A DNA stretch of 38,647 nt from Caldithrix sp. (GTDB taxonomy: Bacteria; KSB1; UBA2214; DYKH01): positions 1 to 38,647 of the forward strand of contig DYKH01000045.1 in the NCBI GenBank assembly GCA_020722685.1, in the 5' to 3' direction. Both the position numbers and the translations under genes were made by a program. A model generated the notes under the pieces. It was not told the origin of the DNA, ran no database searches, and saw only the letters and a program-made list of their open reading frames with translations. Below are positions 1-38,647 of this stretch, in pieces (within the stretch, counting starts at the first letter, position 1; each line of letters starts with the position of its first letter).

Positions 1-20
1 CAATCCCAATCAACATCAAG

Positions 21-51
21 AATCCGTGTCATTCCGTGATGATCCGTGGTC
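21..51. repeat. Tandem ATCCGTG-type short repeat
   Basis: Three near-copies of an ATCCGTG/ATTCCGTG unit follow each other about every 10 bases (ATCCGTGTC, ATTCCGTGATG, ATCCGTGGTC). Phrases of this kind recur in intergenic DNA of many environmental genomes. No function is inferred. Confidence 0.55.
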
Positions 52-200
52 GGTTTAAAAGTGTCCGGTAGCAAGAGTTATTTTAGAATGCTTCGCGACG
101 ACGGCCGAACTTGTTATCGTTGCAATGACCATAAAAGAGGTTCATCCGGCAAATGCGTACCTATTGGTGAAGAAAGGCCAAAAGCATTCCTGATGAAGGT

Positions 201-256
201 CATGAAAAATTCAAATAGCAAAATGCAAACTGACAAATCAAAATGCAAAAATGGGG
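201..256 (-). repeat. AT-rich dispersed repeat, copy A
   Basis: Read on the minus strand, this stretch has the core ATTTTGATTTGTCAGTTT. It matches the plus-strand core ATTTTGATATGTCATTTT of copy B (520-572) with two differences in 18 bases, and the flanks are also similar. The two copies are therefore in opposite orientation around about 260 bp of apparently non-coding DNA. Confidence 0.5.
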
Positions 257-519
257 GCCGTGTCTATGATGCTCAAAGGATAAACTAAGATTTTCGATTT
301 TTCCAAACCCTCCCTATCTGCCTCGTTGAGCCATTGGATGTTGTTCATCAAGCCTTATAGCCGGCTTTTGGAGGCATTAGATAGAGTGGATTTGAGACAT
401 GCTTCGGTCTGCCAAGGCCGATCTGGTGGCCTGCGCGAAGTGGGCCGGGTATGGGGAAGCTTATCTTTTCAGATTCTATTTGTGAATGAGGACTTTTCTT
501 CAGGCCAATTCTGCCAGGT

Positions 520-572
520 CCATTTTGGATTTTGATATGTCATTTTCAGTTTTAATGTTTGATATTTGCATG
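520..572 (+). repeat. AT-rich dispersed repeat, copy B
   Basis: This is the partner of the inverted copy at 201-256. It runs from a CCATTTT start to a TTTGCATG end, and copy A ends similarly with TTTTTCATG when read on its own strand. It could be a degenerate mobile or REP-like intergenic repeat. Confidence 0.5.
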
Positions 573-721
573 AAGGCTACTCGGACACCGAGAGAAAGTG
601 AATAGCAGGTACGCATTTTCCGGAAGAGGCCAAAATACATTGAAATGATTTCCCAACCCTTTGAACAAATCAGATATACTCTGTTGATCCAAAAGATGAG
701 CCAACGATCCTGGAGGTTTGA

Positions 722-2050
722 TTGGACAGGCTGAGCAAAATATTTAAAGGATCGAACCTCTTTATCGCCTCCCTCATTATTTCCGGCTTGGCGCTCGCGG
801 TTTTTATGCTTGCGCCTTCGGGCGTCTACACCATCGACAGCAAAAAGCCGACGCAGATATATTTTGCCGACAACATTTCCTACGCCCACCGAATCATCAT
901 CGATCTCTTTAATGAGAAATACCGCAATTACATCCAAGTCGTCCCCATCGATCTACCCTTTGACAAGTTCAGCACCAATGAACGCAAGGAACTTTTGACT
1001 CGCGCCTTTCGCAGCCAGCACAATCGCATTGACATCTTTTGCGTCGATCTAATATGGGTTCCCCGCTTTGCCAAATGGAGCGAGCCGTTGCAGGGCTATT
1101 TCACTCAGGAGCGACAGGACCGGATATTAGATTACGCCCTCCAATCCTGCTTCGATCGAGAATCCCTCGTAGCTTTTCCGCTTTACATCGACATCGGCCT
1201 GATGTACTATCGACAAGACTTGCTGCAGATGCTGCCGAATTCCACCGAGTTAGAAGAAAAGCTGCGGCGTTCTCTCACCTGGGAGGAATTCATCGACCTC
1301 AAGAGCAAATTGGCTTCATCCAGTAATCCTTTCTATATTTTTCCGGCGAACAATTACGAAGGACTGATGTGCAGCTTTTTTGAGGCCATGGCCAGCCAAG
1401 GCAACGTTCAAGTCCAAGACAGCTCCATGCAATTGAACACTCCCGCTGCAAAAAGGGCTCTGCAATTATTGGTAGATTTGGTGAACAAGCATCGGTTGTC
1501 ACCGCCGGTGATCACGGAATTCAAAGAGATCGAGGCTTATCGTTACGCGCTGGAAAACGACGCCCTCTTTTTCCGTGGCTGGCCCGGCAACTTGATCCAT
1601 TTCAAAGACACCCATGCCGACAAAATTCGCAATGTCAAGATCGCAGCTCTGCCCCATTTTAAAGGAATGCGTCCGGCGGCCGTATTTGGTGGCTGGAATA
1701 TGATGGTGAACAAGTTTTCCAAAAAAAAAGACCTGGCCGTCAAATTCGTGCAGTTTGCCGCGGAGAGAGAAATTCAGGAAAAAATGTTTGTCGAGATGGG
1801 GTATTTACCGGCCAATGAGCAGGTTTATCAAGATTCTCTATTCCTCCAAAGCCATCCTGAGCTTGTTTACTATCGTCAACTATTGGATTTTGGGTTTCAT
1901 CGTCCGGCGACGGCTGACTATACCTGGTCATCCGACATTGTGTCGTATTACATTCAACGAGCCATCAAGCAAGAGATTTCCGTCTCGGAAGCATTGGCGC
2001 AAGCTTCCAAACAGATCAAGGCAAAAGAGGTTCTGCTGCAATCGCCGTGA
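722..2050 (+). CDS. Membrane-anchored extracellular solute-binding protein (ABC sugar-type family 1)
   Basis: The 442-residue product has the layout of family 1 (MalE/UgpB-like) ABC-transporter solute-binding proteins. Such proteins capture a substrate, often a sugar or glycerol-phosphate compound, outside the cytoplasmic membrane. The TTG start at 722 is chosen because GGAGG at 712-716 sits five bases upstream. Residues about 13-33 form a hydrophobic segment without a lipobox cysteine, so a signal anchor or an uncleaved signal peptide is likely. Supporting features are a DLIWVPRFAKWSEPLQGYF stretch near residue 110, an aromatic-rich middle, and a FFRGWPGN segment with later GGWNMMVNKFSKKKDLA typical of the family's hinge and C-lobe. 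No permease or ATPase gene is adjacent, so the transporter partner and the substrate are unknown. The next gene on this strand begins 337 bp later and is probably transcribed separately. Confidence 0.85.
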   Translation: MDRLSKIFKGSNLFIASLIISGLALAVFMLAPSGVYTIDSKKPTQIYFADNISYAHRIIIDLFNEKYRNYIQVVPIDLPFDKFSTNERKELLTRAFRSQHNRIDIFCVDLIWVPRFAKWSEPLQGYFTQERQDRILDYALQSCFDRESLVAFPLYIDIGLMYYRQDLLQMLPNSTELEEKLRRSLTWEEFIDLKSKLASSSNPFYIFPANNYEGLMCSFFEAMASQGNVQVQDSSMQLNTPAAKRALQLLVDLVNKHRLSPPVITEFKEIEAYRYALENDALFFRGWPGNLIHFKDTHADKIRNVKIAALPHFKGMRPAAVFGGWNMMVNKFSKKKDLAVKFVQFAAEREIQEKMFVEMGYLPANEQVYQDSLFLQSHPELVYYRQLLDFGFHRPATADYTWSSDIVSYYIQRAIKQEISVSEALAQASKQIKAKEVLLQSP

Positions 2051-2387
2051 CTTGGATTGTGACCACTTGCTTCAATTAGGGAGAGTGAGTTTGAAGGCAT
2101 TCTCGAATGAATAATTTTGTAAAAAAGTCTTTTTTTTGTAAGGCGAATTTTTATATTTGCCCAGTGCGACGCTTTCAGCATGGCGATGTCCCGTCGTCTC
2201 TGGTCCTCGCCTGGAACTTTGGCAATCTTAGTCGATTGCTGCGCACAAACATCTGCAAGGGGATTCGTTTTTGAGGCACAGGATTTATGTGAAACGCCCC
2301 GTTCGATAATGACAAGAAGCTGATCTATCCATAGGGCTTAGATACTGCATTGTTCTTGATAACAACGGGATCCGGAGGAGAGAGAAT
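2051..2387. other. 337-bp intergenic region, possible distal promoter
   Basis: No gene is visible. A TATATTTG string at 2152-2159 is identical to the -7 region of the ecfT promoter candidate (TATATTTG on the minus strand, 31926-31933). However, no TTTG or TTGACA-like element lies at the right distance upstream, so a promoter here is only possible. If it were real, the leader before the gene at 2388 would be about 220 nt. AAAAAAG and CTTTTTT are separated by a single base near 2121-2135, which is not a functional hairpin. Confidence 0.3.
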
Positions 2388-3275
2388 TTGTATATCGATT
2401 TGATGGAGTACAAGAAATCCCTAAAGCACGTCGAAATTGAAGAGCTCTTAGATTTGTACTTTTTTCGAATTCTTGGCTATGGCTTCGTCAAGCTGATAGC
2501 GAGGACCAATGTTACGCCGAATCAAGTCACCTATCTGGGGATGGCCTTTGGTGTCTTGTCCGGTTACTTTTTTTCTTTGGGAACCGAAGACGCCCTCATG
2601 ATGGCAGCTCTCCTTTTGTTGCTTGCCAATGTCATGGATTGCGCCGACGGTCAATTAGCCCGCCTCAAGAAAAACGGCTCACAGCTCGGCAGCATGATCG
2701 ACGGCTTTTTCGATTATATTGTCGGAGCAGCTTCAATACTAGGAATTGGAGTTTATCTAAGCCGCCAACATCCCCTGCACGTCGTGGTTCCACTGACCAC
2801 CCTCGCCGCATGCAGCCGGTCCATACAAAACCTTCTCTTAGATTTGAGGCGCCGCTTTTATACCGACACCAGCGCTCTCACCGATAGCCCGCTCATGGAT
2901 GATTATGACAAGAGTGTGCAGGACCTGCGTCGATTGCGCCACCTTAAGGGGCATCTTAGCGAAAAGCTCATCCTCCGCCTGAGCCTCCTCTATTTTGCCG
3001 CGCAGAGAATAGCCATCCGGCTTACCCGCATCGACTCGACGGATTTCCGCATGATCTCCACTTTGGCGGACGACAAATCCCTTATCATGCGCCTTTGGAC
3101 CGTAATCGGCAGTTCCACCCATATTTCTTTTGTAATCGTTGCCGCCTTTTTTAACCATTTGGAGGTGTACTTTTGGGCGGCCATAACGACCGGCAATCTC
3201 ATCGTTATCATCTTGCTGCTGGTCGAGACGTATTTAGTGCACAAGATCGAAAGTACCACCATGGAGGCGAAGTGA
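2388..3275 (+). CDS. CDP-alcohol phosphatidyltransferase family membrane protein
   Basis: Enzymes of this family transfer a phospho-alcohol group from a CDP-activated donor to an acceptor alcohol inside the membrane. The complete signature D-x2-DG-x2-AR-x8-G-x3-D-x3-D is present, with D84, D87-G88, A91-R92, G101, D105 and D109. Several hydrophobic segments surround it (about residues 45-82, 107-125, 230-280). At 295 residues it is longer than PssA or PgsA and carries a charged insertion around 150-190, which fits the DIPP-synthase/archaetidyl-type branch better than the classical phospholipid enzymes. The TTG start is supported by a GGAGGAG ribosome site at 2374-2380. Its stop codon overlaps the start of the following nucleotidyltransferase by 4 nt (GTGA), which suggests coupled translation and a shared pathway: the neighbour would make a CDP-alcohol that this enzyme uses. 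The actual substrates cannot be read from sequence alone. Confidence 0.88.
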   Translation: MYIDLMEYKKSLKHVEIEELLDLYFFRILGYGFVKLIARTNVTPNQVTYLGMAFGVLSGYFFSLGTEDALMMAALLLLLANVMDCADGQLARLKKNGSQLGSMIDGFFDYIVGAASILGIGVYLSRQHPLHVVVPLTTLAACSRSIQNLLLDLRRRFYTDTSALTDSPLMDDYDKSVQDLRRLRHLKGHLSEKLILRLSLLYFAAQRIAIRLTRIDSTDFRMISTLADDKSLIMRLWTVIGSSTHISFVIVAAFFNHLEVYFWAAITTGNLIVIILLLVETYLVHKIESTTMEAK

Positions 3276-4003
3276 TCGCAGTAATTCTGGCGGCGGGCGC
3301 CAGCTATCGAATGCGTCCGTTGACGAATAATCTCCCCAAATGCTTGCTCACCGTCGGCAATAAGCCCATATTAGGTCAGATCCTCGATAACCTGGCCCAA
3401 GGCGGCATCCAGGACATTCTTGTGGTGACCGGCTATTACGAGGAAATGGTCAAAGAGTTTGTCCGCAAGAACCTTCACGGCATGAATGTCAGATTTGTGA
3501 CCAATGAGCGTTATGCACATACCGGCGATAGCGTCTCCGTTTGGGCGACGAAACCGCACGTCCAAGGGCAGAACATTTTACTGGTAGATTCCGACTTGTG
3601 GTTCTATCCCGGCGTCGTAACAAAACTCCTGCAAGGCGAGGAAGCGGACTTGGTGGCCATCAACAGCAAGGTGCCGTTGGATGAAGAAGCGGTGAAAGTG
3701 GTGCTGGACGGCCATTGCCGGATTACTGAAATGGGAAAACCCGTCGAGATCAAGAAGGCCATTGGCGAAGCCATTGGAATTCGCAAATTTTCTGCCCAGT
3801 TTATGGACCAATTGTATAAAGTGCTTGAGCGGCGGATCGTAAAGGAAGGAATTATTGACCAGATCTTCGAGGTTTCTGTACAAGAATTGTTGGACAAAGG
3901 CGTTCCGTTGTACGCCATCGATACCTGCGAATGGCCGAGCATGGAGTTGGACACGCCGGAAGACTATGCCAAGGCTCAGAGTCTGAAATTGGCCACTCTC
4001 TGA
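3272..4003 (+). CDS. Sugar/alcohol-phosphate nucleotidyltransferase (LicC/IPCT-like)
   Basis: This 243-residue enzyme would activate a phosphorylated sugar or alcohol to its NDP form. The family signature is clear: LAAGASYRMRPLT at residues 7-19 followed by PKCLL and a KPIL segment, a metal-binding VDSD at 105-108, and a C-terminal MELDTPED at 224-231. Length and motifs resemble phosphocholine or inositol-1-phosphate cytidylyltransferases. The GTG start at 3272 is chosen over more upstream in-frame codons because GGAGG lies at 3263-3267 and the gene then overlaps the preceding CDP-alcohol transferase by exactly 4 nt. In hyperthermophiles the same two activities, sometimes fused, make di-inositol-phosphate compatible solutes. 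By analogy this pair may make a phosphodiester solute or an unusual lipid headgroup, but nucleotide and substrate specificity are not established. No inositol-phosphate synthase gene is nearby. Confidence 0.87.
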   Translation: MIAVILAAGASYRMRPLTNNLPKCLLTVGNKPILGQILDNLAQGGIQDILVVTGYYEEMVKEFVRKNLHGMNVRFVTNERYAHTGDSVSVWATKPHVQGQNILLVDSDLWFYPGVVTKLLQGEEADLVAINSKVPLDEEAVKVVLDGHCRITEMGKPVEIKKAIGEAIGIRKFSAQFMDQLYKVLERRIVKEGIIDQIFEVSVQELLDKGVPLYAIDTCEWPSMELDTPEDYAKAQSLKLATL

Positions 4004-4117
4004 TGAGGAACCGGCAATCGAGTTTTCCGCAAAAGTCGCCTCCTCTACCGTTTTCCGGGACCGCATCCAAGTGGGGATTGGGGCTTGAGCAAAAGAGAAA
4101 AAAAGAACAGATAAGCT

Positions 4118-4735
4118 ATGTTCATAGTTCTTGGAATCATCATCGGGTTTTTGGCCGCCATTCCCATTGGTCCGCTCAACGTCATCGCCATATCGCAGAC
4201 TCTAAAGCGGGACTTTACACATGGATTTCTGGTGGGCCTCACAGCGGCCTTCTTAGATGTCATTTACAGCTATACGGCGCTGGTCGGCATTTCGCAGGCT
4301 GTCGAAGGTCTGGCGCCCATCATGCCTTATTTGAAACTACTGGGCGTCATGTTGCTCACCGCCATCAGCATCAGGCTCATGAGGCAGGCCAAGGCTTACA
4401 GGGGGCCAAGCGCTGAAGCAAAGGAAGCTCGCGCAGCCCACCGCCCGATCATTGCTGCCTTTTTGTGTTATGTCACCAATCCGACGTTGTATGTTTTTTG
4501 GCTGGCTGTGGGCGGGGCAATGACTGCCCATCATTGGATAACGCAGTCGTGGTGGCAGTCCATAACATTCGCTATCGCTTGCGGCTCCGGCAGTGCAATC
4601 TGGTATTTTTTGCTTACCAAATATGTCGCCCTGTATCACCACCAATTCTCACCCGCGACCTTTAAAAGAATTCTCTTCGCAACGGCGCTTATACTTCTGG
4701 GATTTGCTGCCTACCTCCTTGTGGCGTTTTTCTAA
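4118..4735 (+). CDS. LysE/RhtB-family amino-acid exporter
   Basis: The 205-residue product is a multi-pass membrane protein of the LysE family, which exports amino acids or similar small solutes. The N-terminal family signature runs from residue 8: GFLAAIPIGPLNVIAISQTL, followed by a GFLVGLTAAFLDVIY helix. A charged loop near residues 90-110 separates two three-helix halves, and there are about five or six hydrophobic segments, as is usual. Length is normal for the family. The ribosome site is poor (purine-rich AAGAACAG just upstream). The gene follows the nucleotidyltransferase by 114 bp on the same strand and converges with the DUF5683 genes. The exported substrate is unknown. Confidence 0.88.
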   Translation: MFIVLGIIIGFLAAIPIGPLNVIAISQTLKRDFTHGFLVGLTAAFLDVIYSYTALVGISQAVEGLAPIMPYLKLLGVMLLTAISIRLMRQAKAYRGPSAEAKEARAAHRPIIAAFLCYVTNPTLYVFWLAVGGAMTAHHWITQSWWQSITFAIACGSGSAIWYFLLTKYVALYHHQFSPATFKRILFATALILLGFAAYLLVAFF

Positions 4736-4927
4736 TGCTCTCATTCAGCAATGGGGAGTCGCACCCAAGGTAACCGCTCATTGTCACGGATGGTGCTTGC
4801 CAGGAATTGACGAAAAGATTGCGCCTTTTCGCCAAGCGCCCCTTCACAATCCAGAGTAGTTTCCCACCGTCAACGACTGCACGGCCTTGTGCCAAAGCCC
4901 GCCCCCAGTGATTCACCACTTAGTCAT

Positions 4928-5707
4928 TCAAAATGAAGCACGCAGAGAAAAATTCACCACGGGTTGTTCTGCGACGGCGCCGAACCGGATTCCCCAATCA
5001 ACAGAAGCTTGCTGCCTTCGATTGTACCGCGTCACCGTCCAGATCGCATCGATGGCGCTGACAACGTGGTTGGCCAGTACGGCACCAATGGCAAACAATG
5101 CGCGATTGTCGGCTTTGTCCGCTGAAATGCGTAATTGCTCGAATCTCGCTCGATTGGCGTCGCTGTCCCAATTCCAATAGTACGTTTCGACATCCGTGTA
5201 ATACTCGGGTAGGTTTCGCTGTCGCAGCTTGGCCGCGTTATAATCATAGATGCTCTGATAATTGCCCAGGTCGATAAAATAAGAATCGGATTTGCCGCGC
5301 AGTTCCACCCCCGCATGTGCCGCGGCGAAGGTCTCGTAATCCTGCTTCCGCCAATCACGGTAGGTGACAAAGCCGGCGTAACTCAACCACAAGCTCACCT
5401 CGGCGGCCATAAAGACCTGCGACTTGCTCTTGGAGCCGGCGTAGCGCTCTCCAAGTCCTGGCAATAAGAGCGACAGCAGGAACGCCTTCCCCTTGGATTT
5501 GCTCATGGACGCGCTCTCCTTCGTTTGCAGCAGATTCGCGGGAGCCAAGCCGCCGTTTTGTCCGACCTGATAAAAAGTGAGAATTTGGGGTGACCGCCAA
5601 GCGCCTGGTTGTAAGAAAAGCCGCTGTTGGATCGGCTCTTCTTCCCCAGCGAAGCTGGTGCCGGCCAAACTCAAGATGAAAAGAAAAGTCCTGTACCAGT
5701 AGCGCAT
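4928..5707 (-). CDS. DUF5683-type secreted/membrane protein, paralogue 2
   Basis: The 259-residue protein begins with a signal peptide (MRYWYRTFLFILSLAGTSFAG). A DUF5683-like core follows: a LLLPGLGERYAGS turn between hydrophobic stretches, a membrane-like helix, a Tyr/Asp-rich middle that probably faces the periplasm, and a C-terminal NHVVSAIDAIWTVTRYNRR block. The same two blocks occur in the upstream neighbour (LLPGAGQYYGGS and NHIVSSLDAAWTISRHNR), so the genes are tandem paralogues. I chose the ATG at 5707, five bases after the neighbour's stop, because it starts exactly at a good signal peptide. A TTG at 5719 would overlap the neighbour and has no ribosome site. The family is common in FCB genomes and its function is unknown. 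The position at the end of an outer-membrane gene block suggests an envelope role. Confidence 0.75.
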   Translation of the reverse strand: MRYWYRTFLFILSLAGTSFAGEEEPIQQRLFLQPGAWRSPQILTFYQVGQNGGLAPANLLQTKESASMSKSKGKAFLLSLLLPGLGERYAGSKSKSQVFMAAEVSLWLSYAGFVTYRDWRKQDYETFAAAHAGVELRGKSDSYFIDLGNYQSIYDYNAAKLRQRNLPEYYTDVETYYWNWDSDANRARFEQLRISADKADNRALFAIGAVLANHVVSAIDAIWTVTRYNRRQQASVDWGIRFGAVAEQPVVNFSLRASF

Positions 5708-5712
5708 GGGGC

Positions 5713-6522
5713 TTACCAATTTAGGCGAAGCGTCAGAGCGGTTGCCGGCTGCTGATTGAATTTCACCGGCTCGAATTGCAGGCTTGCCTGCGCCAATGAT
5801 CTGTTATGGCGAGAAATCGTCCAGGCAGCATCCAGAGAGCTGACGATGTGATTGAGCAAGACGATGGTAATTCCTGTGGTCGCTTTCTTGAACGCCCGGT
5901 TGCTGGCATCGCGTCGTCCTTCGTAGTAAAGCCGGCGCGCGGAACGCAACGATTTATCCCAACCGTCATCCAGCAAGCCAATCTCGGAATCATCCCAGCC
6001 GGAGTTGAACTGATCGTACTTGCCGATCATTTCATAGTACTGTTGATCTTTCTGCTCATGCAATCCGTGGCTAAAGTTTTCGTGCTCCCATTCCCGCAAA
6101 GCGGGCAAGTCGTTTCGGTCACGTCCTGAATGGTTGGCGATCCAATCCCAATAATCACTCTCAATCCAATGAGCGTCGGCGTAGTCCCGGAACTCGGCAT
6201 CGATGTCATTCCCTTCGGCGTTGTAGACCGCGTACATGGTCCAGCTCAGAGCTTCGACGGCGACAAATCCAACGGCCTTTAGCAGTGAACCGCCATAGTA
6301 CTGGCCGGCGCCCGGCAGCAGGGCCGATAGCAGCAGTCCAGTTTTAGGCGACTTCCACCCGTCCGGGTGCGAGACAGGAACGCCTATTTCTCCCACTTGA
6401 CCGGCGGCATAGGCGGAATTCACCGTTGCGGATTCAAGCATGAAAGCCTGCCAGTCCGTTGCGTTGGCTCCTGCTGCAGCGACGCTAAACCATAATGTCA
6501 GAAGAATAAAAGTGCGTCTCAC
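5713..6522 (-). CDS. DUF5683-type secreted/membrane protein, paralogue 1
   Basis: This 269-residue protein has a signal peptide (about residues 1-20) and the DUF5683-like pattern: SALLPGAGQYYGGSLLKAVG near residue 68, a hydrophobic helix, and an Asp/Trp/Tyr-rich middle with several YWDW/GWDD-type motifs. It ends with the helix NHIVSSLDAAWTISRHNR and a C-terminal strand. The start is GTG at 6520-6522, supported by AAGGAG eight bases upstream. Its stop lies five bases before the start of the paralogue at 5707, so the two are clearly co-transcribed. The tail LTLRLNW, like the paralogue's FSLRASF, ends in an aromatic residue. That could mean a terminal beta-strand, but this is speculative. Function unknown. 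Confidence 0.77.
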   Translation of the reverse strand: MRRTFILLTLWFSVAAAGANATDWQAFMLESATVNSAYAAGQVGEIGVPVSHPDGWKSPKTGLLLSALLPGAGQYYGGSLLKAVGFVAVEALSWTMYAVYNAEGNDIDAEFRDYADAHWIESDYWDWIANHSGRDRNDLPALREWEHENFSHGLHEQKDQQYYEMIGKYDQFNSGWDDSEIGLLDDGWDKSLRSARRLYYEGRRDASNRAFKKATTGITIVLLNHIVSSLDAAWTISRHNRSLAQASLQFEPVKFNQQPATALTLRLNW

Positions 6523-6826
6523 GGTTATGCTCCTTCTTGAATTCTCTCAGTCACTAAGGCGCTAAGGCATCCACTCGCAATCGCGCCTCTGTGAGTGATA
6601 CCTTTTTGCAGATCAAAGAATATAGGTGACGTTAGTTCCATTTATCCGTGACTGCTCAGGCAATCCACGGAATGGCAAAACGCTTGCCGCCAAGACCATT
6701 AATAGAGATTTGCCGGACGGGCGCCGGAACCATTGCCGGTCCCGAGCAAGCCTTCCTTCCCTGGCATTTCCAAAATAGTTATGCGCTGAATGGTCTTGTC
6801 TTCTAATTGGCATCTGAGTTGCCCTT
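6523..6826. other. 304-bp gap between the barrel fusion and the DUF5683 pair
   Basis: No gene is credible here. A 79-residue minus frame overlaps the end of the barrel gene and resembles nothing. Near 6557-6571 there is a CTAAGGCGCTAAGGC direct repeat of the simple kind common in intergenic DNA. The ribosome site of the gene starting at 6522 lies at about 6530-6538. No terminator or convincing promoter was recognised. Confidence 0.4.
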
Positions 6827-9800
6827 TTATTCCAAAAAGTCGAACAGCACACTCACATAGTATCGCCACTCTTTGCCGTAGGTCACCTGCTCGCTGACGA
6901 TTTTGTCCAAGCCATAAGCGGCGCTGACGGAAATGGCTGTCGGAAATCCGTAAAAAGAAAAGGCGGAAAAGCGCAAATCGACGCCGGCGTCCTTCTTGAA
7001 ATCGGCGAGCCGGACTCGGTCCCCGTCAAAGGCGTTGCCATAGTCGAAAAAACCAGCCAGATACAGCTTGTCCGATGTCACGTTGAACAGCCGGTGCTGC
7101 CAATAGCTGAATAGTGGAAAGCGGTAGGTGAAACGACCCAAAAGCAGCTTGCGCCCGCCGATACTGTAGAACGGATAGCCGCGCAAGCCCGGCAGACCGC
7201 CGGCAAAAAAGTTGAAAAAGCTGTCTATGGGCCGGTCGACCCAGCCGCCGCGGATTTGGACGTTGACAGCATGCTTGTGCAGCCAGGGCAGCAGGCAATA
7301 CTCTCGCCAATTCAACTCCAGGCGATTATAGTTATAATCGGTGTACACCTCCTGCGGGGTGCCATAGTCATTGTCGGTGGAAAAATCTTTGAAAAACTTG
7401 TTGTACTCGCGGGTGTACTTGATCTCGATTCTTCGCCCGGCGGATGGATTGATGTCGGAATCGATTCTCGGCACGAGCTGATCGATGCTCCAGGTCAAGG
7501 CAAAATGGTTGCCGATAAAATAAGTATTGAGCGGCGAAGTAAACTGGAGGTTGCGAAAGAAAAAATCTTTGATTTTGCTGGTGTATCGACTGTGGACGTA
7601 GGCCCCGCGAATCACACTGGCGTCGTTGAGACGATAATATGCGCCTACGTCGGCCTCTAAGATGTTGAAACCGATGTCAAGCTTCACCCGGCTATTTGGA
7701 TCGTCTTCCCTGACCTCGATGTCCCGCTCGATGTTACGGGTGAAACCGTACAGCTCGAGGAAGAGCGTAGGCGCCAATCGCCGGTATTCAAAAATGGCAA
7801 AGGCGTCCAGGTCTTTGCGCGCGTTCAAGGCCGCTCCACCCAAAACCGAATAGCGATCTAGAATGTCGCTGGCATAAAAATAGGTGCCAAGCTTGACTCG
7901 ATTGGAATCGAGCATGACGCGCGGCAAGAATGAGACCTGCCCATAGGTCATGTTGTAAGGCTGGGTGGAAAGATCGGGAAGCTGGGTATCGTCGAATTCG
8001 CGGACAGATCGCGGAATCGCATCCGCGTCTTCCCGGCCATTGCCCCATAATCCCAGCGGTCCGCCATCGGCGACCGTGAGATACTCGCTCTTCGGCTGCT
8101 CGATTTCTTGCGGCGCTTCCATCAGCGCAATCTTGTAGCCGTCGTATTGAAAATTCGAAAAAGCCAGTTTTCCCTCACGGGAAAGGGACGGCATAAACGC
8201 CCCGCCGATGACGTTGGTCCACTGCTGCAATTGGGACCCGTCGGTATCGACGCTGTAGATGTTAAAGATTCCCGTCTTGTCCCAAGAAAAGTAGACGTGC
8301 TGGCCGTCGCCGCTAAAAACCGGATCGCGGGCATCGCCTTCGCCGGTAACAAGGTCGCGCACGCTGGCGGTCGAGAGTTCCATCAGCTTCAAATCGCGAC
8401 CGTGATTGCGGGCTTGGGAATAAACGATGTATTTGTCATCCGGCGACCAGCGCGGGGAGAACACCGCTTCGCCATTGGCAAAATGAGTCAGCTCGCGTAT
8501 CCTTTTGCCGGTGCGGTCGAGAAGCAACAAATTGTCGGTGCCGTCCTTCTGAACCGCGCAAACGATTTGTTGGCCGTCCGCCGACCAGTCGGCATCCAAA
8601 ACCCGGAGGCCTTTTGTTAGCCGCGATTCTTTTTTCTTTTTCAAGTCATAGAGCCACAAATCGCTATAGTGCGATCCATGCTTGTCCCGCTCGTGCCGGG
8701 CGTACAAAAGCTTTTGTCCGTCGGCTGACCAGGAAATGGCGCTGTTCACCCCGGCCTTTACCAGCTTGCTCCTACCGGTCGAAGTATCAAAAATGAACAA
8801 GCTCGTTCGCGTCAAATAATCGGATGATTTTCCGCCGCAAAAAGCAATGAGCTTACCGTCCGGCGACCAAGCCGGAAAGATATTGCCGATTCCCTCTTTG
8901 GTCAGCAGGACGCCTTCACTTCGCGTCTTTTCAATTTCCGCCAAACGAAGACGATAGTATTTTTCCAAATCCGTGCGCCAACGATCATACAACTCATCGG
9001 CAGGCAGGCCGGTCACTTTTTTCAAAGCACCGCCAACGGTGAACCGCAGGGGACTGGACATCGAATCGGATAACTTTCGCACCGCATCAGCGCCCCAATT
9101 CTTGGTCAGGTAGCGAACGAAAGCATAACCGGCGTTATACGTCCGCTCATTGCCCAGACTGTTCTTGCCGAAAACGCCCATCTCGTCAAAAGAGTGCAGC
9201 TTGCCGGCGAGCACGGCGGTGCGGATCAGCATGTCGCGGTGGCTGTCCCACATATCGTAATCCAAACCCGGAGCCTGATACTGCGCCATCCCTTCCGCCA
9301 GCCACATGGGCATGACGGTCATGGCGATGGGATAAGATGCAAGCACGTTGGGGTAACCGTACAATACATCCGGGCGCTTCTCACTCTCGTAACCGATCAT
9401 CTGCAAATAAAGAGCCGGCACGCGTCGTGTAATCTTACGCGCAGCGCCCAGACTGACCATGTGAGTAAACTCGTGGGTTACCACATTGCGGAGCCAATTG
9501 TGCGTGCCGCGCAAAATGAAGGTCATCTGCGGCGCCCAAATCTCCACTTTGTTATCATAATAAAAGGCCGCACCATTCGAGTTGTCATCGTGGTCTTTGA
9601 CGATAAAGTGAACGATTCCGTCCGGCTTCCAGTCATACAGCGAGGTCACCGGCTGGTAGATTTCCTCCGCTATTTTGGCTACTACCCGAGCCGACCGCTC
9701 GGCACCATCGTGGTAGTGGATTTCGAAATGTTCGGTTTTGAGGGTGTACCAATCCAGCTCCGGGTGGTTGTCCTCGCGGCTTTGGGCAAAGATTGCATTG

Positions 9801-9853
9801 GAGCAGCCAAAGCCCATAAGAAAAAGTATTATTCGTTTCGTCAAGACACTCAT
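6827..9853 (-). CDS. Outer-membrane fusion: HExxH peptidase, TolB-like propeller, Omp85-like barrel
   Basis: The 1008-residue protein joins three modules. A signal peptide (about 1-23) precedes a gluzincin-type (peptidase MA-like) domain with HEFTH at 127-131 and the likely third zinc ligand E187 in WLAEG. Residues about 318-580 carry WD40-like PD40 repeats as in TolB, with recurring WSPDG, WSADG and FSGDG turns. Residues about 640-1008 look like an Omp85/BamA-type beta barrel, including GLPGLRGYPF at 886-895 and a FFDYGNAF strand. The natural reading is an outer-membrane protein with a periplasmic peptidase and propeller. The ATG at 9853 is chosen because the signal peptide starts there. An in-frame extension to 9961 would run into the upstream gene. 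It follows the pseudo-M6 gene by 10 bp. Its substrate and whether it assembles or secretes anything are unknown. Confidence 0.85.
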   Translation of the reverse strand: MSVLTKRIILFLMGFGCSNAIFAQSREDNHPELDWYTLKTEHFEIHYHDGAERSARVVAKIAEEIYQPVTSLYDWKPDGIVHFIVKDHDDNSNGAAFYYDNKVEIWAPQMTFILRGTHNWLRNVVTHEFTHMVSLGAARKITRRVPALYLQMIGYESEKRPDVLYGYPNVLASYPIAMTVMPMWLAEGMAQYQAPGLDYDMWDSHRDMLIRTAVLAGKLHSFDEMGVFGKNSLGNERTYNAGYAFVRYLTKNWGADAVRKLSDSMSSPLRFTVGGALKKVTGLPADELYDRWRTDLEKYYRLRLAEIEKTRSEGVLLTKEGIGNIFPAWSPDGKLIAFCGGKSSDYLTRTSLFIFDTSTGRSKLVKAGVNSAISWSADGQKLLYARHERDKHGSHYSDLWLYDLKKKKESRLTKGLRVLDADWSADGQQIVCAVQKDGTDNLLLLDRTGKRIRELTHFANGEAVFSPRWSPDDKYIVYSQARNHGRDLKLMELSTASVRDLVTGEGDARDPVFSGDGQHVYFSWDKTGIFNIYSVDTDGSQLQQWTNVIGGAFMPSLSREGKLAFSNFQYDGYKIALMEAPQEIEQPKSEYLTVADGGPLGLWGNGREDADAIPRSVREFDDTQLPDLSTQPYNMTYGQVSFLPRVMLDSNRVKLGTYFYASDILDRYSVLGGAALNARKDLDAFAIFEYRRLAPTLFLELYGFTRNIERDIEVREDDPNSRVKLDIGFNILEADVGAYYRLNDASVIRGAYVHSRYTSKIKDFFFRNLQFTSPLNTYFIGNHFALTWSIDQLVPRIDSDINPSAGRRIEIKYTREYNKFFKDFSTDNDYGTPQEVYTDYNYNRLELNWREYCLLPWLHKHAVNVQIRGGWVDRPIDSFFNFFAGGLPGLRGYPFYSIGGRKLLLGRFTYRFPLFSYWQHRLFNVTSDKLYLAGFFDYGNAFDGDRVRLADFKKDAGVDLRFSAFSFYGFPTAISVSAAYGLDKIVSEQVTYGKEWRYYVSVLFDFLE

Positions 9854-9863
9854 GGATGCTTGT

Positions 9864-12800
9864 CTATTTAACCACTGCAATTTTGATAAATTCGATGCTG
9901 CTGTCGCCGCCGCTAACAGCCTCCACTCGGGCAAGGTACACTCCGCTTTCGATACGCGCAACGTTCCAAACCACTTCGTGGTCGCCTACCGACACCTCCG
10001 GACTTGGCAATTCTTCGACAAAATCTCCGGCCAGATCATAAAGGCGAATGGACACCTTGCTGGCCGGCTTGCTCAGGGTATAGCGGATATTGGTGCGATC
10101 AGCCTCCGTCGGATTGGGATAGCAAAAGACCTTTTTGCTCGGCATGAGGGTGGCTTGACTGACCGTGCTGGTATTGTTCTGGGGAAAAGAAAAGTCATGG
10201 CGCTCATTACCCCCAAATTGCGGCCATTGGATGCCTTCCCGCGAGATCAACAGGGCAAGATTCCAGGCGTAGAGGTAACCGTCCGTTGAAATGACAGCCA
10301 GCTCCAGGTCGGCATCTTGATTAAAGTCCGCCAAGACGGGCGTCGCCACAATGGCGTTCCCTGTGGTGAGTGGAAAGCCATCCACCAGCTTGGCGCTGCC
10401 GCCGGCAAAGGCGTGCAGCATCCCATCGACATCTGCCATTAATCCAATAGATTCCGTCGCAGTTTTGATCCACAGTGGTGAGGGTATTTCGCTTGTATTC
10501 AGGCTATGGGATGAGCGAATAGCGATGGGAAAATTAAGGCTGGAAGCTCCGCTCGTCTCAAATGCGAAGAATTGACTTCCATTGGAAAAGAGGATTTCCG
10601 GCAAACCATCTTCATCCACGTCGCCAAGGCTGGGAGCGCTAATGGGACCCAAACTGGGATTTTGCTGATGCCGGCTCAGCAAAGTGCCATCGGCAGCGAA
10701 CAGAGCAATATCGCCTCTATCCGACACGACGGCGATTTCTACTGCTGCGTTGCCATCAAAATCAGCTACCACCGGCTGGTATGATTTCGCATCGCTGACG
10801 AATTGCACCTGCCAGAGTTTTTCGCCCGCAGAGTTCAAGGCGAAAATGTCGCCGTTTGAGGTCACGGCGACGAGCTCGCCGCTGCTTGTTCCCATTGAGG
10901 CCAATCCGGTTATCGCTTCCGCTGCCAAGTTTTGCCGCCCGATCAATTGCAGGGCATCATCCCGGTAAGAAAGCAGATAAACGGTTCCCGTTCCGCTGCC
11001 GACGATGATTGCAGCAACGGAGTTGCCGCCGTCTTGACCCATCAACATCGGGCCTGCTGTCGGAAATTCGGAAATAGAATAGGAGCCGAGGACATCTGCC
11101 CTTCCGTCACCATCGGCATCTTTTAGGGACAATAGGCTGAGAACGCCCGAGCGCTCCACTACCACGACTTCCGGAACGCGATCATTGTCGAAATCTGCCA
11201 TGGCCGGCGACAGAAAAACCGAGTCGCCGGTTTGTGCCACCAGTGGCAAATCGTCATCGTTGGGGATCAGCTTTGCACCGGTTCCACTACAACCGAGAAT
11301 CGCCCCACCTTGCGCAACCGCAATCAAGCCGATCCCTTGGCCGGTTTCCATGGGAAAAGTAACCAGCGACCCGGCACCAAAACCGGAGCCAACGAACTGC
11401 GGAAATCCCGGCACGGCCAAATCCGAGCTGACGGAAAACGTCATCACCGTATCGCGCTCACTGAAATTGGCAAAACGGATGTGCGTCACAGCACGATTGT
11501 TAGCATTGCTGTTGGGAATACTCTGCGGCGATAGCTCGACCACGTCCGATTTGTTCACAATCTTGTGTGACTCGTTGCTGGCCCAGTAGGGATCAAAATA
11601 ATCGCCCGACTCGGTGCCGTAGGCGGGATCGAAAAGACTGTAATAGAAGCCGATGTCCTGTGCGCCGTCGCATTCGACCAAATCGACGCCGCGATGCTCA
11701 CGATCGTCATTGATGGTGTTGGTCGCCAAATTCGCCTCGATGACGCGCTCGTCAATATGCCAAACAAGGATGCCCGAACCCGGCAGGCCAAAGTCGTACT
11801 CATCGATGCGAGTGACCACACCCATACCGGACTGGGCGACGATTTTGCCGGTCGAGTCGAATTCCACTCGCTTGTTCTGTTCATCTCGACCGACAGCGAT
11901 CTTGTCGCCGTTTCGATCCTGTTTTCGATTCTCCATGAGAAAGTATTCTTTGGAATCAATCGGAACCTTTACGATATGCGGAGCGGACGTTGTATTGGAT
12001 GCGCCGACTCGCAAGCCTTCGGCGTTTGTGACGACCACTGGCTCTTCCCATCCCATAAATATTTTCTCCCAGGCGGATGGCTCAGCCGGGATCAAACCCT
12101 GGAAATTGTAGGAACCCTGATCCATGAGTCCCCAGCGGCCGATGCCCGGGCGTCCGGATTGAGTATCGAACAAACTGGGCATACCCAACTGGCTACCCAT
12201 CAGCAGGGTCATGGTGCCCAACAGCGCCAAGTTTTGCTCTTCCTGATTCTGCGTTTCCGGCAATATAATGCCTTCGCGGACAAACACGCCGTCGCCCACG
12301 TCAATGCCTTGATAACCGGCATCATTGGCACCGATTGTCTCTTTGAGAGTGGTAAAATCTATAAAAGCAGATTGGATATCGTAAGGAGTGGGATCGAAAT
12401 CAAAGGCAAAATCGCTGCCCACACCGGCATGAAAGATCATGAAGCAGTCATACTTGCCAAAGTCGGGCTTGGGGTCCGTGTTCGCGACCGTCAACACGTC
12501 CCGCAGCAGCTCGGCCCAACGCTGCTTTTTCAGCTCTTCGTTTTCCTGACCGCTGTAATAAACCATGTTCTGGGACAATTGGTAAGCGTTGGTTTTGCCT
12601 TTGGGGAACACATCACCTTCGATGATCACCTTGCCGTTGGAAACCCGGCGGAAATAATTCGCCAAGGCGAGCAACTGATGCTGGAAATAGGTGCTATCGT
12701 GAGGAGGCCGATCAAAGACGTAACCACTGCTGGTGGACAGATCGAATCTACCGTTGCCGTTGGTAGTGGCAAGGTCATCCACGATAAACTCGGCTCGCAA

Positions 12801-12998
12801 AGCGAGAATTTTGATCGTATCCGCCCTGGCCATCCTGGCCGTGGAATAGCGAAAATCAAGGCGATTCACCGCGGAGGACGAGGGATTTGAAGACAGCCTG
12901 AGTTTGAGAGGCGGACTGGCGAAAGAAGGCCGGCCCACCAAAATGAGGATTTGAAATAGAGAGAGAGCAAAAACGAGCAGCTTTTCTTGCGTTCGCAT
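9864..12998 (-). CDS. M6-family metalloprotease-like secreted protein with lost zinc motif and type IX-like sorting domain
   Basis: The 1044-residue product has a signal peptide (about 1-27) and an M6 (immune inhibitor A-like) peptidase framework. Diagnostic stretches are GRWGLMDQGSYNFQG at 287-301, PSAWEKIFMGW at 307-317 and a GILVWHIDERVIEANL segment near 409-424. Where active M6 enzymes have HExGHxLGLPDLYD, this protein reads LLMGSQLGMPSLFD at 265-278: both histidines and the glutamate are replaced (L265, L266, S269). The peptidase is therefore probably inactive. Residues about 525-930 resemble FG-GAP/VCBS-type propeller repeats with many DxDxDG calcium-like loops (ADFDNDRVPE, DVDEDGLPE). 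The last 88 residues (957-1044), starting VFCYPNP, form a FlgD-like/type IX sorting domain. The neighbouring PorV-like gene supplies a plausible shuttle. A bidirectional terminator lies just upstream (13059-13103). Confidence 0.87.
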   Translation of the reverse strand: MRTQEKLLVFALSLFQILILVGRPSFASPPLKLRLSSNPSSSAVNRLDFRYSTARMARADTIKILALRAEFIVDDLATTNGNGRFDLSTSSGYVFDRPPHDSTYFQHQLLALANYFRRVSNGKVIIEGDVFPKGKTNAYQLSQNMVYYSGQENEELKKQRWAELLRDVLTVANTDPKPDFGKYDCFMIFHAGVGSDFAFDFDPTPYDIQSAFIDFTTLKETIGANDAGYQGIDVGDGVFVREGIILPETQNQEEQNLALLGTMTLLMGSQLGMPSLFDTQSGRPGIGRWGLMDQGSYNFQGLIPAEPSAWEKIFMGWEEPVVVTNAEGLRVGASNTTSAPHIVKVPIDSKEYFLMENRKQDRNGDKIAVGRDEQNKRVEFDSTGKIVAQSGMGVVTRIDEYDFGLPGSGILVWHIDERVIEANLATNTINDDREHRGVDLVECDGAQDIGFYYSLFDPAYGTESGDYFDPYWASNESHKIVNKSDVVELSPQSIPNSNANNRAVTHIRFANFSERDTVMTFSVSSDLAVPGFPQFVGSGFGAGSLVTFPMETGQGIGLIAVAQGGAILGCSGTGAKLIPNDDDLPLVAQTGDSVFLSPAMADFDNDRVPEVVVVERSGVLSLLSLKDADGDGRADVLGSYSISEFPTAGPMLMGQDGGNSVAAIIVGSGTGTVYLLSYRDDALQLIGRQNLAAEAITGLASMGTSSGELVAVTSNGDIFALNSAGEKLWQVQFVSDAKSYQPVVADFDGNAAVEIAVVSDRGDIALFAADGTLLSRHQQNPSLGPISAPSLGDVDEDGLPEILFSNGSQFFAFETSGASSLNFPIAIRSSHSLNTSEIPSPLWIKTATESIGLMADVDGMLHAFAGGSAKLVDGFPLTTGNAIVATPVLADFNQDADLELAVISTDGYLYAWNLALLISREGIQWPQFGGNERHDFSFPQNNTSTVSQATLMPSKKVFCYPNPTEADRTNIRYTLSKPASKVSIRLYDLAGDFVEELPSPEVSVGDHEVVWNVARIESGVYLARVEAVSGGDSSIEFIKIAVVK

Positions 12999-13058
12999 TC
13001 AAAGTTCCGGGTTGTTACCGCATCCCCAAAATTTATGTTCCCACGCTCGACGCATGGT

Positions 13059-13103
13059 AAAAAGGCAAAGAATGCAGCGCCGTGCTGCACCCTTTGCCTT
13101 TTT
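13059..13103. terminator. Strong bidirectional intrinsic terminator
   Basis: The arms AAAAAGGCAAAG (13059-13070) and CTTTGCCTTTTT (13092-13103) are perfect complements, and GCAGC/GCTGC pairs extend the stem inward. The A and T tracts at both ends let it work on either strand. On the minus strand it follows the PorV gene and precedes the M6-like gene, so it should end or reduce read-through between them. Confidence 0.85.
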
Positions 13104-13132
13104 AGAAAATCGGGATATGGTGTAATTTCGTA

Positions 13133-14233
13133 TTAGAAGCCGATGGTTAAAGAGAAGCGCATGGTATTGGCCAATGGATGCCCTTCGGCAGCGGAGATGT
13201 AGCCAAAATCAAAACGATAGAGGCTGTATTGAATGCCGGCGCCAAACGACCAAAAATCGACCTTGCCGGGCTTGTCCCAGTATTTGCCGGCGCGCAAGGC
13301 AATCAGATCGCTGTACCAATACTCCACGCCGCCGCTAAGAATGCCGTTGAAAATTTTCTTCTCGCCGATAACTTCCTCGTCCCCCTTGCTGCCAATATTC
13401 TTCTTTTCCTTTTCCACTATCGTCCAGGGAGAAGTGAAAAGTGCCTTGTAAAACGGATCGGAGGTGCCGTCGGCATTGCGGGTGACCATGAGCTTGTTCA
13501 TGTCGCCAACAAAGGTCAGTTTGTTGAACTTGTTGTTCACCAATCGATAGGCAAAGCCAACCTTGAGATTGGTCGGCAATGGATCGGCCTGCGCTGCGTC
13601 GATATAAGTGATCTTCGGTCCCATGTTGGAGAGGTTAAGTCCCAAGCTCAACTTGGGGGCAAAGGGGACTCGGTACAGAGTGGCGACATCGAAAGAGAAA
13701 GCGCTGGCCCGGCCATCGCCCTTTTCCGCGCCGGCGCCGACGCTGGACAGATTGGAACGGATGAAGCGCAGGCCAAGGCCGACTGCCCAATTTTCGCTGA
13801 GCGCTGTTCCAAACGTACCAGAAATAGCAAATTCGTTGCTGTTGAAGGTGCCCAACGGCTCGGGGCCGCCCTCTCCGGTAATGGTTTGTTCGCCCAAATT
13901 CAAGTAAGTCACATTTAGGCCTACTGTTCCAATTCCTTCGAAGGATTGCCGATAGGCGCCAAAATCGTAGAAAAGGTCGGAGCCGAATTGAGGCAGCCAA
14001 TTGGCGTGCATGAGAGTGAGTTCTCGGCCTTTTTGCCAGGCTAAGCCGGCGGGATTCCAGTACACGGCCGTTGCATCATCGGCCAAGCCGACAAAGGCTT
14101 CGCCCATAGCCGCAGCCCGCGCGCCCGGCGATATGAGCAGAAATAGCACAGCGGATTCGCTGACTGCATAGGATTGGGAGAATCCAAGCAGAAGCATTGA
14201 CACGGCAATCAAGGTGAGAAATAAGTGCTTCAT
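13133..14233 (-). CDS. PorV/PorQ-family outer-membrane protein
   Basis: The 366-residue protein has a signal peptide (about 1-23) followed by the hallmark N-terminal block of PorV/PorQ (UPF0164-like) barrels: SPGARAAAMGEAFVGLADDA at 35-54 and then YWNPAGLAW. The remainder alternates strands and turns as expected for a FadL-like barrel, ending in MRFSLTIGF with a terminal Phe. In type IX secretion, PorV binds the C-terminal sorting domain of cargo at the outer membrane. Related proteins occur widely in FCB phyla, including some without a full type IX system. The ATG at 14233 has AGGAGA seven bases upstream. The next gene encodes a protein with such a sorting domain, which supports a cargo-shuttle relation. 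A long structured leader and promoter candidate lie upstream (14313-14568). Confidence 0.87.
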   Translation of the reverse strand: MKHLFLTLIAVSMLLLGFSQSYAVSESAVLFLLISPGARAAAMGEAFVGLADDATAVYWNPAGLAWQKGRELTLMHANWLPQFGSDLFYDFGAYRQSFEGIGTVGLNVTYLNLGEQTITGEGGPEPLGTFNSNEFAISGTFGTALSENWAVGLGLRFIRSNLSSVGAGAEKGDGRASAFSFDVATLYRVPFAPKLSLGLNLSNMGPKITYIDAAQADPLPTNLKVGFAYRLVNNKFNKLTFVGDMNKLMVTRNADGTSDPFYKALFTSPWTIVEKEKKNIGSKGDEEVIGEKKIFNGILSGGVEYWYSDLIALRAGKYWDKPGKVDFWSFGAGIQYSLYRFDFGYISAAEGHPLANTMRFSLTIGF

Positions 14234-14312
14234 AGTCTGTCTCCTGTCAGTTACGGAACTATTGTTGTTACCATGCTTTCATTTGCTTTCTTAAATTAGC
14301 TCCGTAGGACAT

Positions 14313-14375
14313 AAACAAAAAGCCGAATGCCCGGAGCCACTCCACTTGCAAAGAGTCTCACCTCACGACATTCGG
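14313..14375 (-). terminator. Terminator-like hairpin in the porV leader (attenuator candidate)
   Basis: On the minus strand, CCGAATGTC (14367-14375) pairs with GGCATTCGG (14323-14331), nine pairs including one G-U, followed by CTTTTTGTTT. The 35-nt loop contains a second possible hairpin, GGAGTGGCTCC. It lies between the promoter candidate at 14540-14568 and the PorV start, so it could either end the preceding gcv transcript or attenuate porV. It matches no riboswitch class I could recall. Confidence 0.5.
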
Positions 14376-14383
14376 TCACTATT

Positions 14384-14398
14384 ATCGGCAAGCCCGAT
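14384..14398. repeat. Small hairpin in the porV leader
   Basis: ATCGG and CCGAT pair around a CAAGC loop, just upstream (on the minus strand) of the terminator-like hairpin. A further GCTTGC/GCAAGC hairpin with a 3-nt loop lies at 14464-14478. Together they give the roughly 300-nt leader three stem-loops. Confidence 0.4.
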
Positions 14399-14539
14399 TA
14401 CAAGTTCGGTTAAAGGCAGCAACATATTTTGTAATTTGAAAACACTTTCTATTGGATGTTGATGCTTGCATCGCAAGCAAATTCCTTTAACGAACTTTTA
14501 TGGGCTCACTCCTCTTATGGATACTATTGATTACGCGCG

Positions 14540-14568
14540 AAATTACTAATTAATAAAAAAACAGTCAA
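14540..14568 (-). promoter_or_regulatory. Promoter candidate for porV
   Basis: On the minus strand TTGACT (14563-14568) and TAATTT (14540-14545) are separated by 17 bases, close to the sigma-70 consensus, inside an AT-rich stretch. Transcription would start near 14533 and give a leader of about 300 nt before the PorV start. The surrounding AAAAAAC/GTTTTTT arms could also form a weak terminator for the gcv genes. Confidence 0.55.
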
Positions 14569-14768
14569 GCGTTTTTTCAAGAGATTTGACGGCGGCAAAG
14601 TTGACACTCGCCGCTCTGTTTGTAGTTTGCTCAATTGGCAGGCAAATCTTTGCCAGATTCCACACCATAACCCCGGCCAGCAATTTTCTCTGCTCGCCGG
14701 CAAACATCCTCTCGACCAACAATTTTGCAAATGGTAGAAAACGATCGAAAATTTACACCCCTATAACA

Positions 14769-16118
14769 TTAGCCTTGAGAAAAAAGTTCCCGCAGTCTGT
14801 CAACAAAAATGTCCATTTCCTTCTTGGTACGTTTCTCCGTCACTGCACAGGAAAAGGAATGGCCCAGTTCCGGATAATCGGGCTTGAGCTCAACGCCGGC
14901 AAAAATCTTTGCCTCGAGCATTTTGCCTATTACATCTTTTGCCGGCTTTTCCGCCTGAATAACGAATTCCTTAAAAAAGGGTCGGCCAAATTGCACCTTA
15001 AAACCGGTCAATCCGTTGATTTGGTTGGCAAGATAATGACTCTTTTGCAAACAAAGCTCAGCGACCTTTTTCAGGCCGGTCTTGCCGAGCAATGAAAGAT
15101 AAACCGTAGCCGCCAACGTCATCAGCCCTTGATTGGTGCAGATATTGGAGGTCGCTTTTTCCCGGCGGATGTGCTGCTCGCGCGTTTGCAGCGTCAGCAC
15201 AAAGCCCCGCCTTCCCTGCAAATCCACCGTCTGGCCCACCAGACGACCGGGCATCTTGCGCATCAATTCCTTCGTAGTAGCGAAAATCCCCAAATAAGGA
15301 CCGCCGAAATTGAGCTGATTGCCAAGACTTTGTCCCTCGCCCGTGGCGATGTCTGCGCCATAGGAACCTGGTGGCTGTAACAAGGCCAGGGAAATGGGGT
15401 CATTGGAGGTGATGAACAGCGCGCCCTGGCGATGGGCGATTTGAGACATTTCCTCCATTTCCTCCAAATGACCAAAATAATTGGGATGCTGAATGACGAC
15501 TGCCGCCGTCTTTTCGCTGATTGAGGAAGCCAAGGCCTCCTGGTCAGTGGCGCCGTCTTTCCAGCCGACTTGCTTAACGAGGATCTGCTGGCCGGCGCAA
15601 TAGGTACGGATAATTTTTCGATAATTGGGGTTGATTGTGGCAGAGACCACCACTTCCGCTCGCCGGGTGTGGCCGCAAGCCAACAACACCGCTTCCGCCA
15701 GCGCCGAGCCGCCGTCATACATGGATGCGTTCGCAACATCCATGCCGGTTAGCTCGCAGATCATGGTCTGGTATTCATAGATGGCTTGCAGCGTCCCTTG
15801 GCTCACTTCCGGCTGATAGGGGGTGTACGCGGTATAGAATTCCGACCGGGAAAGAATGTGCTTGACGGCTGCCGGAACAAAATGATCGTAAGCGCCACCG
15901 CCGAGAAAGCAGAGGTTGTTCTCACAATTCTGGTTTTCAAGGGCCAGCTCCCGGAGGTGCCGCATCACTTCCATCTCCGACATGGCCGGCGGCAGATCTA
16001 GATCACCCCTGAACAGCAGTTGCGGTGGGATCTCCTGCAAAAGATCGTCAAAGCTCTCAACTCCGATCGCTTTTAACATCTCTTGCTGGTCGTCTTTTGT
16101 ATTGGGAATGTAGCTCAT
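14769..16118 (-). CDS. gcvPA: Glycine dehydrogenase (decarboxylating) subunit 1
   Basis: This is the N-terminal half of the split P-protein of the glycine cleavage system. The whole P-protein decarboxylates glycine and passes the aminomethyl group to the lipoyl arm of GcvH. The 449-residue length is normal for GcvPA. Characteristic stretches are FLGGGAYDHFVPAAV near residue 72, AYTPYQPEVSQGTLQAIYEY near 97, and YDGGSALAEA near 135. The pyridoxal-phosphate lysine lies in the GcvPB half, which is not encoded here. The ATG at 16118 is preferred to the TTG one codon upstream because GGAG lies seven bases before it. The gene follows gcvH by 141 bp, with an inverted repeat in the gap. gcvT and gcvPB are not in the window and must be elsewhere if the pathway works. 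Confidence 0.95.
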   Translation of the reverse strand: MSYIPNTKDDQQEMLKAIGVESFDDLLQEIPPQLLFRGDLDLPPAMSEMEVMRHLRELALENQNCENNLCFLGGGAYDHFVPAAVKHILSRSEFYTAYTPYQPEVSQGTLQAIYEYQTMICELTGMDVANASMYDGGSALAEAVLLACGHTRRAEVVVSATINPNYRKIIRTYCAGQQILVKQVGWKDGATDQEALASSISEKTAAVVIQHPNYFGHLEEMEEMSQIAHRQGALFITSNDPISLALLQPPGSYGADIATGEGQSLGNQLNFGGPYLGIFATTKELMRKMPGRLVGQTVDLQGRRGFVLTLQTREQHIRREKATSNICTNQGLMTLAATVYLSLLGKTGLKKVAELCLQKSHYLANQINGLTGFKVQFGRPFFKEFVIQAEKPAKDVIGKMLEAKIFAGVELKPDYPELGHSFSCAVTEKRTKKEMDIFVDRLRELFSQG

Positions 16119-16147
16119 CAAAAATCTCCGCGGGACATCATCGGCGA

Positions 16148-16213
16148 ATGCTCGGCCTACCAGCTGTCGCTCGGTAATAGGACGCAGAAAACCTATTCAG
16201 TCCTTCCGAGCAT
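16148..16213. repeat. Inverted repeat between gcvH and gcvPA
   Basis: ATGCTCGG (16148-16155) and CCGAGCAT (16206-16213) are perfect 8-base complements separated by 50 bases. A further CTCGG lies inside. It could form a structured RNA between gcvH and gcvPA. It has no U-tract and none of the conserved elements of the glycine riboswitch. Confidence 0.35.
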
Positions 16214-16259
16214 AGCCGCTCTAGTTCTTCACTACCTGCTCTGAGAGAACGGTTGTGAA

Positions 16260-16637
16260 TCAGCTAATCTTGTCTTTGTAGTCGTCTGGACTGAGCAGAC
16301 TGTCCAATTCACTGGGGTCGCTCATTTTAATCCTAATCATCCAGCCCGTTCCATAAGGATCCTTGTTGACAGTATCCGGTGCGTCAGCCAAAACAAGATT
16401 GGTTTCCACAACTTCTCCGGAAACGGGGGCGAATAGATCCGAGACTGCCTTGACCGCTTCAATCGTGCCAAACGATTCCATTTGCTTAACCGTTGCACCG
16501 ACCTCCGGCAGTTCGACGAAAACAACGTCACCCAACTCACCCTGCGCATAGTCCGTCACCCCAACGGTGGCGATACCCTGATCCACCGACACCCACTCAT
16601 GCTCTGCCGTATATTTCAAATCTTTTGGAATTCGCAT
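16260..16637 (-). CDS. gcvH: Glycine cleavage system H protein
   Basis: GcvH is the small lipoyl carrier that shuttles the aminomethyl group between the P- and T-proteins and accepts electrons from dihydrolipoamide dehydrogenase. The 125-residue product has the usual length and order: YTAEHEWVSV at 9-18, GVTDYAQGELGDVVFVELP at 26-44, and the lipoylation site ESFGTIEAVKAVSDLFAP with Lys63. PVSGEVVETN follows. The ATG has a strong GAGGAGG ribosome site seven bases upstream. It starts only 12 bp after accC and precedes gcvPA, so acc and gcv genes are probably co-transcribed. No lipoate ligase or synthase gene is visible here. Confidence 0.97.
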   Translation of the reverse strand: MRIPKDLKYTAEHEWVSVDQGIATVGVTDYAQGELGDVVFVELPEVGATVKQMESFGTIEAVKAVSDLFAPVSGEVVETNLVLADAPDTVNKDPYGTGWMIRIKMSDPSELDSLLSPDDYKDKIS

Positions 16638-16649
16638 TCTTGGCCTCCT

Positions 16650-17996
16650 CTAATTCTTGAAATCAAAGCTCTCTAAAAAGTTAGTATTGAAATTGCCTTC
16701 ACGAAACTGTGCACTCTTTATTATTTTTTGCTGCAAAGGAATGGTGGTCGCGATTCCTTCGATAATGAACTCTTCCAACGCCCGCTCCATGCGATCGAGA
16801 GCTTCATCGCGATTCCTGCCATGGGTGATGATTTTGGCAATCAATGAATCGTAGTAGGGCGGGATCACGTACTGAGCGTATGCATGGGTGTCGACCCGCA
16901 CGCCCAGACCACCAGGGATGTGAAAGCTGGTGATTTTACCCGGCGAGGGGCGAAAATCCAGCATGGGATCCTCTGCGTTGATTCTACACTCAATGGCATG
17001 GCCGCGCAGACTGAAACCGGCCAATTTCTCCGGCAGCTTGCCGCCCGCAGCGATCAAAATCTGCTCCTTGATGAGGTCGATTCCCAAAACAGCCTCGGTC
17101 ACCGGATGCTCCACCTGAATTCGTGTGTTCATTTCCATAAAATAAAAGTTCCCTTGCTCATCCAGCAGAAACTCGATGGTGCCGGCACTGTTGTACCCGA
17201 CCTGCTTAGCCCCCTTCATGGCTGCGATATTCATAGCCCTGCGCAGCTCCTCGGTGACCGCCGGAGAGGGTGATTCTTCAATCAGCTTCTGATGTTTACG
17301 CTGAATGGAGCATTCTCGTTCCCCGAGTGCTACGACATTTCCGTAATTATCTCCCAGCACCTGAATTTCGATGTGGCGGGGATTTTCAAAATATTTCTCA
17401 ATGTAAAGGGATGGGTTATTGAAAGCGTTTTGCGCCTCGGCCTGAGCAGTGTTGAAAGCATTGCCGAGCTCTTCTTGGTTGCGCACCACGCGCATGCCTC
17501 TGCCGCCGCCGCCGGCAACCGCTTTGAGAATAATCGGTAGACCAATGTCCTCCGCGATTTTGGCAGCTTCCTCGACGCTGGAAACGATTCCGTCGGATCC
17601 CGGGATGGTGGGCACGCCCGCCTTTTTCATGGTGTCTTTGGCAAAGACTTTATCACCCATTTGAGTGATTACTTCGGGAGTTGGACCAATAAATTGGATG
17701 TCGCAAGACTGGCAAATTTCGGCAAAGTGCGCGTTTTCGGCCAAAAAACCATAGCCGGGATGGATGGCATCGGCATTGGTGACTTCGGCGGCGCTGATCA
17801 ATTGCGGAATATTGAGGTAGCTCTTGTTGCTCGGTCCCGGACCGATGCACACCACCTCATCTGCGAACCGAACGTGCAAGCTATCCGCGTCGGCCTCGCT
17901 GTAGACAGCCACCGTGGGAACACCAATCTCCTTGCACGCCCGAATGATTCTCAGGGCGATCTCCCCTCTATTGGCTATCAATATCTTTTTGAACAA
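16650..17996 (-). CDS. accC: Acetyl-CoA carboxylase, biotin carboxylase subunit
   Basis: AccC uses ATP and bicarbonate to carboxylate the biotin on AccB, the first step toward malonyl-CoA for fatty-acid synthesis. The 448-residue length is standard. Visible motifs are the N-terminal [29 protein letters not shown] at 79-89, the glycine-rich ATP-grasp loop AGGGGRGM at 161-168, and the catalytic segment [12 protein letters not shown] with E288 and R292 at the same numbers as in the E. coli enzyme. The start is TTG at 17994-17996, preceded by AAGGA at suitable spacing. A non-AUG start with full N-terminal homology beginning at residue 2 makes this choice firm. It follows accB by 160 bp, a gap with no visible gene. 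The carboxyltransferase subunits (accA, accD) are not in the window. Confidence 0.97.
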
Positions 17997-18156
17997 TTCG
18001 CATCCTTGGCTTTATCGATATTTCGGTCGCTCAGCTATGGCACTTTACCGAGGATCAGTCTTCCGGTGCGTCAATGGCCTATATGGCGCAGCAGGGATTT
18101 GCTCACTATCCGTTCCGGACGGACCTTTTTCCTCCACTCCAACGCATCCGTTGACT

Positions 18157-18639
18157 CTAATTCGGCTGCACCAAGAATAAAGGCTGATTGAATTCCACCG
18201 GCTGGGCATTTTCTGCCAAAATCTTGATGATTGTTCCGGAAACCTCGGCCTCAATTTCGTTCATCAGTTTCATTGCTTCGATGATGCAAAGCACTTTTCC
18301 GGGTGTTATGGAATCTCCTTCGCGCACATAAGGAGCCGCGTCCGGAGCTGGTGCGCGATAAAAAGTCCCGACCATGGGCGACCTGATTTCCAGCATGTTT
18401 TCCTTAGCCGGCGCCTCGGAGACGGGTGTTGGTGCCGCGGGCGGCTCCGCCGGCGCCTGAACCGCGGCAGGTTGCGCCGGCACAACCACCTCGGTAGCAG
18501 CCGCCTTGATGCCCGGCGCATGCGGGTGCGCCAATTTGCTTATCCGTACTTTTCTCCCCCACCATCGCGTCACTTCTAATTCACCAATATTACTTTCTTC
18601 TACAATCTTGACGAGTTCGCGAATTTCTTTTGCCCGCAT
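18157..18639 (-). CDS. accB: Acetyl-CoA carboxylase biotin carboxyl carrier protein
   Basis: The 160-residue BCCP carries covalently bound biotin between the two acetyl-CoA carboxylase active sites. The N-terminal helix ([18 protein letters not shown]) is followed by a Pro/Ala-rich flexible linker (about residues 47-80). The biotinyl domain contains [14 protein letters not shown] at 87-100 and the biotinylation site EAMKLMNEI with Lys124. The C-terminus [13 protein letters not shown] is typical. The ATG has a strong AAGGAGG just upstream. The gene lies between efp (34 bp upstream) and accC, a common bacterial arrangement (efp-accB-accC). Confidence 0.97.
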
Positions 18640-18673
18640 GCCTCCTCCTTCAAGAATCTCGATTTTCGGATAT

Positions 18674-19234
18674 TTATTTTACCCGTTCTACGTATTGGCC
18701 GGTGCGCGTATCCACTTTCACCTTTTGTCCTTGCTCGACAAAGAGCGGGACCTGCACGGCTCCACCGGTCTCCAGAATCGCCCGTTTGGTGGCACCAGAG
18801 ACCGTATCGCCGCGCACGCCAGGCTCAGTCGACACAATCGTCAGGGTGACAAAGTTGGGCAGTTCGATGCCAATGGGCGTTTCCCCGTGCAAGAAAACGG
18901 TGACGTTCTCTCCCTCCTGCAAAAAATCCAAACCCGATGGCAGCAGCGTGCTTTCCACCTGTATTTGCTCATAGGATTCGACGTCCATAAAGATCAGATG
19001 CTCGCCCTCGGGATAGAGATATTGCATGGTGCGGCGCTCGATCTCCGCCTCCTCGACTTTTTCCCCGGAGCGGAAAGTTCGCTCAATCACTCTGCCGGTT
19101 CTCATGTTTTTGAGCTTGGTGCGAACGAATGCGCTGCCCCGACCCATTTTGACATGTTGAAAATCTACCAAAAAATAAAGCTCGCCTTCGAGCAGAAGAA
19201 TAAAGCCGGTTTTAAAATCAGCCGTTGAAGCCAT
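18674..19234 (-). CDS. efp: Elongation factor P, Arg at the modification position
   Basis: EF-P binds the ribosome between the P and E sites and relieves stalling at polyproline stretches. The 186-residue length and three-barrel layout are normal, and the protein shows [20 protein letters not shown] at 28-47 and [19 protein letters not shown] near 148-166. The tip loop that usually reads PGKG, with a Lys that is lysylated or otherwise modified, reads MGRG here, with Arg32. Arg at exactly this position is rhamnosylated by EarP in Pseudomonas-type EF-P, but many Arg-type EF-Ps have no known modification and no earP is visible. The Pro to Met change before it is unusual. The ribosome site before the ATG is weak. 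The gene follows gatB by 27 bp. Confidence 0.96.
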
Positions 19235-19261
19235 AAATGAAAAATATCCTGCTCTGTTTGA

Positions 19262-20713
19262 TTATTTCTTTAGTGCCGAGAGTTTCTGCCGCAAGATCTC
19301 GTTGACCGTCTGTGGATTCGCCTTTCCGGCGGTCGCTTTCATGACTTGTCCGACAAAGAACCCCAATAGCTTGTCTTTGCCTCCCAGATAGGCCTGAAGC
19401 TCGTTGGGACAGCTTTGCAGGATGTGATCGACTTCTTTCTCGATGGATTGAGAGTCGGAGATCTGCATTAACCCTTTTTCCTGCACAATGCTTTTGGCGT
19501 CCTTTCCGGTAGCAGCCATCTCATCGAACACGGCCTTGGCCATTTTGCCGCTAATGGTCCCATCCTCTATGGTCTGGATCAGATCGGCTAATTGCGCCGG
19601 CGATATTTTCAGCTCGGTAATCCCGCAACGATTCTCTTTCAGAGTGCGCATCACTTCGCCAAGCATCCAGTTGCTGGCAGCTTTCTTGTTTGTCACATTG
19701 GCGGCTACTCGCTCAAAGTACTCGGCCAAGTCGCGATCTTCGGTCAGTATCGCCGCATCGTATTCCGGCAAACTGTATTGCTGAACGAATCGTTGCCTTT
19801 TCGCTACCGGCAGCTCCGGCATTACGGCAGCCATCCGGCCGATCCATTCATCCGAAACTTCCAGCGGCACCAAATCCGGCTCGGGAAAGTAGCGATAGTC
19901 ATGCGAATACTCTTTGCTACGCATAGGCTCGGCGACGTTGCGATCGGCGTTCCAGAGCAGCGTTTCCTGGTCGACCCTTCCCCCTTTTTGCAGCACCGAG
20001 ATTTGCCTGGCAATCTCGAATTCCAGCGCTTTTTCCACGTGGGAAAGCGAGTTCATGTTCTTGATTTCGGTGCGCACTCCAAGCTTTTCGCTGCCGATGG
20101 GCTTGACGGAAACGTTGGCATCACAGCGCATGCTGCCTTCTTCCATGTTGCCGTCGCAAATACCCAGATAGCGAACGATCTGGCGCAGTTGCGTCAAGTA
20201 GGCTCGCGCTTCGCGCGGTGAACTGAGATCAGGATCGCTGACGATTTCCAACAATGGAACGCCGCAGCGATTGACATCCACCAGCGTTTCATCTACGGAA
20301 ACGTAGGCTTCGGCATGCATAGATTTTCCAGCGTCTTCCTCCAAATGAATTCGGGTCAAGCCGATGAGCTTCTCTTGACCGCCCGCAAGCTCCAATTTGA
20401 TGCGGCCATGCTCGCAGAAGGGCTCCTCGAACTGGGAAATCTGGTAACCTTTGGGCAAATCCGGATAGAAATAATTCTTGCGCGCAAAAACAGAGTGTTT
20501 GTTGATCTTGCTGTCCGTGGCCAAAGCCAGCTTGATCGCATGCTCAACTACTTTCTTGTTTAGAACCGGAAGGACACCGGGCAGACCCAGACAAACCGGA
20601 CAAATCTGGCTGTTCTGTCGCGCTCCGAATTTGGTACTGCACGAGCAAAAAATTTTCGACTCGGTTAATAACTGAATATGGACTTCCAGACCGATGACCG
20701 GTTCGTATTGCAT
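19262..20713 (-). CDS. gatB: Asp-tRNA(Asn)/Glu-tRNA(Gln) amidotransferase subunit B
   Basis: GatB binds the misacylated tRNA and activates its side chain with ATP, receiving ammonia from GatA. The product converts Glu-tRNA(Gln) to Gln-tRNA and/or Asp-tRNA(Asn) to Asn-tRNA. The 483 residues begin MQYEPVIGLEVHIQLLTESK. The zinc-site cysteines C23, C25, C38 and C41 (FCSCS and CPVCLGLPG) are present. RIHLEEDAGKS near residue 120 and the DVNRCGVPLLEIVSDPD stretch are highly diagnostic. The C-terminal YqeY-like tail is complete. The ATG start has no strong ribosome site but lies 21 bp after gatA, consistent with translation from the same transcript. Confidence 0.98.
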   Translation of the reverse strand: MQYEPVIGLEVHIQLLTESKIFCSCSTKFGARQNSQICPVCLGLPGVLPVLNKKVVEHAIKLALATDSKINKHSVFARKNYFYPDLPKGYQISQFEEPFCEHGRIKLELAGGQEKLIGLTRIHLEEDAGKSMHAEAYVSVDETLVDVNRCGVPLLEIVSDPDLSSPREARAYLTQLRQIVRYLGICDGNMEEGSMRCDANVSVKPIGSEKLGVRTEIKNMNSLSHVEKALEFEIARQISVLQKGGRVDQETLLWNADRNVAEPMRSKEYSHDYRYFPEPDLVPLEVSDEWIGRMAAVMPELPVAKRQRFVQQYSLPEYDAAILTEDRDLAEYFERVAANVTNKKAASNWMLGEVMRTLKENRCGITELKISPAQLADLIQTIEDGTISGKMAKAVFDEMAATGKDAKSIVQEKGLMQISDSQSIEKEVDHILQSCPNELQAYLGGKDKLLGFFVGQVMKATAGKANPQTVNEILRQKLSALKK

Positions 20714-20734
20714 CTTTGCGCGACTCGAAATGGA

Positions 20735-22174
20735 TTAGTTTCGGTAATGAAGACTTTTTTCGAGGAAATCCGCCACCCGAAAAACGGTGCTTTCAGCAAA
20801 AGCCTTGCCGATAAGCTGGAGCCCGATGGGTAATCCGCGGGCGTCCTTTCCGCATGGTATGGAAATAGCAGGGAGTCCAGCGAGGTTGATTGACACGGTA
20901 TAAATATCCGACAAGTACATAGTGAGCGGATCATTGACTTTTTCACCTAGCCCAAAGGCTGTTGTCGGCGCTGTGGGCGTGAGTAAGCAATCCACCTTGG
21001 CGAGCGCTTGATCAAAATCCCGTTTGATGAGGGTTCGCACTTTCTGGGCTTTGCGATAATATGCCTCATAGTATCCTGAAGAGAGCACATAGGTACCCAA
21101 CATAATCCTCCGCTTCACCTCAGCACCAAAGCCATGCGAACGGCTGAGGACATACATGTCCTCCAAATCAATAGCCTGCGGATGGCGGAAACCGTAGCGG
21201 GCCCCATCGTAGCGTGCCAGGTTCGATGAGGCTTCCGCAGTGGCCAAGATGTAGTAGGTGGCAATGGCGTATTCCGTGTGCGGGAGGGATATCTCGACAA
21301 GTTGAGCTCCGGATCGGCGCAATAGCTCAATTGCCTGGTCGATTGCTTGAGCGACTTTAACATCCAGACCGGCGGAAAAATACTCCTTCGGCAGGCCGAT
21401 GGTCAAATTGCGAACGTCCTTGTTCAGGCTTTCAGTATAGCGCTCCACCGCTACATTAACCGATGTCGAATCATTTTTGTCCACACCGGCGATGACTTCC
21501 AACAACAGCGCCGCATCGGCAACGCTTTTCGTGATCGGCCCGATTTGATCGAGAGAAGAAGCGAATGCCACAAGCCCAAACCGCGACACCCGGCCATAGG
21601 TGGGTTTCAGGCCAACTACGCCACAAAAAGCAGCGGGCTGACGCACCGAGCCGCCGGTGTCCGAGCCCAATGCCGCCATACAAAGATCAGCCGCCACAGC
21701 CGCCGCTGATCCGCCCGAAGATCCTCCCGTAACCCGCTTTGGATCGTGTGGATTCAGTACCGGGCCAAAATAGGAATTCTCATTCGAAGAACCCATGGCG
21801 AACTCGTCCATATTGGTTTTGCCGATAAAGATGGCGTCTTCGGCGGCAAGCCTCCTGATGACCGTGGCGTCATAGGGAGCAACAAAATCGGCCAAGATTC
21901 TCGAGCCACAGGTGGTTCGTGAGCCGCGCAGGGTCAGCAAATCTTTGATGCCGAGGACAAGACCCGCAAGCCTGCCTGCCTTGCCTTCAGCAATCTTTGC
22001 ATCGATCTCATCGGCACGCTCAAGAGCTTTTTCCGGAAAGATAGAAATAAAGGCGTTCAAATGAGCGCCTTCAGATAATTTCTTTACATAGTGCTCGGTC
22101 AATTCCCGGCAACTAATGTGGCGGGATGACAACTCTTCGCGGATACTAAAGAAATCGCGGCTGATCAGGTCCAA
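20735..22174 (-). CDS. gatA: Asp-tRNA(Asn)/Glu-tRNA(Gln) amidotransferase subunit A
   Basis: GatA is the glutaminase of the amidotransferase and releases ammonia that travels to GatB. It belongs to the amidase-signature family with a Ser-cisSer-Lys triad. All three residues are present with the spacing of the S. aureus enzyme: K77 in GIKDLL, S152 in GGSSGGSAAAVAA, and S176 in DTGGSVRQPAAFCG. Length (479) is normal. The start is TTG at 22172-22174 with AGG a few bases upstream. Residues from MDLISRDFFSIREEL match the usual N-terminus. The gene lies between tatA and gatB. The small gatC subunit, often first in this operon, is absent from the window. Confidence 0.98.
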   Translation of the reverse strand: MDLISRDFFSIREELSSRHISCRELTEHYVKKLSEGAHLNAFISIFPEKALERADEIDAKIAEGKAGRLAGLVLGIKDLLTLRGSRTTCGSRILADFVAPYDATVIRRLAAEDAIFIGKTNMDEFAMGSSNENSYFGPVLNPHDPKRVTGGSSGGSAAAVAADLCMAALGSDTGGSVRQPAAFCGVVGLKPTYGRVSRFGLVAFASSLDQIGPITKSVADAALLLEVIAGVDKNDSTSVNVAVERYTESLNKDVRNLTIGLPKEYFSAGLDVKVAQAIDQAIELLRRSGAQLVEISLPHTEYAIATYYILATAEASSNLARYDGARYGFRHPQAIDLEDMYVLSRSHGFGAEVKRRIMLGTYVLSSGYYEAYYRKAQKVRTLIKRDFDQALAKVDCLLTPTAPTTAFGLGEKVNDPLTMYLSDIYTVSINLAGLPAISIPCGKDARGLPIGLQLIGKAFAESTVFRVADFLEKSLHYRN

Positions 22175-22241
22175 GACACCTGCCTTTGTATTCGATTAAG
22201 CATGATGAAAAACCGCATCAATCGTGATCGTCGGGCAAGAG

Positions 22242-22430
22242 CTAACCGTTCTTGTCCTCGTTGGACTTGGATTGCGGCTTGGATGGCTCCTCCTCCACCT
22301 CGCGAGCGGCTTTCTTGAACTCGCGGATACCCTTGCCGAGTCCTTGCGCGAGCTCGGGTATCTTCTTAGCGCCGAAAAGCAAAACCAAAATCAGAATGAT
22401 GATTACCCACTCTGTGGGACCGATTCCCAT
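22242..22430 (-). CDS. tatA: Twin-arginine translocase TatA/E-type subunit
   Basis: TatA-family proteins oligomerise in the cytoplasmic membrane to let folded proteins with twin-arginine signals pass. This 62-residue protein has the full architecture: a short N-terminus, one transmembrane helix ([20 protein letters not shown], residues 8-27), the conserved FGxKKIPELA hinge, an amphipathic helix ([16 protein letters not shown]) and a charged tail. GGAGGT lies five bases before the ATG. A second TatA-like gene ends 40 bp upstream, so the two are tandem paralogues. No tatC is present nearby. Confidence 0.95.
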
Positions 22431-22470
22431 GTTGACCTCCAGATTTAAATGACCCTCGTAAGCGCACGGC

Positions 22471-22659
22471 TTAACCGCGCATATCTCTTATGTCGTCGGA
22501 AATATCAATTTCGCGTTTAACGTCTTCGGCTGCCTTGCGAAACTCGCGCATGCCTTTGCCTATTCCACGCGCCAACTCCGGCAACCGCTTGGAACCAAAT
22601 AGTAGCAGGACAACCAAAACGATGACTAAGAGTTCCGACATGCCAATGCCCGGAAACAT
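22471..22659 (-). CDS. tatA: Second TatA/B-type translocase subunit
   Basis: This 62-residue TatA-family protein has a transmembrane helix (about residues 8-22), the hinge [20 protein letters not shown] at 22-41 and a charged C-terminus ([11 protein letters not shown]). A strong AAGGAGG precedes the ATG, and a promoter candidate lies at 22779-22807. It begins the run tatA-tatA-gatA-gatB. TatA and TatB cannot be separated from sequence alone. Two divergent copies raise the possibility that one acts as TatB or that they serve different conditions. Confidence 0.93.
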
Positions 22660-22778
22660 ACTAAAGCACCTCCTTCATAAAGGCGTGTTGTATTAGGAAC
22701 CTCAAAGATTGCGAAATCGTGAGCCTATTGCCGACCTTTGCCCGGAAAGACGCTCCCGCCCATGGGCTAAGCGGCCTC

Positions 22779-22807
22779 AATATATTGCACATTTCGTTCA
22801 TTTGCAA
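22779..22807 (-). promoter_or_regulatory. Promoter candidate for tatA-tatA-gatA-gatB
   Basis: On the minus strand TTGCAA (22802-22807) and TATATT (22779-22784) are separated by exactly 17 bases. The -10 matches five of six consensus bases. The site lies in the gap after the DUF4321 gene, about 120 bp before the first tatA start, and fits a new transcription unit. Confidence 0.5.
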
Positions 22808-22853
22808 GAGTATTGTTGGATGCAGCCATTCCGGCAGAACGAATTCAGGCTTC

Positions 22854-23144
22854 TCACATGTACCAACGCACGATGTAGGCTGATACGATGATCCCGATCA
22901 CGCCAATTGCATTGATTTTGATTCCGAATCCCAGAGTCAAAATGATAATGCCGAGATTGAGGGTAGGGGGATTCTCTGGATCGGTTCCAAAAGTAGCCGC
23001 ACGCAGAAAAAACTGCTTGGCTACGCTTTCCGGCAAAAGCAGCCCGATGACCTCTCCCAATGCCGTGCCGATGATGGCACCGACGATGACGGCAACCACA
23101 AACCAGCCGATTGAAAATCTATGTCTCATGACGCCAAGGTCCAA
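22854..23144 (-). CDS. DUF4321-family small membrane protein
   Basis: The 96-residue product resembles DUF4321 proteins: two transmembrane helices (about 13-37 and 64-92) around a short loop with LLLPESVAKQFFLRAATFG, followed by LNLGIIILTLGFGIKINAIG and a VSAYIVRWY terminus. Function is unknown. It lies between the phospholipid genes and the tat genes. The start is uncertain. A TTG at 23144 has an AGAGG five bases upstream and would be in keeping with the many TTG starts nearby. An ATG at 23129 would shorten the protein by five residues. Confidence 0.75.
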   Translation of the reverse strand: MDLGVMRHRFSIGWFVVAVIVGAIIGTALGEVIGLLLPESVAKQFFLRAATFGTDPENPPTLNLGIIILTLGFGIKINAIGVIGIIVSAYIVRWYM

Positions 23145-23226
23145 TCTCCCCTCTTGGTCAAAAGGTAAGAAGCAAAGACGCGCACTTTACAAAACAATTC
23201 TGGCAACCGATCACAGGGCACTATCA

Positions 23227-23265
23227 CCCATGCCGACGCAAGGGGCCTTTTCTGCCGTGCATGGG
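23227..23265. repeat. Inverted repeat CCCATGC/GCATGGG
   Basis: Seven-base perfect arms, CCCATGC (23227-23233) and GCATGGG (23259-23265), enclose 25 bases in the gap between pssA and the DUF4321 gene. It may act as a transcription stop for psd-pssA, although no U-tract follows on the minus strand. Confidence 0.4.
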
Positions 23266-23270
23266 AAAAG

Positions 23271-23296
23271 AGATTCCTACATCCGCAGGGATGACA
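23271..23296 (-). repeat. REP-like palindromic repeat, copy 1
   Basis: On the minus strand it starts TGTCATCCC and ends GGAATCT, with ATTCCTAC/GCAGGGAT forming a stem (one mismatch, one G-U) around ATCC. Its frame (TGTCAT at one end, AATCT at the other, GCGGA in the middle) matches the element at 38618-38644. It lies between convergently irrelevant, co-directional genes and probably belongs to a dispersed repeat family. Confidence 0.5.
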
Positions 23297-23344
23297 GCAC
23301 TGGCAAGACACCCCATGATGGGTCAACAATTTTGTGTATTCCAT

Positions 23345-24118
23345 TCAGCTTTTGGATTCTCGACGGTCGGGAACGGGATCGACCTCGTTTTCCGGAATGA
23401 TGGCAAGCTGCGCCTCCTCATTGCGCAGAACCGCCGACACAGCGTTTATGGGTCCCCAAACGAGGTAAAGCAGCATGAAAGGAAACAGCACATATTGAGG
23501 AGCAGCTACAAAAGCTCCGAGTGTAAGAAAAAGGATGACCAGCTTTAGCCTGTTTGCACCGCGTTCTCGCACTGAGAAGCGTGGGAAGCCGTCATATTTC
23601 ACGGTGCTGGCCATCAATAAGCTGACCAGTGGCACCAGAACCACCAGCAGCCGTAGTAGAAACTGCCAATCGGTTTCGGCATAAAAGATGACCAAGCTGC
23701 TGAGAGTGACCGCTCCAGAGGGCGCGGGCATACCTACATAATCGTGCGACTTGCCGCTCTGCATGGTAAAAAGATTGTAGCGAGCCAGGCGAAAGGCCGC
23801 GAACAACAAGGGCAAAAAAGCGATCAACAAGCCAATGATGCCAAAATTCTTGAGGTGAACCTGATAAACCAACAGCGCCGGAGCAAGTCCCGCGGAAATG
23901 ACATCGCCCAGAGAATCCATCTGTAAGCCAAAGTCGCTGCTTTTGCCGGACGCACGGGCGATGCGACCGTCTAAGGCGTCGAAAACGCTGGCCATAAAGA
24001 TGAGCCAAGCCGCATGCACGTACTCACCAGCAGTCGTTTGAATGACCGATAGAAATCCGCAAAAGATATTCAGCGAAGTGAACAAATTGGGGACATTGAT
24101 GTATTTTCTACTTTTCAT
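23345..24118 (-). CDS. pssA: CDP-diacylglycerol-serine O-phosphatidyltransferase
   Basis: PssA makes phosphatidylserine from CDP-diacylglycerol and serine in the membrane, the step before phosphatidylethanolamine. The 257-residue product has about seven hydrophobic segments. The CDP-alcohol phosphotransferase signature runs from D47: D47, D50-G51, A54-R55, G64, D68, D72, with the FDALDGRIARASGKSSDFG stretch typical of the PssA type II branch. The N-terminus PNLFTSLNIFCGFLS is also diagnostic. Its start overlaps the end of psd by 11 bases, so the two enzymes of phosphatidylethanolamine synthesis are translated together. Confidence 0.96.
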   Translation of the reverse strand: MKSRKYINVPNLFTSLNIFCGFLSVIQTTAGEYVHAAWLIFMASVFDALDGRIARASGKSSDFGLQMDSLGDVISAGLAPALLVYQVHLKNFGIIGLLIAFLPLLFAAFRLARYNLFTMQSGKSHDYVGMPAPSGAVTLSSLVIFYAETDWQFLLRLLVVLVPLVSLLMASTVKYDGFPRFSVRERGANRLKLVILFLTLGAFVAAPQYVLFPFMLLYLVWGPINAVSAVLRNEEAQLAIIPENEVDPVPDRRESKS

Positions 24119-24755
24119 TCACAAGTGCAATCACGCTTTCCCCGGCGCGCAACCGATCTCCTTTTTTGACGGTCACTGTTGCCCAAGAGGGTAGAAAAAT
24201 CTCCATCCTGGAACCGAATTTGATCATACCGAATTTTTGTCCGGTTTCCACCTTATCGCCAAGCCTTAAGCGGCAGACGATTCTGCGCGCTATAAATCCC
24301 GCCGACTGTTTGAAGGCATACCTGCCATGCTCGCTCTGTACGCCAATGAAGGTATGCTCGTTCTCCTCCGAAGCGGCTGGAACGTTGGCGCGATAGAACT
24401 TGCCCTTGTTGTATTTCAAACACCCGACGGTGCCCCTGAATGGCACATAGTTGACGTGGACATCCATAACCGACAGAAAAATGGCGATCCGCGTGGCCTC
24501 TCCGCCGATAAAGATGGGCTCCTCAACACTTGAGATCTCCAAGACCTTGCCGTCCGCCGGTGAAACCATGGCGCGGGGATCAGCAGGGGGCCGGCGCAGT
24601 GGATCGCGGAAGAAATAGACGGTAAAAAGCGCCAAAGCGGCAGTCAGCGAAAATAATGCGATCACGATGACGTTTCTACTCGAAAAACCTACAGCGCCCA
24701 AAGCAACCGCAAATACCGAAACCCCAATGAGAATTCCCAAGCCATCTTTGCTCAA
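24108..24755 (-). CDS. psd: Phosphatidylserine decarboxylase (short type)
   Basis: Psd converts phosphatidylserine to phosphatidylethanolamine using a pyruvoyl group made by self-cleavage. This 215-residue protein is of the short class. Two N-terminal hydrophobic segments precede FRDPLRRPP at 49-57, SPADGKVLEI at 65-74, MDVHVNYVPF near 97-106, and the self-cleavage site FGSRMEIFLP with G181-S182. The start is TTG at 24753-24755 with GAGG about nine bases upstream. The order psd-pssA with overlap is widespread in bacteria. The following 171 bp upstream (24756-24926) hold no visible gene. Confidence 0.95.
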   Translation of the reverse strand: MSKDGLGILIGVSVFAVALGAVGFSSRNVIVIALFSLTAALALFTVYFFRDPLRRPPADPRAMVSPADGKVLEISSVEEPIFIGGEATRIAIFLSVMDVHVNYVPFRGTVGCLKYNKGKFYRANVPAASEENEHTFIGVQSEHGRYAFKQSAGFIARRIVCRLRLGDKVETGQKFGMIKFGSRMEIFLPSWATVTVKKGDRLRAGESVIALVNEK

Positions 24756-24926
24756 AATTGCAGCCTCAATGTTGATTCATTATCTCTACCCCCGCCAGCC
24801 GCGAACCGGTTGCGATTCGCTGCCACCCAGCCGTCGCTCGCTCCTACTCCTCGTCTCATTCGATCAAGGTGCAAATGCCTCTGCAGGACATCAGCCAAGC
24901 GTGGTCACTGGATGCCGGCACAATGC

Positions 24927-25631
24927 CTATTTATCAGGAAAAAACCGGCGCCTTACCTCGGCATAAAATTCGATGTCGTCCGCCAGCTTGCCGGTACGGC
25001 TCTTATAGATCTTTTTGTTTGTCTTCAAGTCCCAAAAACGACACGTATCCAGACTGATCTCGTCGCCCACAAAAATCTTCCCCTGACAGCGTCCGAATTC
25101 CAAACTAAAGTCAACCAAACGAAGATCACGTCGTTTGAAAAAGTCTTTCAGAATCGCATTGATCTTGGAAGAAAGACGATGGATCTCTTTGATCTCATCC
25201 GAGCTGGCATGTCCGAAGGCCATGAGATGATCCTCGTTGATCATGGGGTCGTGCCGTTCCTCGTCCTTGAGATAGTATTCGATGATCGGGCATTCCAACT
25301 CCTTCCCCTCTTCTATGCCATAGCGTTTTACCAGGTTGCCGGCCGCCACATTTCGGATTACCACCTGCACTTTGATCATGTCCAATCTTCTGACCAGCAT
25401 CTCACGATCGGATAACTGGCGGATAAAATGAGTGGGAATGTGGTAACTTTCTAACAAGCGAAACAAATGGGAGGAGATTTGATTATTCAGAGAACCTTTG
25501 CCTTTGACAATATTCTTTTGGGCGCTATCGGTTGCGTACACCTCGTCTTTGAATTCTTGAATGATCTCGTTTTCTTTCTCAGATTCATACAGCTTTTTTG
25601 CTTTTCCTTCGTAAAGCTTTTTCTTTTTCAA
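24927..25631 (-). CDS. purC: Phosphoribosylaminoimidazole-succinocarboxamide synthase
   Basis: PurC (SAICAR synthase) joins aspartate to CAIR with ATP in purine synthesis. The chosen 234-residue form begins MKKKKLYEGKAKKLYES, the usual N-terminus. Later motifs are GKGSLNNQIS near residue 44, VRNVAAGNLVKRYG near 92, and LVDFSLEFG with CQGKIFVGDEISLDTCRFW near 172-196. I chose the TTG at 25631 because AAGGAGA lies six bases upstream (25638-25644). An ATG at 25655, also behind an AAGGAGG, would add eight residues (MISERRSA) not typical of the family and has its ribosome site too close. purB lies just upstream, so the two act in consecutive steps: PurB cleaves the PurC product. Confidence 0.96.
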   Translation of the reverse strand: MKKKKLYEGKAKKLYESEKENEIIQEFKDEVYATDSAQKNIVKGKGSLNNQISSHLFRLLESYHIPTHFIRQLSDREMLVRRLDMIKVQVVIRNVAAGNLVKRYGIEEGKELECPIIEYYLKDEERHDPMINEDHLMAFGHASSDEIKEIHRLSSKINAILKDFFKRRDLRLVDFSLEFGRCQGKIFVGDEISLDTCRFWDLKTNKKIYKSRTGKLADDIEFYAEVRRRFFPDK

Positions 25632-25637
25632 AGCTGA

Positions 25638-25644
25638 TCTCCTT
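25638..25644 (-). promoter_or_regulatory. Ribosome binding site deciding the purC start
   Basis: AAGGAGA on the minus strand lies six bases before the TTG at 25631 and inside the short N-terminal extension that begins at the ATG of 25655. This favours TTG as the main start. Confidence 0.6.
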
Positions 25645-25690
25645 TCACTTATCATTCCTCCTTGATAGCGCGTCTATGAAAAAGATGAAA

Positions 25691-26986
25691 TCACGAAATG
25701 CCCACCCGGGCGTAGATGTAATCGATGTGCCTCAGAGCAATGCCTTCGTCAAAACAAGCGTCGATTTCCTGGCGTGTCAGTAGCTCCGTGATGCGTTGAT
25801 CGGCAAGGATGGCCGTTTTCAAGTTGGATCGCTCCTGCCAACAGGTCATCGCGTGGGTTTGCACGATTTGATAAGCGTCCTCACGACTCATACCCGCCTG
25901 CGTCAAGGCTAAGAGAATTGGCTGAGAAAAAATCAATCCTTTGGTCAATCGCAAATTGGCCAGCATATTCTCCGGGTATATAACCAAATTCGCCAAGATG
26001 TTGGTCATTCGCGCCATGATGAAATCAGCGATGATACAACTGTCCGGCAGGGCAACGCGCTCAACCGAAGAGTGGCTAATATCTCTTTCGTGCCAAAGGG
26101 CAACGTTTTCCATGGCGGCCAAAGCGTTGGTCCTGAGCAATCTGGCAAGGCCGGAAACGTTCTCGCTACCGATGGGATTGCGCTTATGCGGCATGGCCGA
26201 AGATCCCTTTTGCCCTTCGCTGAACGGCTCCTCGGCCTCCAAAACTTCGGTCCGCTGCAAATGGCGAATTTCAACGGCGATCTTTTCCAAGCTGCATCCT
26301 ATCAAAGCAAGGGCGGTCATGAATTCGGCATGCACGTCTCGCTGAACGATTTGCGTGGATATGCGTGCCGGCTTTAGCCCCAGCTTGTCGCAAACCTTCT
26401 CTTCGACTTTGGGGTCGACAAAGGCGTAGGTGCCGACTGCACCGGAGATTTTGCCTACCGACACGGCTTCGACGGCCCGCTGCAATCGTACCAAATTGCG
26501 ACCCATCTCATCGTACCACAAGGCAAATTTGAGACCGAAGCAAGTCGGCTCCGCGTGAACACCGTGGCTGCGCCCAATGCAGAGAGTGGTTTTGTGCGCC
26601 AGCGCTTGTGCTCGCAAGACCTCGCGCATTTTGCCAATACCGTCCAGCAAAAGCCGGCCGGCGGCTTGCATTTGCAGAGCCAGTGCGGTGTCCAACAAGT
26701 CGGAGGACGTCATGCCGAGATGGATGTACCGAGAGGCCGGGCCAACGTGCTCTGCTACGTTGGTCAAAAAGGCAATCACGTCGTGTTTGACTTCCTTCTC
26801 GATTTCCGCGATCCGTACTGGATTGAATTGGGCTTTCGCCTTGATTTCCGCCAAAGCTTCCTCTGGTAAGCGACCCAACTCGGCCTGGGCTTCGCAGGCC
26901 GCTAATTCCACCTGCAGCCAGGTGCGATACTTGTGCTCCTCACTCCAGATCTCCCCCATTTGTTGGCGTGTGTATCTGGGAATCAT
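25691..26986 (-). CDS. purB: Adenylosuccinate lyase
   Basis: PurB removes fumarate from SAICAR and from adenylosuccinate, serving two steps of purine synthesis. The 431-residue length is standard. Signature residues are visible: H68 in KHDVIAF, HLGMTSSDLLDT at 89-100, H141 in GRSHGVHAEPT (general acid), and the flexible loop GSSAMPHKRNPIGSENV with S262/S263. The ATG at 26986 overlaps the degP stop (ATGA, 4 nt) and has no ribosome site of its own, so its translation probably depends on the upstream protease gene. purC follows after 59 bp. Confidence 0.98.
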   Translation of the reverse strand: MIPRYTRQQMGEIWSEEHKYRTWLQVELAACEAQAELGRLPEEALAEIKAKAQFNPVRIAEIEKEVKHDVIAFLTNVAEHVGPASRYIHLGMTSSDLLDTALALQMQAAGRLLLDGIGKMREVLRAQALAHKTTLCIGRSHGVHAEPTCFGLKFALWYDEMGRNLVRLQRAVEAVSVGKISGAVGTYAFVDPKVEEKVCDKLGLKPARISTQIVQRDVHAEFMTALALIGCSLEKIAVEIRHLQRTEVLEAEEPFSEGQKGSSAMPHKRNPIGSENVSGLARLLRTNALAAMENVALWHERDISHSSVERVALPDSCIIADFIMARMTNILANLVIYPENMLANLRLTKGLIFSQPILLALTQAGMSREDAYQIVQTHAMTCWQERSNLKTAILADQRITELLTRQEIDACFDEGIALRHIDYIYARVGIS

Positions 26987-28269
26987 TTGTTGTTCGGTCT
27001 TGTGTTCGGATGTGCCGCTAATTTGACATTAATGTTCAGGAAGCTTCTGCTCCTATAGACGCGGAAAGCCAGCGAATCGCCCTGTCGCAGGTCAAGGTCA
27101 TCGATGATCTTTTTAACGTCATCGAATTGATTAACCTCCTTGCCGTTGATGGCCACGATCACGTCACCGATCTCGATGCCCGCTTTAGCGGCCGGGCTAT
27201 GCGGGTCCACCTCGGATACAATGACGCCTCGGCTCGTCCTCAGGCCGAGATAGCGTGCAATCTCGGGCGTTACAATGTCATAGTGAATACCGGTCCAGAA
27301 GCTGCGGTCCACTCGCCCGTAATTCATGAGATCGTTGAGAACGCGTTTGACGCGATTGATGGGAATGGCGAATCCAATCCCAATGTTGGCGGACATCGTT
27401 TCGCTGCCGGAGATGATCCAGGTATTGATGCCGATGACCTCGCCGTTACAGTTGACCAGCGGCCCGCCGCTGTTGCCGCCGTTGATCGCCGCGTCGGTTT
27501 GCAGCATGTCTTCCAAAATTCGCTCGTTTTGCTGTCGCCCAAAATCCTGATCTTTGGCGCTGATGACCCCTACCGTCACCGTCGGCTTGGATGAGATGTC
27601 AAAGAGGCCAAAAGGATTGCCGAGCGCGATGGCCCATTCGCCGATGATGACATCATCGGAATCGCCAAAACGCACATAGGGAAAGTCATTGCCCTCTATC
27701 CTCAATACGGCGAGATCAGTGGCATAGTCCTCACCTACCTCCTCCGCCACGTATTGTTTGCCTCCCTGTCGGGTCACAATGATCTCCGCAGCGTCCTCAA
27801 CCACGTGCTGATTGGTCAGCACATAACCATCATTGGAAATGATAAATCCGGAGCCCAAGCTTTTCACTCGCTTTTCAAAGGGAACATCCGGGAAAAATTG
27901 TCGGAAAAACGGGTCATCGGCAAAAGGGCTGCGGCGAATGTATCGCTGCACCTGCGTGACGTTGATGCCCACCACCGCCGGACTGACCTCCTCCACCGCG
28001 CGGGTGATGGCGTTTCTGCGCGAATTGGTCACCTCTTCCTGAACATTACCAGCTTGTGAGATGGCCGTTCCGGATCTTGCAGCAAAGTCGGTAGTAGCAT
28101 TCGCCTGCGGCATATTCATTCGAGCATTGGCCTTGTCGGACGAATTTCCTTCCGAACAGACGACAAAAAAAGCGGCGGCAGTGCAAAAACCCAAGACGAA
28201 AAGATAAACTGTTTTGAATAAGCGATTCAAGTTACTCATTTTTGATTTGATCAAGTTTAAAAGGGCCAT
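26983..28269 (-). CDS. DegP/HtrA-family periplasmic serine protease
   Basis: This 428-residue protein is a trypsin-like HtrA protease with one C-terminal PDZ domain, as in DegS-like enzymes, and acts in envelope protein quality control. An N-terminal hydrophobic segment (about 20-38) anchors or exports it. The catalytic triad is H155 in TNQHVV, D185 in ATDLAVLRI and S267 in GGNSGGPL. GNPFGL precedes the active serine as usual. The PDZ domain (about 320-415) contains GVIVSEVDPHSPAAKAGIEI. The ATG at 28269 is nine bases after the preceding stop. A TTG one codon upstream and an ATG eleven codons later are also possible, and none has a clear ribosome site. The stop overlaps purB. Confidence 0.93.
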   Translation of the reverse strand: MALLNLIKSKMSNLNRLFKTVYLFVLGFCTAAAFFVVCSEGNSSDKANARMNMPQANATTDFAARSGTAISQAGNVQEEVTNSRRNAITRAVEEVSPAVVGINVTQVQRYIRRSPFADDPFFRQFFPDVPFEKRVKSLGSGFIISNDGYVLTNQHVVEDAAEIIVTRQGGKQYVAEEVGEDYATDLAVLRIEGNDFPYVRFGDSDDVIIGEWAIALGNPFGLFDISSKPTVTVGVISAKDQDFGRQQNERILEDMLQTDAAINGGNSGGPLVNCNGEVIGINTWIISGSETMSANIGIGFAIPINRVKRVLNDLMNYGRVDRSFWTGIHYDIVTPEIARYLGLRTSRGVIVSEVDPHSPAAKAGIEIGDVIVAINGKEVNQFDDVKKIIDDLDLRQGDSLAFRVYRSRSFLNINVKLAAHPNTRPNNK

Positions 28270-28278
28270 CAAGCGTTG

Positions 28279-29478
28279 TCAAGCTGACTTTCTAAATCTC
28301 TCTGACTCCATTCGGAGGTATACGGGATAAATCTCATTTACGAATCTATAAGTGCCTCGACCTTGTTCAAGGTCAGGCTCAATAATACCAAGCTCTCTTA
28401 ATTTGCGCAAAAAATTATGAAAAACTTTCTTTTCGCTTTCGTCGAGATTTTCCTCAACTTCTTTTTTTGCAAACTTGCGTGAAAGATAAATCTGCCCAAA
28501 TTTCCGTAAGATGGAACGATATTGTTTGCTGCGAATAGCACGATAGATCTTTGGGTCAAGATACTTGCGGCCGACCTTTTCTGCCGCTTCGACTATACCG
28601 GCCAGAGCATCATCTTCATCGATGATCCCATCAGAGTCCAACCAGAAAATGGCATCGCCAATTTCCTGCATCAAAGCAGGCAATCCGCTGGAAAAGCGCA
28701 CCATAACGTCAAGAGCATCCGTTTTCACTTCTATCTCAGCCTTCTCGAAGGCATTGAGTAAAAAATTACTAACTTCATTGTCTGAAAGTTTTTCGATCTC
28801 AACAACCCTGAAGATTCTCATCAACGAAGGCTGTAAATTAGAAAGTGTGTCCCTGTTCTCCGGTAGGCCAACCAGCATAATCGAGACCGGGAAGTTTTCA
28901 TAATGTGTCGCTATCCCATCTGCAAAGCTTTTGTACCAATTGGCGAATTCAACTTTTCCGGCCAAGCCATTGATGTCGTCCAAAGCAATGAACAGAGCTT
29001 TTTTGTCTGGCTGAATTTTTTCCAGTAGGTTTTTCAATGCCTCCGGAAAATTTCTAGCCAATTCCTTCAAGTCTTTTTCCGGAGGAGCAAAGCTAACTGA
29101 AATGCCGAAAAGACCTACTTCCTGAATGTGCTTGCCAAAATATTGAGCGATGCTCTTAAACCATGATTGAGACCTTGTCTCCTTTAAAATTTGATCGAAA
29201 ATGTGTCGAACCATCTCTTCGAGGGTCGAGACTGACCGCCCGAGAGAAACATGAATGCCAAGCACGTCTCCCTGAGTCGAAACCAAATGGCGAAGAAAGG
29301 ATGCCAAAGAGCTTTTGCCGATCCCTCGATCTCCTGCCAAAAAAATATTCTCTTGTTTGCCGGTTGCAGCTTGCCTTATATACCGGTTGACCTCTTCTAT
29401 TTGTCTTGATCGCCCCACAAAAAGCTCCAGTGGTACAGGGCTGCCGGGTGTAAAGGGACTGGACTCTTTTACATTCAT
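28279..29478 (-). CDS. AAA+ ATPase with C-terminal winged-helix-like region, unknown role
   Basis: The 399-residue product is a single-module AAA+ ATPase of the Orc1/Cdc6- or TniB-like kind. Walker A is GDRGIGKSS at 49-57 and Walker B is ALFIALDD with D167-D168, and LELFVGRSRQIEEVNRYI before Walker A is the typical lead helix. The last 90 residues look like a winged-helix domain (FLRKLRELGIIEPDLEQGRG). It has no signal peptide. Its DNA is visibly poorer in GC than its neighbours: hand counts of two 60-base lines gave 17 and 25 G+C, against roughly half in adjacent genes. This suggests later acquisition. Such ATPases often serve as accessory or defence-type proteins, but no partner gene is adjacent. 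ATG at 29478 is chosen over TTG at 29490. Confidence 0.8.
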   Translation of the reverse strand: MNVKESSPFTPGSPVPLELFVGRSRQIEEVNRYIRQAATGKQENIFLAGDRGIGKSSLASFLRHLVSTQGDVLGIHVSLGRSVSTLEEMVRHIFDQILKETRSQSWFKSIAQYFGKHIQEVGLFGISVSFAPPEKDLKELARNFPEALKNLLEKIQPDKKALFIALDDINGLAGKVEFANWYKSFADGIATHYENFPVSIMLVGLPENRDTLSNLQPSLMRIFRVVEIEKLSDNEVSNFLLNAFEKAEIEVKTDALDVMVRFSSGLPALMQEIGDAIFWLDSDGIIDEDDALAGIVEAAEKVGRKYLDPKIYRAIRSKQYRSILRKFGQIYLSRKFAKKEVEENLDESEKKVFHNFLRKLRELGIIEPDLEQGRGTYRFVNEIYPVYLRMESERFRKSA

Positions 29479-29584
29479 AAGGCATACCAAGCTTTGATTT
29501 GATCTTCTTGATCATTATCTCAAGATTGCAGCTCTTGAGGAATTGGCAAACTCGCTTTACAGCAATTTAATGGTGAATTATCGC

Positions 29585-30232
29585 CTATCGTCCGCTTACC
29601 TTTTGCCAATCTTTCAAAAACGTCTGAATTCCCAGATCCGTCAGCGGGTGCTTGATCAATTGCTCGATCACCTTGAAGGGAATGGTGGCAATGTGTGCTC
29701 CCATGAGAGCCGCGTCGCGCACATGCAGCGGATTGCGAATGCTGGCAACGATGATCTCGGTCTTGATTTCATAATTATGATAGATCTGCAATATTTGCTC
29801 TATGAGCTCCATGCCGACGTGATTGACATCGTCCAAACGTCCTACGAAGGGACTGATGAAAGCAGCGCCGGCTTTGGCTGCCAGCAGCGCCTGCATAGGA
29901 CTGAAAACCAAGGTGACGTTGCAGCGAATGCCTTCCTTGCTCAAAATGCGTACGGCCTGCAACCCTTCCCGGGTGACCGGAATCTTGACCACGATGTTCT
30001 TATGAATCTTGGCAAGCTGCCGGCCTTCCTTCACAATCGCCTCAGTCTCTTGGCTGACCGCCTCTGCGGAAACCGGCCCATCCACCAGCTCGCAAATGGC
30101 CCGATAGATTTCTTCCGGATGGCCTTTTTCTTTGGCCACCAGTGAAGGGTTGGTTGTCACGCCGTCAGCAACGCCCAAAGTAATTGCTTGTTTGATGTCC
30201 TCAATATTGGCAGAATCGATAAAGAACTTCAT
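29585..30232 (-). CDS. tal: Transaldolase (short, TalC/MipB type)
   Basis: This 215-residue enzyme of the short transaldolase family transfers a dihydroxyacetone unit between sugar phosphates in the non-oxidative pentose phosphate pathway. The start [28 protein letters not shown] at 24-35, the Schiff-base lysine K83 in NIVVKIPVT, and [20 protein letters not shown] near 167-186 are diagnostic. Two positions separate transaldolase from the related fructose-6-phosphate aldolase: this protein has Glu57 (SAEAV) and Phe129 (SPFVGRLDD), where FSA has Gln and Tyr. A transaldolase is therefore favoured, although databases often label such proteins as FSA. The spacing to the truA gene (21 bp) suggests co-transcription. 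Confidence 0.93.
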
Positions 30233-30253
30233 AAAAACTTCCTTTGAGAAAAA

Positions 30254-30982
30254 TTAGTAATTGACTCGCAATAAAAATAGTCCACGTGCCGGAGCAGTCA
30301 CTCCCGCACGGCGGCGGTCGCGCGCTTGTAAGATATCCCCTACGTCTTCTGGATCTATTTTCCCGCAACCAACTTCCACCAAAGTCCCCATAATGATGCG
30401 CACCATATTGTGCAAAAATCGGTTCGCGGTTATCTCACATACAATCCTGTTTTCGTCTTCCAGGAAAGAAACAGACGACACATTACAGAGATAATGGCTT
30501 AGCTTTACTCCTGCTTGACAAAAAGATTGAAAATCCTTCTCCCCCAAGAGCACCTGACTGGCCTCGCGCATTCTTTCCACGTCCAGCGGCGTAGAAATGT
30601 ACCAGGAAAAGTTCCGTCCGATGGCCGTGGGGTATTTACAAATGATGTAGCGATAGCTGCGGCTACGAGCGCTAAACCGGGCGTTAAACGATAAATCCAC
30701 CTCCTCGGCTGACAAAATGCGTACATCCTTGGGCAAGAGCGCGTTGCCACCCCGCATAAAAGTCGCCGTTGGCAACTGGCTTTCGATGCGAAAATTTGCT
30801 ACTTGACCGAGGGCGTGCACGCCGGCATCGGTCCTGCCGGCAGATTTGAGTCTAACCGCCTGCTGAGTGATGTTTGCCAAAGAACGCTCCAAGACATCCT
30901 GCACGGTGCGCACGTTGGGCTGGCTCTGCCAACCGCAAAAATCCGTGCCGTCGTACTCTATCACTAATTTTATGTTCCGCAT
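30254..30982 (-). CDS. truA: tRNA pseudouridine(38-40) synthase
   Basis: TruA converts uridines 38-40 of the tRNA anticodon stem to pseudouridine. The 242-residue protein begins MRNIKLVIEYDGTDFCGWQ, the family N-terminus. The catalytic aspartate is D52 in LKSAGRTDAGVHALGQ. Later motifs are FHNMVR-type NRFLHNMVRIIMGTLVEVG and the basic C-terminal RRRAGVTAPARGLFL. The ATG at 30982 is chosen because an upstream TTG would add seven non-conserved residues. It lies downstream of ecfT in an order (ecfT-truA) that is conserved in many bacteria, and tal follows after 21 bp. Confidence 0.97.
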   Translation of the reverse strand: MRNIKLVIEYDGTDFCGWQSQPNVRTVQDVLERSLANITQQAVRLKSAGRTDAGVHALGQVANFRIESQLPTATFMRGGNALLPKDVRILSAEEVDLSFNARFSARSRSYRYIICKYPTAIGRNFSWYISTPLDVERMREASQVLLGEKDFQSFCQAGVKLSHYLCNVSSVSFLEDENRIVCEITANRFLHNMVRIIMGTLVEVGCGKIDPEDVGDILQARDRRRAGVTAPARGLFLLRVNY

Positions 30983-31103
30983 AAGCGGGCGCTCATTTCC
31001 CAATGCCTACTGCACGTGCTTGCACAGCGAAACTTTCGGCGCAATTTGAGCAGACAATGCGATCAGCGCCGACCGCAGCCAATCTGCTCACAAGAGAGCG
31101 AAT

Positions 31104-31901
31104 TCATATCCAAATGCAAATCGCCAGCGACAGCGAGGAGACAACGAAGACCAGATAATCGGATCTGCCAAACCTCAAGCGCGAGAAACTGGTGCGACCT
31201 TCCCCACCAGTGTAACATCGGGAATCCATAGCCAAGGCCAGCTCATCGGCGCGGCGGAATGCGGATATGAACAACGGCAAAATCAGCGGCATGACGCTTC
31301 GAATCCGCTGTACCAATGTGCCGTTAAAGCTTGCGCCTCGAGAAAGCTGCGCATTCTTGAGCCTCTGTGCTTCTTCCATCAAAGTAGGGATAAAACGCAA
31401 AGAGAGAGTCAACATCATTACGATCTCATGCGTTGGTACTCGGAAACGCTTGAGCGGGGCAAATAGTCTCTCCAGCGCATCGGTCATTTCGATGGGTGAG
31501 GTGGTTAACGTTAGTACTGCGCCAAAGATGATGAGCAAGCAGAGCCGCACAGAGTAAGTCAAGCCCATCTGCAAGCCTTCGTAGGTGATCTCGGAGCCAA
31601 TAACGGGAACCCGAGCCAGCGCTCGTCCCGAAGTCCAAAACAAATGGAAAAAAAGTGTGATGCCAAAAAGCCAAATGAAGGGACGCAGATTTTTTAGCAC
31701 AAATCGCACTGGGATTCGGGAGAGGACGATGATGACGGCAGAGAAAATCGCAAAAGCGGCAAGCAAAACCGGCTCATGGGATAGCAAAAGGGCTGTCATG
31801 AGGAAGGTGATGCAAACCAGTTTGGTTCTTGGGTCCAATCCATGAATGAACGATTCGCCCGGATAATACTGACCGAGTGTGATGTCGTTGAAAAAAGCCA
31901 T
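31104..31901 (-). CDS. ecfT: Energy-coupling factor transporter transmembrane protein EcfT
   Basis: EcfT is the scaffold of ECF vitamin/metal transporters and links two ATPases to a substrate-binding S component. The 265-residue product starts MAFFNDITLGQYYPGESFIH, with LDPRTKL at 22-28. Five or six hydrophobic segments follow. The two coupling motifs that bind the ATPases are AQLSRG at 184-189 (x-R-G) and RADELALAMDSRCY at 217-230, where the usual RGY is RCY. The ATG at 31901 fits the family start, while the frame extends upstream to 31946. A promoter candidate lies at 31926-31957, so this gene probably opens the long minus-strand run. The ATPases ecfA1/A2 and any S component are absent from the window. 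Confidence 0.92.
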   Translation of the reverse strand: MAFFNDITLGQYYPGESFIHGLDPRTKLVCITFLMTALLLSHEPVLLAAFAIFSAVIIVLSRIPVRFVLKNLRPFIWLFGITLFFHLFWTSGRALARVPVIGSEITYEGLQMGLTYSVRLCLLIIFGAVLTLTTSPIEMTDALERLFAPLKRFRVPTHEIVMMLTLSLRFIPTLMEEAQRLKNAQLSRGASFNGTLVQRIRSVMPLILPLFISAFRRADELALAMDSRCYTGGEGRTSFSRLRFGRSDYLVFVVSSLSLAICIWI

Positions 31902-31925
31902 GGCAAATGCTCGAAATAGGGCTGG

Positions 31926-31957
31926 CAAATATACAGAAATTAGCAAGAAAAATCAAA
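31926..31957 (-). promoter_or_regulatory. Promoter candidate for ecfT-truA, FCB-like pattern
   Basis: On the minus strand TTTG (31954-31957) is followed after exactly 20 bases by TATATTTG (31926-31933), matching the Bacteroidetes-type TTTG-N19-21-TANNTTTG rule. The same stretch also contains TTGATT-N17-TATATT, a sigma-70-like pair. Start of transcription near 31920 would leave about 18 bases before the ATG. Confidence 0.6.
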
Positions 31958-32026
31958 CAAAAACTCTGAGGAAAACAGTATGAGAAACGGTGCCAAATCC
32001 GTGCAAAAGCCAGGAGATAGCATTCG

Positions 32027-32110
32027 GCGGTCAGCGGCAAGCCCTCACCACTATTCCCGGTGGCTGACCGCTGCTTGCTGACTGCTGACGGCTGCTTCCT
32101 GACTGCTGCC
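32027..32110. repeat. Low-complexity CTGACTGCTGAC repeat with hairpin
   Basis: GCGGTCAGC (32027-32035) and GCTGACCGC (32063-32071) are perfect 9-base complements. The downstream part (32061-32110) repeats GCTGACxGCTG-type units several times. It lies in the 452-bp gap between the divergent ecfT and OPT genes. No gene is credible there. Confidence 0.5.
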
Positions 32111-32298
32111 CATTTTCCGCGCATTTGACAACCAAAGTGATAGTGCCATCTGTCCATTCTTCCCGCTGCTTCTCCAATTTTCCCTTGACCTTTTTGGCAT
32201 TTTTTGCTAAGTTGGCGCGCCACTTTGATGAAAGGATGCAGATTGAGAGCGGTTTGCTTCATTCCCATTGTGTTTTTTCTCTCCCCAAGCGTCACACA

Positions 32299-32329
32299 TT
32301 GTCCGAAACAACTTTCATAATCCTATACT
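32299..32329 (+). promoter_or_regulatory. Weak promoter candidate for the OPT transporter
   Basis: TTGTCC (32299-32304) and TATACT (32324-32329) are separated by 19 bases, a little too far for the best sigma-70 spacing. The position is right: GGAGG at 32341-32345 and the ATG at 32354 follow. Confidence 0.3.
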
Positions 32330-32353
32330 ATTGCCCGTTCGGAGGAAAGCTAC

Positions 32354-34387
32354 ATGGCAGAAACCACCGGTAATCCCAATGTGAAAAAATTTATGCCTCT
32401 CGTTCCCGAGAAAACCAATTTGCGGGAATTGACTTTCAAGGCTCTCTTTCTCGGATTGATCATGGCGGTTATCTTGGGTGCTGCCAATGCCTATTTGGGA
32501 CTGAAAGCAGGAATGACTATCGCCGCGACCTATCCCGCCGCGGTGATCGGCATGACCCTTTTGCGCATCATGAAAGGGTCGATTTTAGAAGAAAATATCG
32601 CCAGAACCGTCGGCTCCATTGGCGAATCGGTGGCCGCCGGGGCGATTTTCACCATTCCGGCCTTTCTGATCGCCGGCGTTTGGAGCGAGCTTGCCACGAC
32701 CCAGCGCTACCTTGAAGCAACTGCCATCATGTTGGTGGGCGGTATCATCGGTATCATGTTCGTAACACTCTTGCGCCGCGTGATGGTCGAGGACGTGGAG
32801 CTGCCTTTTCCGGAATCCGTAGCAGCTTCGGAGATTCACAAGGCCGGTCAAAGCGGCGGCTCCGGCGCGGGTTACCTATTCAGCGCTCTTGGCTTGGGCG
32901 CCTTCATTCAGATGTTGGGCCGCTTGAACGTGTTCGCAGCAAGCTGGGAAAAATTCATCCCCTTTACTCGCACTTCTATCGATTTGCGCACCGGCGATGC
33001 CGTCCGCGGCAGCGGCGGTGCATTGTTGAGCACTCCCGGTGTCAGCCCGGCGTACATTGGCGTTGGCTACATCATTGGCCCGCGCCTGGCTTCCCTCAAC
33101 TTTAGCGGCGGACTGCTGAGCTGGGGGCTATTCGTTCCCCTTTTGCTATACATCGTCGGCCCTTCCTTGGAGGCCACTCTGGGCGCCGGCGGCGCCATCG
33201 CCGACGAGCGCTGGATCGCTTTGGCCACCGGCGTGTGGCAGTTTATGGTTCGCCCCATCGCCATCGGCGGCATGTTGGTGAGCGCCGCTTTCACATTGTA
33301 TCGAATGCGCAAAAATCTGAGTGGCGGTTTGAGCCATTCCATCAGCGATGTCAAAAAGGCGGCTGCCGGTGGGTTTGACGTCGTGCGCACGGAAAAAGAC
33401 ATCCATTTCAAGTGGGTATTCATCGGCATCGGCATAGCCTCCGTATTCACTTTTTTTCTCTATAACTACTTCAGCCAAAACCTGGGAGCAGCTCTGGTCG
33501 CCACCTTGGTGATGATTATTGCCGGCTTTTTCTTCGCCGCCGTGTCCGGCTATCTGGTTGGCATGATCGGCTCCAGCAACAACCCCATTAGCGGTCTAAC
33601 ACTGTCTACCTTGATCGTGGCGGCGCTTCTCATGGTGCTCTTAGGCATGAAAGGCTCGCCGGGAATTGCCGCCGTGTTGGGTGTCGCCGGCGTCATCTGC
33701 GTTTCCTCGGCAGTGGCCGGGGAGATGCTGCAAGATCTCAAGGTCGGCCACATCCTCGGCGGCACACCGTGGAAAATGCAGACTGGCGACCTTCTCGGTG
33801 TCGTGCTTTCGGCGGCGGTGATGTTCTTTCCGTTGGTCGTTTTGCATCAGGGCGACATCAACTCCGGCGGCACCGGCTTTGGCGGCAAGGCTTTGCCGGC
33901 GCCGCAGGCCGGGATGATGGCTTTGGTGTCGCAGGGAATCGTCGGCGGGCAGATGGCTTGGCCGCTCATCATCGTCGGCATGCTCATGGCCGGCGCCATG
34001 CTACTGATCCAGGTGCGCAGTCCGATGCTGGTCTTCGTGGGTATGTATCTGCCGCTGGAAACCACCTTTGCCATCTTCATCGGCGGCCTTATTCGCGGCG
34101 TTGTGGACATCATCGCCAAGAGACGGAACTTTAACGACGCGCAAAGGGCAAGAAGCGAAAACAACGGCATTCTCATCGCCTCCGGACTCATTGCCGGCGA
34201 AGCGCTCATCGGACTCTTGTTCGCCTGGTTAGCGTTTAGAGAGATTCCGGTACCGAAGCTTTTTGAGCACTCTTCCTTCATCACCAGTATTGGCATTTTT
34301 GCGATCATTGCCCTGGTGCTGACGGTTTTCCCCATCAAGAATGCCGGCAGCCCAGATCAGCCGGCGCCGCCGAGCGCCATTGTGTAG
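32354..34387 (+). CDS. OPT-family oligopeptide transporter
   Basis: The 677-residue membrane protein belongs to the oligopeptide transporter (OPT) family, whose members import small peptides or metal chelates with protons. A conserved start (LRELTFKALFLGLIMAVILG) leads into more than a dozen hydrophobic segments. NAYLGLKAGMTIAATYPAAV near residue 45 and GSSNNPISGLTLSTL near 406 are typical of the bacterial branch. The length is normal. A GGAGG site lies eight bases before the ATG. The following PqqD-like, aminopeptidase-like and LarA-like genes are on the same strand, and a peptide-uptake-and-cleavage role is possible. A nested inverted repeat (34405-34456) separates it from the next gene, so co-transcription is uncertain. 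Confidence 0.92.
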   Translation: MAETTGNPNVKKFMPLVPEKTNLRELTFKALFLGLIMAVILGAANAYLGLKAGMTIAATYPAAVIGMTLLRIMKGSILEENIARTVGSIGESVAAGAIFTIPAFLIAGVWSELATTQRYLEATAIMLVGGIIGIMFVTLLRRVMVEDVELPFPESVAASEIHKAGQSGGSGAGYLFSALGLGAFIQMLGRLNVFAASWEKFIPFTRTSIDLRTGDAVRGSGGALLSTPGVSPAYIGVGYIIGPRLASLNFSGGLLSWGLFVPLLLYIVGPSLEATLGAGGAIADERWIALATGVWQFMVRPIAIGGMLVSAAFTLYRMRKNLSGGLSHSISDVKKAAAGGFDVVRTEKDIHFKWVFIGIGIASVFTFFLYNYFSQNLGAALVATLVMIIAGFFFAAVSGYLVGMIGSSNNPISGLTLSTLIVAALLMVLLGMKGSPGIAAVLGVAGVICVSSAVAGEMLQDLKVGHILGGTPWKMQTGDLLGVVLSAAVMFFPLVVLHQGDINSGGTGFGGKALPAPQAGMMALVSQGIVGGQMAWPLIIVGMLMAGAMLLIQVRSPMLVFVGMYLPLETTFAIFIGGLIRGVVDIIAKRRNFNDAQRARSENNGILIASGLIAGEALIGLLFAWLAFREIPVPKLFEHSSFITSIGIFAIIALVLTVFPIKNAGSPDQPAPPSAIV

Positions 34388-34404
34388 GGCCTGAGCGAAA
34401 ACAC

Positions 34405-34456
34405 GGAGCGCCGAATTCATTCGGCTTTACTCTATGCCAAACAAGTTTGGCGCTCC
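34405..34456 (+). terminator. Nested inverted repeats after the OPT gene
   Basis: GGAGCGCC (34405-34412) pairs with GGCGCTCC (34449-34456), and inside it GCCGAA (34410-34415) pairs with TTCGGC (34420-34425) around TTCA, followed by TTTAC. The two stems exclude each other, which is an attenuator-like arrangement. The U-tract is short. Confidence 0.4.
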
Positions 34457-34533
34457 AATGTGCGGCTATTGGATCGAGCACAATCGACCGCAGCGGTCCA
34501 ACAAGATTTCATCACCAAACAGGATTCATCAAA

Positions 34534-34923
34534 ATGGGCCCTCGTCGCCCACATTATTCGACCGAAGAACCGCCCGCGACGGCGAATTTGCTTGATATGG
34601 TTGCCACGCGGAATCGTGATTGGGAGCAGACCGAGGAGGGTCGGGTGATCATCCTGCAGCCCAAATTCACCAACAAGTGGCTGGCCGCCTGGCTTTTGCC
34701 GCGCATGCGTCGTCCCTACTTCCGCATCAAATTGGACGAATTCGGAAGTCGAGCTTGGCTGGAATGCGACGGCAAAAAAACTGTGGCGGACATCGCCTCC
34801 AGCTTGCAGGAAAAATTCGGGAAAAGGATCGAGCCGGTGTACGATCGGCTGGGGCAGTTCATCAACAAGCTGGTACACTACCGGTTTCTGCTGATTGCCG
34901 ATAGCTCTCGTACCGGCTCGTAG
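34534..34923 (+). CDS. PqqD-family protein
   Basis: The 129-residue product resembles the PqqD family, small proteins that hold peptide substrates for radical-SAM or other modification enzymes. The core runs from EEGRVIILQPKFTNKWLAAW to FGSRAWLECDGKKTVADIAS near residues 70-90, where the x-W-x-x-x-D-G-x-x-T-x-x-x-I pattern is typical. A C-terminal YRFLLI strand follows. The ATG at 34534 is chosen because AGGA lies nine bases upstream, while the frame extends to 34447 without a ribosome site. No radical-SAM enzyme or precursor peptide is visible here, so the partner is unknown and the protein may act as a stand-alone binding module. Confidence 0.7.
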   Translation: MGPRRPHYSTEEPPATANLLDMVATRNRDWEQTEEGRVIILQPKFTNKWLAAWLLPRMRRPYFRIKLDEFGSRAWLECDGKKTVADIASSLQEKFGKRIEPVYDRLGQFINKLVHYRFLLIADSSRTGS

Positions 34924-35111
34924 TCTTGTCGTTCGTTATCCCCTTGACCGCGAGATCGAAAGTCAAGGGGCATTTTTGCTCGGGAAAAGCCAAGGGAAAA
35001 CATGGTCCGGTGATTCATGCGCCGGCGAAACGATGGCGGTCTGCTGCTTCGTACACCGCAAGAGCGAACAGGAATGATCCGGGTCAGGCTAACTCACACA
35101 GGTGCATTACC

Positions 35112-36068
35112 ATGACCAAATTAGAAAAAGCTGCACAAACGGTCATCAACCGCTGTCTGGATGTGAAAAGGGGGGAAACCGTGCTCATCGTCGCAGATGA
35201 GCCGCTCGTGGACGTTGCGACCTTGCTGTTCAAAGCCGCAAGCAAACGCACCAAGTACTGTCACATTCTCCAGCTCGCCAGCCAGAACCTCCGCAACGGC
35301 AACTTGAGCGATGCCGTCATCAATCTGATGGCGGATATGCAGGTCGTCATCTTAGCCACATCCTCTTCACTCTCGCATACCAATGCCCGCCGCCAGGCAA
35401 GCCGGCAAGGGGCGCGAATTGTCAGCATGCCCGGCATCACCAACGAGACCTTTGCCCGTCTGGCAGACACGGACTATGACAAGGTCTCTCGCCTCAGTCA
35501 AAAACTACGCGACATTCTAACCATCGCCAAGGAGGCGACAGTGTCTGCGCCAAACGGCACGCATTTGCACATCCCCATCGCCCAGCAAAAAGGTTACGCT
35601 GATACGGGGTTGTTGCGCGAGCCAGGGGCCTTTTCCAATCTGCCAGCAGGGGAGGCTTCCATTGCTCCCGACAATGGCAAAACAGAGGGCGAAATGATCG
35701 TCGATAGCGGCATGGGCGTCATGCCGGAGGACAACGATCCACTGGTCATTACCATCAAAAAGGGTCGTGCGAATCGGATTAGCGGCGGCCTCGCGGCAGA
35801 AAGGTTGCGGCGCAGGTTGGCGCAGGTGGGTCCCAAGAGTCGCAAAGTAGCCGAATTTGGCATCGGCACCAACAAAATGGCGCATCTGAGCGGTTATGCC
35901 TTGGAAGACGAAAAGGCGCTGGGAACCATTCACGTAGCCTTGGGGAACGATCTCTCATTTGGAGGCAACAACAACGTCCCGATTCATCTGGATGCGGTTA
36001 TATACAAGGCCTCCCTCGTCATCGATGGCCGCAAGATTCTGGAGAATGGCCGGTTGGTATTAGAATGA
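35112..36068 (+). CDS. M29-type aminopeptidase-like protein
   Basis: This 318-residue protein resembles the M29 (thermophilic aminopeptidase, AmpT/AmpS-like) group, metal-dependent enzymes that remove N-terminal residues from peptides. The expected metal ligands are all present at reasonable spacing: E181 in LPAGEASIAP, E248 in EFGIGTN, H274 in GTIHVALG, and H292-x-D294 in IHLD. It is shorter than classical M29 enzymes (about 400 residues), so substrate range may differ. The ATG at 35112 is chosen because residues from MTKLEKAAQTVINRCLDVKRGE match the family start and AGGTG lies upstream. The frame upstream to 34926 overlaps nothing but looks non-coding. It lies near an OPT peptide transporter, which suggests peptide use. 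Confidence 0.8.
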   Translation: MTKLEKAAQTVINRCLDVKRGETVLIVADEPLVDVATLLFKAASKRTKYCHILQLASQNLRNGNLSDAVINLMADMQVVILATSSSLSHTNARRQASRQGARIVSMPGITNETFARLADTDYDKVSRLSQKLRDILTIAKEATVSAPNGTHLHIPIAQQKGYADTGLLREPGAFSNLPAGEASIAPDNGKTEGEMIVDSGMGVMPEDNDPLVITIKKGRANRISGGLAAERLRRRLAQVGPKSRKVAEFGIGTNKMAHLSGYALEDEKALGTIHVALGNDLSFGGNNNVPIHLDAVIYKASLVIDGRKILENGRLVLE

Positions 36069-36494
36069 TTGCGGATTTCGGATGTTGGATTGTCGATTGA
36101 AGATCGGCTGCAATCTTTCACGGAATTATCTATATCCGCCATCCAGAATCCGACATCCGAAATAGAGCGCTTTAAGGTCATCGACTGCGAAGCAAAAAAC
36201 CTATTTGATCTGGTGCAGGCGATGGTTTGGAATGCCCGGCGCACGCTGATAGATATGCTGCGTCAGCATTACCACGACGAACGTGATCTGGTGAATTTGT
36301 TGGATCACATCAGTCATTGTCATGGCTGGATTAAAACCACTGCTGAGGCCATTCATGTTCGTTTGGAAGCCATGGATTTGCCACGTTATCGGGTCGCTCA
36401 AGAAGCGTTTTGTCATAGCCTGAACAATCTGGCGGCCCGGCTGCCGAACGGAAAAGTGTTCATCTTCTCGGTCGGCGGTGAACCGATTAAATAA
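36069..36494 (+). CDS. Hypothetical protein, start uncertain
   Basis: I do not recognise this 141-codon frame. Its second part (from about KVIDCEAKNLFDLVQAM) looks like a folded, mostly helical protein, with WNARRTLIDMLRQHYHDERD and a Cys/His pair in HISHCHGWIK. The end VFIFSVGGEPIK is compact. The first 35 codons coincide with a 17-base inverted repeat (36075-36163) and look non-coding, so the true start is probably later, perhaps an alternative codon near 36170-36230. No good ribosome site is visible. It lies between the aminopeptidase-like and LarA-like genes in the same direction. Confidence 0.45.
   Translation: MRISDVGLSIEDRLQSFTELSISAIQNPTSEIERFKVIDCEAKNLFDLVQAMVWNARRTLIDMLRQHYHDERDLVNLLDHISHCHGWIKTTAEAIHVRLEAMDLPRYRVAQEAFCHSLNNLAARLPNGKVFIFSVGGEPIK
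36075..36163. repeat. 17-base inverted repeat (ATTTCGGAT family)
   Basis: ATTTCGGATGTTGGATT (36075-36091) and AATCCGACATCCGAAAT (36147-36163) are complements with one mismatch, separated by 55 bases. The repeat starts seven bases after a stop codon. Phrases of this type occur as dispersed intergenic repeats in many environmental bacterial genomes. Confidence 0.6.
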
Positions 36495-36551
36495 AATGTC
36501 CAAAATTATAGCTCAAATAAGAGCTGAATTGACGAGGTCTGGAGTTAGCAA

Positions 36552-37820
36552 ATGCGCCTCAAGTATGGCAGGGCGATGGTGGATTTTGAACCACCTGCTC
36601 ACATCCAATGGCAAATTCTGCAAAAAGATTTGCCATTTTCACCGCTCCCGGAAATGCAAATCATCGAACAGGCTGTTCTCGACCTCATACAGCGGCTCGA
36701 AGAGGCCGGTGTAGGAAATCATGCGAAATTACTGCTGGTCGTTCCGGATCATACCCGCCGTTGCCGGCTGGGAGTTCTCCTCCCGCTTTTGACGACAAGT
36801 CTTGAAGAGCGGTTTGGCGCGAGCCTGCACATTCTCATCGCCAACGGCAGCCATGTTTTGCAGCCGGAAGAAACGATTCGCAGCTTGGTCGGGGACGGAA
36901 TTTACAAAAAATACCCCGTGATTCAGCACGATGCTTTGGATCGAGCTTCTCTGGTCTATTTAGGGGACTCTTCCAATGGCACTGCCTTCTTCTTAAATCG
37001 CAAGATCAAGGAGGTCGATTTCATTATCACCATCGGCGGGATTCTTTACCATTATTTTGCCGGATTCGGCGGCGGCGCGAAAATGCTCTTCCCGGGGATC
37101 GCCGGCTACGAATCCATCCGGGCAAATCATCGCCGCACTGTCGACGCAGCCTCCGGTCGATTCCACCCGTTCTGCCATGAAGGTAATATCACCACCAACC
37201 CTGTCTATCTTGACTTGGTAGAAGTCATGCGCTTTGTGCCGAACGTTTTGTCGCTGCAATTGGCGCTCAGCCCGCAAGGGAAAGTCGTCTTTGCAGCGGC
37301 TGGAAAGGTTTTGCCGACCCATAAACAGGTATGCAAAAAGGTTGAGGAGATTTACAGCATTCCCCTCGCAGAAAAGGCGGACGTCGTGGTTGCCAGCGCC
37401 GGCGGCTTTCCCGCGGACGTCAATCTCATTCAATCCCACAAGTCGATTCACCATGCCTTTCAAGCGATGAAGGAAAACGGTTGGCTAATTATTCTGGCGG
37501 AATGCATAGAGGGAATCGGATCCCAGACTTTTCTACCCTATTTTGACTATGGCTCCAGCCGGAATATCGGGCAGCGATTGCTGGAGGACTATCAAATCAA
37601 TGGCCACACGGCCTTGGCCTTGAAAGCGAAAGCGGAGAAAGCCAATATCGTTTTTGTCTCGAATCTCGATCCGCAAATGGTAGAAAAAATCGGTATGATT
37701 CCAGCAAGGAATCTCGCCCAGGCCTGGGAGCTCACGAAAAGGCACCTTAATCCGGGGGCGTTGGGACACATCTTGCCCACGGCTTCGGTGCATGTGCCGG
37801 TTGTGAATCATTCTTCTTAG
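36552..37820 (+). CDS. LarA-like nickel-dependent racemase/epimerase family protein
   Basis: This 422-residue protein belongs to the lactate racemase (LarA, DUF2088) family, which uses a nickel-pincer cofactor bound to a lysine to racemise or epimerise 2-hydroxyacids. All active-site residues align with L. plantarum LarA by spacing: D66 and R69 in VPDHTRR, H101 in NGSHV, H167 and K177 in HYFAGFGGGAKMLFPG (H+10=K), and H193 sixteen residues after K177. K177 is therefore the expected cofactor lysine. The LarA family acts on many hydroxyacids, so lactate is not assured. The ATG has GGAG seven bases upstream. larB, larC and larE, needed for the cofactor, are not in the window. Confidence 0.85.
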   Translation: MRLKYGRAMVDFEPPAHIQWQILQKDLPFSPLPEMQIIEQAVLDLIQRLEEAGVGNHAKLLLVVPDHTRRCRLGVLLPLLTTSLEERFGASLHILIANGSHVLQPEETIRSLVGDGIYKKYPVIQHDALDRASLVYLGDSSNGTAFFLNRKIKEVDFIITIGGILYHYFAGFGGGAKMLFPGIAGYESIRANHRRTVDAASGRFHPFCHEGNITTNPVYLDLVEVMRFVPNVLSLQLALSPQGKVVFAAAGKVLPTHKQVCKKVEEIYSIPLAEKADVVVASAGGFPADVNLIQSHKSIHHAFQAMKENGWLIILAECIEGIGSQTFLPYFDYGSSRNIGQRLLEDYQINGHTALALKAKAEKANIVFVSNLDPQMVEKIGMIPARNLAQAWELTKRHLNPGALGHILPTASVHVPVVNHSS

Positions 37821-37990
37821 GAAGAGGAAAGGTGGAGGATAGTCTGCAAACTGTACGGAGGAGGACGTCACTTATTCTGAAGGCAGAGCATCGCCCCAGA
37901 TGTATTCGCCAAAAAGTCACGCCCGCGGCGATAAATTTGCAGACCCCTTTTGAATGTAGTACTCATTGAATTCGAGAGGCATTTTTTCGC

Positions 37991-38266
37991 TCAATCCCCT
38001 CGGTTTTCATTCCACTGAAGCCGTGGTCCATCGAATATCTCAGAGATACTCCTCGTCCCGTCAAACCTTTCAATTTCGTAGCTCTTGCTCGAATCAACAG
38101 TGAGGTTTAGCTGATGCAAAAGGTCCCGGGGGACCATCCTCACATCGGCGCCGGAATCTAAAAGCATTGGCATGTCGGACACGGAAATTCCGGCACTTGA
38201 ATTGCGAAATGATACGTAGGCCAAGGGAGCAGGCGGATCAAACCGCAGTTCATCATAACTGGGCAT
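37991..38266 (-). pseudogene. Retropepsin-like aspartic protease, apparently internally deleted
   Basis: The 91-residue frame begins with the catalytic region of small clan AA (retroviral-type) aspartic proteases: PMLLDSGADVRMVPRDLLHQ with D37. Intact relatives continue through a flap, an ILGRD-type segment and end in a LDGPxLxL-like tail. Here the frame jumps from FDGTRSISE (residues 68-76) straight to IFDGPRLQW (77-85). The tail resembles the normal C-terminus, so about 45-60 residues appear to be missing in frame. The product probably lacks protease activity. The start has GGAG nine bases upstream, inside the preceding gene, which it follows by 4 nt. The deletion is inferred from family knowledge and needs an alignment. 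Confidence 0.65.
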
Positions 38267-38270
38267 AAGG

Positions 38271-38468
38271 CTACTCTCCGATTACTTCCATTCTAAAATC
38301 CAAGGCTTGCTCCCGGTGTGCCAACCGCGGGCTATAAATGAAGGCAGGTTGCGGTTCCTGCATTTCAGGAATTACAACATAGACTTTGGTTTTTTCCGGC
38401 AAACGAACTCCGGCATTTAATCTAATCTGCCCTTGCTCGACTATGCCCTCGTAAGTCAGAACGCTCAT
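38271..38468 (-). CDS. DUF104/AF2212-like small protein
   Basis: The 65-residue protein starts MSVLTYEGIVEQGQIRLNAG and continues VRLPEKTKVYVVIPE, the pattern of DUF104/AF2212-like small proteins, which are frequent beside toxin-antitoxin or aspartic-protease-like partners. A beta-rich fold is likely. The ATG at 38468 is chosen because GGAGG lies seven bases upstream. The frame extends 18 codons further without a ribosome site. Its stop is 4 bp before the start of the aspartic protease-like frame, so the two form a pair. Function is not established. Confidence 0.75.
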   Translation of the reverse strand: MSVLTYEGIVEQGQIRLNAGVRLPEKTKVYVVIPEMQEPQPAFIYSPRLAHREQALDFRMEVIGE

Positions 38469-38617
38469 AGGAGGTCCTCCGAAACAAGATTTTTCCCTAA
38501 TAGTCAAGAAGGAGAAAAACATTCATCTGGGCCTTGACTTCCCACCATTCTCAACGCACAAATTTATGGAACCCTCGATGAAACTGCAACAGCTTTTTTC
38601 GTAACAGTTCAGGTCCG

Positions 38618-38644
38618 TTGTCATTTCGAGCGGAGCGAGAAATC
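38618..38644 (+). repeat. REP-like palindromic repeat, copy 2
   Basis: It begins TGTCATTTCG and ends GAGAAATCT with GCGGA in the middle, the same frame as the element at 23271-23296 on the other strand. TTTC and GAAA pair around a tandem GAGCG. The copy lies at the right edge of the window, so its full length is not seen. Confidence 0.5.
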
Positions 38645-38647
38645 TGT

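Follow-up and report, generated by a model that had tools for sequence, protein, structure and literature searches.

A peptidase-propeller-Omp85 protein encoded together with a pseudo-M6 protein in type IX secretion loci

We describe a 1008-residue protein, hereafter PTB, in which a gluzincin-type peptidase domain, a TolB-type propeller and an Omp85-type barrel are joined. It is encoded in a type IX secretion system (T9SS) locus and is found almost only together with a pseudo-M6 protein, an association that is well supported, and we consider it a candidate for an unrecognised T9SS part. Coordinates refer to the window, that is, the whole stretch of 38,647 nt analysed (contig DYKH01000045.1).

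The PTB gene occupies 6827..9853 of the minus strand (1008 aa plus stop; ATG at 9853, stop at 6829-6827). The original prediction had placed one protein in this stretch without naming a strand; the minus strand does hold a single open reading frame (ORF), and the plus strand is broken by stops. The ATG lies 10 nt past the stop of the pseudo-M6 gene, and an alternative TTG start upstream, at 9961, would run into that gene. Residues 1-24 (9782..9853, minus) were judged by eye to form a signal peptide, with a hydrophobic start ending in AQ and at the same place in the family consensus. They are followed by the peptidase domain (residues 26-305; 8939..9778), the beta-propeller (residues 311-580; 8114..8923) and the 16-stranded barrel (residues 633-1008; 6830..7957), all on the minus strand. 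The structure model (pLDDT 90.6, pTM 0.89) displays each of them, and with the fold matches it bears out the predicted combination of an HExxH peptidase, a TolB-like propeller and an Omp85-like barrel in one chain. Mean pairwise identity is highest in the peptidase (0.59), followed by the barrel (0.45) and the propeller (0.44).

HEFTH (residues 127-131; 9461..9475, minus) is the predicted zinc-binding and catalytic motif and E187 of WLAEG (residues 184-188; 9290..9304, minus) the presumed third zinc ligand. Residues H127, E128, H131 and E187 are unchanged in 154 of 154 aligned relatives, from which six fragmentary or broken locus ORFs had been excluded beforehand; the site is therefore not a chance motif. 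In the model HEFTH lies on helix 120-138 and E187 on helix 183-192, both in the N-terminal domain, which aligns end to end with gluzincins upon fold comparison. The gluzincin-like site that had been read from the two motifs was thus recovered, as was their expected proximity, the latter as seen at the level of helices and domain rather than of atom distances. Pfam family Peptidase_MA_2 scored below its cut-off of 32.4 bits on the full chain (E 2.6e-7, 31.1 bits) and above it on the isolated domain (35.8 bits), and PF13485 matched 34 of 34 isolated peptidase domains at E<=0.1. A sequence profile of the domain gave no relevant match among solved structures (a single match, E 1.2). Motif and modelled fold support a gluzincin, and we regard the domain as a putative enzyme.

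The PD40 repeats (Pfam, E 3.8e-22) do correspond to a propeller, at residues 311-580 of the model, and the barrel predicted for residues 640-1008 is present, with 16 strands between residues 641 and 1003; the Pfam Omp85 match itself (E 1.7e-4, 21.7 bits) falls below the cut-off of 24. An RGF/RGY-type motif in loop L6 is a mark of the Omp85/TpsB superfamily, and PTB displays the 16-stranded C-terminal barrel as well as an RGY-type motif, GLRGY (residues 889-893), in the loop between strands 11 and 12 (residues 873-901; 7151..7237, minus). Mean pairwise identity in L6 (residues 872-902) is 0.72 versus 0.45 for the whole barrel, and the presumed outer-side loops apart from L6 are 3-15 residues long. 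Pfam gave no POTRA match on PTB at E<=0.1; residues 26-580 are taken up by peptidase and propeller in the model. Given the even number of strands and the L6 motif, both ends, and hence peptidase and propeller, are probably periplasmic. The earlier description as a periplasmic peptidase tethered to an outer-membrane barrel consequently stands as to the joining of peptidase and Omp85-type barrel, its periplasmic side being likely from strand number and L6. PTB as T9SS cargo was rejected, as a C-terminal sorting tail was not found (no Por_Secre_tail match).

A total of 2040 proteins match PTB at E<=1e-3, and the 120 matches listed span 96-100% of the query. Since Pfam accessions PF26549 and PF26550 are assigned to the homologues listed, some of the family may have been noticed by a curator before; no NCBIfam model scores PTB above its own cut-off. 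Partial matches were found in 27 plasmid records, none spanning 80%. More remote proteins sharing this domain make-up were collected as 12 loci (L089-L100) from seven genomes (G001, G002, G004, G007, G009, G014 and G015). All 12 ORFs, of approximately 970-1085 residues, hold HExxH (HELTH, HELVH, HEYRH, HEFQH and other types); of the eight scanned with Pfam, Omp85 was found in five, Peptidase_MA_2 in six, and both cut-offs were passed in four. Several of these peptidase-propeller proteins can occur within one genome, and the genomes are the same as those that carry PTB; the architecture by itself is therefore not necessarily specific to the T9SS. That the triple fusion is a rare one-off was rejected, given the many full-length relatives and these more distant proteins.

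Upstream of PTB lies the pseudo-M6 gene (9864..12998, minus), the product of which has an FG-GAP region and a type IX sorting tail. It matches NF052323, the model for T9SS-dependent inactive M6 proteins, with 574.5 bits (E 4.5e-172; curated cut-off 600) and contains no HExxH. The M6 site is without HExxH in 35 of 36 aligned M6 proteins, the Latescibacterota copy keeping HEFGH; that copy (L170:4877-7798) is located in a PorU-PorV locus with a DUF5683 gene directly after it, PTB being elsewhere in the genome. Since the M6 protein ends in a sorting domain, pseudo-M6 should be exported by the T9SS. A PorV family outer-membrane protein is encoded at 13133..14233 (minus; PF19572 1.1e-30; NF033709 288.7 bits, above cut-off 90), its score with the PorV equivalog model being 217.5 bits, below the cut-off of 250. 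Downstream of PTB follow two DUF5683-like genes in tandem, at 5713..6522 (minus; 22.3 bits, below cut-off 26.7), a conserved neighbour, and at 4928..5719 (minus; 17.8 bits, below cut-off), a neighbour in many loci; the pair (4928-6522, minus) stays beside PTB in most loci. The gene for a glycine cleavage P-protein subunit (GcvPA; 14769-16121, minus) lies upstream of PorV, as it does in 5 of 25 related loci, and that low number led us to reject the idea that this metabolic gene belongs to the module in general. The window also holds a gene for a DegP/HtrA-type serine protease (26983-28272, minus; 351.7 bits, below the model cut-off of 416.2).

Genome contigs yielded 72 loci. Neighbour counts use L001-L039, each only where the contig reaches far enough; L040 onward were left out, all of them matching by the propeller only save L055 (42 residues at the edge of a contig) and L058 (a weak match, 8-587). 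Phylum names are those in the deposited titles of the centre loci, some of which seem misassigned (L001 Actinomycetota, L022 Puniceispirillum). The informative loci have pseudo-M6 directly upstream of PTB in 31 of 33 cases, PorV before pseudo-M6 in 27 of 27 and a DUF5683 gene downstream of PTB in 33 of 36; exceptions are L023 (Latescibacterota), L036 (Myxococcota) and, on the downstream side only, L017. The order PorV, pseudo-M6, PTB, DUF5683 spans KSB1/Calditrichota, Neomarinimicrobiota and Ignavibacteriales and persists at 32-34% PTB identity, by which chance neighbourhood is rejected and conservation of these three neighbours, which the original prediction had named for checking, is supported. 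By strong matches PorU precedes PorV in 5 of 25 loci, and by a looser rule in six. Two further genomes (L163, L164) have PorU, PorV, pseudo-M6, PTB and DUF5683 followed by SprA, starting 4-5 kb after PTB, with PorU (918.3, cut-off 420) and PorV (261.7, cut-off 250) of L163 both above NCBI curated cut-offs; the gene for PTB sits in a T9SS locus. In L163 two minus-strand permease-like ORFs (14117-16665), LptF/LptG-like by eye, separate the DUF5683 gene from SprA.

Sixteen genomes were reached through the loci: one long PTB match was found in 15 (the G013 copy divergent), SprA in 15, PorU above cut-off in 14 and the N-terminal half of M6 likewise in 14, including Latescibacterota genome G010, whose M6 keeps the intact motif. 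Chlorobiota contig genome G016 has SprA and PorU and lacks PTB and M6; Myxococcota genome G013 has its divergent PTB relative, with no SprA match and no M6. In the KSB1/Calditrichota-type phylum PTB was found in 56 of 59 genomes (E<=1e-100), SprA in 53 of 55, with two PTB-positive genomes (G045, G068) showing no SprA match, and M6 in 52 of 55, three of these (G030, G055, G059) by its C-terminal part alone, directly next to PTB. For the Neomarinimicrobiota-type phylum the counts are 57 of 61 for PTB (E<=1e-60), the four negatives being of about 1 Mb each, and 55 of 58 for M6. PTB is split in two pieces in a few genomes, and none has two full copies at the thresholds used. Among 14 control genomes neither SprA nor NF052323 was detected, and PorU matched in two, never above cut-off.

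In the third phylum, that of an Ignavibacteriales genome, PTB was found in 42 of 99 genomes, negatives being defined at E<=1e-100, a threshold that a very divergent copy could escape. In the first 80 of these, SprA occurs in 62 and M6 in 34, which are exactly the 34 with PTB and are all SprA-positive. The remaining 28 of the 62 SprA-positive genomes have neither PTB nor M6, hence the T9SS core does not need PTB. The pairing persists where the genes are apart: in G076 a single contig holds both, about 860 kb apart; G150 and G084 have them on different contigs, non-adjacent in the stretches fetched. Five apparent mismatches in the other two phyla (G036, G042, G049, G068, G171) count neither for nor against the pairing, since the one gene detected in each of them is at the end of its contig. 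Fisher tests of PTB against M6, which ignore kinship, gave p 2e-23 in the third phylum, 1e-4 in the Neomarinimicrobiota type and 0.15 in the KSB1 type, the last because nearly all its genomes carry both genes. A SprA tree of the 62 genomes, made by fast alignment and quick search, contains a very long branch (G101) and a gappy row (G150); on it PTB and M6 are gained or lost jointly at least four times; as the two labels are identical, the tree counts joint changes only. An independent-pair (sign) test gave 4 of 4 (p 0.125); with so few events significance is out of reach, and the joint changes are therefore no more than suggestive. The PTB-negative clade with high SprA scores probably represents Bacteroidia.

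Part of this architecture is known. A propeller with an Omp85 barrel constitutes the published WD40-Omp85 subfamily of the Omp85/TpsB superfamily, which has been likened to a fusion of BamA with BamB (Heinz and Lithgow 2014, PMC4104836). PTB fits its description in having a TolB-like propeller N-terminal to an Omp85 barrel and no POTRA, a domain usual in the superfamily and lacking in some other described subfamilies as well (PMC4104836). It differs by its added peptidase: the main text of that paper has no word beginning with 'peptidase', its sections 10 and 13 do not mention the T9SS, and its 'Metallo' subfamily is defined by PF00149, unlike the HExxH peptidase of PTB. PlpD, a patatin-Omp85 protein, likewise has an enzyme domain, periplasmic in its case, N-terminal to the barrel, but that domain is patatin-like, the protein is a homodimer and the abstract names no propeller (PMC11116518). 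Among gluzincins (M30 lugdulysin, M1 aminopeptidases, M9 collagenases), the solved relatives listed show 7-16% sequence identity and are not described as propeller-barrel fusions. PorU and PorV share the locus with PTB in a number of genomes, yet the matches of PTB mark it as neither sortase nor PorV-family barrel, and it has no sorting tail. BepA (M48) of E. coli acts with BAM and LptD in outer-membrane barrel assembly; like PTB it is an HExxH peptidase, and its place of work is the one proposed for PTB, but it is a separate, unfused protein. Among the papers listed in searches of the open-licence literature, none described the three-domain fusion or a connection of it to the T9SS. Within that scope the earlier statement that such a fusion has no described function still holds for all three domains together, propeller plus Omp85 being a subfamily already published in PMC4104836; neither the extra peptidase nor the tie to type IX secretion turned up in those searches.

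We tentatively favour, at somewhat less than an even chance, that PTB is an outer-membrane protein with a periplasmic peptidase that serves as T9SS assembly or quality-control factor. The Omp85 barrel would anchor PTB with both ends in the periplasm, the propeller could be a docking platform replacing POTRA domains, and the putative zinc peptidase, as motif and modelled fold suggest, would act beside it. PTB would so help and police how T9SS outer-membrane parts, PorV and pseudo-M6 first, are inserted or matured, somewhat in the manner of the separate protease BepA at BAM. A T9SS-dedicated factor with its own protease is favoured by our data and also by the periplasmic enzyme of PlpD (PMC11116518) and by T9SS genes at the bamA locus, for which a BAM-T9SS link is suspected (PMC12611786). 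Against a T9SS role count the M6 of G010, which keeps its active-site motif in a PorU-PorV locus with PTB elsewhere, the PTB relative of Myxococcota G013 without SprA match, and the purified F. johnsoniae BAM complex, which in the account given in PMC12611786 contains no T9SS components.

That PTB is instead a processing peptidase, trimming pseudo-M6, PorV or cargo in the periplasm with the barrel as anchor only, is unlikely. It would agree with the peptidase being the best-conserved domain, its active-site residues kept in all 154 relatives, but L6 is conserved beyond what a mere anchor seems to require, and PorU, a known sorting protease, is already above cut-off in 14 of 16 genomes searched. 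That PTB is nearly universal in two of the sampled phyla, that the genomes encode further proteins of like architecture at other places and that metabolic GcvPA is a neighbour in 5 of 25 loci would suit a general factor for outer-membrane homeostasis (lipid, peptidoglycan or lipoprotein) that came into the T9SS locus through shared regulation or history; we consider this distinctly unlikely, as PTB and pseudo-M6 co-occur even when non-adjacent and are jointly absent from SprA-positive genomes. Export of PTB's own peptidase through the barrel to the cell surface, as formerly proposed for PlpD, and action there with a PorV-held pseudo-M6 appears still less likely: the sorting tail should place pseudo-M6 on the surface, where its co-occurring partner might be sought, but the enzyme domain of PlpD stays periplasmic (PMC11116518) and the presumed outer loops besides L6 have only 3-15 residues.

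A wider form of the favoured assembly or quality-control role, which we judge rather unlikely, is that PTB and pseudo-M6 form an obligate, unrecognised T9SS module in several phyla of the Fibrobacterota-Chlorobiota-Bacteroidota superphylum outside classical Bacteroidia, in which a secreted dead protease is paired with a self-contained BAM/TAM-like barrel that has its protease built in and is dedicated to the outer-membrane parts of the T9SS. The co-occurrence of PTB with pseudo-M6 and with the wider type IX locus (PorU, SprA) goes beyond the original prediction. The T9SS is known mainly from cultured Bacteroidia, and a second form of the system would exist if PTB and pseudo-M6 turn out to belong to it in other bacteria. 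PTB would then be a dedicated candidate for building the T9SS barrels PorV and SprA, the latter 36-stranded (PMC12611786), an Omp85 protein that fuses docking platform, protease and barrel, and would tie an active-looking peptidase to a dead one across phyla.
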